Shown here: one piece after another, positions 1 through 64,000 of the stretch
Position numbering within the stretch: position 1 is the first letter of the stretch
Layout: each line of letters begins with the position of its first letter
Source: an uncultured Enterocloster sp.
GTDB lineage: Bacteria; Bacillota; Clostridia; Lachnospirales; Lachnospiraceae
DNA: 64,000 nt
Direction of reading: 5' to 3'
Assembly: GCA_944383785.1 (NCBI GenBank)
Contig: CALWQV010000003.1
Span: 25,528-89,527 of the forward strand
Program-made: the position numbers and the translations under genes
The notes under the pieces: generated by a model
Seen by the model: the letters and a program-made list of their open reading frames with translations, nothing else
The model's database searches: none
Told to the model about the DNA's origin: nothing

Positions 1-250
1 CAGAGGCGGACAGATTCTGGTGGAGATTACCCCGGAACAGATTGAGATGATCCTGGACGATGTGGGACCGGGAATCCCGGACGTATCCCTGGCCATGCAG
101 GAGGGATACTCTACGGCTCCGGACGAGATCCGCTCCCTGGGATTCGGGGCGGGCATGGGACTGCCGAATATGAAAAAATATTCGGATGAGATGGAGATTG
201 ATACCCGTCTGGGCGTGGGAACCAAAATTACAATGCGGGTAAAACTGTGA
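1..250 (+). CDS. Anti-sigma-factor-like HATPase, 3' end only
   Basis: The open frame enters from the left edge and ends in TGA at 248-250, so only the C-terminal part (about 82 residues) is present. It carries the DxGPGIPD box and the GAGMGLPNMK glycine-rich lid of GHKL-type ATPases, in the short form seen in RsbW/SpoIIAB-like serine kinases and their relatives. There is no histidine-kinase dimerisation domain in what is visible. It lies 17 bases upstream of the H-cluster-like protein and is surely in the same operon. In Clostridia and Thermotogales such an ATPase commonly accompanies DRTGG, H-cluster-like and PHP genes next to electron-bifurcating hydrogenases, suggesting a redox-signalling role. 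The role is inference; the fold call is good. Confidence 0.8.
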   Translation, partial: RGGQILVEITPEQIEMILDDVGPGIPDVSLAMQEGYSTAPDEIRSLGFGAGMGLPNMKKYSDEMEIDTRLGVGTKITMRVKL

Positions 251-267
251 ATAAAAGAGGCGATTGA

Positions 268-1710
268 ATGGATAAATTTTATCATTCCGTAAGGCTGGAC
301 GCCTCCCTTTGCAAGGGTTGCATTAACTGTATTAAGCGATGTCCCACCGAGGCTATCCGGGTGCGGGGAGGAAAGGCCAGCATTAACAATAAATTCTGTA
401 TTGACTGCGGTGAGTGTATCCGCGTCTGTCCCCACCACGCGAAGCACGCCACCTATGATAAGCTGGACTGCATGCGCCAGTATGAGTACACGGTGGCTCT
501 TCCGGCCCCCTCCCTTTACAGCCAGTTTAATAACCTGGATGATGTGAACATTGTGCTCAACGCTCTGATCCGTATGGGCTTTGACGACGTGTTCGAGGTG
601 GGAGCGGCGGCGGAGCTGGTCAGCGAGGCCACCCGTAAGTACATATCCGAGCACGAGGACGGCCTTCCCTATATCAGCACGGCCTGCCCCTCGGTGGTGC
701 GGCTGATCCGGGTGCGCTTTCCAAACCTGATTCCCCATCTGCTGCCGTTAAACCCGCCGGTAGAGGTGGCGGCGGTGCTGGCCGCCAAAAGGGCCATGGA
801 GAAGACCGGCCTTCCCAGGGAGAAGATCGGCATTATTTTCATTTCCCCTTGTCCCTCCAAGGTGACCTATGTGAAGGCTCCCCTGGGGACGGAGAAGAGC
901 CAGGTGGACCGGGTGCTTGCAATCAAAGATGTGTATCCAAAGCTTTTGGCTTGTATGAAGGCGGTGAGCCGGGAAGAATACCCTACCATCGGCACAGCGG
1001 GCAAAATCGGCATCAGCTGGGGCCACAGCGGAGGAGAGGCCAGCGGGCTTTTTACGGAGAGTTATCTGGCGGCGGACGGCATTGAGAATGTGATCCGCGT
1101 TCTGGAGGATATGGAGGATCAGAAATTTACCAACCTGCGGTTTGTGGAGCTGAACGCCTGCAACGGCGGCTGCGTGGGCGGCGTGCTGACGGTGGAGAAC
1201 CCTTATGTGGCCGAGGTAAAACTAAAGCGGCTGCGCAAATATATGCCGGTTGCCAGAACCCATATGAGCGAGAACAGCCAGGAGATCATTCCCTGGACCA
1301 CTGGAGTTCAGTATGAACCGGTATTCAGCCTGGGAAATACCATGATGGAGAGCTTTTCGCGGTTAAATCAGGTAGAGCGGCTGATGAAGAAGTTTCCTGG
1401 CCTGGATTGCGGCTCCTGCGGGGCGCCTACCTGCAAGGCGCTGGCGGAGGATATTGTGCGGGGCGAGGCAAATGAAAGCGACTGCGTCTATTTCCTGAGG
1501 GAGAATCTGCACAAGCTGTCGGAAGAGGTTTCCATGCTGGCGGAGGATCTGGGCGAGGGCCGGAAGAAGAAGGAAAAGCAGGAGCCGTTGAAATTGATTA
1601 AAGAATATATTGACCGTATTTCCCAGGAGATGTCGGTTTTAGATCAGAAGGAGGGTGTGAAACGTGACGGTGCAGGAACTGATGAATCTGGAAATCTTTC
1701 GGACGATTAA
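268..1710 (+). CDS. Sensory-type [FeFe]-hydrogenase-like Fe-S protein
   Basis: 480 residues. The N-terminus has two ferredoxin [4Fe-4S] motifs (C15, C18, C21, C25 and C44, C47, C50, C54). The middle is the [FeFe]-hydrogenase large-subunit C-terminal domain, with the four expected H-cluster cysteines at C140 (TACPS), C195 (SPCPSK), C298 and C302 (NACNGGCVGG). A second Fe-S domain (C381, C384, C389, C406; DCGSCGAPTC) follows, then a charged, probably coiled C-terminal tail. The cysteine used for proton transfer in catalytic enzymes (first C of TSCCP) is alanine here and the KxxE of motif L2 is absent. It is therefore more likely a redox or H2 sensor than a working hydrogenase. It shares an operon with the HATPase, DRTGG and PHP genes. 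Confidence 0.85.
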   Translation: MDKFYHSVRLDASLCKGCINCIKRCPTEAIRVRGGKASINNKFCIDCGECIRVCPHHAKHATYDKLDCMRQYEYTVALPAPSLYSQFNNLDDVNIVLNALIRMGFDDVFEVGAAAELVSEATRKYISEHEDGLPYISTACPSVVRLIRVRFPNLIPHLLPLNPPVEVAAVLAAKRAMEKTGLPREKIGIIFISPCPSKVTYVKAPLGTEKSQVDRVLAIKDVYPKLLACMKAVSREEYPTIGTAGKIGISWGHSGGEASGLFTESYLAADGIENVIRVLEDMEDQKFTNLRFVELNACNGGCVGGVLTVENPYVAEVKLKRLRKYMPVARTHMSENSQEIIPWTTGVQYEPVFSLGNTMMESFSRLNQVERLMKKFPGLDCGSCGAPTCKALAEDIVRGEANESDCVYFLRENLHKLSEEVSMLAEDLGEGRKKKEKQEPLKLIKEYIDRISQEMSVLDQKEGVKRDGAGTDESGNLSDD

Positions 1711-1999
1711 TCCGGGGGACGACTGCGAGCGGCAGATTACAAAGCCCTTCTGCTGCGATCTCTTAAGCGTTGCCATGAGCCGGGCGCCCGAGGGCTGTGC
1801 CTGGGTGACGGTGATGGCCAATATTAATACTCTGGCGGTGGCTTCCCTGGCGGATGCCGCCTGCGTAATCCTGGCGGAGGACGCGGCCTTGGACGACAAT
1901 TCCATTGCTAAGGCGAAGCAGCAGGGGATCACGGTCCTGGCTACGTCTATGCCGGTTTTTGAGGCGGCCCTCCGGATTCATGGGCTGCTGAATCCATGA
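1664..1999 (+). CDS. DRTGG-domain protein
   Basis: 111 residues, GTG start at 1664 with GGAGG just upstream; the gene overlaps the end of the Fe-S protein by 47 bases. The whole protein matches the small DRTGG-type fold found alone or in CBS/phosphotransacetylase-like proteins: a stretch ending in AWVTVMANINTLAVA, then ACVILAEDAAL and GITVLATSMPVFEAA. No catalytic residues are evident and the domain is thought to bind a ligand or partner. Its fixed position between the H-cluster-like protein and the PHP protein suggests it is part of the same sensory module. Function unproven. Confidence 0.75.
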   Translation: MTVQELMNLEIFRTINPGDDCERQITKPFCCDLLSVAMSRAPEGCAWVTVMANINTLAVASLADAACVILAEDAALDDNSIAKAKQQGITVLATSMPVFEAALRIHGLLNP

Positions 2000-2721
2000 A
2001 TTTGTTCTATGACCTTCATATCCATTCCTGCCTGTCACCCTGCGGGGATGATGATATGACCCCCGCCAACATCGCGGGGATGGCTATGGTGAAGGGGCTG
2101 GACCTGATCGCCCTGACCGACCACAACTCGGCCCGAAATTGCCCCGCTCTTTTGGCGGCTGCGGAGGAATACGGGATTTTGGCTCTGCCCGGGATGGAGG
2201 TGAATACTTCGGAGGAGGTTCACGCGGTCTGCCTTTTTAAGACTCTGGAGGCGGCGCTGGATTTTGATTCCTATGTTTATGAGAAGCTGATGAAATTTCC
2301 CAACCGGGAAGAAATTTTCGGAAAGCAGCAGATCTATGACTGCAATGACAGGGCCTGTGCCGCAGAACCTAATCTTTTGATTAATGCCACCGAGATATCC
2401 TTTGAAGAGCTGTGGGATCTGGCCCTGTCCTACGATGGGGTCATGTTTCCGGCTCACATTGATAAGACGGCCAACAGCCTGATCGCGAATCTGGGCTTTG
2501 TGCCGCCGGACAGCCGGTTCGTGACAGCGGAGGTGAAAGATCTAGGAAAGCTCCACAGCCTTCTGCGGGAGAATCCCTACCTGGCGGATTGCAGGATTAT
2601 CAGCAATTCCGACGCCCATTACCTGGAGCATATAAACGAACCGCGGCTGACCTTGGAGGTGGAGGAGAAGTCCAGGGAGGCGGTGGTGGAGACGCTGAGG
2701 AGGAGAATTGGATCAGAATAA
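1996..2721 (+). CDS. PHP-domain metal-dependent phosphoesterase
   Basis: 241 residues; its ATG overlaps the stop of the DRTGG gene (ATGA), so the two are translationally coupled. The N-terminus has the PHP signature DLHIHSCLSPCG, then ALTDHN (residues about 35-41), PGMEVNTSEEVHAV, PAHID and, near the C-terminus, SNSDAHY, so the usual metal ligands of the PHP family are present. Family members are trinuclear phosphoesterases such as histidinol phosphatase and RNase AM. Here it ends the redox-sensory operon; the substrate is unknown. It may make or remove a phosphorylated signal for the upstream HATPase, which is speculation. Confidence 0.8.
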   Translation: MNLFYDLHIHSCLSPCGDDDMTPANIAGMAMVKGLDLIALTDHNSARNCPALLAAAEEYGILALPGMEVNTSEEVHAVCLFKTLEAALDFDSYVYEKLMKFPNREEIFGKQQIYDCNDRACAAEPNLLINATEISFEELWDLALSYDGVMFPAHIDKTANSLIANLGFVPPDSRFVTAEVKDLGKLHSLLRENPYLADCRIISNSDAHYLEHINEPRLTLEVEEKSREAVVETLRRRIGSE

Positions 2722-2732
2722 TGGAAATCCCC

Positions 2733-2761
2733 TTGAAAAATCCCCTATTTAATGCTAAAGT
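2733..2761 (+). promoter_or_regulatory. Promoter of the riboswitch transcript
   Basis: TTGAAA (2733-2738) and TAAAGT (2756-2761) with a 17-base spacer, placed just before the glycine aptamer and after the end of the PHP gene. Prediction by eye. Confidence 0.5.
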
Positions 2762-2779
2762 AGAGAAGGTTTTCTAAAA

Positions 2780-2942
2780 CAGGGGAAACCACTCTGGAGA
2801 GTCTTCCTTAGGGGAAGCGCCGAAGGTGTAAGGCGGTGGACATTTGGGACGCAAGCCGATCTCTCAGGCAAAAGGACAGGGCATACCAAATATGCAGATG
2901 TTCTACTCTTTGGAGAGCTGACGAAATGTCAGCTCTATTTTT
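2780..2942 (+). promoter_or_regulatory. Glycine riboswitch with intrinsic terminator
   Basis: The conserved glycine-aptamer core is clear: GAAGCGCCGAAGGTGTAAGG (2814-2833) and CTCTCAGGCAAAAGGACAG (2861-2879). Only one aptamer is visible, preceded by the palindrome ACTCTGGAGAGT (2791-2802). A near copy, ACTCTTTGGAGAGC, lies downstream (2905-2918), as expected for a singlet riboswitch with a ghost-aptamer partner. The expression platform is a perfect 9-bp hairpin (2914-2922 with 2928-2936) followed by TATTTTT. Glycine binding probably prevents terminator formation and switches on the downstream symporter, the usual behaviour of this class. Confidence 0.93.
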
Positions 2943-2972
2943 CATGCTAAAAAAGAGGAGGATCATGTAACA

Positions 2973-4337
2973 ATGGACAAATTATTGAGCTTTGTGGAGA
3001 TGGGAAACGAGTTTCTCATGAGCTACTTTTTAGTAGTGGTGTTGTTTGGAACCGGCATTTACTATACCATCCGCCTGCGGTTTATTCAGGTGAGGCGGTT
3101 TAGGGAAGGCTTTAAGCTGGTGTTCGGAAACTTTAATATGAACGGTGAAAAGCATGAAAAGGGAGAGATGACCCCTTTTCAATCTGTGGCTACGGCCATC
3201 GCCGCCCAGGTGGGAACGGGAAACCTGGCGGGAGCAGCTACCGCCCTCATCGGAGGAGGGCCGGGGGCAATCTTCTGGATGTGGCTGTCCGCCTTCTTTG
3301 GCATGGCAACGATTTACGCCGAGGCGGTGCTGGCCCAGCAGTACCGGATCGAGGTGGATGGCGAGGTGACCGGTGGCCCGGTGTATTACATCAAGGCGGC
3401 CTTTAAGGGAACCTTTGGCCGGGTGCTGGCGGTTCTGTTCGCGGTATTTATCGTGCTGGCCCTGGGATTTATGGGAAATATGGTCCAGTCTAATTCCATC
3501 GGCGCGGCTTTTTCAGAGGTCTTTGCTCTCTGCAATCTAAATGTGCCGCCGGTGGCGGTGGGAGCGGTGATTGCCGCATTGTCCCTGGTGATTTTCCTGG
3601 GCGGAACCAAGAGGTTGGCTTCCGTGGTGGAGAAGCTGGTGCCGGTGATGGCGGGCTTTTATATTGTGGGAAGCCTGATTCTCATTGGGATGAATATTAC
3701 CCATGTGCCGGAGGCATTTATGCTGATTATCCGGGGAGCATTCAATCCATCTGCCGTTGTGGGAGGCGCGGCAGGAATCACCGTGAGGGAAGCCATCCGC
3801 TACGGTGTGGCAAGGGGGCTTTTCTCCAATGAGGCCGGTATGGGCTCCACTCCCCATGCCCACGCCAGGGCCAAAGCGAAATCTCCCCACCATCAGGGGC
3901 TTTGCGCGATGATCAGTGTATTTATTGATACCTTTATTATCCTGAATCTGACCGTATTTTCCATCCTGACTACTGGCGTGATTAGCAGCGGCAAAGACGG
4001 TACGGCTCTGACCCAGGAAGCTTTTATGCAGGGCTTTGGCTCATTGGGAATCGTTTTTGTGGCGGTGTGCCTGCTGTTTTTTGCTTACTCTACGATTTTG
4101 GGCTGGCATTTCTTTGGTTTAATCAATGTGAAATATCTGCTTGGCAAAAAGGCGGCGGCGGTTTACTCCGTGCTGGTGTGTGTGTTTATCGTTATCGGTT
4201 CCGCCTTGAAGGTGCAGCTGGTGTGGTCGCTGGCGGATTTCTTTAACGGGCTGATGGTGATTCCAAACGCCCTGGCGCTGTTGGCCCTAAGCGGGCTGGT
4301 GGCGAAGCTCAGCAGAAAATTAGATCATAAGGAGTAG
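2973..4337 (+). CDS. Alanine/glycine:cation symporter (AGCS family)
   Basis: 454 residues, with AGAGGAGG before the ATG. About ten to eleven hydrophobic segments. AGCS hallmarks are present: QVGTGNLAGAATAL (near residue 75), GGPVYYI, SNSIGAAF, GGTKRLASVVEKLVP and the motif GLFSNEAGMGSTPHAHA around residue 285. The family imports alanine or glycine with Na+ or H+. The glycine riboswitch in its leader makes glycine the likely main substrate, or a sensed signal for export or use of excess glycine. Single-gene transcription unit; the next gene is 113 bases away. Confidence 0.93.
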   Translation: MDKLLSFVEMGNEFLMSYFLVVVLFGTGIYYTIRLRFIQVRRFREGFKLVFGNFNMNGEKHEKGEMTPFQSVATAIAAQVGTGNLAGAATALIGGGPGAIFWMWLSAFFGMATIYAEAVLAQQYRIEVDGEVTGGPVYYIKAAFKGTFGRVLAVLFAVFIVLALGFMGNMVQSNSIGAAFSEVFALCNLNVPPVAVGAVIAALSLVIFLGGTKRLASVVEKLVPVMAGFYIVGSLILIGMNITHVPEAFMLIIRGAFNPSAVVGGAAGITVREAIRYGVARGLFSNEAGMGSTPHAHARAKAKSPHHQGLCAMISVFIDTFIILNLTVFSILTTGVISSGKDGTALTQEAFMQGFGSLGIVFVAVCLLFFAYSTILGWHFFGLINVKYLLGKKAAAVYSVLVCVFIVIGSALKVQLVWSLADFFNGLMVIPNALALLALSGLVAKLSRKLDHKE

Positions 4338-4450
4338 TGGGATTCCGTTGAAAAGTAGCATGATAGTACATGAAAGTTGTGTGAGCCTTTGGAGATGCAC
4401 GGTTTAGGAGCAATTTCAAACATGCTTTAGACGCATGGGAGGGGAATATC

Positions 4451-5617
4451 ATGGATGAACGTCAGCTCAGATACGCGCAGGCCATCCGAGCGGCAGGAAG
4501 CCTGACAGGGGCGGCCGGGGCCCTAGGGCGGGAGCCTTCTACCCTAGCAAGAGCCTTAAAAAAGCTGGAAGGCGAGCTGGGAGCGGCCTTTTTTCGCAGA
4601 GGTGCCTTAGGACTTACGGCCACCAGGGAGGGGGAGGTGTTTTTTGAATACGCGGACGAGGCATTCCGGCTTCTTGCGGCTATGAACCGGGCAGAAGAAG
4701 GGAACTTGACAGAGCGGGAAATGGAGTATCTTCTGGTCATTCGAAGGGAGCGGGGAATTGCCCGGGCGGCAAAGGCCCTCTATGTGGCCCAGCCCTCCTT
4801 AAGCCAAATTTTGATGAAGCTGGAGAAGGAGTGCGGATTTCCGATTTTTGTGCGCCAAAGGGATGGGGTGGCGGAAACTGAGGCGGGAAGGCGTTTCCTG
4901 GACCAGGTGGAGGAGCTTGCGGTGATTTACGGCAGGCTTCGCCGGGATATGGAGGAATTTCAGCAGATGCGCCGGGGCCTGGTATCCTTCGGCATTCCCT
5001 ACAACCTGGGAACCAGCCTGCTGCCGGATATTCTGCCTCAGTTTACCTCCCGCTATCCGGGAGTGGAGGTGCGTTTTTTTGAGAATAATTCCGTGGAGCT
5101 GGACCGGATGGTGCTGGAAGGGAAGACGGATTTTAATATCATGCATTTTCAGAAGGAGAAGGAAAAACTGTGCTATGAAACCTTGGAGGTAGATCCCTTC
5201 TGCCTGGCGGTGCCGGAGAGCTGGCAGAAGCGTCTGGGGTTTAAGGACGAGGGGCAGAAAATCGGGAAAAAGGAGTTAAAATCCCTGGAAAATGAGCCCT
5301 TTGTGATGGTGGCTCGGGGACAGAAGCTGCGGCAGACGGCGGATGAGATTTTAAGCAGAGCTCAGGCAAAGCCTCTCATCCGCTGTTCCACCAAAAGTAT
5401 GGAAACCGCCAAGCGGCTGGCTGCGGCGGGGATGGGGCTAACGCTGCTGCCACAGTCCTATGTGACCCTGTTTTCCGATACCAGGGGGCTGCGCTGCTTT
5501 TCCCTAAAGGAAGAACTTAAGGGAGTATGGACGATTGTGGCGGTCTATCCAAAGGAAGGGACTCTGCCCCGGTGCAGCCGGGAGTTTTTGCAGATGCTGC
5601 GGGAGCGGATGAGTTGA
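4451..5617 (+). CDS. LysR-type regulator with two N-terminal HTH domains
   Basis: 388 residues, against about 300 for ordinary LysR proteins. The extra length is a second DNA-binding domain: residues 4-62 and 89-148 both read as LysR winged HTH modules (AIRAAGSLTGAAGALGREPS and VIRRERGIARAAKALYVAQP). A single effector-binding domain follows from about 175 to the end (GIPYNLGTSLLPDILPQF, GLTLLPQSY). The first HTH is less canonical in its recognition helix. The gene lies upstream of the dehydrogenase at 5867 on the same strand, with repeats between, so it may control that gene. Effector unknown. Confidence 0.85.
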   Translation: MDERQLRYAQAIRAAGSLTGAAGALGREPSTLARALKKLEGELGAAFFRRGALGLTATREGEVFFEYADEAFRLLAAMNRAEEGNLTEREMEYLLVIRRERGIARAAKALYVAQPSLSQILMKLEKECGFPIFVRQRDGVAETEAGRRFLDQVEELAVIYGRLRRDMEEFQQMRRGLVSFGIPYNLGTSLLPDILPQFTSRYPGVEVRFFENNSVELDRMVLEGKTDFNIMHFQKEKEKLCYETLEVDPFCLAVPESWQKRLGFKDEGQKIGKKELKSLENEPFVMVARGQKLRQTADEILSRAQAKPLIRCSTKSMETAKRLAAAGMGLTLLPQSYVTLFSDTRGLRCFSLKEELKGVWTIVAVYPKEGTLPRCSREFLQMLRERMS

Positions 5618-5645
5618 GATCAGAAAGACTAATATCTCACAACAG

Positions 5646-5714
5646 TTTTTCGACGATTAGCGAAAAATTTTTCCGATAGTTGGCGAAATATTTTTCCGAT
5701 GATTGGCGGCAAAA
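5646..5714 (+). repeat. Three tandem 22-24 bp imperfect repeats
   Basis: Three head-to-tail copies of a unit near TTTTTCCGATGATTGGCGAA start at 5646, 5668 and 5691. The period of about two helical turns places all copies on one DNA face. They lie between the double-HTH LysR gene and the promoter of the dehydrogenase, and look like an array of regulator sites. Confidence 0.7.
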
Positions 5715-5755
5715 GGGTATGGCAGTTGGAAAATTGCTTCGAAGAAAGTGCAAAA

Positions 5756-5814
5756 ATCCTATATAGGATAAGGATAATTATATATTTTACCTATATATAT
5801 TTTTCCGCTATACT
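5756..5814 (+). promoter_or_regulatory. Palindrome and promoter before the dehydrogenase gene
   Basis: A perfect 14-bp palindrome ATCCTATATAGGAT at 5756-5769 lies just upstream of a plausible promoter: TTTACC (5786-5791), 17 bases, TATACT (5809-5814). The stretch is strongly AT-rich. The palindrome is a candidate operator, possibly for the upstream LysR protein. Confidence 0.5.
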
Positions 5815-5866
5815 AAAGTCACACAGGAAATAAAAAGCATGATTTCAGTATGGAGGAGGATGTATC

Positions 5867-7027
5867 ATGGAGTTTTTGGAGGAAGCGAAACGGCAGTTTG
5901 GGGAGCTGATTCTGTCAGAACTTCAGCGGATCGAGCGGATGAAGGAGAGCGGTGCGCCTAAGGATTTTTCCAAGCTGGAGAAAATTGTGGTGGGCGTGAT
6001 GCCGGGGGATGGCATCGGCCCCATCATCATGAAGCAGGCATTAAGAGTCCTGGAAACCCTGATGAAGCCGGAGATTGAGAGCGGAAAGCTGGAAATCCGC
6101 CACATTGAGGGGATGACCATTGAAAACCGGGCGGCTCTCCTGCAAAGCCTGCCGGACAGCGTCTTAGAGCAGGTGAAGCAGTGCGACGTGCTTTTAAAAG
6201 GCCCCATGGTGACGCCCAGGGCGGGAGATCCCTGGCCTAACCTGATTTCCGCCAATAGCATGCTGCGCCGGTCCTTAGATCTGTACGCCGCGGTGCGGCC
6301 CATCAAAATCCCGGAGAAGGGCATCGACTGGACCTTTTTCCGCGAGAATATTGAGGGCGAGTACATCTGGGGCAACAAGGGAATCCAGGTAAACGAGGAT
6401 CTGGCGGTGGATTTTAAGGTGCAGACCAGACAGGGAAGCGAGCGCATTGCCCGGGCGGCCTTCGAGTTTGCCAGAAAGAACGGCAAGAAGAATGTAACCG
6501 TTGTGACCAAGGCCAACATCGTGAAGCTGGCGGACGGCAACTTTATCAAGGCGGTGCGCAAGGTAGGGGAAGAGTACCCGGAGATTGAGATTCAGGAGCG
6601 CCTGGTGGACGCCATGGCCGCCAAGATGATGGATCCGGAGTTTAACAAGGGTATCGAGGTCATTGTCCTGCCCAACCTTTACGGCGATATTGTCACCGAT
6701 GTGGCGGCTGAGGCCCAGGGCGGGCTGGGAACGGCTTCTTCCTCCAATCTGGGAGATCATTACGCCATGTTTGAGGCCATTCACGGCACTGCCCCTTATC
6801 TGATGAGCCATGGCCGTGGCGAGTACGCGGATCCCAGCTCCTTAATCCGGGCGGTGGGCATGATGCTTGGACAGATCGGCTATGTGGACCGGAAGAAAAA
6901 GCTGGAGGAGGCGATGGAGGTCTGCACGGTGTTGGAGAGAAAGGTGGTAATTACCACCATGCCGGAGGACGCCAGCACGGAGCAGTTTACGGATTATGTG
7001 ATCGAGACATTGGAAGAGATGAAGTAA
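5867..7027 (+). CDS. Isocitrate/isopropylmalate dehydrogenase-family enzyme
   Basis: 386 residues. Beta-decarboxylating dehydrogenase family: GVMPGDGIGP near residue 45, LLKGPMVTPRAGDPWP, SLDLYAAVRPIK, FRENIEGEYIWG, catalytic lysine in VTKANIVKLADG, and the metal/nucleotide end LPNLYGDIVTDVAAEAQGGL then AIHGTAPYL. It has an N-terminal extension of about 40 residues. The FREN motif favours isocitrate-type over isopropylmalate-type substrates, and the residues after GTAP favour NAD, but homoisocitrate or tartrate dehydrogenase cannot be excluded. It sits between two LysR genes and near an aconitase-family cluster, fitting tri- or dicarboxylate metabolism. Good AGGAGG site before the ATG. Confidence 0.85.
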   Translation: MEFLEEAKRQFGELILSELQRIERMKESGAPKDFSKLEKIVVGVMPGDGIGPIIMKQALRVLETLMKPEIESGKLEIRHIEGMTIENRAALLQSLPDSVLEQVKQCDVLLKGPMVTPRAGDPWPNLISANSMLRRSLDLYAAVRPIKIPEKGIDWTFFRENIEGEYIWGNKGIQVNEDLAVDFKVQTRQGSERIARAAFEFARKNGKKNVTVVTKANIVKLADGNFIKAVRKVGEEYPEIEIQERLVDAMAAKMMDPEFNKGIEVIVLPNLYGDIVTDVAAEAQGGLGTASSSNLGDHYAMFEAIHGTAPYLMSHGRGEYADPSSLIRAVGMMLGQIGYVDRKKKLEEAMEVCTVLERKVVITTMPEDASTEQFTDYVIETLEEMK

Positions 7028-7052
7028 TCAGAAAAATGGAAAGTTTCAGAAG

Positions 7053-7086
7053 GGGGAGCTGCCTGGGTGGGCGGCTTTCCTTTTTT
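7053..7086 (+). terminator. Intrinsic terminator after the dehydrogenase gene
   Basis: Arms 7053-7063 and 7070-7080 form 11 pairs including three G-U, followed by six T. Positioned 25 bases after the stop codon. Confidence 0.7.
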
Positions 7087-7163
7087 GACTATAAGGCAGG
7101 TTTACGACAGAAGATTCTTGTGTTATCCTAATAATGTGAAAAAGAACGAAATTTTGGAGCGGT

Positions 7164-7664
7164 ATGCAAGTGAAAACAATTTATCTGATTGGCGGCCCCA
7201 TGGGCGTGGGAAAGACTGCCGTGTGCCAGCGGCTGAAGTCAAAATTAGAGAACAGCGTATTTTTGGACGGCGACTGGTGCTGGGATTCGCACCCTTTTCA
7301 GGTTACGGAGGAAACCAAGAAGATGGTGCTGCGGAATATCTGTTTTCTGCTGAACCAGTTTCTTCGCTGCTCTGCTTATGATCATGTGATTTTCTGCTGG
7401 GTGATGCACCAGCAGGCGATTATCGATGAGATTTTGGCGGGGATTGACACAGCGGGCTGCAAGGTGAAAACAATCTCTTTGATCTGCGATGAGCGCTCCT
7501 TAAGAGAGCGGCTGGAAAAGGATATTGCGGCAGGTGTCAGAACGGAAGACGTGATTGACCGGGCGGTTTCGCGGCTGGGCCTATATGGGAAGCTGGACAC
7601 CCACAAGATTGACACAAGCCGCAGGACATTGGAGGAAATTGCCGGGGAGATTGGGGCTTTATAG
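7164..7664 (+). CDS. Small P-loop kinase/ATPase
   Basis: 166 residues with a Walker A motif GGPMGVGKT at residues 10-18 and the architecture of AAA_33/shikimate-kinase-like small kinases: FLDGDWCW after the first helix, a central VIFCWVMHQ strand, a lid-like region ERSLRERLEKD and a C-terminal HKIDTSRRT, typical of proteins that phosphorylate small molecules. The substrate is not recognisable. It is followed by the convergent LysR gene. The start at 7164 gives the P-loop at the usual distance from the N-terminus. Confidence 0.75.
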   Translation: MQVKTIYLIGGPMGVGKTAVCQRLKSKLENSVFLDGDWCWDSHPFQVTEETKKMVLRNICFLLNQFLRCSAYDHVIFCWVMHQQAIIDEILAGIDTAGCKVKTISLICDERSLRERLEKDIAAGVRTEDVIDRAVSRLGLYGKLDTHKIDTSRRTLEEIAGEIGAL

Positions 7665-7745
7665 GACATGGAGGAAATTTTATGTATGGTTCAGGAAGAG
7701 GAGGAAGCAGGGCTGATCAGAATGTATATGCATCCATAAAAACGC

Positions 7746-8618
7746 TTAATCCGTCTCCCGAAAATACTCGTCCGCCAGCACCGCCTTTATAAACATCTTC
7801 ACCTGGGGCAGTTCAAAATAGTCATGGCGGTAGAGAATATGGGAGGTACGGGTGAAGGCGGTTCCATCGGGAAAATGCAGGGGGCGGATGAGGCCGTCAA
7901 AGCCTTCTAAGCAGATGGCGGGAAGGATGGCCCAGCCGATGCCCCGGGATACCATGGCCAGACAGCTTCCAATGTCGTCGATCCAGAGATTCACGCGGCT
8001 TCCATAGCAGCACCGCTCCTGACGCCAGCGTTCAATCTCATCAAAGAAGGCCTGGTCTGTGTGGCGGCCAATGTAAGGCAGCTGGTTTAATGGAGTATGA
8101 GCGTGTTCATTGGCAACCACCAGGCAGACCGGCTCCTCCCGCAGAGTGACGATCCCCTCGTCCCACTGGAAATTGCCTCGCACCAGGGCGATGGAAATCT
8201 CATTTTCCTTCAGACTGCGGTAAAGGCGGGTGCTCTGCTGGGTGTTGACATGGATATCCACTTTTGGATACTGAGCCATATAGTTTTTTAATACATCAGG
8301 CAGACGGTAGCGGGCATAGTTGACGGATACGCCGATTTTTAAAGTACCGGCCACGTCCCCGGCGATGGAGGCCAGGTCGATGTGGATTTTCTGCATGGAG
8401 GCGGAGATTGCCCGGATATGGGGAAGGATGGTTTCCGCTGCCGGGGTAAAAATAATTCCTTTGCGGGAGCGGATGAGCAGGGTGCAGCCCAGCTCCTCCT
8501 CTAATTTTTGAATACGCTTTGTAAGAGCGGACTGGGTGGTGAAAAGCTTCCCGGCCGCTTTTGTGATATTTCCCGTTTGCTCTAACATTTCAAGCATTTC
8601 ACAGTCTTTTTCATCCAT
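7746..8618 (-). CDS. LysR-type transcriptional regulator (ybhD-like position)
   Basis: 290 residues. Standard LysR layout: winged HTH at residues 3-60 (EQTGNITKAAGKLFTTQSAL), linker helix, and substrate-binding domain from about 90 (GTLKIGVSVNYARYRLPDVL) to the end. The gene diverges from the PrpF-to-PrpD operon with 165 bases between starts, the classic arrangement for a LysR activator of the adjacent operon. A perfect inverted repeat ATTCC-N5-GGAAT lies in that gap. In E. coli the LysR gene ybhD holds the equivalent position beside ybhH-ybhI-ybhJ. The effector is probably a tri- or dicarboxylate (inference). Confidence 0.88.
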   Translation of the reverse strand: MDEKDCEMLEMLEQTGNITKAAGKLFTTQSALTKRIQKLEEELGCTLLIRSRKGIIFTPAAETILPHIRAISASMQKIHIDLASIAGDVAGTLKIGVSVNYARYRLPDVLKNYMAQYPKVDIHVNTQQSTRLYRSLKENEISIALVRGNFQWDEGIVTLREEPVCLVVANEHAHTPLNQLPYIGRHTDQAFFDEIERWRQERCCYGSRVNLWIDDIGSCLAMVSRGIGWAILPAICLEGFDGLIRPLHFPDGTAFTRTSHILYRHDYFELPQVKMFIKAVLADEYFRETD

Positions 8619-8653
8619 TTCTTTTGAATCCCCCTTTTTATTACAAGAAAATC

Positions 8654-8720
8654 ATTCCAAATTGGAATTGAATTTAATGAAATTATACAATTTTACAGAA
8701 TGATAATCAAGAGGTATATT
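8654..8720 (+). promoter_or_regulatory. LysR operator and promoter of the tricarboxylate operon
   Basis: Perfect inverted repeat ATTCCAAATTGGAAT at 8654-8668, then TTTACA (8692-8697), 17 bases and TATATT (8715-8720). The repeat is 23 bases upstream of the -35 box, the usual position of a LysR recognition site for activation of the rightward operon and autorepression of the leftward gene. Confidence 0.65.
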
Positions 8721-8783
8721 AGGGTTAGAAAGAAAAACGGGAGATTAATCCCAAAAGAGTGAAGGAAAAGGAGGAAACAGACT

Positions 8784-9908
8784 ATGTATATGACCAAATA
8801 CCCCTGTGTTTACATGAGAGGCGGCACCAGTAAGGCCGTATTTTTCCACGAGAAGGATCTTCCCGAGGACCGCAGCAAATGGGATGAGATTTTCTTGAAG
8901 GTAATGGGAACCCCGGATGTAAAGCAGATCGACGGCATGGGAGGAACCGTTTCTTCTACCAGTAAGATCGCCGTTATTTCCCCCTCTGACCGTGAGGATG
9001 TGGATGTAAACTATACCTTCCGCCAGGTGGATATTGTGATTCCCAGAGTGGATGGAAGCGCCAACTGCGGAAATATTTCCTCCGCCGTAGGCCCCTTCGC
9101 CATCGATGAAGGTCTGGTTCCCGCCGTAGAGCCCATCACGGTGGTTCGGATTTTAAATACCAACACCAACAAGATCATTGAGGAGCATGTGCGGGTAAAG
9201 GACGGAAAGGCTATGGTTCACGGGGATGAGGTGATTAAAGGCGTTCCCGGCACCGGCTCCCGCATCGATATGTATTTTGAGGATCCGGCTGGCTCAAAGA
9301 CGGGAAAACTGTTCCCCACCGGACAGAAGAAGGAGATTTTCGACGTTCCCGGCTACGGCCCGGCGGAGGTGACGGTTTTAGACTGCTCTAATCCTATGGT
9401 ATTTATCAAGGCTTCCGACCTGGGAATTAAAGGGACGGAGCTGGTGGAGTTAAACCAGAACAAGGATGTGATGGAGCACATTGAGCGTATCCGGGGGATG
9501 GCTGCCGTTAAGTGCGGTTTTGTGGAGAACTGGGAGGATGCCAGAACGAAATCCACCTCCGCGCCTAAGGTTTCCATTATCTCCGCTCCCCAGGATTATG
9601 TGGATATGGATGGAAATACGGTGAAGGCGGAGGATATGGACATCTGCGTGCGCGCCATTTCCGTAGGAGCCCTTCACAAGGCCTATCCCATGACCGTGGC
9701 CGTGGGAACCGGCGCGGCGGCGAGGATTCCCGGAACCATCGTTTATGAGACGGCGGTGAACGATAAGAACAGCGATATTATCCGCCTGGGACATTCCAGC
9801 GGCATTACCGAGGTGGACATCAAGATGGACGGCGAGAAGGTCTTAAAGGGCGGCGTGACCCGGACGGCCAGACGGATTATGGACGGCTATGTATACGTAA
9901 GAGATTAA
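8784..9908 (+). CDS. PrpF-family isomerase (ybhH-like)
   Basis: 374 residues. PrpF/DAP-epimerase-like fold: YMRGGTSKAVFF at residues 9-20, GMGGTVSSTSKIAVIS, ANCGNISSAVGPFAIDEG (catalytic-type Cys near 96), and SVGALHKAYPMTVAVGTGAA near the C-terminus. Relatives isomerise 2-methyl-aconitate (PrpF), oxalomesaconate (GalD) or methylitaconate (Mii), moving a double bond in a tri- or dicarboxylic acid. First gene of the operon; AAGGAGG precedes the ATG. E. coli YbhH belongs to this family and sits in the same neighbourhood. The exact substrate is unknown. Confidence 0.88.
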   Translation: MYMTKYPCVYMRGGTSKAVFFHEKDLPEDRSKWDEIFLKVMGTPDVKQIDGMGGTVSSTSKIAVISPSDREDVDVNYTFRQVDIVIPRVDGSANCGNISSAVGPFAIDEGLVPAVEPITVVRILNTNTNKIIEEHVRVKDGKAMVHGDEVIKGVPGTGSRIDMYFEDPAGSKTGKLFPTGQKKEIFDVPGYGPAEVTVLDCSNPMVFIKASDLGIKGTELVELNQNKDVMEHIERIRGMAAVKCGFVENWEDARTKSTSAPKVSIISAPQDYVDMDGNTVKAEDMDICVRAISVGALHKAYPMTVAVGTGAAARIPGTIVYETAVNDKNSDIIRLGHSSGITEVDIKMDGEKVLKGGVTRTARRIMDGYVYVRD

Positions 9909-9933
9909 AGAAGAGGGAGTAGGAGGTTTGATT

Positions 9934-11187
9934 ATGGGAATGCAGATTTTAGCCCTGGCCTGTTTGATCGGCGCCATCGTATTGGGCTTTGTGAAAAAGG
10001 TAAATGTGGGAATCGTATGTCTGGGCCTGGCTTTGATTTTGGGTAAGATCGGAGGGATTTCCGACGGAGATATCTACGCCGGATTCCCCTACAAGCTGTT
10101 TTGCACACTGCTTGGCACTATGCTGTTTTTCAGCCTGCTGCAGCAGAACGGAACCCTGGAGAAAATTTCCCAGAAGCTGATCGGTCTTTGCGGAAAGAAC
10201 ACCTTCCTGGTGCCGGTAATTATCTATATCGTCAGCTATCTGCTGTCTGCCGCGGGCCCCGGAGCCATCAGCGTGCAGTCCGTAACCGTGCTCTTTGCCG
10301 TTTCCCTGGCAGTGCAGATGAATGCCAGCCCCGTGCTTATGGGCGCCATGGCCATCCTGGGAGCGGTGGGAGGAACCGCTTCCCCCATCGCCCTGACCGG
10401 AATTATCGTGGAAGAGCTGCTGCTGGAAATGGATATTACCGGCATGGGGATGCCGATTTTCCTGGGCGTCAGCCTTGCCAACTTCACCTGCGCGGTAGTG
10501 ACCTATGTGGTTCTGGGCGGCTATAAGATCCGCCAGGCTCCGGGCACGGCTCAGAAAACAGTGGAAAAATTTGACGGAAAGCAGATTATGAGCCTGATCG
10601 CCATTCTGGTAATGGTGGTGCTGGTGGTAGGATTTGCTTTTGATGTGGGCCTGGTGTGCCTGACTCTGGCCCTGATCCTGATTCTTTTGGGCGCGGCGGA
10701 TGAGAAGAAGGCGATCAAGATGATCCCCTGGGGCACCCTGCTTTTAATCGCGGGCGTATCCGTCCTGATGAGCATCACAGAAACCCTGGGCGGAATCCAG
10801 CTCTTGAGCGATATCCTGGCTTCCTTTATGAATACCCGCACCGCCGCGCCTCTGATGGGACTGACCGGCGGAATCATGTCCTGGTTCTCCAGCGCCAACG
10901 GCGTGGTATTCCCCACCTTGATTCCCACGGTTCCCGATGTGGCCGCCCAGGTAGGCGGAGCCTCCATTGTCCAGATGACGGCGGCCATCGTCTGCAGCGC
11001 TACGGTGGCGGGAATCAGCCCCATGTCTACCGGAGGAAGCCTGGTTATGGCAGGCTATGCCCAGGAGACGGGCTGTGACGACAAGGAGCAGCAGAAGGTA
11101 TTCGGCCAGCTGTTCTTAGTATCCGCAGGCTGCGTGCTGGTTGTATTTGTTCTGACCTTTGTGGGGCTGTTGTCTCTGGTTGGATGA
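9934..11187 (+). CDS. SLC13/MatC-like di- or tricarboxylate carrier
   Basis: 417 residues from the ATG at 9934, chosen because AGGAGG (9921-9926) is seven bases upstream; an in-frame TTG at 9928 is too close to that site. About eleven to twelve hydrophobic segments. The N-terminal half resembles the dicarboxylate carrier MatC N-terminal domain (SAAGPGAISVQSVTVLFAVS, GAVGGTASPIALTG); the second half repeats a pore-loop-like motif (WFSSANGVVFPTLIPTVPD, AGISPMSTGGSLVMAG). It probably takes up the acid that the flanking isomerase and hydratase process. E. coli has a different DASS-type carrier, YbhI, in this position. Confidence 0.82.
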   Translation: MGMQILALACLIGAIVLGFVKKVNVGIVCLGLALILGKIGGISDGDIYAGFPYKLFCTLLGTMLFFSLLQQNGTLEKISQKLIGLCGKNTFLVPVIIYIVSYLLSAAGPGAISVQSVTVLFAVSLAVQMNASPVLMGAMAILGAVGGTASPIALTGIIVEELLLEMDITGMGMPIFLGVSLANFTCAVVTYVVLGGYKIRQAPGTAQKTVEKFDGKQIMSLIAILVMVVLVVGFAFDVGLVCLTLALILILLGAADEKKAIKMIPWGTLLLIAGVSVLMSITETLGGIQLLSDILASFMNTRTAAPLMGLTGGIMSWFSSANGVVFPTLIPTVPDVAAQVGGASIVQMTAAIVCSATVAGISPMSTGGSLVMAGYAQETGCDDKEQQKVFGQLFLVSAGCVLVVFVLTFVGLLSLVG

Positions 11188-11217
11188 TTGGAATGAGAGA
11201 GAAGGAGGAGCGCGAAT

Positions 11218-12267
11218 ATGAGCGTATATGCATACATAGGCTGCCGCACCACAAAGGAGCGAAACGCCAGGGGAAAGGGAATTAGCGTCTATTCGGTGGA
11301 GAAGGGCAGATGGGAGCTTTTGCAGCTTTTAGAGGGGGAGGTCAATCCCTCCTACCTCTGCCTGAATGAGGCTCAGAACCGTCTTTATGCCATCCACGGG
11401 GATTTCTGTCAGGTAAGCTCATACGAAATCCATGAGGATGGAACTATTTCCTCTATCAATACGGTGGACACCCACGGGACCAATCCCGTCCATCTGACCC
11501 TGGATCCTACGGGAAAATGGCTTTTCGTGGCCAATCTCCAGACCGGCGGCGTATCCGTGATACCCGTAAATGAGGACGGTTCCCTGGGGCATATTAAGGA
11601 ATTGAAATTCATATCCGGAAACGGAGGCCCAGGCTATATTTCCCATCCCCACCAGGTGAAGCTGGATGGCAGCGGCAGATGGCTTCTGGTGCCATCCCAG
11701 GGAAGGCTTCAGGGTATAGGAAAGATTACGGTTTTTGAGGTTGATTCCAAGGAGGGAGATCTGCGGGAGCACTTTGTGGCCAAGGCCAGAACCGGGGCGG
11801 AGCCCAGGCACTGCGTATTCCATCCCAATAACCGGTTCTGCTATGTACTGAATGAGAAGGACAGCACGGCGGCCCTTTACTACTTCGATGAGGAAAAGGG
11901 AACACTTGAAGGCAAACAGATCCTTATGACCATTCCTGAAGATTACACCGGGGACGGCTGGGCCAGCGCCATTGACATTGACCCGGCTGGGCGGTTCCTC
12001 TATGTGTCCAACCGCAAGCATGACAGCGTGACGGTATTTACCCTAGATCAGGAAAACGGCCGTATGAGCTGGCTGCAGAACATTGCTACCGAAGGGGTTC
12101 AGCCCCGCTTTATCACCGTAAGTCCTGATGGAAGCCAGCTTCTGGCGGCCAACGAGCTTTCCGATACCATCCGTGTTTTTGACGTGGAAGAAGACGGACA
12201 TCTGGCATACAGCGGCGTTACCGTAGCCACTGAGAGCCCGGTGTGCGCGGTTTTTAAAACGAAATAA
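11218..12267 (+). CDS. Seven-bladed beta-propeller lactonase (Pgl/YbhE family)
   Basis: 349 residues with repeated propeller signatures such as DPTGKWLFVANLQTGGVSV, HPHQVKLDGSGRWLLVPSQG, HPNNRFCYVLNEKDS and DPAGRFLYVSNRKHDS, each one blade. Family members hydrolyse 6-phosphogluconolactone or act on carboxymuconate lactones. Here it sits inside a tricarboxylate operon, not beside zwf or gnd, so a carboxylic-acid lactone is as likely as 6-phosphogluconolactone. In E. coli pgl (ybhE) is also next to the ybhD-H-I-J genes, which supports an old functional link. Good GGAGG site before the ATG. Confidence 0.85.
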   Translation: MSVYAYIGCRTTKERNARGKGISVYSVEKGRWELLQLLEGEVNPSYLCLNEAQNRLYAIHGDFCQVSSYEIHEDGTISSINTVDTHGTNPVHLTLDPTGKWLFVANLQTGGVSVIPVNEDGSLGHIKELKFISGNGGPGYISHPHQVKLDGSGRWLLVPSQGRLQGIGKITVFEVDSKEGDLREHFVAKARTGAEPRHCVFHPNNRFCYVLNEKDSTAALYYFDEEKGTLEGKQILMTIPEDYTGDGWASAIDIDPAGRFLYVSNRKHDSVTVFTLDQENGRMSWLQNIATEGVQPRFITVSPDGSQLLAANELSDTIRVFDVEEDGHLAYSGVTVATESPVCAVFKTK

Positions 12268-12281
12268 AAAAGGAGAAATGA

Positions 12282-14555
12282 ATGATGGTTACACTGCATA
12301 AAGGCCCCCATTATATCATAGACAACAGCCGCATCGCGGCCCCTGGCGAGCCGGGACTGACCCCGCCTGAGGAGGCGAAGAAGCAGACCCTCACCTACCA
12401 GGTGCTGGAGAAGCACAACCACTCCGAAAATATGGAGCATCTGCAGATCAAGTTTGACTGCATGGGCGTTTACGATAATACTTATGTGGGAATCCTCCAG
12501 ACCGCCTACGCCAGCGGCTTAAAGGAATTTCCCATGCCCTGCGTCTTTACCAACTGCCATAACTGCCTCTGCGCCGTAGGCGGAACCATCAACACCGACG
12601 TCCATAAGTACGCCGAGAGCGCCTGCGTGAAGTCCGGCGGCATTTTCGTTCCCCCTCACGAGGCGGTGATTCACCAGTACATGCGGGAAATGATGATCAA
12701 TTCCGGCGACATGGCCATTGTCTCCGACTCCCATACCCGTTACGGCACTCAGGGTTCCGTGTCCATCGGCGAGGGCGGCCCGGAACTGGCGAAGGCTATG
12801 CTGGGAAAATACTATGAGATCGACTATCCCCAGGTGATCGCCGTGTACTTAACCGGCGCTCCCAAGCCCTGGGTAGGCCCCATGGACGTGGCGCTGAGCC
12901 TCATCGGGGCGGTATTTAAGAATAATTTCGTGAAGAATAAGGTTCTGGAGTTTGTGGGCCCCGGCGTGAAGAGCCTGTCCATGGATTTTAGAAACGGCAT
13001 CGACACCATGACCACCGAGTCCGCCTGCCTTTCCTCCGTGTGGGTGACCGATGAGAACACCAGGGAGTATTTTGAGGTTCACGGCCGTCCCCAGGGTTAT
13101 CAGAAAATGGAGCCCGGAAGCCAGGCCCTCTACGACGGCATCGTGGAAATCAACCTGGATACGGTGGTTCCCATGATCGCCCTGCCCTTCCATCCCAGCA
13201 ACGCTTATCCCCTGGCGGATGTGATCGCCGACCCGGAGAAGTATCTTGGCATGGTAGAGGAAGAGGCTAAGAGGGTGTTTGAAAACAATAAGGATATCCA
13301 CCTGGATTTAAAGTCCAAGATCATAAACGGCAAAATCAAGGTAGACCAGGCCGCCATCGCGGGCTGCGCCGCCGGTTCCTTTGAGAATATATGCGCGGTG
13401 GACGCCATTGCCAAAAAGGAGAACCGGGGGCTTGGCACGTTCCCCTTGAATATTTACCCGGCATCCCAGCCCATTATGTACGAGCTGAACCGCGTCGGGG
13501 TGCTCAACGACCTGATGAACTACGGCGTTCGGGTAAAGACCGCCTTCTGCGGCCCCTGCTTCGGCGCTTCCGATGCTCCCGGAAACAACGATTTCTGCAT
13601 CCGCCACAGCACCCGCAACTTCCCCAACCGGGAGGGCTCTAACCCGGCAACGGGACAGATCGCTTCCGTAGCCCTGATGGATTCCAAGTCCATTGCCGCC
13701 ACTGCCTTTAACGGCGGTTATCTGACCTCGGCGGAGGATGTGCAGGTGGAGTACGAGATCCCGGCCTACCATTTCAATCATCATATTTATGATAATATTG
13801 TGTACAATGGCTTTGGAAAGGCAAAGCCTGAGACGGAGCTGGTTTACGGCCCCTCCATCAAGGACTGGCCTAAGATGGCTCCCCTTACCGACAATCTGCT
13901 GTTAAAGGTAGCCAGTGTCATCCGGGATGAGGTGACCACCACTGATGAGCTGATTCCCTCCGGCGAGACGGCTTCCTACCGCTCCAATCCCTACAAGATT
14001 TCCGAGTACACCTTAATCCGCAAGGATCCAGCTTATGTGGGCAACGCCAAGGCCATCCAGGCATATGAGACTGCCCGCAGAAATGGGGACGCATCCAAGG
14101 CGGCAGAGGTTTACGAGGTACTGAAGGCAGTGGGAATCGAGGAACCTGCCGAAGAGCTGGCAAAGACCACCGGAATCGGCTCTGTGCTCTACGCCAAACG
14201 GCCCGGCGACGGTTCAGCCAGAGAGTACGCCGCCAGCTGTCAGAAGGTGCTGGGAGGCCTGGCAAATATCTGTATTGAGTATGCCACCAAGCGTTACCGC
14301 AGTAACTGCGTCAACTGGGGCATCCTGCCCTTTACCTGCCCGGATGAGGAGATCGATCTGGCGGTAGGCGAATACCTTTACCTGCCGGGAATCCGCAGGG
14401 AGGTAGAAGAGGGAGCTACTGAGATTACGGCAAAGGTGATCGGAACCGATGGAAGCGTTAGGGACTTAAAGCTGAATCTGCCGGGAGTTAGCGAGGCGGA
14501 GAAGCAGGTGCTCCTTGCAGGCAGCCTGATTAATTTCTACAAGCAGGACCAGTAA
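12282..14555 (+). CDS. Aconitase-family hydratase (YbhJ-like)
   Basis: 757 residues, close to the length of E. coli YbhJ. The aconitase fold is marked by IVSDSHTRYGTQG (about 147-157) and three cysteines expected to bind the [4Fe-4S] cluster, C362 (IAGCAAGS), C423 and C426 (FCGPCFGASD), with the substrate-arginine region HSTRNFPNREG nearby. The C-terminal swivel domain ends at about residue 740 (YRSNCVNWGILPF). It is not a canonical AcnA, AcnB or LeuC, so the substrate is uncertain; a citrate-like tricarboxylate is likely given PrpF and PrpD beside it. AGGAG site six bases before the ATG. Confidence 0.88.
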   Translation: MMVTLHKGPHYIIDNSRIAAPGEPGLTPPEEAKKQTLTYQVLEKHNHSENMEHLQIKFDCMGVYDNTYVGILQTAYASGLKEFPMPCVFTNCHNCLCAVGGTINTDVHKYAESACVKSGGIFVPPHEAVIHQYMREMMINSGDMAIVSDSHTRYGTQGSVSIGEGGPELAKAMLGKYYEIDYPQVIAVYLTGAPKPWVGPMDVALSLIGAVFKNNFVKNKVLEFVGPGVKSLSMDFRNGIDTMTTESACLSSVWVTDENTREYFEVHGRPQGYQKMEPGSQALYDGIVEINLDTVVPMIALPFHPSNAYPLADVIADPEKYLGMVEEEAKRVFENNKDIHLDLKSKIINGKIKVDQAAIAGCAAGSFENICAVDAIAKKENRGLGTFPLNIYPASQPIMYELNRVGVLNDLMNYGVRVKTAFCGPCFGASDAPGNNDFCIRHSTRNFPNREGSNPATGQIASVALMDSKSIAATAFNGGYLTSAEDVQVEYEIPAYHFNHHIYDNIVYNGFGKAKPETELVYGPSIKDWPKMAPLTDNLLLKVASVIRDEVTTTDELIPSGETASYRSNPYKISEYTLIRKDPAYVGNAKAIQAYETARRNGDASKAAEVYEVLKAVGIEEPAEELAKTTGIGSVLYAKRPGDGSAREYAASCQKVLGGLANICIEYATKRYRSNCVNWGILPFTCPDEEIDLAVGEYLYLPGIRREVEEGATEITAKVIGTDGSVRDLKLNLPGVSEAEKQVLLAGSLINFYKQDQ

Positions 14556-14566
14556 AAGGAGATTAT

Positions 14567-15952
14567 ATGAAAACCGGTCAGGAAAAAAGTGAAATTCGGA
14601 AATTAGCGGAATGGATTCATGATATGTCCTGGGAAAAAATGCCCGGTAAAGTCCAGGAGGCCGCCGGCCTGCGGGTGCTGGACTTGGTGGGAGCCGGCCT
14701 GGGAGCGGTGAAGGATCCCTTAATGGAGGCGGTAATCGCCTCCTACGGGAGCCGCTATGGGCGAGGGCCTGCTTCTGTGTGGGGCCGGAGTGAGAAATTT
14801 CCGGTGGAAATAGCCGCCAAGGTCAACGCCATGCTGGCCCATACCCTGGAGCTGGACGATGTCCACCCGGCCTCCAAGACCCACGGCAGCGCCAGCATCA
14901 TCCCTGCCGCCTGGGCATTGGCGGAAAGCCTTCACAGCAGCGGCGAGGAATTTTTGACGGCTGTGATTTGCGGCTATGAGGTGACGGCCCGCATCGGTAT
15001 GGCCTTGGGAGTGACGGCCCACCGGAAGAAAGGCTGGCACGCTACCGCTACCTGCGGTATCTTTGGCTGCGCCGCCGCCGGAGCTAAACTTTTGGGACTG
15101 GAAACGGAACAGATCATCTGGGCCCTTGGAATGGCGGGAACCCAGAGCGGCGGCCTTTGGGCCTTCCTGGGAGACGGGGCAAGCTGCAAGGCGCTGCACC
15201 CGGGCCACTGCGCCGCCTGCGGGCTGGACGCCGCCTTTTTGGCGGAGGCTGGCATGACAGGGCCAGAGCATATCCTGGACGCGGAGGACGGAGGGCTGCT
15301 GGCGGCGATGTCCGATGATTATGACCTTTCCAAAGCGGGAGCGGGCCTGGGGGAGGTATGGGAGATCCTGAATATGGACGTAAAGCCCTACCCCTGCTGC
15401 CGGAGCATCCACTGCATCATTGACGGGGTTCTTAAAATCCGAGACAAAATGATGGAAAAAGGGCTGTCCGCAGAGGAACTGAGGGAAATGCGGGTTTACA
15501 CTTATCAGGTGGGATTTAAACAGTGCGCCGTAAGCGAGGGCTGTTTAAATCCAAGATCGCCGCTGGACGCGAAATTCTCTTCCCCCTACGGGGCGGCGGC
15601 GGCCCTGCTGTTCGGCAAGGTGACCAGACAGGAATATGAGCCTTCGGTCATCGAAGATCCCAGAGTGAAGGCCCTGATCCGGAAGATTTCCGTGGAGCCC
15701 GATGAAGAGCTGAGCGGCCAGTATCCGGCTCACTGGGGCTGCCGTATTCTGACGGAGTTTGCGGATGGAACCAGATTCTCGGAGGCAATCCAGGATCCTT
15801 CCGGCAGCTTTCAGAACCCCCTTTCTCTCAAACAGCTGGAGGATAAGGCGGAAAGCCTTATCGGCGCGGCATTTCCCGGACGGGAGAAGGAAATTGCGGA
15901 TCAGCTGTGGAATATCGCAGAGTGGGAACAGATGCCGAAGCTGGGGAGATAA
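14567..15952 (+). CDS. MmgE/PrpD-family dehydratase or decarboxylase
   Basis: 461 residues. MmgE/PrpD fold: LELDDVHPASKTHGSASIIPAAWALAE is split as LELDDVHPASKT then HGSASIIPAAWAL (active-site His/Asp region), HATATCGIFGCAAAGAKLLG, GDGASCKALHPGHCAACGLD, and KPYPCCRSIHCIIDG (the second catalytic-lid region). The family contains 2-methylcitrate dehydratase and cis-aconitate decarboxylase (itaconate producer), so with the PrpF and aconitase homologues it could dehydrate or decarboxylate a tricarboxylate. No methylcitrate synthase or lyase is in the window, so a complete methylcitrate cycle is not supported here. Last gene of the operon, eleven bases after the hydratase gene. Confidence 0.85.
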   Translation: MKTGQEKSEIRKLAEWIHDMSWEKMPGKVQEAAGLRVLDLVGAGLGAVKDPLMEAVIASYGSRYGRGPASVWGRSEKFPVEIAAKVNAMLAHTLELDDVHPASKTHGSASIIPAAWALAESLHSSGEEFLTAVICGYEVTARIGMALGVTAHRKKGWHATATCGIFGCAAAGAKLLGLETEQIIWALGMAGTQSGGLWAFLGDGASCKALHPGHCAACGLDAAFLAEAGMTGPEHILDAEDGGLLAAMSDDYDLSKAGAGLGEVWEILNMDVKPYPCCRSIHCIIDGVLKIRDKMMEKGLSAEELREMRVYTYQVGFKQCAVSEGCLNPRSPLDAKFSSPYGAAAALLFGKVTRQEYEPSVIEDPRVKALIRKISVEPDEELSGQYPAHWGCRILTEFADGTRFSEAIQDPSGSFQNPLSLKQLEDKAESLIGAAFPGREKEIADQLWNIAEWEQMPKLGR

Positions 15953-15972
15953 TTTAATCATCATGCAGTATA

Positions 15973-16006
15973 AGGGCGCGGCTAGGAACCGCGCCCTGCT
16001 GTTTTT
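15973..16006 (+). terminator. Intrinsic terminator of the tricarboxylate operon
   Basis: Perfect 9-bp stem AGGGCGCGG/CCGCGCCCT (15973-15981 with 15989-15997), seven-base loop, then a T-run at 16002-16006. Confidence 0.85.
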
Positions 16007-16022
16007 AGAACCGCGGGGCGTA

Positions 16023-16071
16023 TTGACAGGGAAAACAAGATAATTTATAATAGAATTACCCGATAGGTAAT
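16023..16071 (+). promoter_or_regulatory. Consensus promoter and operator of the toxin-antitoxin unit
   Basis: TTGACA (16023-16028), 17 bases, TATAAT (16046-16051): a perfect sigma-A consensus. Directly after it an inverted repeat ATTACC-CGATA-GGTAAT (16055-16071) covers the expected start of transcription, as expected for autorepression by the antitoxin. Confidence 0.75.
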
Positions 16072-16097
16072 ATTAATGGAACACGGAGAAGGTAAGC

Positions 16098-16469
16098 TTG
16101 AAACTTGAATACGCATCAGATAAAGTCAAATTACAATGCACGAGTATAAAAGCTGCAAAAAAGCTTTTTGGCGGGAATGCGGAGCTATCTACAAGCCTTT
16201 TATCAAGGGTGAATGCCCTTGGTAATGCCGAAACGATCAAGGATATTATTGTGCAGCCCGTTTTTAGATTTCATAAACTGAAGCATAAAAAAGGTAGAAA
16301 CCTAGAAGGATATTTTGCGATTGATGTGAAATCAATTAGAGAGCCGTGGAGAATTATTTTACAGCCATTAAATCAAGACAGGCAACCTTATGATCCATGT
16401 AATATTGATGAAATAGCGGAATGCGTAAGAATTGTAGAGATTCTGGAGGTGAGCAGACACTATGAGTAA
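16098..16469 (+). CDS. HigB/RelE-like toxin
   Basis: 123 residues from a TTG at 16098 behind GGAGAAGGT; there is no better in-frame start. The size, the basic central strand FHKLKHKKGRNLEGYFAIDV and the ending of the type WRIILQPL ... IVEILEVSRHYE resemble HigB/RelE-family mRNA interferases (killer proteins), although family resemblance is only moderate. The gene overlaps the antitoxin by eight bases. AT-richer than its neighbours, consistent with gene transfer. A type II toxin-antitoxin reading rests mainly on the pairing with the HigA-like gene. Confidence 0.72.
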   Translation: MKLEYASDKVKLQCTSIKAAKKLFGGNAELSTSLLSRVNALGNAETIKDIIVQPVFRFHKLKHKKGRNLEGYFAIDVKSIREPWRIILQPLNQDRQPYDPCNIDEIAECVRIVEILEVSRHYE

Positions 16470-17535
16470 TTATATTGAATATAAGGATAAAATCGCGTTC
16501 CATCCCGGCTATTATATTAAAGAAATCGTTGAAAATAGCGGCCTTACGCAGGAGGATTTTGCCAAGAGGCTGGATACGACGCCGAAAAATCTTAGCTTGC
16601 TGATTAGAGGAGAACAGAATTTATCGATCGATATAGCGATGAAATTATCCAGAATGATGAGCACAAGCATCAGCTATTGGCTGAGTTTGCAGAGTACGTA
16701 TGAGGCTTTGATTGGGGAATTTAAATCAGATGAAGAACTTATGAAAGAACGAGAGGTATTTAGTTGCATCGATTATAAGTATTTTCGAATCCATTATGGC
16801 TTGCCGGATTTGCCTAGAAAAAAAGACGAGCAGATTAAGAGGCTCAGAGAGTTTTTGAATGTATCTACGCTTACGGTATTTGCTGACCGGGATATGACAG
16901 TTAGCTTTAGAAGTGCTGGGAAAGAGCTGACAGCGGCAAATATTATCAAAGCAAATATAATGGTTCAAATTGCGATCAATCAGACATTAAAGATAAAGGC
17001 GCCGAAATTTAATAAAAGGAAGCTGGAAGACTCTGCAAAATACGCGCTGACTTTGACTAAAAATCATGATACGTTTTACCCTCTGATTCGGGAGGCATTT
17101 CTTAAAGCAGGGGTAGTTTTTTGTATTTTGCCGAATTTCTCCGGTTCAAAGATAAATGGTGCTACAAAAAAAGTGGGCGATCACATTATGCTGATGGTCA
17201 ATGATAGAAGGCTAAATGCGGATACATTTTGGTTTACGCTGTTTCATGAGATTGGCCATATTATGAATGGGGATTATGGGATTTCTTTTGAAAAGGAAAG
17301 TGGACAGCAGGAAGAAACCGCGAATCAGTATGCGGCGGACAGCTTGATTCCACCAGAGGAATATCATAAATTTTTATTGGAAAAGAAATTTGATGAAGTA
17401 TCGATTAAAACTTTCGCTGACCAGATTGACCGGGATCCGGGAATTATTGTGGGGAGGCTTCAAAATGATGGAATTGTCGGATTTGACGACTGGAGGATGA
17501 AGCCGTTACGCCATAAATATGTGGTAAAAATTTAA
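16462..17535 (+). CDS. HigA-type antitoxin fused to ImmA/IrrE-like metallopeptidase
   Basis: 357 residues. Residues about 12-75 are a HigA-family XRE helix-turn-helix (FHPGYYIKEIVENSGLTQED, LIRGEQNLSIDIAMKLSRMM). After a linker of about 120 residues the C-terminus is a zinc peptidase domain with HEIGH at 262-266 and the third ligand likely E285 in the EETANQYAAD motif, as in ImmA/IrrE proteins. Typical HigA antitoxins are about 100 residues, so this is the long fused form. The peptidase domain may let the repressor respond to a signal or cleave a partner. Co-transcribed with the toxin; AT-rich composition. Confidence 0.88.
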   Translation: MSNYIEYKDKIAFHPGYYIKEIVENSGLTQEDFAKRLDTTPKNLSLLIRGEQNLSIDIAMKLSRMMSTSISYWLSLQSTYEALIGEFKSDEELMKEREVFSCIDYKYFRIHYGLPDLPRKKDEQIKRLREFLNVSTLTVFADRDMTVSFRSAGKELTAANIIKANIMVQIAINQTLKIKAPKFNKRKLEDSAKYALTLTKNHDTFYPLIREAFLKAGVVFCILPNFSGSKINGATKKVGDHIMLMVNDRRLNADTFWFTLFHEIGHIMNGDYGISFEKESGQQEETANQYAADSLIPPEEYHKFLLEKKFDEVSIKTFADQIDRDPGIIVGRLQNDGIVGFDDWRMKPLRHKYVVKI

Positions 17536-17537
17536 AG

Positions 17538-17581
17538 AAAAGCCCTGCAAAGACTGAGCAGATCAGCCAGCGGGGCTTTTT
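17538..17581. terminator. Bidirectional intrinsic terminator
   Basis: AAAAGCCC (17538-17545) pairs with GGGCTTTT (17573-17580), with T-rich tails on both strands. It separates the rightward antitoxin gene from the leftward DUF401 gene. Confidence 0.75.
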
Positions 17582-17589
17582 AGATTCAC

Positions 17590-18795
17590 TTACAATCCCA
17601 TCCCTCTCATCACTACATAAATCCCACAGGAGAGCACGAACATGATCGCGGTTACCGGGATTGTCAGCAGGAAAATCCGGTTGATGGTGGTGCGAAACTG
17701 ATCCGCGCACAGAGTCAGGCAGATATGGGTAGGACACAGCTGGGAGGCCAGATGGCCTGCGCTGGCCAAGAGGATTGTCATGGATAAGCTTCCGCTCCCC
17801 GCCGCCAGAGCCGCCGGAAATACCACCGGAATCATAGCGGTAAAGTTGCTGAGGATGGAGCCTGAGAGCATGATCAGCCCGTATACCAGGAAGGCTGGGA
17901 TGGGAAGGGCTTCCAGCCCCGCCAGAAGCTGGGCCGGAGCCTCCGTATGTCCTAATATTTCGGTGAAAATCAGGATTGTAGCCACCATCAAAAGCATATG
18001 CCAGTCCAGGGATTTTTTTAACAGTTCCGGAGCGTCCTTAAAGGAATGGCTGGCAATAAATAAAAGCAGGATAACCGCCAGAACAGCCAGGGCTGTGGGA
18101 ATCCGTACCGCCAGAATCAAGAAAATAATCAGGAATACCGGCCACATATTCTGAGCCAGATGGCCCAGAAGAGCCAGAGGTCTTTCTGCGGATTCGCGGA
18201 TTTCCATTTTGGATGCCGCCGGGCGCAGGTAGATCCAGTAGGGGATCACAGCGTTAAACAGCGTATAGGGCAGCATAAAAAGCAGGAACTTCCACTCCGG
18301 AACACGGCTGACAGCGCACATGAGAATCACGTTGGTGTAGACCGGCAGCAAGGCCTCCGGAATATGGCGGAAATAGGTAGTGATAAAGGCCATATGGTCC
18401 GGATCCAGCTTTCCCTCACAGCTATCCCGCACCATGGAACCGGCGATGAGGACGGAACCGGGGGCGGGCAGGAGGCCCACCATGGCGGGAGCTACCGCCG
18501 CGCTTAAAGCCTCGCTGGAACAAAGGAAGGCGATGCTGTCCTTGGCCTTTAAAAGCATCTGCTGGCGCTCCATGAGATTTTGCAGCAGAATCAGGCCGTA
18601 GGTAATAAAAAGCAGCTCCAGGCAGGAACGGGAGACGAGGGTGGTTCCGGCCATCGTCAGCAGATCCGGCATGGAGATTCCATAAAACAGAGCGGTTTCC
18701 AGGGAGGCGATGAGAACCGCCCCCCATAATGGCCATTTGAAGTGAATCAGCAGGATGATCGTGAAAAAAACGGCCGCCATTTTCACATAGAACAT
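17590..18795 (-). CDS. DUF401-family membrane permease
   Basis: 401 residues with ten or more hydrophobic segments and short loops. The pattern matches the DUF401 family within the ion-transporter superfamily related to GntP and DASS carriers: GLLPAPGSVLIAGSMV near residue 110, TTYFRHIPEALLPVY, and a C-terminal half with SNFTAMIPVVFPAALAAG and ASAGHLASQLCPTHICLTL. Substrate unknown. It lies ten bases after the SDR gene on the same strand, so it is probably transcribed with it from the LacI-type operator at 19676 and may import what the SDR oxidises or reduces. Confidence 0.75.
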   Translation of the reverse strand: MFYVKMAAVFFTIILLIHFKWPLWGAVLIASLETALFYGISMPDLLTMAGTTLVSRSCLELLFITYGLILLQNLMERQQMLLKAKDSIAFLCSSEALSAAVAPAMVGLLPAPGSVLIAGSMVRDSCEGKLDPDHMAFITTYFRHIPEALLPVYTNVILMCAVSRVPEWKFLLFMLPYTLFNAVIPYWIYLRPAASKMEIRESAERPLALLGHLAQNMWPVFLIIFLILAVRIPTALAVLAVILLLFIASHSFKDAPELLKKSLDWHMLLMVATILIFTEILGHTEAPAQLLAGLEALPIPAFLVYGLIMLSGSILSNFTAMIPVVFPAALAAGSGSLSMTILLASAGHLASQLCPTHICLTLCADQFRTTINRIFLLTIPVTAIMFVLSCGIYVVMRGMGL

Positions 18796-18805
18796 AGAAA
18801 CCTCC

Positions 18806-19561
18806 CTACAGCATCACGTCTCCGGAATTAGGCCCTAAGGTCTGGCCGGTAAAGAGGTTTCCATCCGGGTCAGAAGCCAGAAACAAGGCGGCGGGAGCTA
18901 CCTCCCAGGGTTCGCCGAAACGGCCCAGGGGAAGGGAGGCCAGCTTGTCCGCCTGCCATTTTGGGGTGCATCCCTCATAGAAGAAAGGCGTCTTGATGGG
19001 GCCGGGGGCGATGCAGTTGGCATTGACGCCCCGGGTGCTGACTTCACGGGCAAGGGATTTGGTGAAACCGATGATGCCAGCCTTGGCGGCGCTGTAGTGG
19101 GCGCTGTCTACTCCGCCGATCTGACCAAGTTGGGAGGTAATGTTGATAATCCGTCCGAAGCCCTGGCTCAGCATATGGGGAAGGGCGTAGTGGCAGCAGA
19201 GGTAGACGCTGCGCAGGTTGCAGGCGATCATGCGGTCCCACTGGGCGGGCTCCATGTGCTCCACGGACACCTGATGATTGATGCCGGCGCTGCAGACCAG
19301 GATATCCAGATGGCCGAAGCGCTCCGTGAATTTGCGGATCATCGCTTGGACTTCATCTTCTTTGGTTACATCCGCCTGAAAAAGTTCTGTCTGACCTGGG
19401 CGGGCGCTATCCAGTTCCGCCTTCAGGGCTGACGCCTCCTCGTCTGTATTCAGATAGTTGACGCCTACCTGGGCGCCTTCTTTTGAGAAGAGGCGGACGA
19501 TCTCGCGCCCGATGCCGGTGGATCCGCCTGTAATAAGAGCTGTTTTTCCTTCTAATTTCAT
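18806..19561 (-). CDS. Short-chain dehydrogenase/reductase
   Basis: 251 residues, classical SDR: TGGSTGIGREI at 11-21 for NAD(P) binding, LVCSAGINH (the NAG-type motif), catalytic Ser in ITSQLGQIG, and YSAAKAG with catalytic Tyr and Lys. It resembles FabG/glucose-dehydrogenase-like enzymes acting on sugars or polyols. First gene of a two-gene leftward operon with the DUF401 permease. Its promoter carries the same palindromic motif as the nucleoside operon promoter. Substrate unresolved. Confidence 0.85.
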   Translation of the reverse strand: MKLEGKTALITGGSTGIGREIVRLFSKEGAQVGVNYLNTDEEASALKAELDSARPGQTELFQADVTKEDEVQAMIRKFTERFGHLDILVCSAGINHQVSVEHMEPAQWDRMIACNLRSVYLCCHYALPHMLSQGFGRIINITSQLGQIGGVDSAHYSAAKAGIIGFTKSLAREVSTRGVNANCIAPGPIKTPFFYEGCTPKWQADKLASLPLGRFGEPWEVAPAALFLASDPDGNLFTGQTLGPNSGDVML

Positions 19562-19591
19562 AGTAAAATCCCCCTTACTGTAAAAATCTTC

Positions 19592-19619
19592 CGCAGCCGT
19601 CCGATCGAAAACGGCTGCG
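19592..19619 (-). other. Hairpin in the SDR mRNA leader
   Basis: Perfect 9-bp inverted repeat CGCAGCCGT/ACGGCTGCG (19592-19600 with 19611-19619) in the leader of the SDR transcript, followed on that strand by GGAAGATTTTTAC. It could be a weak attenuator or a stabilising hairpin. Confidence 0.45.
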
Positions 19620-19646
19620 ATTCCAGATACAGCGCGCTATGGTGGT

Positions 19647-19691
19647 AGTATAGAATAGTTTGAGTAAAAAATCAAGATAAAACGTTTAATC
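19647..19691 (-). promoter_or_regulatory. Promoter and LacI-family operator of the SDR-DUF401 operon
   Basis: On the minus strand: TTGATT (complement of 19670-19675), 17 bases, TATACT (complement of 19647-19652). The near-palindrome GATAAAACGTTTAATC (19676-19691) abuts the -35 box. The same core recurs before the nucleoside hydrolase gene. Confidence 0.75.
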
Positions 19692-19695
19692 AAAT

Positions 19696-19730
19696 AATAA
19701 AAATTCAGCGCGGAGATTTTTCTCCGCGCT
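19696..19730 (-). terminator. Intrinsic terminator of the LacI-type gene
   Basis: Perfect 10-bp stem AGCGCGGAGA/TCTCCGCGCT (19707-19716 with 19721-19730); reading leftward it is followed by GAATTTTTATT. Confidence 0.8.
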
Positions 19731-19752
19731 GCGTGCGTCATCAGATGGAATT

Positions 19753-20799
19753 TTAGGCCTGGGCCGGGGGCTGCAGCATCCGGGTGCTCTTCCTTACGAT
19801 CAGCTGCAGGTCAAAGGTGGAGACAACAGGCTCGGCCGACGGTTCCTCCGAGGCGTGGATTAGGATCCGGGCGCTCTCCTTGCCCATCTCGTAGATGGGC
19901 TGGCGCACGGTGGTCAGAGGGACGCTTAAGATGCTGGATACAAAGTGGTCGTCGTACCCCACTACGGACACGTCATCGGGAACAGAAAGGTTGTATTTGT
20001 TCAGCCCGTTGTACACGCCGCAGGCCATCAGGTCGTTGAAAGCGAAAACGGCGGTAAAATTTCGTATGATACATGTATCGACAGCGTTAAGTCCTGCCCG
20101 GTAGGAGTAGTCCCCCTCATAGACCATGGCCTCATCCCATGGAAGGGAGTAGTCCGCAAATGCCTTTTTGCAGCCTTCCAGACGGCTTTCTGATCCTTCA
20201 AGTCCTGCTGGGCCGGAGATAAAAAGAATCTTGCGGTGGCCTAGGGACAACAGATGGCGAGTGGCCATATAGCCGCCGGTTTCGTGGTTGCAGATCACTG
20301 CGTTGGCCGGAGGCCGGTAGTTGGTCAGGTCCATCTGAACCATAGGGATTTTCAATGAGAATACCAAATCCTGGTTGCTGGTGTAGGTGGACATAGATGA
20401 GTCTCCGGAGCACGGAGTTACTACCAGGGCGATTCCATCTATATTTTTAGAAGATAGGGTTTCAATATACTGCCGTTCCCGCTCCGGGTTGGAGTTGGTG
20501 GAGCAGAGGATCATGGTGTATCCCAGCTTCTGGCAGGCATCCTCCATCCCCTTGGCATAGCTGGCGTAGTAGTCGTTGCGGATATCCGGGATGATGAGGC
20601 CTAGTGTATAGCTGCGCCTGGTTTTCAGGCTGACCGCCGCGTAATTGGGATGGTAGCCCATCTCCTGGGCCAGGGCGCGGATCTGTTCCTTGGTCTGCTC
20701 GGAAATCCGCGAGGGGCGGTCGTTTAAAACCAGAGAAACGGTAGCCGGGGACAAGCCGGCCTTTCTGGCAATGTCTTTAATTGTAACCTTTGTTGACAA
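19753..20799 (-). CDS. LacI-family repressor of nucleoside/sugar genes
   Basis: 348 residues from a TTG at 20799, chosen because GGAGG lies seven bases upstream and the protein then begins directly before the HTH; a longer in-frame reading to 20865 has no ribosome binding site. The HTH is VTIKDIARKAGLSPATVSLV, with hinge region HPNYAAVSLKTRRSYTLGLI, then a periplasmic-binding-protein-like effector domain (GLIIPDIRNDYYASYAKGME to VPLTTVRQPIYEMGKESARI). The gene sits between the two operons that carry its probable operator GATAAAACGTTTA. The effector is probably a nucleoside or pentose derivative (inference). Confidence 0.9.
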   Translation of the reverse strand: MSTKVTIKDIARKAGLSPATVSLVLNDRPSRISEQTKEQIRALAQEMGYHPNYAAVSLKTRRSYTLGLIIPDIRNDYYASYAKGMEDACQKLGYTMILCSTNSNPERERQYIETLSSKNIDGIALVVTPCSGDSSMSTYTSNQDLVFSLKIPMVQMDLTNYRPPANAVICNHETGGYMATRHLLSLGHRKILFISGPAGLEGSESRLEGCKKAFADYSLPWDEAMVYEGDYSYRAGLNAVDTCIIRNFTAVFAFNDLMACGVYNGLNKYNLSVPDDVSVVGYDDHFVSSILSVPLTTVRQPIYEMGKESARILIHASEEPSAEPVVSTFDLQLIVRKSTRMLQPPAQA

Positions 20800-20966
20800 G
20801 GTCGATTCCTCCTTCCGGCAATGGCGTGATAAACGAATTTTACCATATCGCCTAAAAATTTGCAAACGTAATCTTCTTTAAAAGAAATAAATAGGCAAAA
20901 AACATAAAAGAACAGGCGTAAAATAGAGCAAATTAGATATTTCCCATAAAAAAATTAAAAAAAGTA

Positions 20967-21024
20967 TTGACAAATCGTTTTATCAAGTGGTATATTAAAA
21001 ACACAAAGAATAAACGTTTTATCA
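20967..21024 (+). promoter_or_regulatory. Promoter and double operator of the nucleoside operon
   Basis: TTGACA (20967-20972), 18 bases, TATATT (20991-20996). The spacer holds AATCGTTTTATC (20973-20984), and a better copy AATAAACGTTTTATCA lies at 21009-21024, over the expected transcription start and first leader bases. The two sites are about 37 bases apart and share the core of the site at 19676-19691 in opposite orientation. Binding by the adjacent LacI-type protein would block polymerase. Confidence 0.75.
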
Positions 21025-21112
21025 CACGAATGGCCATAGATGTGTACCGTTTAGCAAAGTTTATCAGAAAAATATTTATCAGCGAATTGTTCAGGAGGAT
21101 GAAACTTTAATT

Positions 21113-22057
21113 ATGGAGAAGATTAGACAGATTATTATTGACTGCGACCCCGGACATGACGATATTGTAGCCATCATGCTGGCGGCCCGCAACCCCAAGA
21201 TCAAGCTGCTGGGCATCACCACGGTAAATGGAAACCAGACCTTGGAGAAGGTAACCCGCAACGCCCTGAATGTGTGCCAGTACCTGGATATTGACGTTCC
21301 GGTCTGCAAGGGCCTGGCTGGCCCCATTGTGCGGGAGGCTCCGCCGGTGGAGGAACGTGTTCACGGTGATTCCGGCCTGGACGGTCCGGTGTTCCCGCCT
21401 CTTACCAAGCAGCTGGATCCCCGCCACGCGGTGGACTTTATTATTGAAACCGTGATGAACGCCAGCGAGCCGGTGACCTTGGTTCCCACAGGTCCTTTGA
21501 GCAACATCGCCATGGCGATGCGCAGAGAGCCGAAGATTCTGGAGAATATCGACGAGATCGTCCTGATGGGCGGCGCTTACCAGCATGGAAATGTAACCCC
21601 TGCCGCTGAGTTCAACATTTACGCCGATGCTGAGGCAGCTCATGTGGTATTTTCCTGCGGGCGTCCTGTAGTGATGATGGGTCTTGACCTGACCAGGCAG
21701 GCTCTCTGCTATCCGGAGATCGTAGACCGGATGAGCAAGATTGAGACAAAGGGCGGAAAGCTGTTTGTAGATCTGATGCGGTTCTTCTGCATGACCCAGA
21801 AGAAAGTATTCGGATGGGAGGGCGGCCCGCTTCACGATCCCACCACAGTGGCGTACCTGATCGATCCCGACTGTATCGAGACGAAGGCCATGCATACGGA
21901 CATCGATATCAGCGGCGGACAGAGCCATGGGCGCACCAACTGCGATTTCTTTAACCTGACGGACAAGGTAAAGAATACTAAGGTAGCCGTAAAACTTCAT
22001 GTAGACCGCTTCTGGGATATTGTGGAAGAGAATTTGAAACTGTATGATCATTTATAA
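21113..22057 (+). CDS. Nucleoside hydrolase (first paralogue)
   Basis: 314 residues, inosine-uridine preferring nucleoside hydrolase family. The calcium-binding N-terminal motif reads IIIDCDPGHDDIVAIMLA (canonical DxDPGxDD), with GITTVNGNQ, VPTGPLSNIAMAM, LMGGAY and the catalytic-side HDPTTVAYLIDP near residue 242. The enzyme splits the N-glycosidic bond of ribonucleosides to base and ribose. First gene of the rightward LacI-controlled operon, followed 36 bases later by a nucleoside-type ABC transporter. Base specificity cannot be read from the sequence. Confidence 0.92.
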   Translation: MEKIRQIIIDCDPGHDDIVAIMLAARNPKIKLLGITTVNGNQTLEKVTRNALNVCQYLDIDVPVCKGLAGPIVREAPPVEERVHGDSGLDGPVFPPLTKQLDPRHAVDFIIETVMNASEPVTLVPTGPLSNIAMAMRREPKILENIDEIVLMGGAYQHGNVTPAAEFNIYADAEAAHVVFSCGRPVVMMGLDLTRQALCYPEIVDRMSKIETKGGKLFVDLMRFFCMTQKKVFGWEGGPLHDPTTVAYLIDPDCIETKAMHTDIDISGGQSHGRTNCDFFNLTDKVKNTKVAVKLHVDRFWDIVEENLKLYDHL

Positions 22058-22093
22058 TCATAATAAAATTTATTTTAAGGGAGGTTGTACTTT

Positions 22094-23251
22094 ATGAAAA
22101 AGAGACTTACGGCGTTACTGTTGACAGCGGCCATGGCAGCCAGCCTGGCAGCCTGCTCCGGCTCATCGGAAACTGGGACTACCACTGCAGGCGGCTCTTC
22201 CGAGGCTGCGGGGAGTGAGGCTGCAGGAAGCGAGGCCGCGGATGCCTCCGAAGGGGAAGAGAATGCGGCAGAGACCTCTGGCGAACCCTTAAAGGTGGCT
22301 CTGGTTTACTCCGGATTCCTGGGCGACCAGTCCTTTAACGACCTGGCTCACGCGGGGGCTGAGAAGGCGGTAGAGGATTTTGGGATCGAGCTTCAGGAGC
22401 TGGAGAGCGGCGAGGCGGCTGACTGGGAGGCTAACTTCGTAGCTATGGCCGACGCCGGGTATGATCTGGTAATCGGTGTTTCCACACAGTTCCTTGATAT
22501 TATGGAGCGCAATTGCCCCAACTATCCGGACACCAAGTTCGCGCTGATCGATGGCGTCAGCAACGCGGGAGACAACGTAGTTTCCACCCTCTTTGCCCAG
22601 AATGAAGGCTCCTTCCTGGCAGGCGCGGCAGCGGCTATGTTTACTACCAAGACGGAGATCGAGGGCGTAAACGAGGAGAAGATCATCGGCTGGGTCGGCG
22701 GAATGGATATCCCCGTACTGCGTGACTTCTACGCCGGATTTGAGCAGGGCGCAAAGTACATTGATCCCGATATCCAGATTTTACAGTCTTTCGGAAGCTC
22801 CATGACCGACGCCTTAAAGGGCCGCGAGCTGGCCAACGCTCAGATCGATCAAGGGGCAGATATCATCATGAACGTGGCAAATATCACCGGCCTGGGCGTG
22901 ATGGAAGCCTGCGCGGACCGGGGCGTATACGCCATCGGCGTTGATACCAACCAGGACAGCCTGTATCCCGGACACATTCTGACCTCCATGCAGAAGAATG
23001 TGGATACCTGTACCTATCAGATTATTGAGTCTGTTGTAAACGGAACTTTCGAGGGCGGCACCGCTACCTATATGGATCTGGCCCATGACGGCGTTGGACT
23101 CACCGACTTTGCTGTGATGAAGGAGGCCCTGGGCGACCAGTTCCCCGAGGACATCGTAGAGAAGGTGGAAGAGCTGAAGGAGAAGGTTGTAAGCGGCGAG
23201 ATCGTAGTAAATTCCTATGAAGGATACGAGAAACCGGAAATCGCTCAATAA
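22094..23251 (+). CDS. BMP-family nucleoside-binding lipoprotein
   Basis: 385 residues from the ATG at 22094 (GGGAGG upstream; a TTG at 22085 in frame is inside that spacing). Lipoprotein signal peptide MKKRLTALLLTAAMAASLAAC with cysteine 21 as the lipidation site, then a Ser/Glu/Ala-rich linker to about residue 65, and a PnrA/BmpA-type binding domain (LKVALVYSGFLGDQSFNDLA, GVMEACADRGVYAIGVDTNQ, LTSMQKNVDTCTYQIIE). The family binds purine nucleosides. It is the extracytoplasmic receptor for the ATPase and two permeases that follow. Confidence 0.92.
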   Translation: MKKRLTALLLTAAMAASLAACSGSSETGTTTAGGSSEAAGSEAAGSEAADASEGEENAAETSGEPLKVALVYSGFLGDQSFNDLAHAGAEKAVEDFGIELQELESGEAADWEANFVAMADAGYDLVIGVSTQFLDIMERNCPNYPDTKFALIDGVSNAGDNVVSTLFAQNEGSFLAGAAAAMFTTKTEIEGVNEEKIIGWVGGMDIPVLRDFYAGFEQGAKYIDPDIQILQSFGSSMTDALKGRELANAQIDQGADIIMNVANITGLGVMEACADRGVYAIGVDTNQDSLYPGHILTSMQKNVDTCTYQIIESVVNGTFEGGTATYMDLAHDGVGLTDFAVMKEALGDQFPEDIVEKVEELKEKVVSGEIVVNSYEGYEKPEIAQ

Positions 23252-23284
23252 ATGTAACCGTTCCGGAATGGAATATGTCTTGAC

Positions 23285-23317
23285 AAACTGCCCGGAGATT
23301 TCTGCCGGGCAGTTTTT
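23285..23317 (+). terminator. Terminator hairpin inside the transporter operon
   Basis: Perfect 11-bp stem AAACTGCCCGG/CCGGGCAGTTT (23285-23295 with 23305-23315) ending in TTTTT, located between the binding-protein gene and the ATPase gene. Likely a partial terminator that keeps binding-protein mRNA in excess. Confidence 0.8.
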
Positions 23318-23336
23318 GTAAGAGGAGAGGGAGAAT

Positions 23337-24881
23337 ATGGAGACAATGGATTATATTGTGGAGATGACCGATATTGACAAAAGCTTTCCCGCAGTCCATG
23401 CCGTAGACGGAGGACAGTTTACTCTGCGCCAGGGGGAAATCCATTCTCTCATCGGGGAGAATGGCGCGGGCAAGTCCACTATGATGAAGATGCTCTACGG
23501 CCTGTACCAGCCGGACGGCGGCGTAATCAAGATCCGGGGCAAACAGATGGATAACCTGACGCCGGGAATCGCCATCCGTCAGGGAATCGGCATGGTTCAC
23601 CAGGAATTTATGCTGGTAAACGATCTGACGGTATTGGAGAACGTGATTTTAGGATTTGAGCCGAAAAAGGGCGTGACCATTGATTTTGATGAATCACGGA
23701 AACGGATTCAGAAATATGTGGACGACTACCATATGGACATCCAGCCAAACAAGCGGATTAACCAGATTTCCGTAGGAGAGGCCCAGAGAGTGGAGATCAT
23801 CAAGACCCTGTACCGAGGAGCTGACGTGCTGATCCTGGACGAGCCCACAGCGGTGCTGACGCCTCAGGAATGTGAGAAATTTTTCGAGATTCTGATGGAA
23901 TTGAAAAAGGATGGAAAATCGGTGGTATTTATCTCCCATAAGCTAAATGAAGTAATGGAGATTTCCGACCGCATCACAGTAATGAGAAGCGGAAAGTACA
24001 TTGCTACCGTTGACAAGAAGGACACCAATACCAGGGAGCTGGCCAAGATGATGGTAGGCCGGGAGGTATTCTTAAATGCGGAGAAGGAGCATGCGGAGGT
24101 TGGCGGGCCGGTTTTGCAGATTCAGGATGTGTACACTTCCGGCGAGAAGGAACTTTCCAAGATCAGGGGCGTGTCCTTCGAGGTACATGCCGGCGAGATT
24201 GTGGGGATTGCCGGTGTGGACGGAAACGGGCAGAGCGAGTTGATTGAAGCCATCGCGGGCCTGCGGAAGGTGGAAAAGGGCAAAATCCTTTTGGACGGGA
24301 AAGATATTACCAACATGACGCCCAAGCAGTGCCGGCTGGCCGGTTTAACCCATATTCCCGAGGACCGGAACGTGCGGGGACTGAACCGGCAGATGACGGT
24401 GGAAGATAACCTGATCGCCTGGAAATTTGAGGATAAGCCTTTCGCCAATGGAATTGTCCGCAACAAGAAAGCCGTTCGGGAATATGCGGACCGCCTGATC
24501 AAAGAGTATGACATCCGCCCCACGGATCCAACCGTGGTTACCCAGTCTCTTTCCGGAGGCAACGCCCAGAAAATTGTTGTGGCCAGGGAAGTGGACGCGG
24601 ATGGAAAGCTGCTGATTGCCGCCCAGCCATCCAGAGGCGTGGATATTGGAGCCATCGAGTCCATCCGCCGGATTTTGAACCAGGAAAAGAAAAAGGGAAA
24701 GGGGATTCTTCTGGTATCCGCAGACCTGGAAGAGATCATGGCCCTTTCGGACCGCGTAGTGGTTATGTATGAAGGCCGGATTATGGGAACCGTATATTCC
24801 GATGAAATCAATGCTTTGGGTGATGTGGGCATGCTGATGCTGGGGCAGACCCGGGAAAACGATCAGAAGGAGGTATCATAG
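23337..24881 (+). CDS. Nucleoside ABC transporter ATPase (two ABC domains)
   Basis: 514 residues, double-ABC protein of the RbsA/NupO/RnsB type. Domain 1: Walker A GENGAGKSTMMK near residue 41, signature ISVGEAQRVEI, Walker B VLILDEPTAVLTP. Domain 2 from about 250: degenerate Walker A GVDGNGQSELIE (no GKS), signature SLSGGNAQKIVVAREVD, and a weak Walker B (KLLIAAQPSRGVD). The inactive second site is normal for this subfamily. It energises the two permeases encoded next, two bases downstream and overlapping. Confidence 0.93.
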   Translation: METMDYIVEMTDIDKSFPAVHAVDGGQFTLRQGEIHSLIGENGAGKSTMMKMLYGLYQPDGGVIKIRGKQMDNLTPGIAIRQGIGMVHQEFMLVNDLTVLENVILGFEPKKGVTIDFDESRKRIQKYVDDYHMDIQPNKRINQISVGEAQRVEIIKTLYRGADVLILDEPTAVLTPQECEKFFEILMELKKDGKSVVFISHKLNEVMEISDRITVMRSGKYIATVDKKDTNTRELAKMMVGREVFLNAEKEHAEVGGPVLQIQDVYTSGEKELSKIRGVSFEVHAGEIVGIAGVDGNGQSELIEAIAGLRKVEKGKILLDGKDITNMTPKQCRLAGLTHIPEDRNVRGLNRQMTVEDNLIAWKFEDKPFANGIVRNKKAVREYADRLIKEYDIRPTDPTVVTQSLSGGNAQKIVVAREVDADGKLLIAAQPSRGVDIGAIESIRRILNQEKKKGKGILLVSADLEEIMALSDRVVVMYEGRIMGTVYSDEINALGDVGMLMLGQTRENDQKEVS

Positions 24882-24883
24882 AG

Positions 24884-25963
24884 ATGGCGGAAAAGAAAAT
24901 GAACCGATATGTCAGCCTGCTGCTGACCCTGATCTTGTCAATGGCCGTAGGAGCGGTGTTTATGCTAGTGATCGGCTATCACCCGCTGGAGGCCTATGTA
25001 CAGCTGTTTAAGGGGGCTTTTGTGGGAACCATTAACCTGGGAACCACCCTTCAGAAGTTTGCCCCTATTCTTTTGACCGGTGTGGGATTTGCCATCGCGG
25101 CCAAGGTAGGCTGCTTTGCCGCCGGAATCGAGGGCAACCTGTATCTGGGAGCCATTGCGGCAGCCTGGGCGGGCCATTACATAAAGGGACTCCCCGGTCC
25201 AATCCATCTGATCATCTGCTTTTTGACGGCTGCCGTGGTAGGCGCTCTGTGGTCCGCCATCCCGGCCCTGCTTAAGACCAAGTGGAATGTAAACGAGATT
25301 TGCGTGGGCATCCTCTCCAGCTATGTGGCAAAGTATATTACCTCATTCCTCTGTAACGGCCCATTAAGCGCCCACACGGGAATCCCTCAGACTCCTGAGG
25401 TTGCCGAAGGGGTTATGCTGCCAAAGATCCTGCCTCCCAGCCAGGCAAACGCCGGTATTTTTATCGCCATCCTGCTGGTGATCGGAGCCGCCTGGCTTAT
25501 GTCCCGCTCCACGCTGGGATATAAGTTCAACACCGTAGGACTGAATATGTTCCACGCGGAGTACATGGGTATTCCGGCCAAACGGGTAGTGGTTCAGGGA
25601 ATGATGCTCTCCGGCGTATTCGGAGGAATCGCAGGAGCCATTGAGGTGTTGGGAACCTACGGATATTTCCTGGACAACTTCTCCATCAATATTGCGAACG
25701 ATGGTATGCTGGCCTCCATGATCGTGTGGAACGATATCCGCCTGGTGCCCTTTATGTCCTTCTTCGTGGCGGCCTTAAAGGCAGGCGCCCTGTCCATGGA
25801 GCGTTTCGCGGGCGTGCCAAGATCCATCGTAGATACCATCACCGCAGTATTTATCATTTTCGCCACTATGGAAACGCTCTTCACCATCCGTAAGCGGAAA
25901 AAAACCGCGTCAAAGCCGGATAAGGGGCAGACGGTTCAGGTTAAAGGAGGGAATACAAAATGA
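24884..25963 (+). CDS. Nucleoside ABC transporter permease 1
   Basis: 359 residues with about nine to ten hydrophobic segments; BPD_transp_2 family. Recognisable loops include LLTGVGFAIAAKVGCFAAGIEGNLYLGAIAAAW split around residue 80, KTKWNVNEICVGILSSYV, and GMMLSGVFGGIAGAIEVLGT. Homologous to NupP/YufP-type subunits. The C-terminus is short and basic. It overlaps the second permease by four bases, so the two are translationally coupled. Confidence 0.92.
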   Translation: MAEKKMNRYVSLLLTLILSMAVGAVFMLVIGYHPLEAYVQLFKGAFVGTINLGTTLQKFAPILLTGVGFAIAAKVGCFAAGIEGNLYLGAIAAAWAGHYIKGLPGPIHLIICFLTAAVVGALWSAIPALLKTKWNVNEICVGILSSYVAKYITSFLCNGPLSAHTGIPQTPEVAEGVMLPKILPPSQANAGIFIAILLVIGAAWLMSRSTLGYKFNTVGLNMFHAEYMGIPAKRVVVQGMMLSGVFGGIAGAIEVLGTYGYFLDNFSINIANDGMLASMIVWNDIRLVPFMSFFVAALKAGALSMERFAGVPRSIVDTITAVFIIFATMETLFTIRKRKKTASKPDKGQTVQVKGGNTK

Positions 25964-26877
25964 GTGATATTCTGGATATTACATTGATTTACGCGACGAT
26001 CCGGTCCGCCACACCCATTTTATTTGCTGCCTTGTGCGCAACCATTACCCAGCAGGCGGATATTTTGAACATCGGAACAGAAGGAATCATGCTGACCTCA
26101 GCCTTTGTGGCGGTGCTCACAAGCTTTATGACCGGCAGCTGGCTGTTTGCCATTGTCTGCGCTATCCTCAGCGGAATCGTAATCGCCATGATTATGGCGG
26201 TAGCCAATATCAAGTACAACGCCCATATCTGCGCCGTGGGTATCGCGGTGAATATGTTCGCGCTGGCTATTACAAAGTTTGGTTTAAAGCAGTTTTTGGG
26301 AACATCCGGAACCTTCAACAGCCCTGAGATCGTTCCGATCCCCAAGATTCATATCGCGGCCTTTGACAATATTCCCTTCCTGAACCAGGTGTTCAATAAC
26401 TGGTGCGTAACCGAGGTGTTCGGCCTCGTGATGGTGGCTGTGATGTGGTTTCTGCTGTTCCGCACTGTGTGGGGCCTGCGGGTCCGCTGTGTTGGACGGC
26501 TTCCCATGGCGGCCGAGACGGCTGGTATCAATGTAAAGATGATGAAATACCAGGTTATGATCATTTCCGGCGTCATGGGCGGACTGGCAGGAGCCCATCT
26601 GTCCCTAGGCTATTCCCAGATGTTCGCCGACAATATGACAAATGGCAGAGGCTTTATGGGCGTTGCGGCCATGAACTTTGGAGCCCAGAATCCCATCCTG
26701 GTGTGGGTTGGAACCCTGATCTTCGGATTTATGGATTCTCTGGGAGCCAGGCTTCAGGCATACGGCCTTCCTTCTCAGTTCATCTTAATGCTGCCCTATG
26801 TGTTTACCATCGTGGTTTTAGCGCTGGCAATGTGGAGCAAGACAAAGAAGGATCAGAAAGCGAAGAGCGCTCTTTAA
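25960..26877 (+). CDS. Nucleoside ABC transporter permease 2
   Basis: 305 residues with about eight hydrophobic segments; NupQ/YufQ-type subunit. Family motifs include TPILFAALCATITQQADILN and NIGTEGIMLTSAFVAVLTS near the N-terminus and the coupling-loop region ISGVMGGLAGAHLSLGYSQM around residue 207. It completes the binding protein, ATPase, permease, permease set typical of purine nucleoside importers. Confidence 0.92.
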   Translation: MSDILDITLIYATIRSATPILFAALCATITQQADILNIGTEGIMLTSAFVAVLTSFMTGSWLFAIVCAILSGIVIAMIMAVANIKYNAHICAVGIAVNMFALAITKFGLKQFLGTSGTFNSPEIVPIPKIHIAAFDNIPFLNQVFNNWCVTEVFGLVMVAVMWFLLFRTVWGLRVRCVGRLPMAAETAGINVKMMKYQVMIISGVMGGLAGAHLSLGYSQMFADNMTNGRGFMGVAAMNFGAQNPILVWVGTLIFGFMDSLGARLQAYGLPSQFILMLPYVFTIVVLALAMWSKTKKDQKAKSAL

Positions 26878-26892
26878 GGCGCGGAGGTGAAT

Positions 26893-28266
26893 ATGATGTG
26901 GGATTTGCTGATTAAAAACGGGACAGTGGTTAATTCCTGGGGAAGGATGAAGGCCGATGTGGCGGTTTCTGATGGGAAAATAGCCGCTGTGGGAGATTTG
27001 CGGGATATGGAGGCGAAGAAGGTGATCGATGCCCGGGGGAAATATGTTCTCCCGGGAATGATCGACAGCCACGCTCATATCCAGACCGGGGTTGGGGAGA
27101 GAAAGTCCGGCGATACCTACTACACAGGCTCCATCGCTGCGGCTTACGGCGGAACCACCTCCTTTGTGGATTTTGCCTTCCTCAACGAGGGGGAGACGCC
27201 CAAAACCGCCATGGAGCGGAAGATGAAGGAGGCGGCGGGGGAGAGCGTGCTGGATTATTCCTTCCATCCCTGCATTACCTCCATGGATCCCCAGTCCTTA
27301 GATGAGATTCACGGATTTTTGCAAAGCGGCTTTCCCTCCATCAAGCTGTTTACCGTGTACCGGGGGACGCTGATGCTGGAAAAGGCGGGAGTCTATGAAG
27401 TGATGAAGATGATTGCCAGGGAGGGAGGCCTCGCCCTGGTTCACGCGGAATCCGCGGACATGATCGAACGCAATATCGCCGACGCCATCCGGGAGGGGAG
27501 AACCGATGCCAGGGCTCATGCCCTGTCCCGGCCGCCTGTTACGGAGCTGGAGGCCATGTACGGGGTTTACGCCATGGCCCGGGAGACAGGCGCTCCGGTG
27601 ATTCTGGCCCATATGACCACAGGAAAGGTGATGGAACTTTTTGAACACGCTGAAAAAGGGCTTCTCTTCGGGGAGGTCTGCCCCCATTACCTGGTTCTGG
27701 ACGATTCAGTTTACGACAGGCCGGACGGATACAACTACATCTGCAGTCCGCCCATCCGGGGCAGCCGGGACCGGGAGGCTCTCTGGGATATGGTTGAAAA
27801 GGGGTATGTGCAGCTGATAAACAGCGACCACACCGATTATTCCAAGGCCCAGAAGGAGCGCTATAAGGATTACTTCCCGGATGTGCCCAACGGTCTTCCA
27901 ACCATTGAGACAAGGGGGATGGTATTTTTCTCCGAAGGAGTGGTAAAGAGGGGAATTTCTCTGGAGCGCTTCGTGGATTTGACCTCCGCCAACGCGGCCA
28001 AGCTTATGGGGCTTTATCCAAGAAAGGGAGTCATTCGTCCGGGAAGCGACGGGGATTTGATTATCATTGACCCGGATGTCCATTATCAGATGGAAGCCGC
28101 CGCCATGCACATGGCCACGGACTTCTGCCCCTACGAGGGAATGGAGATGACGGGAGCCGTGGACTGCACCATCGCGGGCGGAGCGGTTATTATTGAAAAC
28201 AGGAAGTTTACGGGGACAGACCATAGGGGGAAGCTGATGAAGCGGAACAAGCCCCTGATCCCTTAG
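26893..28266 (+). CDS. Dihydropyrimidinase/hydantoinase-like amidohydrolase
   Basis: 457 residues from ATG at 26893 (GGAGG five bases upstream; GTG at 26887 lies inside the site, ATG at 26896 is an alternative). Metal-dependent cyclic amidohydrolase: LPGMIDSHAHIQTG (first two His ligands), the likely carboxylated lysine in PSIKLFTVYRG near 150, LVHAES, ILAHMTTGK, and NSDHTDY (metal Asp-type region). ICSPPIRG is the usual substrate-loop motif. The family opens dihydropyrimidines, hydantoins or allantoin; with nucleoside hydrolases beside it, a pyrimidine-base role is likely. No dihydropyrimidine dehydrogenase or ureidopropionase is present in the window. Confidence 0.87.
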   Translation: MMWDLLIKNGTVVNSWGRMKADVAVSDGKIAAVGDLRDMEAKKVIDARGKYVLPGMIDSHAHIQTGVGERKSGDTYYTGSIAAAYGGTTSFVDFAFLNEGETPKTAMERKMKEAAGESVLDYSFHPCITSMDPQSLDEIHGFLQSGFPSIKLFTVYRGTLMLEKAGVYEVMKMIAREGGLALVHAESADMIERNIADAIREGRTDARAHALSRPPVTELEAMYGVYAMARETGAPVILAHMTTGKVMELFEHAEKGLLFGEVCPHYLVLDDSVYDRPDGYNYICSPPIRGSRDREALWDMVEKGYVQLINSDHTDYSKAQKERYKDYFPDVPNGLPTIETRGMVFFSEGVVKRGISLERFVDLTSANAAKLMGLYPRKGVIRPGSDGDLIIIDPDVHYQMEAAAMHMATDFCPYEGMEMTGAVDCTIAGGAVIIENRKFTGTDHRGKLMKRNKPLIP

Positions 28267-28285
28267 AAGGCGGAGGCAAGATATT

Positions 28286-29593
28286 TTGAGTGTGGATGCT
28301 TCTCCCTCCTGTCAAGGAGAAAAAATAATTTTATTGCAGAAACCGCCGGCGGCCAGATGGTGGGTTATAGTGATGGGGATTTTGACCTATGGACATTTTT
28401 TCATGACCATGCAGCTGATTTCCTCCATGACCACAACGGTTATGGAGGACTTAGATATTACGGTAACTGAGTGTACCTGGCTTCTGACGGCCACAAAGAT
28501 CGGCTTCGCGGTTTTCACTCTGTTTGGCGGTTCTCTGGGAACGAAGCTTGGCTCCAGGAGAACAATCACTTTGGGACTTATTTTAAATTCTGTTTTCAAC
28601 CTGCTGTTCCCCTGGGGAGCGGCAGCTTATGAGGGGGCGTTTATACTTTGCTTACTGCAGGGCTTTGGCGGGGGCTTGATCAGCGGTTCCGCGATCAGCG
28701 TCACATGCCGGTGGTTCCCCGCACGCTCCCGCGGTCTGGCGACAGGTATTTTTACCGGTATGGTAGGTTCTATGTTCACGATTGCTTCCGTGTGCTGCCC
28801 GATTCTTGTAAGCATTGGGCTGAGCTGGCAGCAGACGGTTGCTGTGATGGGCGGAATACCTGCGGCAGTTTTGGCTGTTGTTTACTTCGCGACGGTAAAG
28901 GATTTTGGCGAGACATACCCCGGATATGCTTCTGTTGATGATATTCTTCCGGAATCGGTATCAATGACGGAAAAGACGGCAGCTAATAAGCGCAGGAAGA
29001 TAAGGGAAGAGCAAAAGCCGGACAGCATGGGAGAATTCTTCAGGTCTGCAAAGGTGTGGATGGCAGGCTTGCTGATATTTATTACAGGGTGGATGCAGCT
29101 GGGACTTGGTTCTCTGTTCCCGCAGCTTCTTTTGTTTGATTACGCCCTGCCGGATGATCAGGTTGCCTCGATTACGGGCCTGGCGTTCCTTGGAATGATG
29201 GTGGGCTGTCCCCTTGGGGGAATAATCTCTGACCGGGTATTTGACGGCGTTCGCTATCCGATGCTGATAATTGGAGCAATTTTTACAGGAGCGATGTTCC
29301 TGTTAATTCCCCATACGCCGGTTTCGCTGATGGCCCTTGTGCTGTTTCTGACATACGGCGGAAACGCTTCGATCTGCGGGCCTTTTTGGTCGGTTCCCTC
29401 GGAACTGGTCACGGGGAAAATGGCGGTGATGGCAAGCGCGTTCTGCAGTACGATGGGAACAATCGGCGGACTGGCTGCCTCCTTGTTTATGACAATTACC
29501 GCAGCGGCAGCAGGGACCTATCTTGTGCCGGTATACATCTGTGCGGCGCTGGCCTTCGCGGGAGTAATTCCCGCCCTGGTAATCCGCAGATAA
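28286..29593 (+). CDS. MFS transporter
   Basis: 435 residues from a TTG at 28286, nine bases after CGGAGG. About twelve membrane segments in two halves of six, with a cytoplasmic loop near residues 215-250 (KTAANKRRKIREEQK). MFS loop motif GGSLGTKLGSRR after TM2 and its counterpart GGIISDRVFDG in the second half. The N-terminal AARWWVIVMGILTYGHF resembles oxalate/formate or sugar-acid transporter types. It probably carries a product or substrate of the nucleoside operon; which one is unknown. Slightly lower GC than neighbours, so it may be a later insertion. Confidence 0.85.
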   Translation: MSVDASPSCQGEKIILLQKPPAARWWVIVMGILTYGHFFMTMQLISSMTTTVMEDLDITVTECTWLLTATKIGFAVFTLFGGSLGTKLGSRRTITLGLILNSVFNLLFPWGAAAYEGAFILCLLQGFGGGLISGSAISVTCRWFPARSRGLATGIFTGMVGSMFTIASVCCPILVSIGLSWQQTVAVMGGIPAAVLAVVYFATVKDFGETYPGYASVDDILPESVSMTEKTAANKRRKIREEQKPDSMGEFFRSAKVWMAGLLIFITGWMQLGLGSLFPQLLLFDYALPDDQVASITGLAFLGMMVGCPLGGIISDRVFDGVRYPMLIIGAIFTGAMFLLIPHTPVSLMALVLFLTYGGNASICGPFWSVPSELVTGKMAVMASAFCSTMGTIGGLAASLFMTITAAAAGTYLVPVYICAALAFAGVIPALVIRR

Positions 29594-29620
29594 TATGGAT
29601 ATTTCAGAATGGAGGAAACG

Positions 29621-30622
29621 ATGGGAGAGAAAAATGTATTGTTGACCGGGGGAACTGGTTTTGTGGGCTTGAATATTGCGGAACGGCTTTTAAAAGAGGG
29701 ATGGAACGTAGTCCTGTATGCCAGAAAACCGCTGGACCAGCGGATTACGGAAGAATTGCAGGCCCTTCCTGGAACCTTAAGCCTGGAACTGGGGGATGTG
29801 CTGGACCAGAATCGGATGGAGGAACTTTTGAACCGCTATGAGATTCGGAACATGATTCATGGGGCGGCGGTTACGCCTGATGAAAAGACGGAGGCCGCGC
29901 ATCCTGCTATGATCATGGAGGTAAACTGCATGGGGCTCCTACACAGCCTTCTGGCAGCTAGGAACCAGGGAGTACGCCGGTTCCTCTACCTGGGCTCTAT
30001 TTCAGCCTACGGAAGGACTGCTTTCTTGGGAAAGCCGCTGGAGGAAGGAGTTAGTATGGGTGATCCCTACTCTCTCTACGAGCTGTCAAAATTTACCGGG
30101 GAGCGGCTGTTAAACCGTCTGGCGGATCTTTATGGAATGGAGGCTTATGTGGCCCGCATCGGGGATGTATATGGGCCCTGGGAGCGCCCTACCGGCGTAC
30201 GCAGCCATATGAGCCTTGTCTACCAGGCTACGTCCAGAGCCCTTAAGGGCCAGTCCGTCCTTCTGCCCAGAGAATGCTTTCAGGACTGGGTCAGCGGTCC
30301 GGATATTGCTGGGGAGACGTTGGCACTGCTTGAGGCAGAAACGCTGCATTACCGGATTTACCCCTTCTGCAGCGGAACCCGCTGGACTCTTTTGGAGTGG
30401 TGCAGGCTGTTAAAGGAGCGTTTCCCGGACTTTTCCTACGGCCTTGCCGGGGAAAATGAGAAGGCGGATATCGAGGTCAACCAGACCAGGGATAATGATC
30501 CCATGTCCCTTATTCGGCTGAAAGAGGATACGGGATACGAGCCGCGAGATCAAGAGATCAGTATAGCATTTGAGCATTATATGAGATGGATTGAAGATCA
30601 CGAATTCTGCTTCAAAGTTTAG
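29621..30622 (+). CDS. NAD-dependent epimerase/dehydratase family protein
   Basis: 333 residues from ATG at 29621, five bases after GGAGG; an ATG at 29609 precedes that site and is unlikely. Extended SDR fold: LLTGGTGFVGLNIAERLL, LGSISAYGRTAF with the catalytic Ser region, and YSLYELSKFTGERL with the YxxxK pair. It has an RIGDVYGPWERP motif before the substrate region. The family acts on nucleotide sugars or free sugar derivatives. In this operon a pentose or ribonolactone-type intermediate is possible, but nothing in the sequence fixes the substrate. Confidence 0.85.
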   Translation: MGEKNVLLTGGTGFVGLNIAERLLKEGWNVVLYARKPLDQRITEELQALPGTLSLELGDVLDQNRMEELLNRYEIRNMIHGAAVTPDEKTEAAHPAMIMEVNCMGLLHSLLAARNQGVRRFLYLGSISAYGRTAFLGKPLEEGVSMGDPYSLYELSKFTGERLLNRLADLYGMEAYVARIGDVYGPWERPTGVRSHMSLVYQATSRALKGQSVLLPRECFQDWVSGPDIAGETLALLEAETLHYRIYPFCSGTRWTLLEWCRLLKERFPDFSYGLAGENEKADIEVNQTRDNDPMSLIRLKEDTGYEPRDQEISIAFEHYMRWIEDHEFCFKV

Positions 30623-30661
30623 GAATTGCTGGACAGGTGGAAGAGAAAAGAGGTATAATCA

Positions 30662-31651
30662 ATGTTAAACCGAAAAAAGGTGATTTTAGATGTAGACACA
30701 GGCTCTGACGACGCAGTAGCCATCATGCTGGCCATCAGGTCTGAGGAGCTGGAAATTCTGGGAATTACAGTAACTTGGGGCAACCGCCCGGTGGACAACT
30801 GTGTGGAGAATACCTTGCGAGTGTTGGATTTAATGGGGCGGGATATCCCGGTTTATAAAGGCTGCCCCCAGCCTATGGTCCGGTACCTTACCAGGCAGAG
30901 GAACGCCGCTCTGGATAAGGATGGAATCAGCGCGAACATCGGAGGTCAGGAGGTAACAGTCCATCCGGCTTATTTGGACCTTCCCCCTGCTGTTTTAAGG
31001 GCTCAGGAGTCTCATGCTTGTACTTTCCTGGTGGAGACTTTAAGAAATGCAAAAGAGAAGGTTACCTTGATTCCCGTAGGCCCGCTTACCAATATCGGCA
31101 TGGCCCTGCGGATGGCCCCGGAGATCAAAGAGAACATTGAGGAGATTGTCCTGATGGGCGGAGCGGTCGGCATGGGAAATATTACAGCCAGCGCGGAGGC
31201 CAACTTCTACCATGATCCGGAGGCGGCGAAAATCGTGTTGGACAGCGGCATTCCATGCCGGGTCATAGGCTTAAATGCTACCCATTCCGCAGAGCTGACC
31301 TTAGAGGATGCTGAGACATTAAAATCCCTTGGAACGCCAGCCGGCCAGTTTGCGGGAGAGCTGGTGGAGAGCAGAATCCGCGCCTTAAAGGCCATGGGAA
31401 CTGGGAACGGAGTGTCCGACGCCATCCATGATGCAGTGGCCGTGGCCTGTGCGGCCTGCCCTGAGATTATCCTGGATATGAAGCGCCAGAGATGCGATAT
31501 AGACATCAACGGGGGAGCGGCTGACGGGCAGCTGATCGCGGACACCCGCATCGGTTATGAGGCAGATGAAACTGTGACAACTCAGATAGTCTACAAGGTG
31601 GATAAGAAACAATTTTTTGACCTTTTATGCAGGAGGCTGAGCGAAAAATGA
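30662..31651 (+). CDS. Nucleoside hydrolase (second paralogue)
   Basis: 329 residues, same family as the gene at 21113 but clearly divergent. The N-terminal metal motif is ILDVDTGSDDAVAIMLA, with threonine replacing the usual proline; GITVTWGNRPVDN, LIPVGPLTNIGMALRM, VLMGGAVGMGNITAS and the C-terminal DAIHDAVAVACAACP (catalytic-side histidine) follow. Two hydrolases in one operon suggest different base or sugar preferences, for example purine against pyrimidine, or 5'-modified nucleosides. A TATAAT at 30653-30658 just before the start hints at an internal promoter. Confidence 0.9.
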   Translation: MLNRKKVILDVDTGSDDAVAIMLAIRSEELEILGITVTWGNRPVDNCVENTLRVLDLMGRDIPVYKGCPQPMVRYLTRQRNAALDKDGISANIGGQEVTVHPAYLDLPPAVLRAQESHACTFLVETLRNAKEKVTLIPVGPLTNIGMALRMAPEIKENIEEIVLMGGAVGMGNITASAEANFYHDPEAAKIVLDSGIPCRVIGLNATHSAELTLEDAETLKSLGTPAGQFAGELVESRIRALKAMGTGNGVSDAIHDAVAVACAACPEIILDMKRQRCDIDINGGAADGQLIADTRIGYEADETVTTQIVYKVDKKQFFDLLCRRLSEK

Positions 31652-32604
31652 AAATTGTAGTATTGGACGGCTACACCTTAAATCCCGGTGATTTGTCCTG
31701 GGAAGGATTTGAAAGCATGGGGGAGGTTCGGGTCTATGACCGGACCCCGGCGGAAAAGACTGCGGAGCGGATCGGGGATGCCCAGGTGATCTTAACCAAC
31801 AAAACCGCTATAACAAAAGAAATTCTTGACCAGTGCCCGAATCTTCGCTACATTGGCGTCCTGGCTACCGGCTATAATGTGGTGGATGTAAAGGCGGCGG
31901 CCCAAAGAGGAATTGTGGTGACCAATATCCCTTCCTACGGCACCGATGCTGTGGCTCAGTATGCCTTTGCCCTGCTTTTAGAGCTGTGCCACCATGTAGG
32001 ACTTCACGATGAGAGCGTCAAGGCGGGGGAGTGGGAAGAATGTCAGGATTTCTGCTACTGGAAGACGCCTCTTATGGAACTGTCGGGAAAGACCATGGGA
32101 ATCATCGGCTTTGGCCGCATCGGCCAGAGGACAGGAGCCATCGCCCAGGCTATGGGTATGAAGGTGCTGGCCTACGACCGCTTGCGGAGGCCAGAGCTTG
32201 AGAATGAAAACTGCCGCTATGTTTCCTTAGAGCAGCTTCTGTCGGTCTCCGACGTGATTTCTCTTCATTGCCCCCTGCTTCCCGAGACAAAGGGCGTGAT
32301 CAATGAGAACACCATCCGTCAGATGAAGGATGGCGTGCTGATTATTAACACCTCCCGGGGGGATTTGGTTGTGGAAAAGGACCTGGCGGAAGCTTTAAAG
32401 AGTGGAAAAGTGGCCGGAGCTGCGGCGGATGTGGTTTCCACAGAGCCGATTCAGGGGAATAATCCTTTGCTGAAGGCCCCCAACATGATCATCACACCCC
32501 ACATGGCCTGGGGCGCGAAGGAATCCAGAGGACGGCTGATGAACCAGGCGGTGGAGAACCTGAAGGCTTTTTTGAGCGGTAATCCGGTCAATGCGGTATC
32601 GTAA
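31648..32604 (+). CDS. D-2-hydroxyacid dehydrogenase
   Basis: 318 residues from ATG at 31648 (AGGAGG at 31631-31636); the gene begins inside the last codons of the nucleoside hydrolase, overlapping by four bases. NAD-dependent family: IIGFGRIGQRTGAIAQAMGM, LHCPLLPETKGVI, catalytic Arg in INTSRGDLV, Glu in VVSTEPIQGN, and His in ITPHMAWGAKES. Glycerate/phosphoglycerate/hydroxypyruvate-type enzymes look like this. In a nucleoside operon it may act on an acid formed from the ribose part; substrate not certain. Confidence 0.87.
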   Translation: MKIVVLDGYTLNPGDLSWEGFESMGEVRVYDRTPAEKTAERIGDAQVILTNKTAITKEILDQCPNLRYIGVLATGYNVVDVKAAAQRGIVVTNIPSYGTDAVAQYAFALLLELCHHVGLHDESVKAGEWEECQDFCYWKTPLMELSGKTMGIIGFGRIGQRTGAIAQAMGMKVLAYDRLRRPELENENCRYVSLEQLLSVSDVISLHCPLLPETKGVINENTIRQMKDGVLIINTSRGDLVVEKDLAEALKSGKVAGAAADVVSTEPIQGNNPLLKAPNMIITPHMAWGAKESRGRLMNQAVENLKAFLSGNPVNAVS

Positions 32605-32663
32605 TTTCCGGAACGTTACATCGTTTTGCCCGGCCAAAGTACGAAACAGAAAGGAAAAATGCC

Positions 32664-33554
32664 ATGAAAATTCTGAATTTTGGTTCCCTGAATATCGATT
32701 ACACCTATGATGTAGACCATTTTGTCCGCGGAGGGGAAACACTTTCCTCGAAGGAGCTTCATCTTTTCCCAGGCGGTAAGGGCTTAAACCAGTCCATTGC
32801 CGCCAGCCGCAGCGGCGCTGCCGTATGGCATGCGGGAGCAGTAGGGAAGAATGACGGGGACTTTCTTTTAAAACAGCTTGAAGACGCCGGGATCAATACG
32901 GATTACGTAAAGCGTCTGGAGGGCCAGAGCGGCCACGCCATCATCCAGCGTCAGCCCGACGGCGGCAACTGCATCCTGCTCTTTGGAGGCGCCAACCAGC
33001 GGATTACAAAGGAAATGGTGGATGAGGTGCTGGCTCATTTTGAGTCCGGTGATTTCCTGATCCTTCAAAATGAGATCAGCGAAGTGGGCTACATGATCGA
33101 AAAGGCGGCTGCGAGAGGGATGCAGATTGTGCTCAATCCTTCTCCAATGGACGAGAAGATCGAGGCTCTGCCTTTAGATAAGGTAAACTACTTTTTGCTA
33201 AACGAGGTGGAGGCGGAGAGCATCTGTCCGGGAGAGAGCGCTTCGGCTCCGGAGAAGCTGCTGCAAAAGCTGGTGCTGCGCTTTCCGCGGGCGAAAATCG
33301 TCCTGACCCTTGGCTCCAAGGGCTCCCTCTATTGGGACGGGGAGAAGATTCTGCCCCAAGCATGCTATAAGGTAAAGGCGGTGGACACCACGGCTGCGGG
33401 AGACACCTTTACCGGATTCTTCATCGGCGGCCTTTGCCAGGGGATGGAGGGACCTGAGGCATTAGACTGGGCGTCCAAGGCCTCCGCCATCGCCGTGACC
33501 AGAGCGGGAGCCGCTCCCTCTATTCCTACCAAGGAGGAAGTGGATTGCTTCTAA
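32664..33554 (+). CDS. Ribokinase-like PfkB-family sugar kinase
   Basis: 296 residues. PfkB fold with FPGGKGLNQSIAASRSG (PfkB signature 1, near residue 35) and VDTTAAGDTFTGFFIGG (signature 2, with catalytic Asp and the anion hole), plus FLLNEVEAESI and VLTLGSKGSLYW. The DTTAAGDTF form is the one usual in ribokinases. It probably phosphorylates ribose or a related sugar released by the nucleoside hydrolases, completing salvage to the pentose phosphate pathway. Good AAAGG site before the ATG. Confidence 0.88.
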   Translation: MKILNFGSLNIDYTYDVDHFVRGGETLSSKELHLFPGGKGLNQSIAASRSGAAVWHAGAVGKNDGDFLLKQLEDAGINTDYVKRLEGQSGHAIIQRQPDGGNCILLFGGANQRITKEMVDEVLAHFESGDFLILQNEISEVGYMIEKAAARGMQIVLNPSPMDEKIEALPLDKVNYFLLNEVEAESICPGESASAPEKLLQKLVLRFPRAKIVLTLGSKGSLYWDGEKILPQACYKVKAVDTTAAGDTFTGFFIGGLCQGMEGPEALDWASKASAIAVTRAGAAPSIPTKEEVDCF

Positions 33555-33555
33555 A

Positions 33556-34002
33556 AAATATATAAAATGTGATGAGATTATCGAGGCGGCCATGAAGCCT
33601 ATCCCGGAGGAATCCTGGCTTTACTACGCCATGAACCACGCCTTTGAAACCCTGGACCAGGCCGGAGGAAAGATTTTTGACGTGTGGATGAAGCTTCACG
33701 ATGATTTGAGAACTACCGCCTGGGCTACCACGGCGGAAGCGATTCCCTCTGCCTTCGTATGCCTGAAGGCTGTACATAGTGATTTTAGAACCGGCGTTGT
33801 ACTGGCAGGGAACTTTGGCCGGGACGCGGACACCATTGGAGCGGTGGCGGGAACCATTTTGGGAGCCAAGTATGGCGTGAAGAATATCCCCGAGAACTGG
33901 GTGGCAAAGACACGCTTCCCAACGGGAACCTGCCTGTCCTTTACAAAAGGGATCGATATTAAGGATTACGCAGAGAAGCTGGCCGAAATTATTACGAAAT
34001 AG
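33556..34002 (+). pseudogene. ADP-ribosylglycohydrolase, C-terminal fragment
   Basis: The frame read from just after the kinase stop gives a C-terminal ADP-ribosylglycohydrolase (DraG family) segment of about 148 residues: IIEAAMKPIPEESWLYYAM, then the metal-site motif GNFGRDADTIGAVAGTILGA, ending in a normal family C-terminus. Full-length proteins have about 300 or more residues with an N-terminal metal-binding motif that is missing here. The first ATG is at 33592 with only a weak GAGG upstream. It looks like the remnant of a gene whose first half was lost by deletion next to the kinase stop codon. Confidence 0.75.
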
Positions 34003-34016
34003 TTTTTAGCGAGGGT

Positions 34017-34059
34017 GAGAAGCCGGGAATGCAGAGAAGGGAGCGTTTCCGGCTTCTTT
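34017..34059 (+). terminator. Intrinsic terminator of the nucleoside operon
   Basis: Arms 34017-34029 and 34046-34058 pair over about 13 positions (core AGAAGCCGG/CCGGCTTCT), followed by a short T-rich tail. It closes the long LacI-controlled operon. Confidence 0.7.
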
Positions 34060-34319
34060 GCTGTAATTTTGCAGTACAGGTTGTATTTGCCTTTATTGTC
34101 CAATATAATGAAAGAAATAAAAGCATGGATATGGCGAGGAGAACAGCAGGCTGCCATATTCTGGACAAAATCAAGGTGCGGAATAGTGTAAAGTCTGCTA
34201 TAATAGTGGCATGGATTTTCAGAATTTGCTTTTGATACAATGGGTTACTATGGGATACTGTTCGCCTGCGCACGGCTTTGGCTATGATTTCCCAAATGTT
34301 TTGTGAAAGGGAACAAGAT

Positions 34320-35216
34320 ATGACAATACAACAATTAAGATATATGATCGCCGTTGCGGAAAAGGGGTCAATCACGGAGGCAGCCAAGTTTCTGTTCATC
34401 TCCCAGCCCAGTCTATCCGATGCGGTGCGGCAGGTAGAGAAAGAAGCGGGGGTGACTATTTTCACCCGCTGCCGGGCCGGTGTGGCCCTCACCAAAGAAG
34501 GGATGGAATTTTTGGGTTATGCGCGGCAGGTAGTTCAGCAGATGGAACTGCTGGAGGCGAAATATATCAACAACGAGCCGCCCAAGCAACGGTTTTGCGT
34601 TTCCACTCAGCATTATACCTTTACTACGAATGCTTTCGTAGAACTGATTCAGAAATTCGGACAGGAGCGTTTTGAATTTATTCTCAATGAAACGCAGACC
34701 CATCAGATTTTTGAGGATGTGCGCAACCGGTTCAGCGATATAGGTATCCTCTACATGAGTCAGGAGAACGAGAGCGTTCTGACCAAACTTTTGGAAGAAT
34801 ATGATCTGCAGTTTTACGAACTGCTCTGTGCCTCCCCTCATGTATTTCTGAGTAAAAATCATCCCCTTGCACACCGCTCTTCGCTGAGGCTGGAGGACCT
34901 GAAGCCCTATCCCCGGCTGAGCTTTGTACAGGGCAATTATGAATCCGCTTATTTTTCAGAAGAACTGTTCAGCACAGTGACTGTGGAAAAAAACATTAAG
35001 GTCAGCGATCGGGCGGCAATCGTAAACCTGATGATCGGAGTGGATGGATATACGATTTCCAGCGGCATTTTCCCGAAATATTTGCAGGGAGACGATATTA
35101 TTTCCATCCCTTTAGAGGAGCGGGAAACCATGCGGATCGGTTATGTCATCAACCGGGATAAGGAATTGTCCGAACTGGGCAGGATTTATGTGGAAGCCTT
35201 AAAAAAATTTCAATAG
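34320..35216 (+). CDS. LysR-type transcriptional regulator
   Basis: 298 residues from ATG at 34320 (MTIQQLRYMIAVAEKGSITE), the standard LysR N-terminus; an upstream in-frame ATG at 34278 has no ribosome binding site and would add 14 unrelated residues. HTH at 1-60 (KFLFISQPSLSDAVRQVEKE), effector domain from about 90. The effector domain has DIGILYMSQENESVL and SSGIFPKYLQGDDIISIPL, a pattern common in Clostridia regulators of unknown ligand. No divergent partner is present: the next gene on the same strand is an acetyltransferase. Composition is AT-richer than the nucleoside operon. The stretch 34060-34319 holds no other gene I can support. Confidence 0.87.
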   Translation: MTIQQLRYMIAVAEKGSITEAAKFLFISQPSLSDAVRQVEKEAGVTIFTRCRAGVALTKEGMEFLGYARQVVQQMELLEAKYINNEPPKQRFCVSTQHYTFTTNAFVELIQKFGQERFEFILNETQTHQIFEDVRNRFSDIGILYMSQENESVLTKLLEEYDLQFYELLCASPHVFLSKNHPLAHRSSLRLEDLKPYPRLSFVQGNYESAYFSEELFSTVTVEKNIKVSDRAAIVNLMIGVDGYTISSGIFPKYLQGDDIISIPLEERETMRIGYVINRDKELSELGRIYVEALKKFQ

Positions 35217-35334
35217 CCCGTGCTTTTCAGCCCTCTTTATGGAGTTTACATGACCAGTTCTGTATCATATCAGAAATCACCGACTCACATACTACTATGA
35301 GAAAATTTGACTTTACAAATGAAGGAGGAAGCAC

Positions 35335-35859
35335 ATGAACATTCGCAACGCATATGAAAAAGATTTTTCAGAGCTGCTGTCTTTCTATAACAGGATGTGC
35401 AATGTATTGGGGGAACAGGATTTTCTGCCCGAAGGAGACAAAGGCGGCTTTCCATCAGAAGAAATGATACGGGGAGCTATCGCAATGAAAGCGCAGTTTG
35501 TTGGGATAGAAGATGACAAAATTGTCGCCGCTTATATTATCGACCATAATTGTGATTCTACATATCATTCTGTTCAATGGAAGGTAAACGCAAAAATGGA
35601 TGAAGTTATGGTCCTGCACGCATTGCGTGTTCTTCCTGAATATAGCGGGCGCGGATATTCCAAACAGTTAGTCAGACATGCCATCCAGATTTCAAAAGAA
35701 ATGGGACAAAAGGCAATTCGTTTGGACTGCATTGAAGGCAATGACATTCCGCAGAAAATGTATCGGTCATTTGGTTTTCAATATATTGATTCTGTCAGGA
35801 TCACTTATCCTGATATCGGTACACCCAAAAATTTCCTTCTCTATGAGCTGCTGCTATAA
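35335..35859 (+). CDS. GNAT-family N-acetyltransferase
   Basis: 174 residues with GGAGG before the ATG. The acetyl-CoA site is LRVLPEYSGRGYSKQLVRHA (about residues 98-117; RGYSKQ is the pyrophosphate loop), preceded by VAAYIIDHN and followed by AIRLDCIEGNDIPQKMYRSFGFQYID, a typical GNAT C-terminal half. The substrate cannot be told; small-molecule or peptide amines are usual. AT-rich, part of the accessory stretch. Confidence 0.85.
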   Translation: MNIRNAYEKDFSELLSFYNRMCNVLGEQDFLPEGDKGGFPSEEMIRGAIAMKAQFVGIEDDKIVAAYIIDHNCDSTYHSVQWKVNAKMDEVMVLHALRVLPEYSGRGYSKQLVRHAIQISKEMGQKAIRLDCIEGNDIPQKMYRSFGFQYIDSVRITYPDIGTPKNFLLYELLL

Positions 35860-35970
35860 ACTTTCTGCTGCCTCTTTGCAATCATACAAATCCGGATTTA
35901 AATATTTGTGAAGCCCGGAATTGTGATATTCGGGATGTGATTGAATTGGAGTAAGACGACGAAAACATGG

Positions 35971-36102
35971 TTGACTTTTGGGGGATAGGATGTTATACTA
36001 AGCGAAAATTATATAAAGTTTTGCTTGCTGCCGGGGAAGCATTTCAGCGTTGATTTCGTATCGATAGGCCTATGAAGATACGAGATTAGCGCTTATTTTT
36101 TT
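35971..36102 (+). promoter_or_regulatory. Promoter plus transcription attenuator
   Basis: TTGACT (35971-35976), 17 bases, TATACT (35994-35999) make a strong promoter. About 40 bases into the transcript a 17-pair stem (36046-36062 with 36077-36093, three G-U pairs) is followed by ATTTTTTT, a strong intrinsic terminator. Its loop contains the self-complementary ATAGGCCTAT. Upstream GCTG (36027-36030) could pair with CAGC (36045-36048) and compete with the stem. The stop lies about 120 bases before the next gene, so expression must depend on antitermination. I do not recognise a known riboswitch class. Confidence 0.7.
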
Positions 36103-36193
36103 GCCTAAGTACTTACCCCGCTCAGAAGCAGGACTTGTTAAAATCATAAGCCAAATTTGTTTTGCCGGAGTAAATTCACAGGGAGGATTTGTT

Positions 36194-36241
36194 ATGTTTA
36201 TTCGTAATTTAAGGAGTGAAAAAATATGTGGCTTTTATTAG
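36194..36241 (+). CDS. Possible 15-residue leader peptide
   Basis: ATG at 36194 with a strong GGGAGG site (36181-36186) begins a 15-codon frame, MFIRNLRSEKICGFY, that stops at TAG 36239-36241, 13 bases into the following membrane-protein gene in another frame. The ribosome site of that gene (AAGGAG) lies inside this short frame. The arrangement suggests translational coupling or a leader peptide. Not proven to be translated. Confidence 0.5.
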   Translation: MFIRNLRSEKICGFY

Positions 36242-36921
36242 GTGCTACATTAACAGCAAGTTTTTTTGATAGTTTGAATCCATCTGCTATTGCGCAGCAG
36301 ATGCTGCTTCAAGCTATGGTAAAAAAGAAGCGCCATATATGGTTTTTTATTTGCGGTATTGGAACAGCAAATTTGATAATGGGCCTGGCCATTTACTATG
36401 GAATTGCTACATGGGTATCAAAATTTCTTACGAAAATTATTAATGCGTATCCGTTGCATGTGTACGGGGCGGCGGCAATAGGCGGTATAGTCCTTTTAGG
36501 CGTTGGTATCCGGCTTATCATCAAGACAAGACAAAGCAATGCTGGAAAAAACGATTATGGATGTGAAGAAAACGAAAATGTCAAAGCCCCTGCCCAGCTT
36601 TCTCCGGTATCGTTGTTTATCATGGGAGCAGCTTTTTGTATGGTGGAATTGACGAGCGCATTTCCGTATTTTGGCTTTTTAGCACTCTTGATAAGTTATC
36701 ATTTGATATTTCCATTGGCGCTGTTATTTATGATGATTTATAACTTTATGTACATGCTTCCGCTTATCCTGCTCTATTTTGGTTATAAGAAATTCCAGGG
36801 GACGTCTACAATCAAAAAGTTAGAAAGCGTATTGGATAAAGTATCATCATACATTGTACCTGTTGTTGTAAGTTTGGTTGGTATCCTGTTAGTATACTAT
36901 GGCGTGACATCGCTAATGTAA
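36226..36921 (+). CDS. GAP-family (LysE/CcdA-like) membrane protein
   Basis: 231 residues with six to seven hydrophobic segments and an N-terminal LLLGATLTASFFDSLNPSAI, the Asn-Pro motif in TM1 seen in GAP, LysE and CcdA-like carriers. A charged cytoplasmic loop (residues about 105-128) splits the protein into two halves, the second beginning VSLFIMGAAFCMVELTSAFP. No CxxC pair typical of CcdA is seen. Substrate unknown. It is transcribed behind the attenuator at 35971-36102 and is followed 34 bases later by the cytidylate-kinase-like gene. AT-rich. Confidence 0.7.
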   Translation: MWLLLGATLTASFFDSLNPSAIAQQMLLQAMVKKKRHIWFFICGIGTANLIMGLAIYYGIATWVSKFLTKIINAYPLHVYGAAAIGGIVLLGVGIRLIIKTRQSNAGKNDYGCEENENVKAPAQLSPVSLFIMGAAFCMVELTSAFPYFGFLALLISYHLIFPLALLFMMIYNFMYMLPLILLYFGYKKFQGTSTIKKLESVLDKVSSYIVPVVVSLVGILLVYYGVTSLM

Positions 36922-36955
36922 TTAAAGTTAAAATCATTTTTAGGGAGGATTTCTT

Positions 36956-37564
36956 ATGAATAAGATTATTACAATCAGCCGGGAATTTGGAAGTGGCGGC
37001 CGGGAAATAGGCCGGCGTCTGGCAGAAGCAATGGAGATTGTCTATTATGATCAGGAAATCGTAGCCGCTCTCATAAAGCGTACAAAAAAAGCAGAGGAAT
37101 ATGTCCGTTATATGGAAAAAGAACGCCCGCTCCCCTTACTCCCTATTACAACCGCACGCACATTGGGTCTGCCGACAAATTATGCTGTTACAGAAAATCT
37201 AAACTTTTATATACAAGAGAGTAAAATCATACAGGAAGCTGCGGAAAAATCGGATTGTGTGATTGTTGGAAGGTGCGCAGATTATGTGCTTCGTGATATG
37301 AAACCTATTCGCTTGTTTATATATGCGGATATGGAGTATAAGGCTGCCCGCTGTAAAGCAAAGGGCGATGATGCCGAAAACCTTGCTGGCCCGGAACTGC
37401 GGAAAAAGATATTGTCCGTAGATAAAAAACGTTCGAGATATTATCAATTCTACACAAATCAGGCATGGGGGAAAAAGGAACACTATGATTTATGCATCAA
37501 CACATCGCGCTATGCTCAAATCAAGGAAATCATTCCCGCTTTGACGGCTTTGGTTACAATGTGA
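36956..37564 (+). CDS. Cytidylate kinase-like family protein
   Basis: 202 residues. The N-terminus ITISREFGSGGREIGRRLAE is the altered P-loop of the cytidylate_kin2 family (GSGGREIG in place of GxxGxGKS), followed by YYDQEIVAALIKR, CVIVGRCADYVL and RLFIYADMEYKAARC. These proteins are widespread in gut Clostridia, often of unknown substrate, and distinct from essential Cmk. Shorter lid region than in Cmk. Probably co-transcribed with the GAP-family gene. Confidence 0.85.
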   Translation: MNKIITISREFGSGGREIGRRLAEAMEIVYYDQEIVAALIKRTKKAEEYVRYMEKERPLPLLPITTARTLGLPTNYAVTENLNFYIQESKIIQEAAEKSDCVIVGRCADYVLRDMKPIRLFIYADMEYKAARCKAKGDDAENLAGPELRKKILSVDKKRSRYYQFYTNQAWGKKEHYDLCINTSRYAQIKEIIPALTALVTM

Positions 37565-37850
37565 TTTTAGTATATCATTTTTGATATGGATTTTAGGCCT
37601 GATTCCTTCATCAGCTTTTGTATCGTCTTGTGGTACGGACAAAAGCGCCTGCTGCGTAATTCCAAACCAGTCCTCCGGTCCCCGTACCGGTTTTAACTCT
37701 CATGATAAATTGCGCTGATTTCTGCTTTTTCAGAAGTCCCTGTACACCTTCCTTTTGGAATTTTCCTCCTACCGGCACACAGTTACAGCATCGAGACAAA
37801 AGTGCATGGCTGTCTTGTCCATCTTTTGGAGTGCAGTTCATATGCGTCGT
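37565..37850. other. 286-base intergenic stretch without a supported gene
   Basis: Lies between the convergent cytidylate-kinase-like and branching-enzyme genes. A minus-strand open frame (37841-37611, 76 codons) has Cys-rich and Arg-rich parts but no ribosome binding site and no family I recognise. It may be a remnant of a mobile-element gene; I do not call it a gene. Confidence 0.4.
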
Positions 37851-39671
37851 TCATCCTGACTGTTGACCGGCTCGGCTGACTCTGCTATTTAGAATAAAAT
37901 ATTGCCCTGAGAAATGTTCAATATTAACTCGTAAAATGCCTTCTTTTACACAATAATTTGTACCTTCATCTTTGCTTCCGCCCCAAAGAGAGCTGGCACT
38001 ATCCAGCAATATGGTTGCTTGTGCGTTCTTTGCAAGCTTTATTTCGTAGTTACATAAATCACTTTCTCCAAAATTGAGAATTACCAGAATTTTTTGCCTC
38101 CCGGCCTTTCTTACAAAGATATATACAACTTGTTCAGAATTTTGGCAATCTAACCACTCGAATCCATCTTGCTCATAATCCTTTTTATAAAATGCAGAAT
38201 GCTGTAAATAAATTGAGTTTAGCTCGTTAATAAAGCGGCAAAACTTTTGGTGCTGTGGATATGCAAGTAATTCCCAATCCAACTGTCTTTTCTCGTCCCA
38301 TTCCCGAAACATAGCGATTTCATTTCCCATGAAATTCAATTTTTTTCCGGGATGGGCAAACATATACATATACAGCGGGCGGGCCTGTGCAAATTTTTCT
38401 TCGTATGTATCTCCGCTCATTTTTTGAATAATCGTTGCTTTTCCATGTACAACTTCATCATGGGACAACGGGAGCAAGTAATGTTCATTATAGAAATACA
38501 TCATGGAAAAAGTCAATTTATTATATTGTTTTTTCCTTTCCGGTGCCGAAGTCTGCATAAACGATAATGTATCATTCATCCATCCCAAATCCCATTTATA
38601 ATCAAACCCTAATCCTCCGTCATTTACCGGAGTCGTGACACCGGGGTAAGCTGATGAATCTTCGGCAATTAGGACTGCATTAGGATATCTTTCTTTTAAG
38701 CCTGCATTTATAGACCTTATAAAATGAATCGCTGCTTGGTTTTCGCCGCGTTCTTTAATTCCCTGCCAGTATATCAAATGGCTTACAGCGTCAATCCGCA
38801 GACTGTCAAAATGGAATTCTTTCAGCCAGTAATATGCCGATGATTGCAAAAAACTTCTGACTTCACCTCTGGAGTGCATGAAATTGCAGCTTCCCCATTC
38901 ATTGCAGCCTGCATCGCTGTGCGGGTATTCGTAAATGGCGCTGCCGTCATATTTCAACAACGCGTAATCATTTAATGCAAAGTGGACAGGAACAAAGTCC
39001 AAAATTACACTGATATTTGCTGCATGACATTTATCTATAAAATATCGCAAATCGTCAGGATTTCCATATCTGGAAGTGGGGCTGAAAAAGCCAGTAGCCT
39101 GATATCCCCATGATTCATCGCATGGATATTCACTCAAAGGCATAAGCTCTACGCTGTTATAATGACTTTCTATTAAGTACGGAATAATCAGGTCTGCAAG
39201 TTCACGATAGTTATAAAAACTTTTTGCGTTGTTCCCCGGTTTCTTCCATGAGCCAACATGAATCTCGTAGATGTTCAGCGGATAGTATTCTGTATTCCGC
39301 TTTCGGCTCAGATAAAGCTTATCAGAGAAGGTATAGTTTCCTAAACCGTATATAATCGACGCTGTCTCTGGGCGCAGTTCAGAATAAAAGGCGTATGGGT
39401 CACAATGGTCTAAGAAATTACCATTTTTATCGTAGATTCGATATTTATACTTCATGCCTTGTGCAGCATTTTCAACGTAGCATTCCCAAAAATTTCCGTC
39501 ATACACTTTTTTCATCGCCCTTTCCTGCCATTGGTTAAAATCCCCTATAACAGAAATCTTAGATGCATTCGGGGCAAATGTGCGAAAAACAACGCCATTT
39601 CCCTCTAAATGCGCTCCCAAATAGGTGTAGGCTTCAAATTCTTGCCCTGTGTAAAATCCGTAAAAGTCCAC
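37851..39671 (-). CDS. glgB: 1,4-alpha-glucan branching enzyme
   Basis: 606 residues from a GTG at 39671, which has AAAGGAGG five bases upstream; an in-frame reading to 39698 would start before that site. N-terminal CBM48-like domain (FRTFAPNASKISVIGDFNQW), then GH13 barrel: GYQATGFFSPTSRYG, VILDFVPVHF, nucleophile in DSLRIDAVSHL, acid/base Glu in LIAEDSSAYPG, and LPLSHDEVVHGK. It builds alpha-1,6 branches in glycogen. No other glycogen gene is nearby, so the gene is isolated, divergent from the broken TetR gene and AT-rich, which suggests acquisition by transfer. Confidence 0.93.
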   Translation of the reverse strand: MDFYGFYTGQEFEAYTYLGAHLEGNGVVFRTFAPNASKISVIGDFNQWQERAMKKVYDGNFWECYVENAAQGMKYKYRIYDKNGNFLDHCDPYAFYSELRPETASIIYGLGNYTFSDKLYLSRKRNTEYYPLNIYEIHVGSWKKPGNNAKSFYNYRELADLIIPYLIESHYNSVELMPLSEYPCDESWGYQATGFFSPTSRYGNPDDLRYFIDKCHAANISVILDFVPVHFALNDYALLKYDGSAIYEYPHSDAGCNEWGSCNFMHSRGEVRSFLQSSAYYWLKEFHFDSLRIDAVSHLIYWQGIKERGENQAAIHFIRSINAGLKERYPNAVLIAEDSSAYPGVTTPVNDGGLGFDYKWDLGWMNDTLSFMQTSAPERKKQYNKLTFSMMYFYNEHYLLPLSHDEVVHGKATIIQKMSGDTYEEKFAQARPLYMYMFAHPGKKLNFMGNEIAMFREWDEKRQLDWELLAYPQHQKFCRFINELNSIYLQHSAFYKKDYEQDGFEWLDCQNSEQVVYIFVRKAGRQKILVILNFGESDLCNYEIKLAKNAQATILLDSASSLWGGSKDEGTNYCVKEGILRVNIEHFSGQYFILNSRVSRAGQQSG

Positions 39672-39814
39672 TATGTACCTCCTTTGAAAAATAGACACCA
39701 GTTGTTTTTTATATTATACTGTAAGCGAAGGAAAGGCAGAAACCGCCAATCTTTTTAATGCGTTGGAAAAACGACAAATCGAGAAATCAGTCGGGCATAA
39801 GGGGATAAATTATC

Positions 39815-40348
39815 ATGGATATAAGGATTGCAAAAACAAAAAAGGGCATAATTAGCGCCTTTTTAGAACTCCGATCCAAAAAGGCGATTGAAAAAATAAC
39901 AGTAAAGGCATTGTGTGAGAAAGCAGAAATCAATAAATCTACTTTCTACACCCACTTCAAAGATATTTATGATTTATCAGAATATCTGGAAACGAAGATT
40001 GCAAACGAAATTGTTTCTAGTTTGCGACATCCCGAATACCTGTTCTCAAAGCCGGATATTTTTATCAGGGAATTGTCTTACGCTTATACAGCGCAGGAAA
40101 ACTTAATACACACGCTTTTCTCCGGCAGCCGGGAGAATATGCTGTTAGTCCGGGTTGAGGACAGCTTGAAAGAAATCATTTTCTCATTACGTCCTGAGTA
40201 CAAGGATAACATTACTGCCAATGTGCTGTTTACTCTTTCCATATACGGCGGCTTTTATGCTTTTGAAAATTGACGCAGTTTTGGAGAAAATTCTGTTATT
40301 GATGTTTTATCGGAAATCAATCGGAAGATAATGGAGCTGCTTCAATAG
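39815..40348 (+). pseudogene. TetR-family regulator interrupted by TGA
   Basis: The N-terminal 152 residues are a TetR protein of the short TetR_C_14-like kind: HTH KAIEKITVKALCEKAEINKS then STFYTHFKDIYDLSEYLE. The frame stops at TGA 40271-40273, but reading on in the same frame gives 24 more codons (RSFGENSVIDVLSEINRK and IMELLQ) and a stop TAG at 40346-40348, exactly like a normal TetR C-terminal helix. A nonsense change therefore seems to remove the last helix. The shortened protein may or may not fold. Its divergent neighbour is glgB. Confidence 0.75.
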
Positions 40349-40460
40349 CTTAAAATATGTGGAATAGCAGGCTGCTGTCTTCAAACGGGAAACCGCCCTG
40401 GTAGGAGGCCGATGCAAAGAGGACAGCCCGGCAGAACCGAAGCTGTCCATAGTATCGCGC

Positions 40461-40502
40461 CGGATGGGAGAAGAGACTCTCTCCCCATCCGATTCGCTTT
40501 TT
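40461..40502 (+). terminator. Probable terminator after the TetR gene
   Basis: CGGATGGG (40461-40468) pairs with CCCATCCG (40484-40491), extended by inner pairs, followed by GATTCGCTTTTT. The T-run overlaps the stop of the convergent citC-like gene. Confidence 0.5.
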
Positions 40503-41553
40503 AGTAGTGTACCACATTCTCCTCCCCGCGAATCCGCGCAATCACAGCTTCCGCCTGGGGACTCATAAAGTAATCCAGAGTCGTTTTGGGAACCAGTTCC
40601 TTTAAGGCCTCCCAATTCCCATCCTTGATAGCCTGGCGCACCGTGGAGGCGCTGATGACCTTTCCCTCCGACTGGAGCCGGGGAACGATTATACATTCAA
40701 TGCCGTTCTCCGGCAGCTTCTTCTGCATAATTTCATTGTAAATCCCTGTCACCAGGCTGTTGGGCTCCTCGCCTACATAGCGGCGGGTGATGTTCATGGC
40801 CTGGGCGATCCTGGTAAAGACCGTCAGATCCAGCAGGGCGTGGCTCTCAATCACTGCCTCCTGGTCTTTCTGGAAATAGCTAGGAAATGTGGCGCTGCTG
40901 ATGATGTAGGGGCCGCTGTCGTGATAACGAATGTTCTTTAAGTGGGCCGTTCCCTCCATCACCAGCTTTTTGCGCACGGGAAAGGGCACCAGGCTGGCGT
41001 CCTCGCTGACGATAAACAGGTGGAGAATGTCATTTTCCGCCGCCGCCTTTTCCGCCAGATACTGATGGCCCAGGGTGAAGGGGTTGGCGTTCATCACCAG
41101 GGCAGCGGATCTTTTTCCTTCTTCCTTTTCCTTAGCCAGCCGGTCTAAGTAATCCTGAAAGCCGGTGCGCCGGTTCTCCATAAACACGATCTGGCCGTCG
41201 ATGCGCACGATCTCATAAAAGCCCAAATCCCCGAAAAATTTAGCGGAATCGCACTTGGTGTAGAGGAAAATGTGCAGGTTGCCCCGCTGATACTGGACGT
41301 CCAGCAGATGGGTGACGATCTGGTTCATCAGGCCTTCCCCCTGGTGGGCGCTGCTGACCGCCATGCACCTTAAGGTATTGCCGAAGCAGCTGCCGGTGGC
41401 GATCAGGTTCATATCCTCGTCGTACATGCCGCAGGTGTAATCCAGGTTCCCGTCCCGGCGGATGCCTTCCGCCTCCAGAAGGGCGTCGATCTGGCGGTTG
41501 GCCCGTTTGTCTGAAGGGTAGATTTTGGAAATGGTGTAATTATAATCGGACAT
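40501..41553 (-). CDS. citC: [Citrate (pro-3S)-lyase] ligase (CitC)
   Basis: 350 residues. N-terminal GNAT-like domain (CMAVSSAHQGEGLMNQIVTH) and C-terminal nucleotidyltransferase domain (SAALVMNANPFTLGHQYLAE with the HxGH-like TLGHQ, and GKVISASTVRQAIKDG). CitC acetylates the phosphopantetheine-type prosthetic group of citrate lyase to activate it. Normal length for the family. The genes for the citrate lyase subunits (citD, citE, citF) are not adjacent and do not occur in the window, so this is an orphan copy. It is divergent from the PHP-helicase fusion gene. Confidence 0.93.
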   Translation of the reverse strand: MSDYNYTISKIYPSDKRANRQIDALLEAEGIRRDGNLDYTCGMYDEDMNLIATGSCFGNTLRCMAVSSAHQGEGLMNQIVTHLLDVQYQRGNLHIFLYTKCDSAKFFGDLGFYEIVRIDGQIVFMENRRTGFQDYLDRLAKEKEEGKRSAALVMNANPFTLGHQYLAEKAAAENDILHLFIVSEDASLVPFPVRKKLVMEGTAHLKNIRYHDSGPYIISSATFPSYFQKDQEAVIESHALLDLTVFTRIAQAMNITRRYVGEEPNSLVTGIYNEIMQKKLPENGIECIIVPRLQSEGKVISASTVRQAIKDGNWEALKELVPKTTLDYFMSPQAEAVIARIRGEENVVHY

Positions 41554-41618
41554 ATGCTCATACCTTTCGCTTTTTCTTTATCATAGCACAGCAATGGAAA
41601 ATGGAGAAGATTTTTTTC

Positions 41619-41648
41619 TTGTACAAGCTGGGAAAAAGGTTTTATAAT
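41619..41648 (+). promoter_or_regulatory. Promoter of the EndoQ-helicase gene
   Basis: TTGTAC (41619-41624), 18 bases, TATAAT (41643-41648), 34 bases before the ATG at 41682. It argues against any start upstream of 41682. Confidence 0.6.
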
Positions 41649-41681
41649 GGGGGGAGACTTACGAAAGCAGGAGATTATTTT

Positions 41682-44600
41682 ATGTACATCGCGGATTTAC
41701 ATATCCATTCCCGTTATTCACGGGCCACCAGCCGGGATTTGACGCCGGAGGCTCTGGATCTCTGGGCCAGGCGCAAGGGGATTCATCTGGTGGGAACGGG
41801 GGATTTCACCCATCCGGCCTGGCGGCAGGAATTAAGGGAGAAGCTGAAACCTGCGGAGGAAGGGTTTTACACTCTGGACCCTTCTCTTGAAATCACGGAG
41901 GAAATACCAGGAAGCAAGCATCCCCGCTTTGTGATCACCGGGGAGATCAGCTCCATTTACAAGAAGAACGGCAAGGTGCGCAAGGTTCACAGCTTGATTA
42001 TTCTGCCGGGGCTGGATGAGGCGGAGGCTCTTTCTAAAAAGCTGGAAGCCATCGGCAACCTTCACTCCGACGGAAGGCCCATCCTGGGATTGGACTGCCG
42101 GGATCTTTTGGAGATTACCATGGAGGTCTGCCCCAGGGCCATTTATATACCGGCCCATATCTGGACGCCCCATTTTTCCCTGTTCGGGGCTTTTTCCGGC
42201 TTTGACCGGATTGAAGAGTGCTACGAGGATATGACGCCTTATATTCACGCCCTGGAGACGGGGCTTTCCTCCGACCCGCCTATGAACTGGAAGCTTTCGG
42301 CCCTGGACGATTACTTCCTGGTGTCCAATTCCGACGCCCACTCCCCGGCGAAGCTGGGAAGAGAGGCCAATCTTCTGGATATTGAGCTAAGCTACGGCGG
42401 GCTTTATGAGGCTTTGCAGAGGGGGAAAGGACTTTGCGGAACCATCGAATTTTTCCCGGAGGAGGGAAAATACCACTTTGACGGCCACCGGAAATGCCAT
42501 GTGTGCTTAAGTCCAAAGGAAGCGGAGGCCCTGGGAAACCGCTGTCCGGTATGCGGGAAAAAGCTGACCATGGGAGTGGATCACCGTGTGGAGCAGCTGG
42601 CGGACCGGGGAGAACCGGCCCGCTCGAAAGCAGCCAGGGATTTTGAGAGCCTGGTTCCTTTGCCGGAGGTGATCGCATCAGCCACCGGGCATTCCGCCTC
42701 AGGGCCCAAAACCCAGCGGATTTATGAGGATATGATCGGGAAGCTGGGCACGGAGTTTGCGATTTTAAGGGAGACGCCCCTGGAAGAAATTAAGGGCTGC
42801 GCCGGCCTTCAGATTTCAGAAGGCATCCGCCGCCTGCGGCAGGGAAGGGTGAAGCGGATTCCGGGGTTTGACGGGGAGTACGGGGTGATCCGCCTCTTTG
42901 AGCCCTGGGAGATGGAAGAGCTGGAAGGGCAGATGAGCCTTTTCGGACTGCCGGGGATGGAGCTTCCCCAGGAAAAGCCCCTGAGGGAAAAAGAAGCCCT
43001 GGGGATGGGGCAGGACAGCAGAACCGGGAATGAAGCCTCTGTGACCATGGAAGAAGAGCAGGCCGTGAAAGAAGCGGCTGCCTCCCGCGGGAAGGAGGAA
43101 GAGGGGCTGAACCCGGCCCAGGAGCGGGCCATCCGCTCTCTGGCAAGGACGACGGCGGTAATCGCCGGACCCGGCACGGGAAAAACCAGGACATTGGTGG
43201 AGAAGATCCTCCATATGCTTCAGGAGAGGCGCGTCAGCCCCGGCGAGATTACGGCAGTGACCTTTACCAACCGGGCGGCCCAGGAGATGCGAAGCCGTCT
43301 GGAGGGACGCCTTCACAGGAAGCGGGCCCTTCAGGCCATGAAAATTGGAACCTTCCACTCGGTCTGTTATGAGCTTCTGAAAAAGCAGGGAACAGAGGTA
43401 TTCCTTCTTAAGGAACAGGAGCGCCAGGAGGTGGCGGATCAGGTGATCCGGGAGCTTAAGCTGGAGCTGAAGCCTGTGGGGCTTTTAGAAGAAATATCCG
43501 GCCGCAAGGCGTGGGGGGAACCCCTGGGGGAAGCGGGAGAGCTGTACCAGAAAAAGCTTGGGGAGCTGGGAGCTATGGATTTTGACGATCTTCTGTTGGA
43601 AACGCTTAAGGGGCTGGAAGCAGGTACCATTGCTGATCAGGCCTTCCGCTACCTGCTGGTGGATGAATTTCAGGATATTAATCCCCTCCAATACCGGCTG
43701 ATCCGCCGAATGAATCAGAATGGACACCAGCTCTTTGTGATCGGCGACCCGGATCAGTCCATCTACGGCTTCAGAGGATCGGACTCCAGATGCTTTGACC
43801 ATCTGAAGAAGGAGGAGCCTGAGCTGGAGGTGATTTATCTTAGGGAAAATTACCGCAGCTGTGGAAAAATCCTGGAGGCGGCCCAAAACCTGATTTCCCA
43901 TAACCCCGGCCCGGCCAGGATTTTAAATCCCCACAGGGAAGAGGGACTTGTGCCCCGCCTAGTGACGGCCACTGGGGAGCTGGGGGAAAGCGTTTTCGTG
44001 GCCAAGGAGATCAACCGTATGGTGGGAGGCATCGATATGCTGGACGCTCAGGAGGGGTTCTTAAGGCCGGAAGAGAAGAAGACCAGAAGCTTCGGGGATA
44101 TTGCCCTGCTTTATCGGACCCACCGCCAGGGACGCCTTTTGGAGCGCTGTTTAAAGCAGGAGGGGATTCCCTATGTGGTGGCAGGGCGGGAGGAATTCCT
44201 TGAGGCCGATGTGGTGCGGGGAAGCCTTTGCTTTTTCGACTGCCTGGCGGAGCGGGAAAGCCCCATGACCCAGTCCTTGTGCCGGAAGCTTTTGTGGAAG
44301 GAAAATGGAATCTCCGATGAGGCTTGGAGCCGCTTGTTGGATGATTTCCGCCCCCTCTACGGCAGGCAGAAGCCGGCAAAGTTTTTGGCCTCCTGGGCTG
44401 AGACCCTGGGAAAAAGGGAGGATGAAAACCTGGAAAAGCTCTGCGCCATGGCCCCATTCTACCGTTCCATGGAGGAAATGGCCAGGGCCATCCAGTACGG
44501 AGGCGAAAGCGATTTAAAGCGCTGCGGCCAGAAAACCTATACCTCGGACTCTGTGACCCTTATGACATTCCACGGGGCCAAGGGCCTGGAATTTCCGGTG

Positions 44601-44867
44601 GTGATTCTCTGCGGCCTCAGAGAGGGGCTCCTTCCTCTGGTTACGGCCAAAGGCGAGACGGATGTGGAGGAAGAAAGAAGGCTCTTCTATGTGGGAATCA
44701 CTAGGGCCATGGAGGAGCTGGTGATGACCAGCTGGGGGAAGGAGTCGCCTTTTTTGGAGGAGCTGGGCAAAGAGAGAGTCCTTCGGGAGTCTGCGGCGCG
44801 AAAAATGAAGCAGGAAGCCCATCAGATCAGTCTTTTTGAGCTGGATCTGAAATTGGGGGGATTGTAA
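41682..44867 (+). CDS. EndoQ-like PHP endonuclease fused to UvrD-type helicase
   Basis: 1061 residues from ATG at 41682 (AGGAG eight bases upstream). Residues 1 to about 415 resemble endonuclease Q: PHP motif IADLHIHSRYSR (3-14), GTGDFTHP, PAHIWTP, SNSDAHSPAKLG, a four-cysteine zinc finger (C272, C275, C288, C291), then EVIASATGHSASG. After an acidic linker (about 420-475) comes an SF1 helicase: Walker A AGPGTGKT, TFTNRAAQEM, IGTFHSVCYEL, DEFQD, GDPDQSIYGFRG, RENYRSCGKIL, TFHGAKGLEFP, EERRLFYVGITRA. EndoQ nicks DNA 5' of uracil, hypoxanthine or abasic sites; the helicase could open the nicked strand. Role in repair is inference; the fusion is plain in the sequence. Confidence 0.9.
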   Translation: MYIADLHIHSRYSRATSRDLTPEALDLWARRKGIHLVGTGDFTHPAWRQELREKLKPAEEGFYTLDPSLEITEEIPGSKHPRFVITGEISSIYKKNGKVRKVHSLIILPGLDEAEALSKKLEAIGNLHSDGRPILGLDCRDLLEITMEVCPRAIYIPAHIWTPHFSLFGAFSGFDRIEECYEDMTPYIHALETGLSSDPPMNWKLSALDDYFLVSNSDAHSPAKLGREANLLDIELSYGGLYEALQRGKGLCGTIEFFPEEGKYHFDGHRKCHVCLSPKEAEALGNRCPVCGKKLTMGVDHRVEQLADRGEPARSKAARDFESLVPLPEVIASATGHSASGPKTQRIYEDMIGKLGTEFAILRETPLEEIKGCAGLQISEGIRRLRQGRVKRIPGFDGEYGVIRLFEPWEMEELEGQMSLFGLPGMELPQEKPLREKEALGMGQDSRTGNEASVTMEEEQAVKEAAASRGKEEEGLNPAQERAIRSLARTTAVIAGPGTGKTRTLVEKILHMLQERRVSPGEITAVTFTNRAAQEMRSRLEGRLHRKRALQAMKIGTFHSVCYELLKKQGTEVFLLKEQERQEVADQVIRELKLELKPVGLLEEISGRKAWGEPLGEAGELYQKKLGELGAMDFDDLLLETLKGLEAGTIADQAFRYLLVDEFQDINPLQYRLIRRMNQNGHQLFVIGDPDQSIYGFRGSDSRCFDHLKKEEPELEVIYLRENYRSCGKILEAAQNLISHNPGPARILNPHREEGLVPRLVTATGELGESVFVAKEINRMVGGIDMLDAQEGFLRPEEKKTRSFGDIALLYRTHRQGRLLERCLKQEGIPYVVAGREEFLEADVVRGSLCFFDCLAERESPMTQSLCRKLLWKENGISDEAWSRLLDDFRPLYGRQKPAKFLASWAETLGKREDENLEKLCAMAPFYRSMEEMARAIQYGGESDLKRCGQKTYTSDSVTLMTFHGAKGLEFPVVILCGLREGLLPLVTAKGETDVEEERRLFYVGITRAMEELVMTSWGKESPFLEELGKERVLRESAARKMKQEAHQISLFELDLKLGGL

Positions 44868-44890
44868 AAATCGAGATTTTAGACTATACT
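44863..44890 (+). promoter_or_regulatory. Promoter before the SseB-like gene
   Basis: TTGTAA (44863-44868, overlapping the helicase stop codon), 16 bases, TATACT (44885-44890). Plausible start 40 bases before the SseB-like gene. Confidence 0.5.
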
Positions 44891-44929
44891 ATCAGCAGTG
44901 AGGAAGCACAAAAAGGAAGGAATAGAGAT

Positions 44930-45838
44930 ATGGCAGATATGAAAACGCTGAAAAACCAGGATTTGATCATGGCGTACCGCCTGATGCAGTACAACGCCAC
45001 GCCGGAGCGCCAGGCGGAATTTATGCAGGAGGTGGTGAAGGCTCGTTTCCTGGCCCCCGCATCCTTTGACCCGGAGCCGGAGGAAGAGGAGGACGGCAAA
45101 CTGAAGCTGAAACCCGATACAAAGGTGATGTTCCCTGAGGTCAGCAACAACGAGGGCAAGAAATATTTCCCTGCCTTCAGCGACTATAAGTCGGCTCAGA
45201 AGTGGGAGCTTAAGGATGGACAGCGCCTGGTTCCCACCAATTTTGAGGATTACGCGGTGATGATCTTAAGGGATGAGAACGCCGCCGGATTTGTGATTAA
45301 CCCCTTTGACGAGAACATCCGCATCGACCGGAATGTGATTATCGCATTAAAACAGCAGCAGGCGGCCTTTATTAAGCAGAAGATGGAAGAGGCCAAGAAG
45401 CGCCAGGCCCAGGCGGCGGCCCAGGCCGGCCCTCAGGGGGCGGCAGCTTCCCAGACAGCAGGGAAGGCCCAGGGCGGTTCCCAGCCAGCGGCCGCGGCGG
45501 GCCAGCAGGCGGCGGGAGCCCCCGGCCAGCCGGGACGGCAGACGGTGACCATCTCCTTCCACCGCATCGAGAAGTGCCCGGAGAAGTTCCTTCAGGAGGT
45601 TCGGGACTTCTTAAAGACCCAGCCGGTGAAGAAGGCATACCTTCAGGGCCTGATGCAGGGAGAGAGAAAGGGCTGCCTCTTCGTACTGGATCACGAGGGG
45701 GATGAGAAGGCGATCTTCTCCGGCCTGGCGAAAATCTCCAAGCCCTACATGCCCGGCATGGTGATGTACGCCGCCAAGACCTCCTCGGATCTGGGACAGA
45801 AGGCCATCGCCGGAATCGAGCCCTTCTACGAGGCATGA
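44930..45838 (+). CDS. SseB-family protein with Ala/Gln-rich linker
   Basis: 302 residues. N-terminal SseB domain (residues about 10-130: FLAPASFDPEPEEEEDG, KYFPAFSDYKSAQKW, GFVINPFDENIRIDRNVI), a low-complexity Ala/Gln/Gly linker at about 150-205, and a C-terminal SseB_C domain (VTISFHRIEKCPEKFLQEVR to MVMYAAKTSSDLGQKAI). SseB proteins are of unclear function; the name comes from enhanced serine sensitivity in E. coli. AAGGAAGG site before the ATG. Its last codons overlap the convergent deacetylase gene by 13 bases. Confidence 0.82.
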   Translation: MADMKTLKNQDLIMAYRLMQYNATPERQAEFMQEVVKARFLAPASFDPEPEEEEDGKLKLKPDTKVMFPEVSNNEGKKYFPAFSDYKSAQKWELKDGQRLVPTNFEDYAVMILRDENAAGFVINPFDENIRIDRNVIIALKQQQAAFIKQKMEEAKKRQAQAAAQAGPQGAAASQTAGKAQGGSQPAAAAGQQAAGAPGQPGRQTVTISFHRIEKCPEKFLQEVRDFLKTQPVKKAYLQGLMQGERKGCLFVLDHEGDEKAIFSGLAKISKPYMPGMVMYAAKTSSDLGQKAIAGIEPFYEA

Positions 45839-46671
45839 ACCAGTTCATCTAAAGAACCGAAGCGATAGCCCATCTGTTCATATTGTGTTAAAAGCTCATC
45901 TAATATGGCCGCGTTGGTCTGGGAGGTGCTGTGCAGCAGGATGACCGCTCCCGGATGGACGCGGCCGATTAATTTTTCAAGGGCCTCTTCGCGGGTGGGC
46001 TGCTGATCCTGAATCCAGTCCACATAGGCCAGGCTCCAGAAAAAGGTGGTATAGCCCAGCTTCTTTGCCATCCGCAGATTGTCCTCGCTGTATTTCCCTT
46101 GGGGCGGCCGATAGTATTTGACCATGGACTGGCCGGTAGTCTGCCGGTACAGCTCTTCCAGGCCGGTTAATTCCTGCAAAAAGGATTCTTTGGTGGAGAT
46201 TTTGGACATGTCTGGATGGTGATTGGTATGGTTCGCCACAATATGTCCCTCATCCGCCATCCGTTTCACAAGCTCAGGGCTGGTTTCGATGTAATTTCCC
46301 ACCACAAAGAAGGCCGCCGGGGCGTTGTGCTTTTTTAAGGCGTCCAGGATGGCGGGGGTGCAGCCGTTCTCGTAGCCGGCGTCAAAGGTGAGATAGACCA
46401 CCTTTTCATCCGTATCCTGGGCATAGTAAGCGTTAAACTGCCGCAGATATTCCGCTGTGGCGTTGGCGGTGGGAGGCTTTCCTTCCTCCGGAAAGCTTAA
46501 GCCCCAGTTTTCGCCGGCAGAAGCGGAGGCGGCCGAAAGGGCGGGACTTTCAGCAGAGCCGGCGCCCGAGAAATTTAGTGACTGGGAGAGAAAGCCGGCC
46601 GCGCTTCCCGCAAAATAGGAGAAGGAGAGAAGAAGGAGAAAAAGGGAAAGATGGACAGGATTTCGTTTCAT
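45826..46671 (-). CDS. PdaA-like polysaccharide deacetylase
   Basis: 281 residues from the ATG at 46671 (GTG at 46674 also possible). Hydrophobic N-terminal signal/anchor (residues 3-27), a Ser/Ala linker, then a NodB domain with TFDAGYENGCTPAI (metal Asp; the PdaA-type TFDAG form), metal histidines in ANHTNHHPDMS, YYRPPQGKYS, and VILLHSTSQTNAAILDELL. The family removes acetyl from N-acetylmuramic acid in making spore-cortex muramic lactam or from peptidoglycan. The protein is exported and probably membrane-tethered. Sporulation is suggested, not proven, since no other sporulation gene is in the window. Confidence 0.85.
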   Translation of the reverse strand: MKRNPVHLSLFLLLLSFSYFAGSAAGFLSQSLNFSGAGSAESPALSAASASAGENWGLSFPEEGKPPTANATAEYLRQFNAYYAQDTDEKVVYLTFDAGYENGCTPAILDALKKHNAPAAFFVVGNYIETSPELVKRMADEGHIVANHTNHHPDMSKISTKESFLQELTGLEELYRQTTGQSMVKYYRPPQGKYSEDNLRMAKKLGYTTFFWSLAYVDWIQDQQPTREEALEKLIGRVHPGAVILLHSTSQTNAAILDELLTQYEQMGYRFGSLDELVHAS

Positions 46672-46730
46672 CACTTGGAACCTGCCTTTTTAGGGTTACT
46701 CATACATATGAGAAGGAAAGATCAATTATG

Positions 46731-46778
46731 CGCAGACAGCCCTCCGGGCCCTTAATGGGCCTTGGGGGGCTGCCTGCG
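46731..46778 (-). terminator. Strong hairpin at the end of the MarR gene
   Basis: Long imperfect inverted repeat CGCAGACAGCCC / GGGGCTGCCTGCG (46731-46778) with a GGGCCC inner stem covers the MarR stop region. No strong T-run follows on the minus strand, so termination may be partial. Confidence 0.45.
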
Positions 46779-47270
46779 CATCACGAAGGCGGGAGAGTCC
46801 TCGCCCTTTTCAGAGGAAGCGGAGAGGGAACTTAAGTCCGCCTGTTCCAGATTTTGAATGACCCTCAGCAGATATCCGCAGAAGGCGTCCATTTCTTCCG
46901 CTTGAAATCCTTTCCAGGTCTGCTCGTCCAGCTGGTTCAGCAGCCGCCGGACAATGCGGGCCTCCTGCCTGCCGGATTCGGTCAGGCAGATCCGAAAGGA
47001 GCGGCGGCTGGCTGGGTCCGGCTGCCGCTCTAAAAAGCCGGACTGCTGCAGCCGGTCCAAGGAGCGGGAGATGGTGGTCACATCCATCTGACAGCGATCC
47101 GCCAGCTCCTTCTGGCTGATGTGATCCTCCGTCAATAGGGTGTCCAGAATCCGGGCATGGCCCTGCCCGAAGGCCAGCCCGATCTGGGAAAAGCAGGGCT
47201 GCAGGACGCTGCGGCGCAGCTTCCCCGCCTGGATTAAGAGCTGTCTGGCTTCTCGTTTATCAATGCTCAT
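46752..47270 (-). CDS. MarR-family transcriptional regulator
   Basis: 172 residues. Winged HTH with HARILDTLLTEDHISQKELA, RCQMDVTTISRSLDRLQQSG, and the wing RQPDPASRRSFRICLTESG, all standard MarR features. It is the last gene of the leftward operon, 23 bases after the second ABC exporter gene, and so is transcribed with the pumps it probably represses. Inverted repeats at the operon promoter are candidate sites. Ligand unknown; a toxic small molecule or antibiotic is usual. Confidence 0.87.
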   Translation of the reverse strand: MSIDKREARQLLIQAGKLRRSVLQPCFSQIGLAFGQGHARILDTLLTEDHISQKELADRCQMDVTTISRSLDRLQQSGFLERQPDPASRRSFRICLTESGRQEARIVRRLLNQLDEQTWKGFQAEEMDAFCGYLLRVIQNLEQADLSSLSASSEKGEDSPAFVMRRQPPKAH

Positions 47271-47293
47271 TTGATCGTCGGTCCTTTCTTACA

Positions 47294-49177
47294 TCAATCC
47301 AGTTCAAACTGTCCCGTATAAAGCTTGTAATAGCGGCCCTTCTGCTCCAAAAGCTCCTCGTGGCTGCCCCGCTCGATGATCTGGCCCTGCTCCAGCACCA
47401 TGATAGCCTTGGAATTGCGGACCGTGGAAAGACGGTGGGCGATGACGAAAACGGTCCGTCCCTCCATCAGGGCATCCATGCCCTTTTCGATTAATTTCTC
47501 CGTACGGGTATCAATGGAGCTGGTGGCCTCGTCCAGGATCAGCACCGGAGGCCGGGAGATGGCAGCCCTGGCGATGGCGAGAAGCTGCCTCTGGCCCTGG
47601 GACAGGTTGCTTCCGTCACTGTGGAGCATGGTATCATACCCGTCCGGCAGACGGCGGATGAAGGAGTCGGCGTTGGCCACGTTGGCGGCGGCCTTTACAT
47701 CCCCGATGGAAGCGTCCAGACGGCCGTAGCGGATATTGTCGGCAATGGTTCCGGTAAACAGGTGGGTATCCTGGATGACCAGGGACAGGGAGCGGCGAAG
47801 GTCATCCTTTTTAATATCCCGCACGTCAATGCCATCGTAGGTGATGGAACCGCCGGAGATCTCGTAAAAACGGTTGATCAGGTTGATGATGGTAGTTTTT
47901 CCGGCTCCGGTGGAGCCTACGAAGGCGATCTTCTGTCCCGGCTTGGCATAAAGGCTGATGTCGTTTAACACCTTCTTTTTAGGGGTGTAGCCAAATACCA
48001 CATGGTTGAAGCGGACATCCCCGCGCAGAGGAATCAGCCGGTCCTTCTCTCCAACCTCTCCCGAATCAGAGGTTTTGACGGTGGCGGGAACCTTCCAGGC
48101 GAAGGCGCCGGTGTAATCGGGAGCCTCTTTCAGTTCACCGTCCTTTTCTTCGGCGTTGCAAAGGGTGACCTGGCCTTCATCAATCTCCGGTTCCTGATTC
48201 ATCATCTCAAAGATCCGCTCCGCGCCGGAGAGGGCGGCCAGGAGGAAGTTGATCTGCTGGGTAAACTGGTTGATGGGCATGGTGCTCTGGCGCACGTACA
48301 CCAGATAGGAAGCCACGGTTCCCAGATCCGTCAGCCCGGAAAGGGCGAAGAGCCCTCCCACGCAGGCGGAGATGGCGTAGTTTACATAGCCTAAGGACAC
48401 CACTGCGGGCACGGTCATGCTGGCGTAGGTGTGGGCCTTGGTGGAGGCCACGCGGTAGGCCTCGTTTCTGCGGCAAAATTCTGCGAAATCCTGGGGCTCG
48501 TGGTTAAAGACCTTTTCCACCTTCTGGCCCGCTACCATTTCCTCCACATAGCCGTTGATGGAGCCCAGATATTTCTGCTGTTCAATAAAGTAGCGGCGGC
48601 TGCGGCTGCTGTTGTATTTCACAAATACCATCATGCCGCCCAGGAACACAAATACGATCATGGACAGCCGCCAGTCCAGGATCAGGAGCATGGCAATGGT
48701 GCCGGTGACATTGATGAAGCTCTGGATCATCATGGTAAAGCTAGAGTTTAAAGCCTCGGTAACCGTGTCCACATCGTTGGTAAAGCGGCTCATAAGCTCG
48801 CCGTGGGTATGGGTGTCAAAGTAGGTTAAGGGCAGGCGCTGGGTGTGGGCGAAGAGGTCGGCCCGGATCTCCCCTACCACCTTCTGGGCAATGTGAACCA
48901 TCAGCTGGTTATAAAGCAGACAGGCCGCGGCCCCGGTGAGATAGAGAAGGCCCATCAGGATCACCATGCGGATCAGTCCCGGTATGTCGCCGGGGATAAT
49001 ATAGGTATTGATCACCGGCTTTAACAGGTAGGTGCCCAGAATATTGGCCCCTGCGCTGACCGCTACCAGGCAGGTGATCAGGGCCATGGTGATTTTGTGG
49101 CGTCCCAGGTAGCTTCCCATCTGCAGCAGGGTGCCTTTTACATCCTTTGGTTTACTGAAATTCGTATTTCTGGCCAT
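47294..49177 (-). CDS. ABC exporter half, ATPase-permease 2
   Basis: 627 residues. Six-helix transmembrane domain (about 30-320) then ABC domain: Walker A FVGSTGAGKTTIINLI, signature NLSQGQRQLLAIA (Q in place of G of LSGGQ), Walker B PVLILDEATSSID with catalytic Glu, and H-loop VIAHRLSTVRN. A 50-residue insert lies between the domains. It pairs with the other half as a heterodimer: its own Walker B glutamate is intact. Start codon overlaps the stop of the other half by one base (TAATG). Confidence 0.92.
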   Translation of the reverse strand: MARNTNFSKPKDVKGTLLQMGSYLGRHKITMALITCLVAVSAGANILGTYLLKPVINTYIIPGDIPGLIRMVILMGLLYLTGAAACLLYNQLMVHIAQKVVGEIRADLFAHTQRLPLTYFDTHTHGELMSRFTNDVDTVTEALNSSFTMMIQSFINVTGTIAMLLILDWRLSMIVFVFLGGMMVFVKYNSSRSRRYFIEQQKYLGSINGYVEEMVAGQKVEKVFNHEPQDFAEFCRRNEAYRVASTKAHTYASMTVPAVVSLGYVNYAISACVGGLFALSGLTDLGTVASYLVYVRQSTMPINQFTQQINFLLAALSGAERIFEMMNQEPEIDEGQVTLCNAEEKDGELKEAPDYTGAFAWKVPATVKTSDSGEVGEKDRLIPLRGDVRFNHVVFGYTPKKKVLNDISLYAKPGQKIAFVGSTGAGKTTIINLINRFYEISGGSITYDGIDVRDIKKDDLRRSLSLVIQDTHLFTGTIADNIRYGRLDASIGDVKAAANVANADSFIRRLPDGYDTMLHSDGSNLSQGQRQLLAIARAAISRPPVLILDEATSSIDTRTEKLIEKGMDALMEGRTVFVIAHRLSTVRNSKAIMVLEQGQIIERGSHEELLEQKGRYYKLYTGQFELD

Positions 49178-50904
49178 TACAGATTCGCTCCTTCCTGCTG
49201 AGAATGGTAGATATCCTGGTAGATCTCATTGGAAGCCAGAAGAGACTCATGGTTTCCGATAGCGTTGATCTTCCCGTCGTCCAGCACGATAATCTGGTCC
49301 GCGTGGAGAACGGAGGTGATGCGCTGGGCGATGATAATCTTTACGGCATTTGGAAGGCAGTCGGCCAGGCCCTGGCGGATCTTGGCCTCGGTGGCGGTGT
49401 CCACAGCGCTGGTGGAATCGTCCAAGATCAGCACCTTGGGATTCTTTAAGAGGGCCCGGGCAATGCAGAGGCGCTGCTTCTGGCCGCCGGAGACATTGAC
49501 GCCTCCCTGTCCCAGCTCCGTATCGTATCCATCGGAGAGGCGGCCCAGAAATTCATCCACACAGGCGGCCTTGCAGGCGGCATCGATCTCATCGTCCGTA
49601 GCGTCCTCCTTGCCCCAGCGTAGGTTATCCCGGACGGTGCCGGAGAAAAGGGTATTTTTCTGGAGCACCATGGCGATGGACTCCCGCAGCTCCCTTATGG
49701 GGTACTCCCGGACGGGGATTCCGTCGATCAGCACCTGCCCTTTCGTCACATCGTAGAGCCGTGGAATCAGCTGCACCAGGGTGCTCTTAGCGGAGCCGGT
49801 CTGACCGATGATGCCCACAGTCTGGCCGGGTTTTATATGGAAGGAAATGTCGGAGAGAACGTACTCCTTCGCCTCCTTTTTGTACTTAAAATAGACATGG
49901 TCGAAGCGGATATCCCCTTCTTTGACCCGGATCTCACGGGTGTGTTCGTCATCTCGGATATCGATCTCTTCCTCAAGCACCTCGTCGATCCGCTTCCAGG
50001 AGGCCAGGGATCGGGTCAGCATCATGAAAACGTTGGAGAGCATCATCAGGGAATTGAGCACCTGCATCACGTAGCTTAAAAAGCCCGTCAGTTCCCCCAC
50101 CTTGATGCCGCCTACCGTAGCCATACGGCCCCCGAAATAGAGGATGGCGATGATGGTTCCGTACATGACGAACTGCATGGCGGGCATATTTAAGGCCGCC
50201 AGCCGAAAGGCCCGTTCCGATGTGGTGCGCAGGTTGGTGTTTACCTTGTCGAATTTCTCAATCTCGTGATCGCCCCGGACATAGGCCTTTACCACCCGGA
50301 TGGCGGTGAGATTTTCCTGGATAATGCGGTTTACCAGGTCGATGGCTCCCTGCATCACGCCGTAAAGGGGGCGTACCCGGCTGATAATCTGAAACAGCAG
50401 AAAGCCCAAAATCGGCGCGGCGATGAGAAAAATTACGGCCAGCTCCGTATTAATAAAGAAGGAAGCTCCCAGTGCTGTCAGCATCATCACCGGCGAGCGG
50501 AAAGCGGGCCGCAGTCCGGTGGAGATGGAGTTCTGGATGGTGGTAACATCGCTGGTCAGACGGGTTACCAGGGAAGATTCGCTGAAGTGATCTGTATTGG
50601 AGAAGGAAAACTCCTGCAGCTTGGCAAACTCCTTTTTGCGGATCTCAGCGCCTACCCCCTGTCCGCAGGCGGAGGCGAAGCGGGCGTAGCCCTGCCCCAA
50701 AGCCAGGGCAATGAGAGCCATACCAATCATCTGCAGGCCCTTTATAATGATATAGCGCTGATCTCCCAAGGCCACGCCCACATCGATAATATCGGCCATC
50801 ACCAGAGGGATAATCAGCTCAAAGACGGTTTCCGCCTCAATGCACAGAATGGCCAGAATGGCCTGCCTGCGGTAGGGCTTTACGCAGGATAAAAATTCGT
50901 TCAT
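49177..50904 (-). CDS. ABC exporter half, ATPase-permease 1
   Basis: 575 residues. Transmembrane domain first (residues about 15-310), then ABC domain with Walker A GQTGSAKSTLVQ, signature NVSGGQKQRLCIA, and Walker B VLILDDSTSAVD. The catalytic Glu is Asp, so this subunit contributes the degenerate ATP site while the partner, with its LSQGQ signature and intact Glu, completes an asymmetric heterodimer of the BmrCD/TM287-288 kind. Such pumps export lipophilic drugs. First gene of the operon, with a MarR gene at its end. Confidence 0.92.
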   Translation of the reverse strand: MNEFLSCVKPYRRQAILAILCIEAETVFELIIPLVMADIIDVGVALGDQRYIIIKGLQMIGMALIALALGQGYARFASACGQGVGAEIRKKEFAKLQEFSFSNTDHFSESSLVTRLTSDVTTIQNSISTGLRPAFRSPVMMLTALGASFFINTELAVIFLIAAPILGFLLFQIISRVRPLYGVMQGAIDLVNRIIQENLTAIRVVKAYVRGDHEIEKFDKVNTNLRTTSERAFRLAALNMPAMQFVMYGTIIAILYFGGRMATVGGIKVGELTGFLSYVMQVLNSLMMLSNVFMMLTRSLASWKRIDEVLEEEIDIRDDEHTREIRVKEGDIRFDHVYFKYKKEAKEYVLSDISFHIKPGQTVGIIGQTGSAKSTLVQLIPRLYDVTKGQVLIDGIPVREYPIRELRESIAMVLQKNTLFSGTVRDNLRWGKEDATDDEIDAACKAACVDEFLGRLSDGYDTELGQGGVNVSGGQKQRLCIARALLKNPKVLILDDSTSAVDTATEAKIRQGLADCLPNAVKIIIAQRITSVLHADQIIVLDDGKINAIGNHESLLASNEIYQDIYHSQQEGANL

Positions 50905-50943
50905 TACGGTTGTCCTCTCCCTTTCTCGTTGTTGAATCGCCTA

Positions 50944-51016
50944 TACAACAATTTACTTATCAATAATTGTATTAGCAACTGTTCTTTATTTTAGAACTCA
51001 GGGAGGGAAATGTCAA
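50944..51016 (-). promoter_or_regulatory. Promoter and inverted repeats of the ABC exporter operon
   Basis: On the minus strand TTGACA (complement of 51011-51016), 17 bases, TAAAAT (complement of 50988-50993). The -10 box lies inside GTTCT-N7-AGAAC (50981-50997). Downstream in the leader is a longer inverted repeat TACAACAATT ... AATAATTGTA (50944-50971). Either could bind the MarR protein of the operon. Confidence 0.65.
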
Positions 51017-51436
51017 TGGTCAAAAAGATTGCGAGTTTTGAGATTTGTAGTTTTTTCCCCAGACCCACATGGCATCTAAAATCGGTTTTAGACTTTTTCC
51101 CAATTATGTCAGGTTGTACTCTACCCGGGGCGGCACCTCGGCGTATACGAGGAAGCAAGGCAATGGCGGCGGAAAATTCCAAAGCGATGAAAGCCGGAGG
51201 CCAGGGCAAAACCCCGCCTCCGGCTTGTTTTATCATTCGTATCTTTGTTTTTCTTTTGTCCCTTTCGGCTTTCTGCAAAAGCAGACGGCGGTGTGTGAGT
51301 GTAATGCAGTCAGGAAATTTCGTGTTTTAAATCATGTTTTTTGTTTGCCGTCTGTATTCTGCGTCTGCGCTTTTCATCCGTTCACTAGGATAATGCATAA
51401 AGCCGCCCTTTTATTGCAAAAAACTTCTGCCTCTTC
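51017..51436. other. Region without a supported gene
   Basis: About 420 bases between the divergent exporter and permease promoters. Several overlapping open frames of 70-130 codons exist on the plus strand, but none has a ribosome binding site, a domain I recognise or host-like codon structure. The only clear element is a perfect 11-bp hairpin, listed separately. Confidence 0.5.
51191..51230 (+). terminator. Isolated terminator-like hairpin
   Basis: Perfect 11-bp stem AAGCCGGAGGC/GCCTCCGGCTT (51191-51201 with 51216-51226) followed by GTTTTATC. No rightward gene ends nearby, so it may be a remnant or terminate a small RNA. Confidence 0.55.
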
Positions 51437-51498
51437 TTGCCACCCATGGATTTCTGTGCTAATATAAAGAACACAACAGGTCCGAAAGGGCCTTTTTT
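51437..51498 (+). promoter_or_regulatory. Promoter and leader hairpin of the TauE/SafE gene
   Basis: TTGCCA (51437-51442), 17 bases, TAATAT (51460-51465). Only some 12 bases into the transcript a short hairpin AGGTCC-GAAA-GGGCCT (51478-51493) runs into TTTTTT, a terminator-like element before the gene at 51516. Confidence 0.6.
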
Positions 51499-51515
51499 GA
51501 AGGGAAAATATACCG

Positions 51516-52271
51516 ATGACAGCTTATTTGATCGTATGTCCCCTGGTCTTTCTGGCGGGGCTGGTGGACTCCATCGCCGGGGGAGGCGGAATCATCTCCC
51601 TGCCGGCCTACATGCTGGCCGGAGTTCCAGCCCACAGCGCCTTAGGAACCAATAAGATGGGTTCCACCATGGGAACCATTGTCTCCACTCTGCGCTACGC
51701 CGGCCATGGATATTTAAAGGGGAAGGTGGTGATGGCCCTCTGTTCGGCAGCTATGGCTATGTGCGGCTCCGCAATCGGCTCCCACATCGCCCTCATTGTG
51801 CCGGATTCGGTGATCCGCCACATGATGCTGGTGGTGCTGCCCATTGTGGCGGCCTATGTGCTTTTTAATAAGGGAATGGGGGATAATGAAAAGACCGGCA
51901 CAGTACCTGGAAAGAAGGTTTTCATCATCAGCCTGGGGGCGGCCCTTTTCATCGGGGCTTATGACGGATTCTATGGCCCGGGAACCGGAACCTTCCTGCT
52001 CCTGGTGCTCACCGGGGCCGCCCATATGGACGTGCGCAGCGCTTCGGCCCAGACAAAGGTGATTAACTTGTCCTCCAACATCGCGGCGCTGGTGACCTTC
52101 CTTTTAAACGGGACGGTGGTGCTTCCCCTGGGGCTGGCCTCCGGCTGCTGCTCCATCGCGGGACACTATATCGGCTCCGGCCTGGTGGTTCACGACGGTC
52201 AGAAGATCGTCCGCCCGGTGGTGCTGGTAGTGCTGATCGCGCTGTTTATCAAGGTATTAAGCGGAAATTAA
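51516..52271 (+). CDS. TauE/SafE (TSUP) family membrane transporter
   Basis: 251 residues, about eight hydrophobic segments. The family repeat begins FLAGLVDSIAGGGGIISLP and recurs as FIGAYDGFYGPGTGTFLLL near residue 150, the two characteristic glycine-rich loops. Members move sulfite, sulfonates, sulfoacetate or other small organic anions. It sits 12 bases before prmA and may be co-transcribed with it, although the functions look unrelated. Confidence 0.87.
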   Translation: MTAYLIVCPLVFLAGLVDSIAGGGGIISLPAYMLAGVPAHSALGTNKMGSTMGTIVSTLRYAGHGYLKGKVVMALCSAAMAMCGSAIGSHIALIVPDSVIRHMMLVVLPIVAAYVLFNKGMGDNEKTGTVPGKKVFIISLGAALFIGAYDGFYGPGTGTFLLLVLTGAAHMDVRSASAQTKVINLSSNIAALVTFLLNGTVVLPLGLASGCCSIAGHYIGSGLVVHDGQKIVRPVVLVVLIALFIKVLSGN

Positions 52272-52283
52272 GGAGAAGATGTT

Positions 52284-53240
52284 ATGAAGTGGAAGAAATT
52301 TACCCTTACCACCACCACAGAGGCGGTGGATTTGATCAGCAGCATGTTAAACGACTTGGGAATCCAGGGCATTGAGGTGGAGGACAATGTGCCTCTGACG
52401 GAACAGGAGACAAAGGGCATGTTTATCGACATCCTTCCAGAGCTGCCTCCGGACGACGGAAGGGCCAAAGTCAGCTTTTATGTAGACGATTCGGAGCCGG
52501 AAGATGAGATTCTGCGAAAGGTAAGCGAGGGCCTGGATGAGATGGCTTCCTGGACGGATCTGGGAGAGCGCACCATTGTGGAGAGCGAGACGGAGGATAA
52601 GGACTGGATCAACAACTGGAAGCAGTATTTTAAGCCCTTTACCGTAGACCATATCCTGATTAAGCCCACCTGGGAGGAGATCCCTGAGGAGCATAAGGAT
52701 AAGCTTTTGGTGCAGATCGACCCGGGGACGGCTTTTGGGACGGGAAAGCATGAGACGACCCAGCTGTGCATCCGCCAGCTGGAGAAGGCGGTGACGCCTG
52801 AGACTACGGTTCTGGATGTGGGAACCGGCAGCGGAATTCTTGGAATCACGGCTCTAAAGCTGGGGGCGAAGGCGGTGAAGGGCACGGACCTGGATGAGAA
52901 CGCCATTGTCGCCGTAGGGGAGAACTTGAAGGCAAACGATATTGCCCCGGAGAAGTTTGAAGTGCTCCAGGGAAATATCTTAGACGATGAGAAGGTACAG
53001 CAGTGGGCCGGTTTCGGATGTTACGATGTGGCGGTGGCCAATATCCTGGCGGATGTGATCATCCCCCTGGTGGACGAGATCCCGGTTCATCTTAAAAAAG
53101 GCGGCCTGTTCATTTCCTCCGGCATCATTAATCTGAAGGAGCAGGCGGTGATGGAGGCATTTTCTAAGAATCCGGAGCTTGAGGTGACAGAAGTAAACCA
53201 TCAGGGGGAATGGGTTTCCATTACCGCCAGGAGAAAGTAA
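52284..53240 (+). CDS. prmA: Ribosomal protein L11 methyltransferase
   Basis: 318 residues. SAM-binding motif LDVGTGSGILGITALKLG near residue 178, preceded by DPGTAFGTGKHETTQLCI, which is diagnostic of PrmA, and followed by NILADVIIPLVDEIP. The N-terminal L11-recognition domain (residues 1-60, WKKFTLTTTTEAVDLISSML) is present. PrmA trimethylates ribosomal protein L11. It is followed by rsmE, as in many Firmicutes including B. subtilis (yqeT-yqeU). Confidence 0.95.
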   Translation: MKWKKFTLTTTTEAVDLISSMLNDLGIQGIEVEDNVPLTEQETKGMFIDILPELPPDDGRAKVSFYVDDSEPEDEILRKVSEGLDEMASWTDLGERTIVESETEDKDWINNWKQYFKPFTVDHILIKPTWEEIPEEHKDKLLVQIDPGTAFGTGKHETTQLCIRQLEKAVTPETTVLDVGTGSGILGITALKLGAKAVKGTDLDENAIVAVGENLKANDIAPEKFEVLQGNILDDEKVQQWAGFGCYDVAVANILADVIIPLVDEIPVHLKKGGLFISSGIINLKEQAVMEAFSKNPELEVTEVNHQGEWVSITARRK

Positions 53241-53250
53241 GAGGAAGGCC

Positions 53251-53997
53251 ATGCATCATTTTTTTGTGGAGCCGGAGCAGATGACGGAGGGCTTGGCGCG
53301 GATCGCGGGCGGGGATTTAAACCACATGAAGAACGCCCTGCGCATGAAGCCGGGGGAAGAATTTCTGGTCAGCGACGGCACAGGAGGCGACTTTTTATGC
53401 CGGCTGGAGGAGCTGGATGGCCGGGAGGCCAGGGCGCGGATTTTAGAGCGGCGGGAAGGCCGGGAGCTGCCCACGGGAATCTGGCTCTACCAGGGGCTTC
53501 CCAAGAGCGATAAGATGGAGCTCATCGTCCAGAAGGCCGCGGAGCTGGGAGCTGCCGCCGTGGTTCCGGTGGCCACCAAAAACGCGGTGGTGAAGCTTGA
53601 TGAGCGCAAGGGGAAGGATAAGGCCCGCCGGTGGCAGACCATCGCGAAGAGCGCCTGCGAGCAGTCCAAGCGCAGCCGTATCATGCAGGTGGAGGAGCCG
53701 GTAAGCTTTGCACGGGCCCTGGAGCAGATCAGGGAGCAGAACTTTGATTTAAGGCTCATTCCCTATGAAAACCAGGAGGGCATGGCGGGAACAAAGGCAG
53801 CCTTTGAGAGCCTGAGGCCGGGGATGAGGGCCGCGGTGCTCATCGGCCCTGAGGGGGGCTTTGACGAGGAAGAAGTCCGGCAGGCCCAGGCGGCGGGCGT
53901 GATTCCGGTGAGCCTGGGGAAGCGGATTTTGAGGACGGAGACGGCGGCCCTGACGGTTTTAGCGGCCCTGATGCTGAAGCTGGAAGGCGGAATATAG
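53251..53997 (+). CDS. rsmE: 16S rRNA (uracil1498-N3)-methyltransferase
   Basis: 248 residues. PUA-like N-terminus (MHHFFVEPEQ, LNHMKNALRMKPGEEFLVSD) and a SPOUT-type knotted domain with LYQGLPKSDKMELIVQKAAE, KSACEQSKRSR and LIGPEGGFDEEEVRQAQAAG near the C-terminus, ending TAALTVLAALML. These are the RsmE signatures. It methylates U1498 of 16S rRNA. Eleven bases from prmA, twelve from the cysteine desulfurase gene. Confidence 0.95.
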   Translation: MHHFFVEPEQMTEGLARIAGGDLNHMKNALRMKPGEEFLVSDGTGGDFLCRLEELDGREARARILERREGRELPTGIWLYQGLPKSDKMELIVQKAAELGAAAVVPVATKNAVVKLDERKGKDKARRWQTIAKSACEQSKRSRIMQVEEPVSFARALEQIREQNFDLRLIPYENQEGMAGTKAAFESLRPGMRAAVLIGPEGGFDEEEVRQAQAAGVIPVSLGKRILRTETAALTVLAALMLKLEGGI

Positions 53998-54009
53998 AGG
54001 AGGAAAGAG

Positions 54010-55164
54010 ATGGAAGCCTATTTTGACAATTCAGCCACCACAAAGGTATTTGACTGCGTGCGGGATATTGTGGTGAAGACCATGACCGAGGACTACGGAA
54101 ATCCTTCCGCCCGCCATAAAAAGGGCATGGAAGCGGAGCAGTACGTCCGCCGGGCGGCTTCCCAGATCGCCAAAACCCTGCGGGTTCAGGAGAAGGAGAT
54201 TCTCTTTACCTCCGGCGGCACGGAATCCAACAATATGGCCCTGATCGGCGCGGCCATGGCCAACCGGCGGGCGGGAAACCACTTGATCACCACCCGCATC
54301 GAGCACGCTTCGGTGTACAATCCCATGGCCTTTTTGGAGCAGCAGGGCTTTGAGGTCACTTATCTGAAGGTAGACGGGGAAGGACACATCTCCCTAAAAG
54401 AGCTGGAGGAATCCATCCGCCCGGACACCATCCTGGTGTCGGTGATGCATGTGAACAATGAGGTTGGAGCGGTGGAGCCGGTGGCAGAGATCGGTGCGCT
54501 CATTCACCGGGTGAATCCGGAGATTCTCTTTCATGTGGACGCTATCCAGTCCTACGGCAAGTATGAGATCCGGCCCAAGCGGGAGAACATCGACCTGCTT
54601 TCCGTCAGCGGCCACAAGATCCATGGCCCCAAGGGAGTGGGATTCCTCTACATCGACCAGAGGGTGAAAATCCATCCCCTTCTCTACGGCGGGGGCCAGC
54701 AGCGGGATCTCCGCTCCGGAACGGAAAATGTGCCGGGCATCGCCGGGCTGGGGGCGGCGGCAGAGGAAATCTACCGGGATCACGCCGGGAAAGTGGAGCA
54801 TCTGGTGAAGCTGAAAAACCATATGATCACCCGTATGGGGGAGATCCCGGAGGCCACTGTCAACAGCAGGATGGATTTGGAGAGCGCGCCTCAGATCGTA
54901 AGCGTCGGCTTCGCGGGGGTGCGCAGCGAGGTGCTGCTTCACGCCCTGGAAGAAAAGGGAGTCTACGTTTCCTCCGGCTCCGCCTGTTCCTCCAACCATC
55001 CGGCCATCAGCGGCACCTTAAAGGCTGTGGGAGTGAAAAAGGAGCTGCTGGACTCCACCCTCCGCTTCAGCTTCGGCATGTTTAATACCCTGGAGGAAGT
55101 GGATTACGCGGTGGACGTGTTAAAGGAACTGCTGCCGGTGCTCACAAGGTACAGACGGCGCTGA
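54010..55164 (+). CDS. Cysteine desulfurase (NifS/IscS-like, ThiI partner)
   Basis: 384 residues, PLP-dependent. N-terminus AYFDNSATTKVFDCVRD; PLP-binding lysine in LSVSGHKIHGPKGVGFLY near residue 205; catalytic Cys in VYVSSGSACSSNHPAISG near 325, the long-loop type of IscS/NifZ. It removes sulfur from cysteine and hands it on as persulfide. Immediately followed by thiI, as B. subtilis nifZ is, so its likely job is supplying sulfur for 4-thiouridine in tRNA rather than general Fe-S assembly. Confidence 0.92.
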   Translation: MEAYFDNSATTKVFDCVRDIVVKTMTEDYGNPSARHKKGMEAEQYVRRAASQIAKTLRVQEKEILFTSGGTESNNMALIGAAMANRRAGNHLITTRIEHASVYNPMAFLEQQGFEVTYLKVDGEGHISLKELEESIRPDTILVSVMHVNNEVGAVEPVAEIGALIHRVNPEILFHVDAIQSYGKYEIRPKRENIDLLSVSGHKIHGPKGVGFLYIDQRVKIHPLLYGGGQQRDLRSGTENVPGIAGLGAAAEEIYRDHAGKVEHLVKLKNHMITRMGEIPEATVNSRMDLESAPQIVSVGFAGVRSEVLLHALEEKGVYVSSGSACSSNHPAISGTLKAVGVKKELLDSTLRFSFGMFNTLEEVDYAVDVLKELLPVLTRYRRR

Positions 55165-55219
55165 GAAGGGGAAAATGGATGAGCGCAGAGGGGCTCATAA
55201 TAATACGAGGAGAATTTTG

Positions 55220-56407
55220 ATGAAATATCAGTCATTTTTAATTAAGTACGCGGAGATCGGAACCAAGGGCAAGAACCGCTATATGTTTGAGGATACGCTG
55301 ATGAAGCAGATCCGCCGTGCCCTTGAGGCTGTGGACGGGGAGTTTGAGGTGACAAAGGAGTCGGGCCGCATCTATGTGACGGGAAATGGCAGCTACGATG
55401 ACGACGACGTGATCGAGGCCTTAAAGCGGGTCTTCGGCATCGCCGACATCTGCCCCATGGTGCAGATCGAGGACCGGGATTATGAGAACCTGAAAAAGGC
55501 CGTGGTGGAATACATGGATCAGGTTTACCCGGACAAGAATCTGACCTTTAAGGTGGCCGCCAGAAGGGCCGATAAGCATTACCCAATCGGCTCGGAGCAG
55601 ATGAACCGGGATCTGGGAGAGGTGATTTTGGAAGCGTTTCCTCAGATGAAGGTGGACGTCCATCATCCGGACGTGCTGCTTAGGGTGGAGGTGCGCCAGA
55701 AGGTGAACCTGTTTTCCGAGATGATTCCTGGCCCCGGCGGCATGCCGGTGGGAACCAATGGGAAGGCCATGCTTCTTTTATCCGGCGGCATCGACAGCCC
55801 GGTGGCGGGATATATGATCGCCAAGCGGGGCGTTGTGCTGGATGCGGTTTATTTCCATGCCCCGCCATACACCAGCGAGAGGGCAAAGCAGAAGGTGGTG
55901 GATCTGGCCAACCTGGTGGCCCGGTACGCGGGCCCCATCAATCTCTATGTGGTGAATTTTACGGATATCCAGCTGCATATTTATGAGAGCTGCCCTCACG
56001 AGGAGCTGACCATCATCATGCGCCGCTATATGATGCGCATCGCCCAGAAGCTGGCGGAGGACGCCGGGGCCATGGGGCTGATTACCGGGGAGAGCATCGG
56101 GCAGGTGGCTTCCCAGACCCTCCAGTCACTGGCTGCTACCAACGACGTATGCACCATGCCCGTATTCCGGCCGGTGATCGGCTTTGACAAGCAGGAGATC
56201 ATCGATCTGTCGGAAAAGATCGGAACCTATGAAACCTCCATTCAGCCTTATGAGGACTGCTGCACCATCTTTGTGGCAAAGCATCCGGTGACAAGGCCGA
56301 ACATCAATGTGATCCGCAGCTCCGAGAAGCGTCTGGGAGAGAAGATGGAGGAGCTGGTGCGGGAGGCCTTAAATACCACGGAGCGGATTCTCTGCCAGGG
56401 AAGGTAA
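55220..56407 (+). CDS. thiI: tRNA 4-thiouridine synthase ThiI
   Basis: 395 residues from ATG at 55220 (GAGGAG nine bases upstream); an ATG at 55175 lacks a site. N-terminal ferredoxin-like and THUMP domains (FLIKYAEIGTKGKNRYMFED), then an ATP-pyrophosphatase loop MLLLSGGIDSPVAGYMIAKR near residue 185, and the C-terminal GESIGQVASQTLQSL and YEDCCTIFVAKHP. There is no rhodanese domain, as in the Bacillus type, which relies on the cysteine desulfurase for sulfur transfer. Modifies U8 of tRNA. Confidence 0.95.
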   Translation: MKYQSFLIKYAEIGTKGKNRYMFEDTLMKQIRRALEAVDGEFEVTKESGRIYVTGNGSYDDDDVIEALKRVFGIADICPMVQIEDRDYENLKKAVVEYMDQVYPDKNLTFKVAARRADKHYPIGSEQMNRDLGEVILEAFPQMKVDVHHPDVLLRVEVRQKVNLFSEMIPGPGGMPVGTNGKAMLLLSGGIDSPVAGYMIAKRGVVLDAVYFHAPPYTSERAKQKVVDLANLVARYAGPINLYVVNFTDIQLHIYESCPHEELTIIMRRYMMRIAQKLAEDAGAMGLITGESIGQVASQTLQSLAATNDVCTMPVFRPVIGFDKQEIIDLSEKIGTYETSIQPYEDCCTIFVAKHPVTRPNINVIRSSEKRLGEKMEELVREALNTTERILCQGR

Positions 56408-56412
56408 GGCCG

Positions 56413-56460
56413 GACAAAAAATAAGCTCTGTGGATGGGGAAATCCTCATCCGCAGAGCTT
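56413..56460 (-). terminator. Terminator of the HPr-like gene
   Basis: Long stem (56423-56439 with 56444-56460, 17 pairs, three G-U) that, read leftward, ends in ATTTTTTG (56416-56422). The plus side lacks a T-run, so it mainly serves the minus-strand gene. Confidence 0.8.
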
Positions 56461-56481
56461 CGGGGATGGAATGAAAACGAA

Positions 56482-56712
56482 CTACACCATGTAGGGCTTT
56501 AAGGTTTCCAAGATGGTGTCCAGCTCGGCCTCGGCATGGATATTTAAGTCGATGGGCTTGGACAGATCCAGGCTGAAAATACCCATGATGGACTTGGCAT
56601 CGATTACGTATCTGCCGGAAACAAGATCAAAATCGGCATCAAACTTTGCAAGATCATTTACAAAGGATTTTACCTTGTCGATGGAATTTAAGGAAATACG
56701 AATTGTTTTCAT
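56482..56712 (-). CDS. HPr-like (Crh-like) protein lacking the active histidine
   Basis: 76 residues, HPr fold and length slightly below the usual 85-88. The active-site segment GIHARPA with His15 is replaced by SIDKVKSFVND, so it cannot carry phosphate in the PTS. The regulatory serine region is kept: VIDAKSIMGIFSLD, with S41 equivalent to HPr Ser46, the HPrK target. In B. subtilis, Crh also lacks His15 and keeps Ser46, acting with CcpA in carbon catabolite repression. A similar regulatory role is likely. Own promoter and terminator. Confidence 0.8.
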   Translation of the reverse strand: MKTIRISLNSIDKVKSFVNDLAKFDADFDLVSGRYVIDAKSIMGIFSLDLSKPIDLNIHAEAELDTILETLKPYMV

Positions 56713-56786
56713 ACTTGAAAAACCCTCCTCTTAATGATTGATCTACAGCTTATAATGGGAAAAATTGTCTCTGTAGCCTTATCTTA

Positions 56787-56815
56787 ATAGTACAGACCGG
56801 CTATGGAAAAGTCAA
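56787..56815 (-). promoter_or_regulatory. Promoter of the HPr-like gene
   Basis: On the minus strand TTGACT (complement of 56810-56815), 17 bases, TACTAT (complement of 56787-56792). Well placed for the gene starting at 56712. Confidence 0.6.
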
Positions 56816-56860
56816 TAGTTAGATTGCATGAAATAATAAAAAACTGACGGAGGTTGGATT

Positions 56861-58231
56861 ATGCCCAAAGCGGCCCTTCACAATCTGGGATGTAAAGTAA
56901 ACGCATATGAAACGGAGGCTATGGAGCAGCTGCTCAGAGAGGGGGGATACGAAATCGTACCCTTTGACCAGAAGGCGGACGTTTATGTGATCAATACCTG
57001 TTCGGTGACCAATATCGCGGACCGGAAATCCCGGCAGATGCTGCATCGGGCAAAGAAATTAAATCCGGATGCCATTGTGGCGGCTGCCGGCTGCTACGTG
57101 CAGGTGGCTGCCGACCAGTTAAAAGCGGATCCGGCGGTGGATATTCTCATTGGGAACAATCAGAAGGGTCAACTGCTTCAGATCCTAAAGGAGTTTCAGG
57201 AGAGCGGCGGGGAGGAAGCCTGCCATGTGCTGGATATCGCCCATGAGGGCAGCTATGAGAATCTGCGGCTGGAGAGCCCGGGGGAGAAGACAAGGGCCTT
57301 TTTAAAGGTTCAGGACGGCTGCAACCAGTTCTGCAGCTACTGCATCATCCCCTACGCCAGGGGGCGGGTGCGCTCCAGAAAAATCCAGGATGTGGTCCAT
57401 GAAGCCGCAAAGCTGGGAAAGGCGGGATATCAGGAGGTGGTTCTGACCGGAATCCATTTAAGCTCCTACGGCCTGGATTTTGAGCGGAAGGCGCCTGAGG
57501 GCGGCCAGGAGGATTACCAGGCGCTGGGAAAGGAGGGGCGGGGGAGCTTTCTTTTGGAGTTGATCCGCCAAGTGAGCCAGGTGGAGGAGATCCGCCGGAT
57601 CCGCTTAGGCTCCTTAGAGCCCAGGATTGTCACCCCGGAATTTGCCGGAGCCCTGGCGGCCAATCCCAAAATCTGTCCCCATTTCCACCTGTCTCTCCAG
57701 AGCGGCTGTGACGGGGTCTTAAAGCGGATGAACCGTCACTACACGGCCAGGGAATATGAAGAGGGCTGCAAAATCCTGCGGGATGCTTTTGAAAATCCGG
57801 CTATTACCACGGACGTGATCGTGGGCTTTCCAGGGGAGAGCGAGGAAGAATTTGAAATTACGCAGCGCTTTGTGGAACACATCCATTTTTATGAGATGCA
57901 TGTGTTTAAATACTCACGCAGAGCCGGCACACGGGCTGCCCTGATGGCGGGGCAGATTCCGGAGGCGGTAAAGGGGGAGCGCAGCGACCGGCTGCTGGAG
58001 CTGGAAAAGAACATGTCCCTTCAGTACCGGAAAAGCCTTTTGGGAACCGTTCAGGAGATTCTCCTGGAGGAGGAGAAAACCATCGGAGGAAAAACCTGGA
58101 TGACAGGCTATACCAGACAGTATGTGCGGGCCGCTCTTGAGAATGATGGAGGCTTAAAGCCGGGACAGATTCTTAAGGCGCGGCTCACCGCCATGCTGGA
58201 CGATGAAACGGTTTTGGGAAACATAATTTAA
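56861..58231 (+). CDS. mtaB: tRNA t6A37 methylthiotransferase MtaB
   Basis: 456 residues. MiaB/RimO/MtaB radical-SAM family: N-terminal UPF0004 domain with HNLGCKVNAYETEAM, INTCSVTNIADRKSRQML and AAAGCYVQV giving three cysteines for one [4Fe-4S] cluster; radical-SAM CxxxCxxC in DGCNQFCSYCIIPYARG near residue 150; SLQSGCDGVLKRMNRHYTA; C-terminal TRAM-like end. HNLGCKVN identifies MtaB, which makes ms2t6A37 in tRNA. No strong ribosome site other than GGAGG before the ATG. Confidence 0.94.
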   Translation: MPKAALHNLGCKVNAYETEAMEQLLREGGYEIVPFDQKADVYVINTCSVTNIADRKSRQMLHRAKKLNPDAIVAAAGCYVQVAADQLKADPAVDILIGNNQKGQLLQILKEFQESGGEEACHVLDIAHEGSYENLRLESPGEKTRAFLKVQDGCNQFCSYCIIPYARGRVRSRKIQDVVHEAAKLGKAGYQEVVLTGIHLSSYGLDFERKAPEGGQEDYQALGKEGRGSFLLELIRQVSQVEEIRRIRLGSLEPRIVTPEFAGALAANPKICPHFHLSLQSGCDGVLKRMNRHYTAREYEEGCKILRDAFENPAITTDVIVGFPGESEEEFEITQRFVEHIHFYEMHVFKYSRRAGTRAALMAGQIPEAVKGERSDRLLELEKNMSLQYRKSLLGTVQEILLEEEKTIGGKTWMTGYTRQYVRAALENDGGLKPGQILKARLTAMLDDETVLGNII

Positions 58232-58239
58232 ATAATCTA

Positions 58240-58268
58240 TTGCCGAACAGGGAATTATAGGGTAGAAT
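58240..58268 (+). promoter_or_regulatory. Promoter of the ireB operon
   Basis: TTGCCG (58240-58245), 17 bases, TAGAAT (58263-58268), 29 bases before ireB. By-eye prediction. Confidence 0.5.
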
Positions 58269-58297
58269 AAGATAGAATACTTAAAGGACGTGATAAA

Positions 58298-58561
58298 ATG
58301 GGCAATATAAGAGACACTCAGTATTTTCAGACTGTTCAGGACAAAAAGATGGAAGCCAGCGACGTATTGGAACAGGTATATGTTGCCTTGACGGAAAAGG
58401 GGTATAACCCCATTAATCAGATCGTAGGATATATTATGTCCGGGGATCCTACCTATATTACCAGCCATAAGGGCGCCAGAAGCCTGATCATGAAGGTTGA
58501 GAGAGACGAGCTTTTGGAGGAGCTGATGGCGGTCTATATTCAGGCAAAGCTGAAGGCGTAA
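58298..58561 (+). CDS. ireB: IreB-family regulatory phosphoprotein
   Basis: 87 residues, full family length. [20 protein letters not shown] and [20 protein letters not shown] are the conserved IreB (DUF965) segments; the phosphorylated threonines in Enterococcus lie near the N-terminus (here RDTQYF). It is a substrate of the PASTA kinase IreK in cephalosporin tolerance in Enterococcus. As in B. subtilis (yrzL-yrrK-yrzB), it precedes yqgF and a DUF1292 gene. Confidence 0.93.
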
Positions 58562-58652
58562 ATTAGGAAAAGGGGCGGTTTGCCGGCGGCAAAGAGCAGG
58601 GCTGCGAAAGGGGCCCGTTTTGTTGTGCCCGGGGGCCGGAATGGAGAAAAAT

Positions 58653-59105
58653 ATGAGAATCATGGGGCTGGATTTTGGCTCAAAAACCGTAGGGGTGGCA
58701 GTCTGCGATCCTTTAGGTATCACTGCCCAGATGGTGGAGACGATTTTTCGCGAGAAGGAGAGCAAGCTTCGCAGGACACTGGCGAGAATCGAGGAATTAG
58801 TCCGCGAATATGAGATTGAAGCGATTGTACTTGGTTATCCTAAAAATATGAACAATTCCCAGGGAGAGCGGGTGCGAAAGACAGAAGAGTTTCAGGAGAG
58901 CTTAAAGAAACGCACCGGCCTTGAGGTAATCCTCTGGGACGAGCGGCTGACCACTGTGGCGGCAGAGCGGGTATTGATGGAGTGCGGGGTGCGCAGGGAA
59001 AACAGAAAGGAAAAGGTAGACCAGATTGCGGCGGCGATGATCCTGCAGGGGTATCTGGACTGTCTTAAGAATCAGAATGAATCAGGAAAAGGAACAGAAG
59101 ACTAA
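58653..59105 (+). CDS. yqgF: Holliday junction resolvase-like YqgF/RuvX
   Basis: 150 residues from ATG at 58653 ([20 protein letters not shown]); GGAG upstream. RNase H-like fold: catalytic Asp in [24 protein letters not shown] with a second acidic residue, WDERLTT (Asp/Glu) and [14 protein letters not shown] at the C-terminus. The protein acts in 16S rRNA 5'-end maturation and, in some bacteria, as a Holliday junction resolvase. Same operon as ireB and DUF1292. Confidence 0.93.
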
Positions 59106-59364
59106 GATTTCGATGACTGCAGATTCGGGGGAATCTGTTGATTTTTATGTGCTGGAAGAGACGCGGATCGGCGGCACGGATTATCTGCTGGCTACGGATG
59201 CGCCGGAAGATGAGGATGGAGAGTGCTATATTCTCAAGGATGTTTCCGGGCCTCAGGAGTCGGAAGCGGTGTATGAATTCGTAGAGGATGACGGCGAGCT
59301 GGATGTTTTATTTGCCGTGTTTGAAAAGCTGCTGGAGGACGCGGATGTGGAGTTTCAGAAATGA
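59077..59364 (+). CDS. DUF1292-family protein (YrzB-like)
   Basis: 95 residues, acidic. DUF1292 core: [53 protein letters not shown], typical of the YrzB family found after yqgF across Firmicutes. Function unknown; some relatives are fused to ribosome-linked proteins. The start at 59077 overlaps yqgF by 29 bases and has no clear ribosome site; ATG at 59113 is an alternative. Confidence 0.85.
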
Positions 59365-59410
59365 CTGGTTTCAGCGCATGGCTGAAAAACTAAAAACAGG
59401 AGGAATTAAT

Positions 59411-61354
59411 TTGGAATTAGAAAAACAGAATGCAGCGGTAAACGAAGAGCCTGAGGCGGCTTTGACCCAGGAGGCAAAGGAGGGGGATAAGCGGCGCAGA
59501 CGCAGGCCCGTTCAGAGCCGTGCTCCCAGACAGGAGAAGGCCCCCCAGGAGGAGAAGCAGGCGGCCCGCCCGGCCCGGCGCAGGCCCAGCGCCAAGAGCC
59601 AGGCGGAACGGGAGGGGGCGTCCCAGGCCAGATCAAGGGAGTCGGCCTCCTTTACGCCTGCGCCCAGAGCCTCAAGAGGCCGCAAAAACGGGGCCGGGGA
59701 AGGAAAAGGCAAGTTGAAAATCATCCCCTTAGGCGGCTTAGAGCAGATCGGCATGAATATTACGGCCTTTGAGTATGACGACAGCATTGTGATCGTGGAC
59801 TGCGGCATGGCCTTTCCCGGGGACGATATGCTGGGCATCGACCTGGTGATCCCGGATATTACCTATCTGAAAAACAATTATGATAAAATCAAGGCATTCG
59901 TGATCACCCACGGACACGAGGATCACATCGGCGCCCTGCCCTATGTGCTGGAGCAGATTAACGTGCCGGTTTACGCTACGAAGTTGACCATGGGCTTAAT
60001 CGAGCACAAGCTGGAAGAACGGGGAATGTTAAAAAATACCCGCCGCAAGGTGGTACGTTTCGGCCAGACCGTGAATTTGGGCTGTTTTAAGGTGGAGTTT
60101 ATTAAAACAAACCACAGCATCCAAGATGCGGCCGCCTTGGCGATCTTCTCCCCGGCGGGCATTGTCCTGCACACCGGCGACTTTAAGATCGACTATACGC
60201 CGGTATTTGGAGATCCTATCGATTTGCAGCGCTTTGCGGAGCTGGGGAAAAAGGGCGTGCTGGCTCTGATGGCGGACAGCACTAACGCCACCCGTCCCGG
60301 ATTTACCATGTCGGAGCGGACAGTGGGCCGAACTTTTGACGCCATTTTCCGGGAGCACACCCATCAGCGGATTATTGTGGCAACCTTCGCCTCCAATGTG
60401 GACCGGGTGCAGCAGATTGTAAACACGGCCTATAAATATGGCCGCAAGGTGGTAGTGGAGGGCCGAAGCATGGTGACGGTGATGGATATCGCCATCAAGC
60501 TGGGCTATATCAAGGTGCCGGATGGAACCCTGATCGATATTGAGCAGTTAAAGAACTATCCACCGGAGTCCACTGTGTTAATTACCACCGGAAGCCAGGG
60601 TGAATCCATGGCAGCCCTTTCCAGGATGGCGGCCTCTATTCATAAAAAGGTGTCCATTATGCCGGGGGACGTGGTGATTTTAAGCTCCACCCCCATTCCG
60701 GGCAACGAGAAGGCGGTTTCCAATGTGATCAACGAGCTTTCCATCAAGGGGGCTCAGGTGATCTGCCAGGATACCCACGTATCCGGACACGCCTGCCAGG
60801 AGGATTTGAAATTGATCTACTCCTTGGTGCATCCCAGATACGCCATCCCCATCCACGGCGAGTACCGTCACCGCATCGCCCAGCAGGAGCTGGCTCAGTT
60901 TATGGGAGTGGACCCGGAGCGGACGGTGATGATTAATTCCGGCGATGTGCTGGCCATCGATTACGACGGCTGCCAGGTAGTGGACCATGTGCCTGCGGGC
61001 GGGATTCTGGTAGACGGCCTGGGCGTAGGCGACGTGGGTAACATTGTCTTAAGGGACCGCCAGAACCTGGCCCAGAACGGCATCATTGTGGTGGTGCTGA
61101 CCCTGGAAAAGAGAAGCAACCAGCTCCTTGCGGGGCCGGATATCGTATCCCGGGGCTTTGTGTATGTGCGGGAGTCGGAGGATCTTTTGGAGGAAGCCCA
61201 CCGGGTGGTGACTGACGCGGTTTGGGGCTGTCTGGACCGCCATGTCAGCGACTGGGGAAAGATCAAAAATGTAATCCGGGATGATTTAAGCGATTTCCTC
61301 TGGAAGCGGATGAAGCGCAATCCCATGATCCTGCCTATTATTATGGAAGTGTAA
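59411..61354 (+). CDS. rnj: Ribonuclease J with basic N-terminal extension
   Basis: 647 residues from a TTG at 59411, chosen for the AGGAGG at 59398-59403. The first 105 or so residues are a disordered Arg/Ala/Glu/Gln-rich stretch (for example DKRRRRRPVQSR), absent from the B. subtilis enzymes. The metallo-beta-lactamase core follows: LKIIPLGGLEQIGMN, FVITHGHEDHIGALPYV (metal site), VLHTGDFKIDY, then the beta-CASP domain (SMVTVMDIAIKLG, STPIPGNEKAVSNVINELS) and the HPRYAIPIHGEYRH motif. RNase J degrades and matures mRNA by 5'-exo and endo cleavage. Second strand of the extension may bind RNA or the degradosome (inference). Confidence 0.93.
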   Translation: MELEKQNAAVNEEPEAALTQEAKEGDKRRRRRPVQSRAPRQEKAPQEEKQAARPARRRPSAKSQAEREGASQARSRESASFTPAPRASRGRKNGAGEGKGKLKIIPLGGLEQIGMNITAFEYDDSIVIVDCGMAFPGDDMLGIDLVIPDITYLKNNYDKIKAFVITHGHEDHIGALPYVLEQINVPVYATKLTMGLIEHKLEERGMLKNTRRKVVRFGQTVNLGCFKVEFIKTNHSIQDAAALAIFSPAGIVLHTGDFKIDYTPVFGDPIDLQRFAELGKKGVLALMADSTNATRPGFTMSERTVGRTFDAIFREHTHQRIIVATFASNVDRVQQIVNTAYKYGRKVVVEGRSMVTVMDIAIKLGYIKVPDGTLIDIEQLKNYPPESTVLITTGSQGESMAALSRMAASIHKKVSIMPGDVVILSSTPIPGNEKAVSNVINELSIKGAQVICQDTHVSGHACQEDLKLIYSLVHPRYAIPIHGEYRHRIAQQELAQFMGVDPERTVMINSGDVLAIDYDGCQVVDHVPAGGILVDGLGVGDVGNIVLRDRQNLAQNGIIVVVLTLEKRSNQLLAGPDIVSRGFVYVRESEDLLEEAHRVVTDAVWGCLDRHVSDWGKIKNVIRDDLSDFLWKRMKRNPMILPIIMEV

Positions 61355-61375
61355 AGAGATTAAAGGAAGCCTGCC

Positions 61376-61771
61376 ATGAGCAATACGACCAATGATATCA
61401 ACCGAGTGACCACAACCATTATCAGCGTATCCATCCGTCTGATCGTCTGCGCGCTGGTGATCCTCCTTCTCTATGAGGGGGTCACCAGGGGCTTTGCCTT
61501 TGGCCATGCGATTTTCTATGAGGAGGCGGTGGATTCCCCGCCGGGTACCGACCAGGTCTTTACGGTGGAGGAAGGGGATACGGTGGACGATGTGGCCGGC
61601 CGTCTGGCGGATCAGGGGCTGATTGCCAATGAGTTTGCCTTCATTTTTCAGAGCCGGTTCTACGAGTACGACGATTTTTACCCGGGAACCTATGAGCTGA
61701 ATACCTCCATGACCTCAAAGGAGATCCTGCAGGCGCTGAACGTAAAGCCACAGGAGGAAGAGGAATCATGA
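61376..61771 (+). CDS. Short MltG-like protein without catalytic domain
   Basis: 131 residues. One transmembrane helix (about 15-40), then a LysM-like domain (TVEEGDTVDDVAGRLADQGL, ELNTSMTSKEILQALN), which matches the part of MltG (YceG) that precedes the lytic transglycosylase domain. The catalytic domain itself is missing and the gene ends just after ALN, a form common among Clostridia at this locus and so probably intact rather than truncated. It may bind peptidoglycan or a partner. B. subtilis has yrrL (mltG) at this position. Confidence 0.8.
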   Translation: MSNTTNDINRVTTTIISVSIRLIVCALVILLLYEGVTRGFAFGHAIFYEEAVDSPPGTDQVFTVEEGDTVDDVAGRLADQGLIANEFAFIFQSRFYEYDDFYPGTYELNTSMTSKEILQALNVKPQEEEES

Positions 61772-62424
61772 TTACGGATCAAAGAATGACGGAGTATCTC
61801 CATTCTCTGGAATCCAGCCAGGGGCCGCTGTGCGACCGGATTGAGGAGGAGGCATTAAAATGCCGTGTCCCGATCATCCGGCGGGAAACGGCGGCTCTTT
61901 TAAAAGTCCTGATTTGCGCCTTAAGGCCAAAGCAAATCCTGGAAATCGGGACGGCGGTGGGGTATTCTGCCTTGCTGATGTGCCAGGTTATGCCGGAAAA
62001 CTGCCGGATTACTACCATTGAAAAGTATGAGAAGCGGATTCCTCTGGCAAGGGAGAATTTCCGGCTGGCAGGGGCAGAGGATAAAATTACATTGCTTGAG
62101 GGGGATGCGGATGAGCTGCTGGATGGCCTGTCAGGGAGCCAATTTGACTTTATTTTCATGGATGCGGCCAAGGGGCAGTATCTTGGATGGCTGCCCAAGA
62201 TTTTAAAGCTCATGCCGGCCGGCGGAATGCTGATGTCCGATAATGTCCTCCAGGACGGGGATGTGGTACAGTCCCGCTTCGCCATTGAGCGCAGGGATCG
62301 GACGATTCACAGCCGGATGCGGGAGTACCTTTACCAGCTGAAGCACTGCCCTCAGCTGGAGACGGCGGTTTTGACCGTAGGGGACGGGGTGGCTTTAAGC
62401 ACCCGTCTGGGAAGGAAAGGATGA
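61768..62424 (+). CDS. trmR: tRNA 5-hydroxyuridine methyltransferase (TrmR-like)
   Basis: 218 residues; its ATG overlaps the previous stop (ATGA). Class I SAM methyltransferase of the O-methyltransferase-3 family: ILEIGTAVGYSALLMCQVMP near residue 60, ITTIEKYEKRIPLA, FDFIFMDAAKGQYLGWLPKI (metal Asp), MLMSDNVLQDG. At this locus the family member in B. subtilis is TrmR (YrrM), which methylates 5-hydroxyuridine at tRNA position 34. The neighbour TrhP makes 5-hydroxyuridine, which supports the call. Confidence 0.87.
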   Translation: MITDQRMTEYLHSLESSQGPLCDRIEEEALKCRVPIIRRETAALLKVLICALRPKQILEIGTAVGYSALLMCQVMPENCRITTIEKYEKRIPLARENFRLAGAEDKITLLEGDADELLDGLSGSQFDFIFMDAAKGQYLGWLPKILKLMPAGGMLMSDNVLQDGDVVQSRFAIERRDRTIHSRMREYLYQLKHCPQLETAVLTVGDGVALSTRLGRKG

Positions 62425-62428
62425 TAGG

Positions 62429-63655
62429 ATGAGAAAGACGGAGCTTTTGATTCCGGCGGGAAGCCTGGACGTATTGAAAACTGCGGTGGTCTATGGGGCC
62501 GATGCGGTTTACATCGGCGGGGAGGCATTTGGCCTTCGGGCCAAGGCCCACAATTTTTCCCTTCAGGAGATGGATGAGGGAGTCCGCTTTGCCCACCAGC
62601 ATGAGGTGAAGGTCTATGTGACGGCCAACATACTGGCCCACAACCAGGATCTGGACGGAGTGGAGATGTATTTTGAAGAATTAAGGTCCATCGGGCCGGA
62701 TGCTCTGATTATTTCCGATCCGGGGGTTTTCGCCATCGCGAAGCGGGTGCTGCCCCAGGTGGATATTCACATCAGCACCCAGGCCAACAATACCAATTAC
62801 GGCACTTTCCTCTTCTGGCATGAGCTGGGGGCGAAGCGGGTAGTGACGGCCAGGGAGTTAAGCCTACAGGAAATACGGCAGATTCGGGAACGGATTCCGG
62901 AGGATATGGAGATCGAAAGCTTCGTCCACGGCGCTATGTGCATTTCCTATTCCGGCCGTTGTCTTTTAAGCAACTATTTTACAGGCAGGGACGCCAATCA
63001 GGGCTCCTGCACCCACCCCTGCCGCTGGAAGTATGCGGTGGTGGAGGAAACGAGGCCGGGGGAATACATGCCGGTTTACGAAAATGACAGGGGCACCTTT
63101 ATTTTCAATTCAAAGGATCTGTGCATGATCGAGCATATACCTGAGCTTTTAGAGGCGGGGATCGACAGCCTGAAGGTGGAAGGCAGGATGAAGACCGCCC
63201 TCTATGTGGCCGTGGTCGCGAGGGCTTACCGCAGGGCCATTGATGATTACCGAAAGGACCCGCAGCTGTACCGGCAGAATCTGGAGTGGTATAAAGAGGA
63301 GATTGGCAAATGCACCACCCGGGAATTTTCCACCGGATTTTATTTCGGAAAGCCCGGAAGCGACTCTCAGATTTATGAGAACAGCACCTATCACAAGAAT
63401 TATACTTACCTGGGAACCGTTCAGGCTGTGGATGACATGGGACGGGCCAGGATCGAGCAGAAGAATAAGTTTTCGGTAGGGGAGATCATAGAGGTGATGA
63501 AGCCGGACGGAACCAATGAAGCGGTTCAGGTACGGCAGATTCTGGATGAGGACGGAGTCAGCCAGGAAAGCGCCCCCCATGCCCGCCAGATGCTGTGGGT
63601 GGATCTGGGGATCAGCCTGAAGCCTTATGATCTGCTGCGGCGCAGGGAGGAATAG
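62429..63655 (+). CDS. trhP: tRNA hydroxylation protein (peptidase U32 family, TrhP-like)
   Basis: 408 residues. U32 family: ELLIPAGSLDVLKTAVVYGAD at the N-terminus, IHISTQANNTN, FVHGAMCISYSGRCLLSNYF with conserved cysteines, QGSCTHPCRWKY and DSLKVEGRMKT. Four cysteines in GAMC, GRC, GSC and HPC are the Fe-S ligands found in this family. B. subtilis TrhP1/2 (YrrN/YrrO) form 5-hydroxyuridine at position 34 of tRNA using prephenate-derived chemistry. Located next to trmR in the same order. Confidence 0.88.
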   Translation: MRKTELLIPAGSLDVLKTAVVYGADAVYIGGEAFGLRAKAHNFSLQEMDEGVRFAHQHEVKVYVTANILAHNQDLDGVEMYFEELRSIGPDALIISDPGVFAIAKRVLPQVDIHISTQANNTNYGTFLFWHELGAKRVVTARELSLQEIRQIRERIPEDMEIESFVHGAMCISYSGRCLLSNYFTGRDANQGSCTHPCRWKYAVVEETRPGEYMPVYENDRGTFIFNSKDLCMIEHIPELLEAGIDSLKVEGRMKTALYVAVVARAYRRAIDDYRKDPQLYRQNLEWYKEEIGKCTTREFSTGFYFGKPGSDSQIYENSTYHKNYTYLGTVQAVDDMGRARIEQKNKFSVGEIIEVMKPDGTNEAVQVRQILDEDGVSQESAPHARQMLWVDLGISLKPYDLLRRREE

Positions 63656-63700
63656 AACCTGCCATTATGATTACGTCTGATGACGGGAGGTGAGCTCCAT

Positions 63701-64000
63701 ATGATCGACGGGATTTTGATTTTGCTGTCTGCTCTCAGCGCAGGTTACTTTTTGATCATTACCATTTACTCAGGGATCGGCACTTCCTTTTCCTTTATCT
63801 GGCTGTTTTTCTGTGCCCTGTGCCTGTTTTTATCCTACGGCAGGTGGTATTACGCCAGAAACCTGGAGCGGATTCCCAGATGGGTGCCGGTTTCTGTGGT
63901 CACCACCTGCATCGCGGGCCTTGTGATTTTTGGGGCAGTGTGTATTCTGGTCTTTTCCGGCGTGGCGGGGAAGGATCCGGAGGGGATGGATTATGTGATC
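63701..64000 (+). CDS. YdcF-family membrane protein, N-terminal part
   Basis: The frame runs off the right edge; 100 codons are visible. RBS GGGAGGTGA eight bases before the ATG. Three hydrophobic segments (about residues 2-25, 30-47 and 65-87) are followed by GKDPEGMDYVI, the usual entry to the YdcF/DUF218 domain with its VLG motif beyond the edge. Members of the family may process nucleotides or act in envelope metabolism; no function can be assigned here. Confidence 0.65.
   Translation, partial: MIDGILILLSALSAGYFLIITIYSGIGTSFSFIWLFFCALCLFLSYGRWYYARNLERIPRWVPVSVVTTCIAGLVIFGAVCILVFSGVAGKDPEGMDYVI

Follow-up and report, generated by a model that had tools for sequence, protein, structure and literature searches.

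A predicted trans-aconitate operon with a Pgl-like, lactonase-family protein in an uncultured Enterocloster sp. and its counterparts in Acidaminococcaceae

Genes for a LysR regulator, a PrpF isomerase, an anion carrier, a Pgl-type lactonase, and a YbhJ-type aconitase lie together both in E. coli and in an uncultured Enterocloster sp., which raises the question of what substrate they serve and whether the two organisms share a pathway. The initial annotation held that they do, for an unknown tricarboxylate, and the gene maps agreed with it on the co-occurrence of the five families. In the window (the whole stretch of 64,000 nucleotides that was analyzed), an ORF check found six genes at positions 7746–15952: a divergent LysR gene and a tight five-gene operon in the order PrpF, MatC-type carrier, Pgl-like beta-propeller, YbhJ-type aconitase, and MmgE/PrpD, with intergenic gaps of 19, 30, 14, and 11 nt (Table 1).

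Table 1. Genes and predicted sites in and beside the cluster (window coordinates)
Feature	Position	Strand	Basis or remark
Second LysR-type regulator	4451..5617	+	Two HTH_1 matches; 5' of dehydrogenase gene
Isocitrate/isopropylmalate-dehydrogenase-family protein	5867..7027	+	Just outside the studied cluster
LysR-type regulator	7746..8618	-	ORF; Pfam LysR_substrate and HTH_1
Predicted operator ATTCCAAATTGGAAT, ATTCC-N5-GGAAT, LysR-type T-N11-A palindrome	8654..8668	.	Palindrome scan
Promoter-like site TTTACA-17-TATATT, 10/12	8692..8720	+	Consensus match only
PrpF-family isomerase, predicted aconitate isomerase	8784..9908	+	Pfam PrpF, 427.5 bits
MatC/CitMHS-type anion carrier, predicted tricarboxylate uptake	9928..11187	+	Pfam MatC_N 81.9, CitMHS 88.9 bits
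Pgl-like beta-propeller, Lactonase family	11218..12267	+	Pfam PF10282, 279.3 bits
YbhJ-type aconitase, predicted citrate/cis-aconitate/isocitrate interconversion	12282..14555	+	Pfam Aconitase; NF008503
MmgE/PrpD-family enzyme without epimerase tyrosine	14567..15952	+	Pfam MmgE_PrpD_N/C
Terminator-like hairpin, 9 pairs (8 G-C)	15973..15997	+	20 nt past prpD-like stop

We favor, with a probability of about 0.7, an inducible operon by which trans-aconitate, or a few C6 tricarboxylates related to it, would be fermented as a carbon source. The MatC carrier would import trans-aconitate, PrpF would convert it to cis-aconitate, and YbhJ, as a [4Fe-4S] aconitase, would hydrate this to citrate and isocitrate. 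Citrate would be cleaved by a citrate lyase encoded elsewhere in the host genome, and isocitrate could pass to 2-oxoglutarate through the product of the isocitrate-dehydrogenase-like gene 5' of the cluster. The divergent LysR protein would control the operon through ATTCC-N5-GGAAT. Side branches through the Pgl-like propeller and the PrpD-like enzyme would feed related forms into the same pool, such as a tricarboxylate lactone or an aconitate needing hydration or decarboxylation. What the sequences show is the gene content, the arrangement of the operon, catalytic residues kept in the alignments, a palindrome shared between loci, and repeated proximity to genes for citrate lyase and for oxaloacetate-decarboxylase-like and isocitrate-dehydrogenase-like proteins; the substrate, the carrier specificity, the regulator–operator link, and the direction of flux are inferred. 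Against this reading, the route needs neither Pgl nor PrpD, and the true substrate may be another one.

Some grasses and maize contain trans-aconitate in abundance (PMC11495376), and at least one gut anaerobe ferments it; lists of the genes behind this anaerobic use have so far been loose. The acid is a known substrate of A. fermentans (PMC3035267), whose family holds the closest clusters, and is the best reading of the "unknown tricarboxylate" of the initial annotation. Among the genes for trans-aconitate and citrate fermentation in Acidaminococcus, as in our window, MatC, aconitate hydratase, and isocitrate/isopropylmalate dehydrogenase occur together, whereas the list in the available text of that paper names neither PrpF nor a lactonase, and the organization varies by strain (PMC3035267). 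An experimental precedent is the tar operon (TarR-TarA-TarB) of Bacillus velezensis, which serves trans-aconitate assimilation and also has a divergent LysR gene, a PrpF-family protein of ~375 residues (TarA, likened to ours by description, not sequence), and then a transporter (PMC11495376). As described in the available text, it differs in that TarB is an MFS protein and not a carrier with MatC_N and CitMHS domains, in that the aconitase, Pgl, and PrpD of the window are all three absent, and in that TarR binds TTATAA motifs rather than our candidate ATTCC-N5-GGAAT (PMC11495376). In that study, the aconitate isomerase activity of the PrpF homologues was low for three of 10 isolates, which counts against our reading (PMC11495376). 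The pathway is already known physiologically; in the literature searched, no mention was found of the gene set, the operator, or the lactonase clade, and what results here is a set of genes, with a single predicted operator, that lends itself to testing.

Residues K61 and C95 of the window PrpF align with K73 and C107, the catalytic Lys and Cys of S. oneidensis PrpF (PMC5690661). The protein is predicted to be an aconitate isomerase on sequence grounds, and it scored under the cut-offs of both NCBIfam equivalogs, prpF (303.3 vs. 440.6 bits) and 4-oxalomesaconate tautomerase (319.9 vs. 440 bits). Two points count against the trans-aconitate reading: substrates of the PrpF family also include 2-methylaconitate, 3-methylitaconate, and oxalomesaconate, and 3-methylitaconate isomerase is the closest PrpF relative with a solved structure.

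The YbhJ protein exceeded the curated cut-off of NF008503/PRK11413 (1097.3 vs. 641 bits). Its C362, C423, and C426 and its D149-S150-H151 are conserved in the alignment with mitochondrial aconitase; we take the cysteines to be cluster-binding and the DSH motif to have the role that it has in the mitochondrial enzyme. Counting against the trans-aconitate reading, Cys92 stands in place of Asp100 and Ala646 in place of Ser643 of that enzyme. Of 200 genomes from the host's family, 186 had YbhJ and seven had the one other full-length aconitase type searched for, so that YbhJ is probably the ordinary aconitase of this large gut-bacterial family, which suggests a function for a protein named just "hydratase." The host also encodes citrate lyase and another YbhJ on contig C14. 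PrpF lay near YbhJ at only four of the best 80 YbhJ loci, which were the best-scoring matches listed and no random sample, some of them with short flanks. We therefore rejected the general YbhJ–PrpF association, for which the initial annotation had proposed a neighborhood survey; many YbhJ homologues are probably ordinary aconitases. In favor of the trans-aconitate reading, genes of three kinds adjoined other YbhJ genes at 10 of 78 loci, with one member per cluster checked by profile: citrate synthase (L042, L049, L064, L066), a NifV-type synthase (L052, L063, L086), or CitE-like genes (L030, L060, L067). The closest YbhJ relatives among the matches listed were from the genus Acidaminococcus. 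A literature search on YbhJ/YbhH, including the available text of PMC9068703, was unproductive.

The true counterpart of the window cluster is found in Acidaminococcaceae, where PrpF, YbhJ, MatC, and Pgl recur together, often with PrpD and an isocitrate-dehydrogenase-like (IDH) gene. Three loci (L238, L239, L240) had LysR divergent from PrpF-YbhJ-PrpD-IDH with MatC-Pgl nearby, and L245 had LysR divergent from PrpF-YbhJ-PrpD. In L012, L013, and L243, PrpF-YbhJ-MatC-Pgl was followed by a gene of the oxaloacetate decarboxylase/pyruvate carboxylase B family. Among all the loci compared, L060 held the single run MatC-PrpF-YbhJ-CitD-CitE-CitF-CitG-CitC, in which CitF was over and CitE under the profile cut-off and CitD, CitG, and CitC were named by eye. 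Other arrangements were PrpF-YbhJ-IDH (L252) and PrpF-MatC-IDH-YbhJ (L250). The contig taken as A. fermentans, L247, is differently arranged, with Acn2-Pgl-MatC and YbhJ-PrpF, which counts against the trans-aconitate reading. Loci entered the comparison through YbhJ (L012, L013, L060, L071), through PrpF, Pgl, or YbhJ (L161–L178), through Pgl (L238–L248), or through PrpF (L249–L253), and their gene maps were drawn from tblastn features and not from longest-ORF calls, in which antisense ORFs hid genes at some loci.

The best NCBIfam match of the LysR protein was CcpC, well short of the cut-off (190.7 vs. 400 bits). Its relatives (37–47% identity) are divergent from an adjoining PrpF gene in L013, L238, L239, L240, L243, and L245. 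The search for ATTCC-N5-GGAAT revealed 13 exact copies in the 28 loci scanned, each of them preceding either PrpF or a MatC/Pgl pair. A search tolerant of one mismatch gave two occurrences in the window against a shuffle mean of 4.2 and no enrichment, so the weight of the operator lies in the placement and recurrence of exact copies and not in raw frequency. The palindrome precedes the PrpF operon and also MatC-Pgl pairs that stand apart from it, which points to one regulon for the two. Counting against the trans-aconitate reading, no exact copy was found in the stretch read of L247, and the operator was absent from L166 (Pgl-MatC-PrpF). Since the gene set and the same candidate operator recur in another bacterial family, the association goes beyond chance. 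The hairpin after the last gene likely marks the operon end, although terminator-like sites over the whole region were no more frequent than in shuffles.

In E. coli K-12, pgl (+), ybhD (-), and ybhH, ybhI, and ybhJ (+) adjoin and, as in the window, LysR is divergent from PrpF-carrier-YbhJ. Identity between the two organisms was 52% for YbhJ, 37.5% for PrpF/YbhH, and 28% for Pgl. The added MmgE/PrpD enzyme and the other type of transporter were noted at the outset; E. coli has no PrpD there, and its YbhI and the window carrier gave no BLAST match at E 1e-3. That a single pgl-ybhDHIJ pathway is common to E. coli and the anaerobe, as was originally proposed, now seems scarcely credible, even though all five families adjoin in both. 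In E. coli, pgl and ybhD run toward each other, so that pgl lies outside the ybhHIJ transcription unit. That gene is also widespread without ybhJ, with pgl in 85 and ybhJ in three of 99 Enterobacteriaceae. In two of the four ybhJ-lacking relatives examined, pgl directly adjoins ybhC, so that ybhDHIJ looks like an insert between the two. What stands of the shared pathway is the module of LysR, PrpF, anion carrier, and YbhJ, which fits a tricarboxylate or an aconitate isomer. The uncharacterized ybhDHIJ of E. coli may serve aconitate use, and splitting pgl from it removes a misleading clue.

The proposal that the Pgl homologue is a true pathway enzyme held for the anaerobes and not for E. coli Pgl. 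The window protein scored 167.9 bits against the cut-off of 370 of PRK11028 (6-phosphogluconolactonase) and belongs to a separate clade, with E. coli-type Pgl and Enterobacteriaceae Pgl outside it; we rejected orthology with E. coli Pgl. Within 7 kb of the Pgl gene, 16 of the 20 clade members (the window's included) had a tricarboxylate gene and 19 had MatC; among 23 loci with other Lactonase-family genes in the host's family (24 control loci, less L165, which had no Pgl match at the threshold), the corresponding numbers were four and none. MatC was paired with Pgl in 14/14 of a Pgl-seeded Acidaminococcales search, and a phylum-wide Pgl search at E <= 1e-50 gave two of 398 genomes, the host being one. 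In this setting, the Pgl clade thus has the appearance of a pathway enzyme. It shares the PF10282 lactonase family and H145, R197, H198, E213, R266, and R297 with E. coli-type Pgl; it differs in gene context, in an extra N-terminal RTT..ER stretch, and in more basic residues, of which R10, R15, H60, R163, R191, and K214 are invariant or nearly so and absent from E. coli-type Pgl. These would suit a polycarboxylate lactone and draw attention to a clade whose substrate is probably highly anionic. We suggest, tentatively, that the Pgl-like proteins of the regulon are the first of a new lactonase or lactonizing class acting on a C6 tricarboxylate. The anaerobes might then use a tricarboxylate lactone (e.g., isocitrate lactone), or convert isocitrate and aconitate into each other via a lactone, outside the known citrate and aconitate pathways, with the PrpD-like enzyme adding another step.

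The same evidence bears on whether such a lactone (isocitrate lactone, hydroxycitrate lactone, or similar) is the primary substrate, imported by MatC and opened by the Pgl-like enzyme, with YbhJ, PrpD, and IDH processing the product and PrpF handling an aconitate by-product. We regard this as unlikely, although no pair recurs more constantly than Pgl with MatC, and two loci, L241 (at a contig edge) and L242, carry MatC-Pgl with the operator and with no PrpF or aconitase within 7 kb. Adjacent PrpF and MatC occur with no Pgl nearby in L060, L162, L170, L172, L250, and L253, and no isocitrate-lactone lactonase was found in the literature searched. In the structural model of the window Pgl (mean pLDDT 90.6), R15, putatively near the active site, lies in a low-confidence loop. 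The names PrpF and PrpD, and 3-methylitaconate isomerase as the nearest solved relative of the window PrpF, would fit a methylcitrate or methylitaconate type pathway (PrpF/AcnD/PrpD of propionate use, or methylitaconate isomerase and dimethylmaleate hydratase of nicotinate fermentation), which we consider very improbable. PrpB (methylisocitrate lyase) was over the cut-off in none of nine genomes searched (sub-threshold matches in three) and gave no match in the host (genome completeness about 91%), and the methylcitrate cycle was rejected; YbhJ is not AcnD (77.3 vs. 1419.9 bits), and the PrpD-like protein fell far under TIGR02330, 2-methylcitrate dehydratase PrpD (39.2 vs. 458 bits).

The best match of that protein was iminodisuccinate (IDS) epimerase (157.9 bits), followed by cis-aconitate decarboxylases (121.7 bits). 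Two-base epimerases of the MmgE/PrpD family (IDS epimerase, methylsuccinate isomerase) have an additional catalytic tyrosine (PMC12290011). As read from the alignment, this position, before the GWH motif, is Arg in the window protein and five relatives and Tyr in the distant L175 protein, and a two-base epimerase was rejected on this ground. A one-base enzyme would be expected to lack the tyrosine, as would a cis-aconitate decarboxylase with which the operon would make itaconate, MatC serving as aconitate/itaconate exchanger. The basic stretch AHRK[KR]GWH, found in the window and four relatives (SHRNRGWH in L249), could also hold a third carboxylate. We nevertheless give itaconate formation very little credence, given the better match to the epimerase and the three loci (L012, L013, L243) that keep PrpF, YbhJ, MatC, and Pgl and in which PrpD was not seen.

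Each of the 18 NCBIfam models that the dehydrogenase encoded at 5867..7027 matched gave a score under its cut-off, which counts against the trans-aconitate reading. Its relatives (61–81%) lie in or beside PrpF-YbhJ units in L238, L239, L240, L250, L251, and L252, and the gene belongs to the recurring set though it is outside the studied cluster.

Open reading frames and profile matches bore out both the coordinates and the families that the initial annotation had assigned to the six genes at 7746..15952. The LysR gene is divergent, and behind it lie prpF, matC, pgl-like, ybhJ-like, and prpD-like genes in that order, with intergenic gaps of 19, 30, 14, and 11 nt. The flanking promoter-like site and terminator-like hairpin delimit the probable operon (Table). 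The host genome has 3.02 Mb in 167 contigs and a completeness of about 91%; the names attached to similar loci suggest Lachnospiraceae as its family. The operon is real and is best read as serving trans-aconitate utilisation. That physiology is already known; in the open-access literature searched we found no description of the lactonase clade, of the operator, or of this set of genes as a conserved one.

Features in and around the operon in the window
Feature	Position	Strand	Remarks
Glycine riboswitch aptamer	2784-2889	+	RF00504, 55.6 bits; immediately 5' of the next gene
Sodium:alanine symporter-family gene	2973-4337		
LysR-type regulator	4451-5617	+	388 residues; two HTH_1 matches, DNA-binding domains apparently in tandem
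Isocitrate/isopropylmalate dehydrogenase-family gene (IDH)	5867-7027	+	
Candidate operator ATTCCAAATTGGAAT	8654-8668		LysR-prpF interval; ATTCC-N5-GGAAT pattern
Promoter-like site	8692-8720		Consensus match only
Probable operon	8784-15952	+	
Terminator-like hairpin	15973-15997		20 nt past last stop of operon; consensus match only
Toxin-antitoxin-like pair	16098-17535	+	Directly 3' of operon; short ORF, HigB-type toxin-like by eye, then HTH_3 + Peptidase_M78 protein

The cluster had been proposed as an anaerobe version of E. coli pgl-ybhDHIJ. In E. coli K-12 the genes pgl (+), ybhD (-), ybhH, ybhI, and ybhJ (+) are adjacent, but the convergent orientation of pgl and ybhD places pgl outside the ybhHIJ unit. 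Among 99 Enterobacteriaceae genomes (family in the GTDB sense, many genomes small), ybhJ was present in only three (E <= 1e-100), whereas pgl was present in 85 (E <= 1e-60; identities 33-93%). None of the four ybhJ-lacking relatives opened showed ybhH or ybhI; pgl directly adjoins ybhC in two of them (L255, L257), is next to ybhA with other genes on its far side in L256, and is next to neither in L254. In E. coli, ybhDHIJ occupies precisely the place between pgl and ybhC, as an insertion would; loss in the other genomes is possible but less likely, because ybhJ is so rare. A tree of 83 Pgl proteins separates the 31 Enterobacteriaceae rows from the 20-row clade that includes the window's protein, with support of 100/100 for each. 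Orientation, distribution, the pgl-ybhC adjacency, and the separate clades thus make the pgl part of the parallel incidental, while the part comprising LysR, PrpF, carrier, and YbhJ holds. One study of the E. coli genes reports raised ybhH expression in a ybhD mutant and a growth phenotype with L-malate (PMC9068703); these data speak neither for nor against aconitate as the substrate.

The expectation that YbhJ homologues would recur with PrpF, Pgl, and PrpD was borne out in one group. PrpF occurred in the same locus in only four of the best 80 YbhJ loci of named genomes, namely two from Acidaminococcus (L012, L013), one from a MAG named Paenibacillaceae (L060), and one of E. coli type from Citrobacter (L082). 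The full set recurs in Acidaminococcus relatives, and L012 and L013 hold the nearest proteins to the window's YbhJ among the matches listed (70 and 68%). When 63 Acidaminococcales genomes were searched with Pgl, nine of them gave a total of 14 matches, whose surroundings were read by tblastn. In L238, L239, and L240 a LysR gene is divergent from PrpF (77-78%)-YbhJ (69%)-PrpD (47-50%)-IDH (66-67%), with MatC (63%)-Pgl (52%) close by; L245 has divergent LysR and PrpF-YbhJ-PrpD, plus Acn2-Pgl-MatC (Acn2, the PRK07229/TIGR01342 aconitase type). L012, L013, and L243 carry PrpF-YbhJ-MatC-Pgl, followed by a gene of the oxaloacetate decarboxylase/pyruvate carboxylase B family, whose product in L013 scores above the pyruvate carboxylase subunit B cut-off and under the OadA cut-offs. 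In L244, L246, L247, and L248 the order is Acn2-Pgl-MatC, and Acn2 is flanked on its far side by a LysR gene; L241 and L242 have the MatC-Pgl pair only. From these gene orders, the window's set, including the dehydrogenase gene at 5867-7027 beyond the proposed cluster, recurs in another family. A FastTree of 100 YbhJ proteins placed the window in a clade of eight (support 1.0), none fetched through PrpF, and all eight have PrpF within 6 kb.

Of 200 genomes from the host's family, 186 have YbhJ (E <= 1e-100). Acn2, likewise a full-length aconitase type, was found in seven, the host included, in matches of at least 72% identity heading the list; later matches were 29-37% identical and for the most part had the length of LeuC-type large subunits, about 400-430 residues. 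Across 78 YbhJ loci no neighbour recurred in more than six, and citrate synthase (4), NifV-type synthase (3), and CitE-like lyase (3) formed small clusters only. In the alignment with mitochondrial aconitase, YbhJ, a predicted aconitase, keeps the cysteine ligands and the DSH motif but has Cys for Asp100 and Ala for Ser643. Two more YbhJ paralogues occur in the host genome (L009 11634-13934; L010 3992-6247), one near citrate lyase genes and the other in a run of RraA-like, Acn2, IDH (81% to the window's), and YbhJ. A gene matching the NifV homocitrate synthase model lies directly 5' of YbhJ in L063 (516.9 against a cut-off of 462.9 bits) and, assigned by BLAST cluster, in L052 and L086; its product may serve glutamate synthesis as a citrate synthase of the Re type.

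Several gene runs complete the pathway: MatC-PrpF-YbhJ-CitD-E-F-G-C in L060 (CitF over its profile cut-off, CitE below; CitD, CitG, and CitC named by eye), CitD-E-F, RraA-like, IDH, PrpF, and YbhJ on one strand in L251, PrpF-YbhJ-IDH in L252, and PrpF-MatC-IDH-YbhJ in L250. The RraA-like relative in L010 matched models for 4-carboxy-4-hydroxy-2-oxoadipate aldolase/oxaloacetate decarboxylase without reaching their cut-offs. Elsewhere in the host, contig C14 combines citrate lyase genes with an IDH-like gene and another YbhJ, 72% identical to that of E. coli, and contig C92 has LysR divergent from PrpF-MatC of the type of the B. velezensis tar operon, the MatC match spanning only about 39% of the carrier. 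LysR with a PrpF-family aconitate isomerase and a carrier has experimental precedent in a study in which the homologues of three of ten isolates had low activity and an Acidaminococcus is among the predicted trans-aconitate users (PMC11495376). Acidaminococcus fermentans is known to use trans-aconitate, and the genes listed for this include MatC carriers, aconitate hydratases, citrate lyase, and an isocitrate/isopropylmalate dehydrogenase (Acfer_1968, 1969, 1971, and 1973 among them), with PrpF and lactonase absent from the list (PMC3035267). In L247, probably from the same strain, the order IDH, MatC, Pgl, Acn2, LysR, YbhJ, PrpF suggests that the gap at Acfer_1970 in the list may be the Pgl gene. 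PrpF also adjoins LeuC/LeuD-like subunits (27-34% to Acn2) in L173, L174, and L175; by eye, the first two also have genes resembling those for CoA-transferase, HMG-CoA lyase, and aldehyde dehydrogenase, and L175 has genes resembling those for PrpD and PEP mutase. These are different PrpF pathways.

In the Pgl clade, window included, a tricarboxylate gene lies within 7 kb in 16 of 20 loci and MatC in 19 (12 and 14 of 14 in the Pgl-seeded Acidaminococcales set alone). Of 23 loci with other Lactonase-family genes from the host's family, four had a tricarboxylate gene, in every case just an Iso_dh match of 28-29% that could be LeuB, and none had MatC; four Enterobacteriaceae pgl loci had neither. 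The clade shares H145, R197, H198, E213, R266, and R297 with E. coli-type Pgl; R10, T11, T12, R15, H60, R163, R191, and K214 are (nearly) invariant in it and changed or missing in the E. coli type, T11 being also common among other Lactonase-family rows and residues 13-19 of the model having low confidence. Judged from sequence, these residues would suit a substrate with several carboxylates.

By eye, ATTCC-N5-GGAAT recurs in the eight LysR/PrpF intervals compared, exactly in seven and with one mismatch in L245. A scan of 28 loci found 13 exact copies (window, L012, L013, L071, L167, L238 (two), L239, L240 (two), L241, L242, L243), each upstream of a PrpF gene or a MatC/Pgl pair at a distance, measured by hand, of about 70-220 bp. 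Eight genomes contained 2-15 copies each (backward-read control 0-4), so that chance occurrence in a given 165-bp interval is on the order of 0.1%. In L241 and L242 the operator precedes a MatC/Pgl pair without PrpF, and its sharing by both kinds of gene group indicates that MatC-Pgl and the PrpF-YbhJ operon form one regulon. We infer that LysR acts at this candidate operator. The same scan found no exact copy in the Acn2-Pgl-MatC loci L244, L246, L247, and L248, nor in L060, L161, L162, L163, L164, L166, and L249-L252; L166, with Pgl-MatC-PrpF, is an exception to the rule. L163 (1857-2915) and L164 (2830-3858), neither with an exact operator copy, hold two further host genes of the Pgl clade: a MatC gene lies divergently beside one, and the other has no tricarboxylate gene or MatC nearby; a TAA was reported within the matched stretch of the L164 gene.

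The PrpD-like protein has IDS epimerase as its best match, followed by cis-aconitate decarboxylase. According to PMC12290011, epimerases of the MmgE/PrpD kind have a second-base tyrosine. In the alignment this residue is missing from the PrpD-like protein, which reads AHRK[KR]GWH in the window and four relatives and SHRNRGWH in L249, and so, despite the best match, a decarboxylase or hydratase role appears more likely than an epimerase role.
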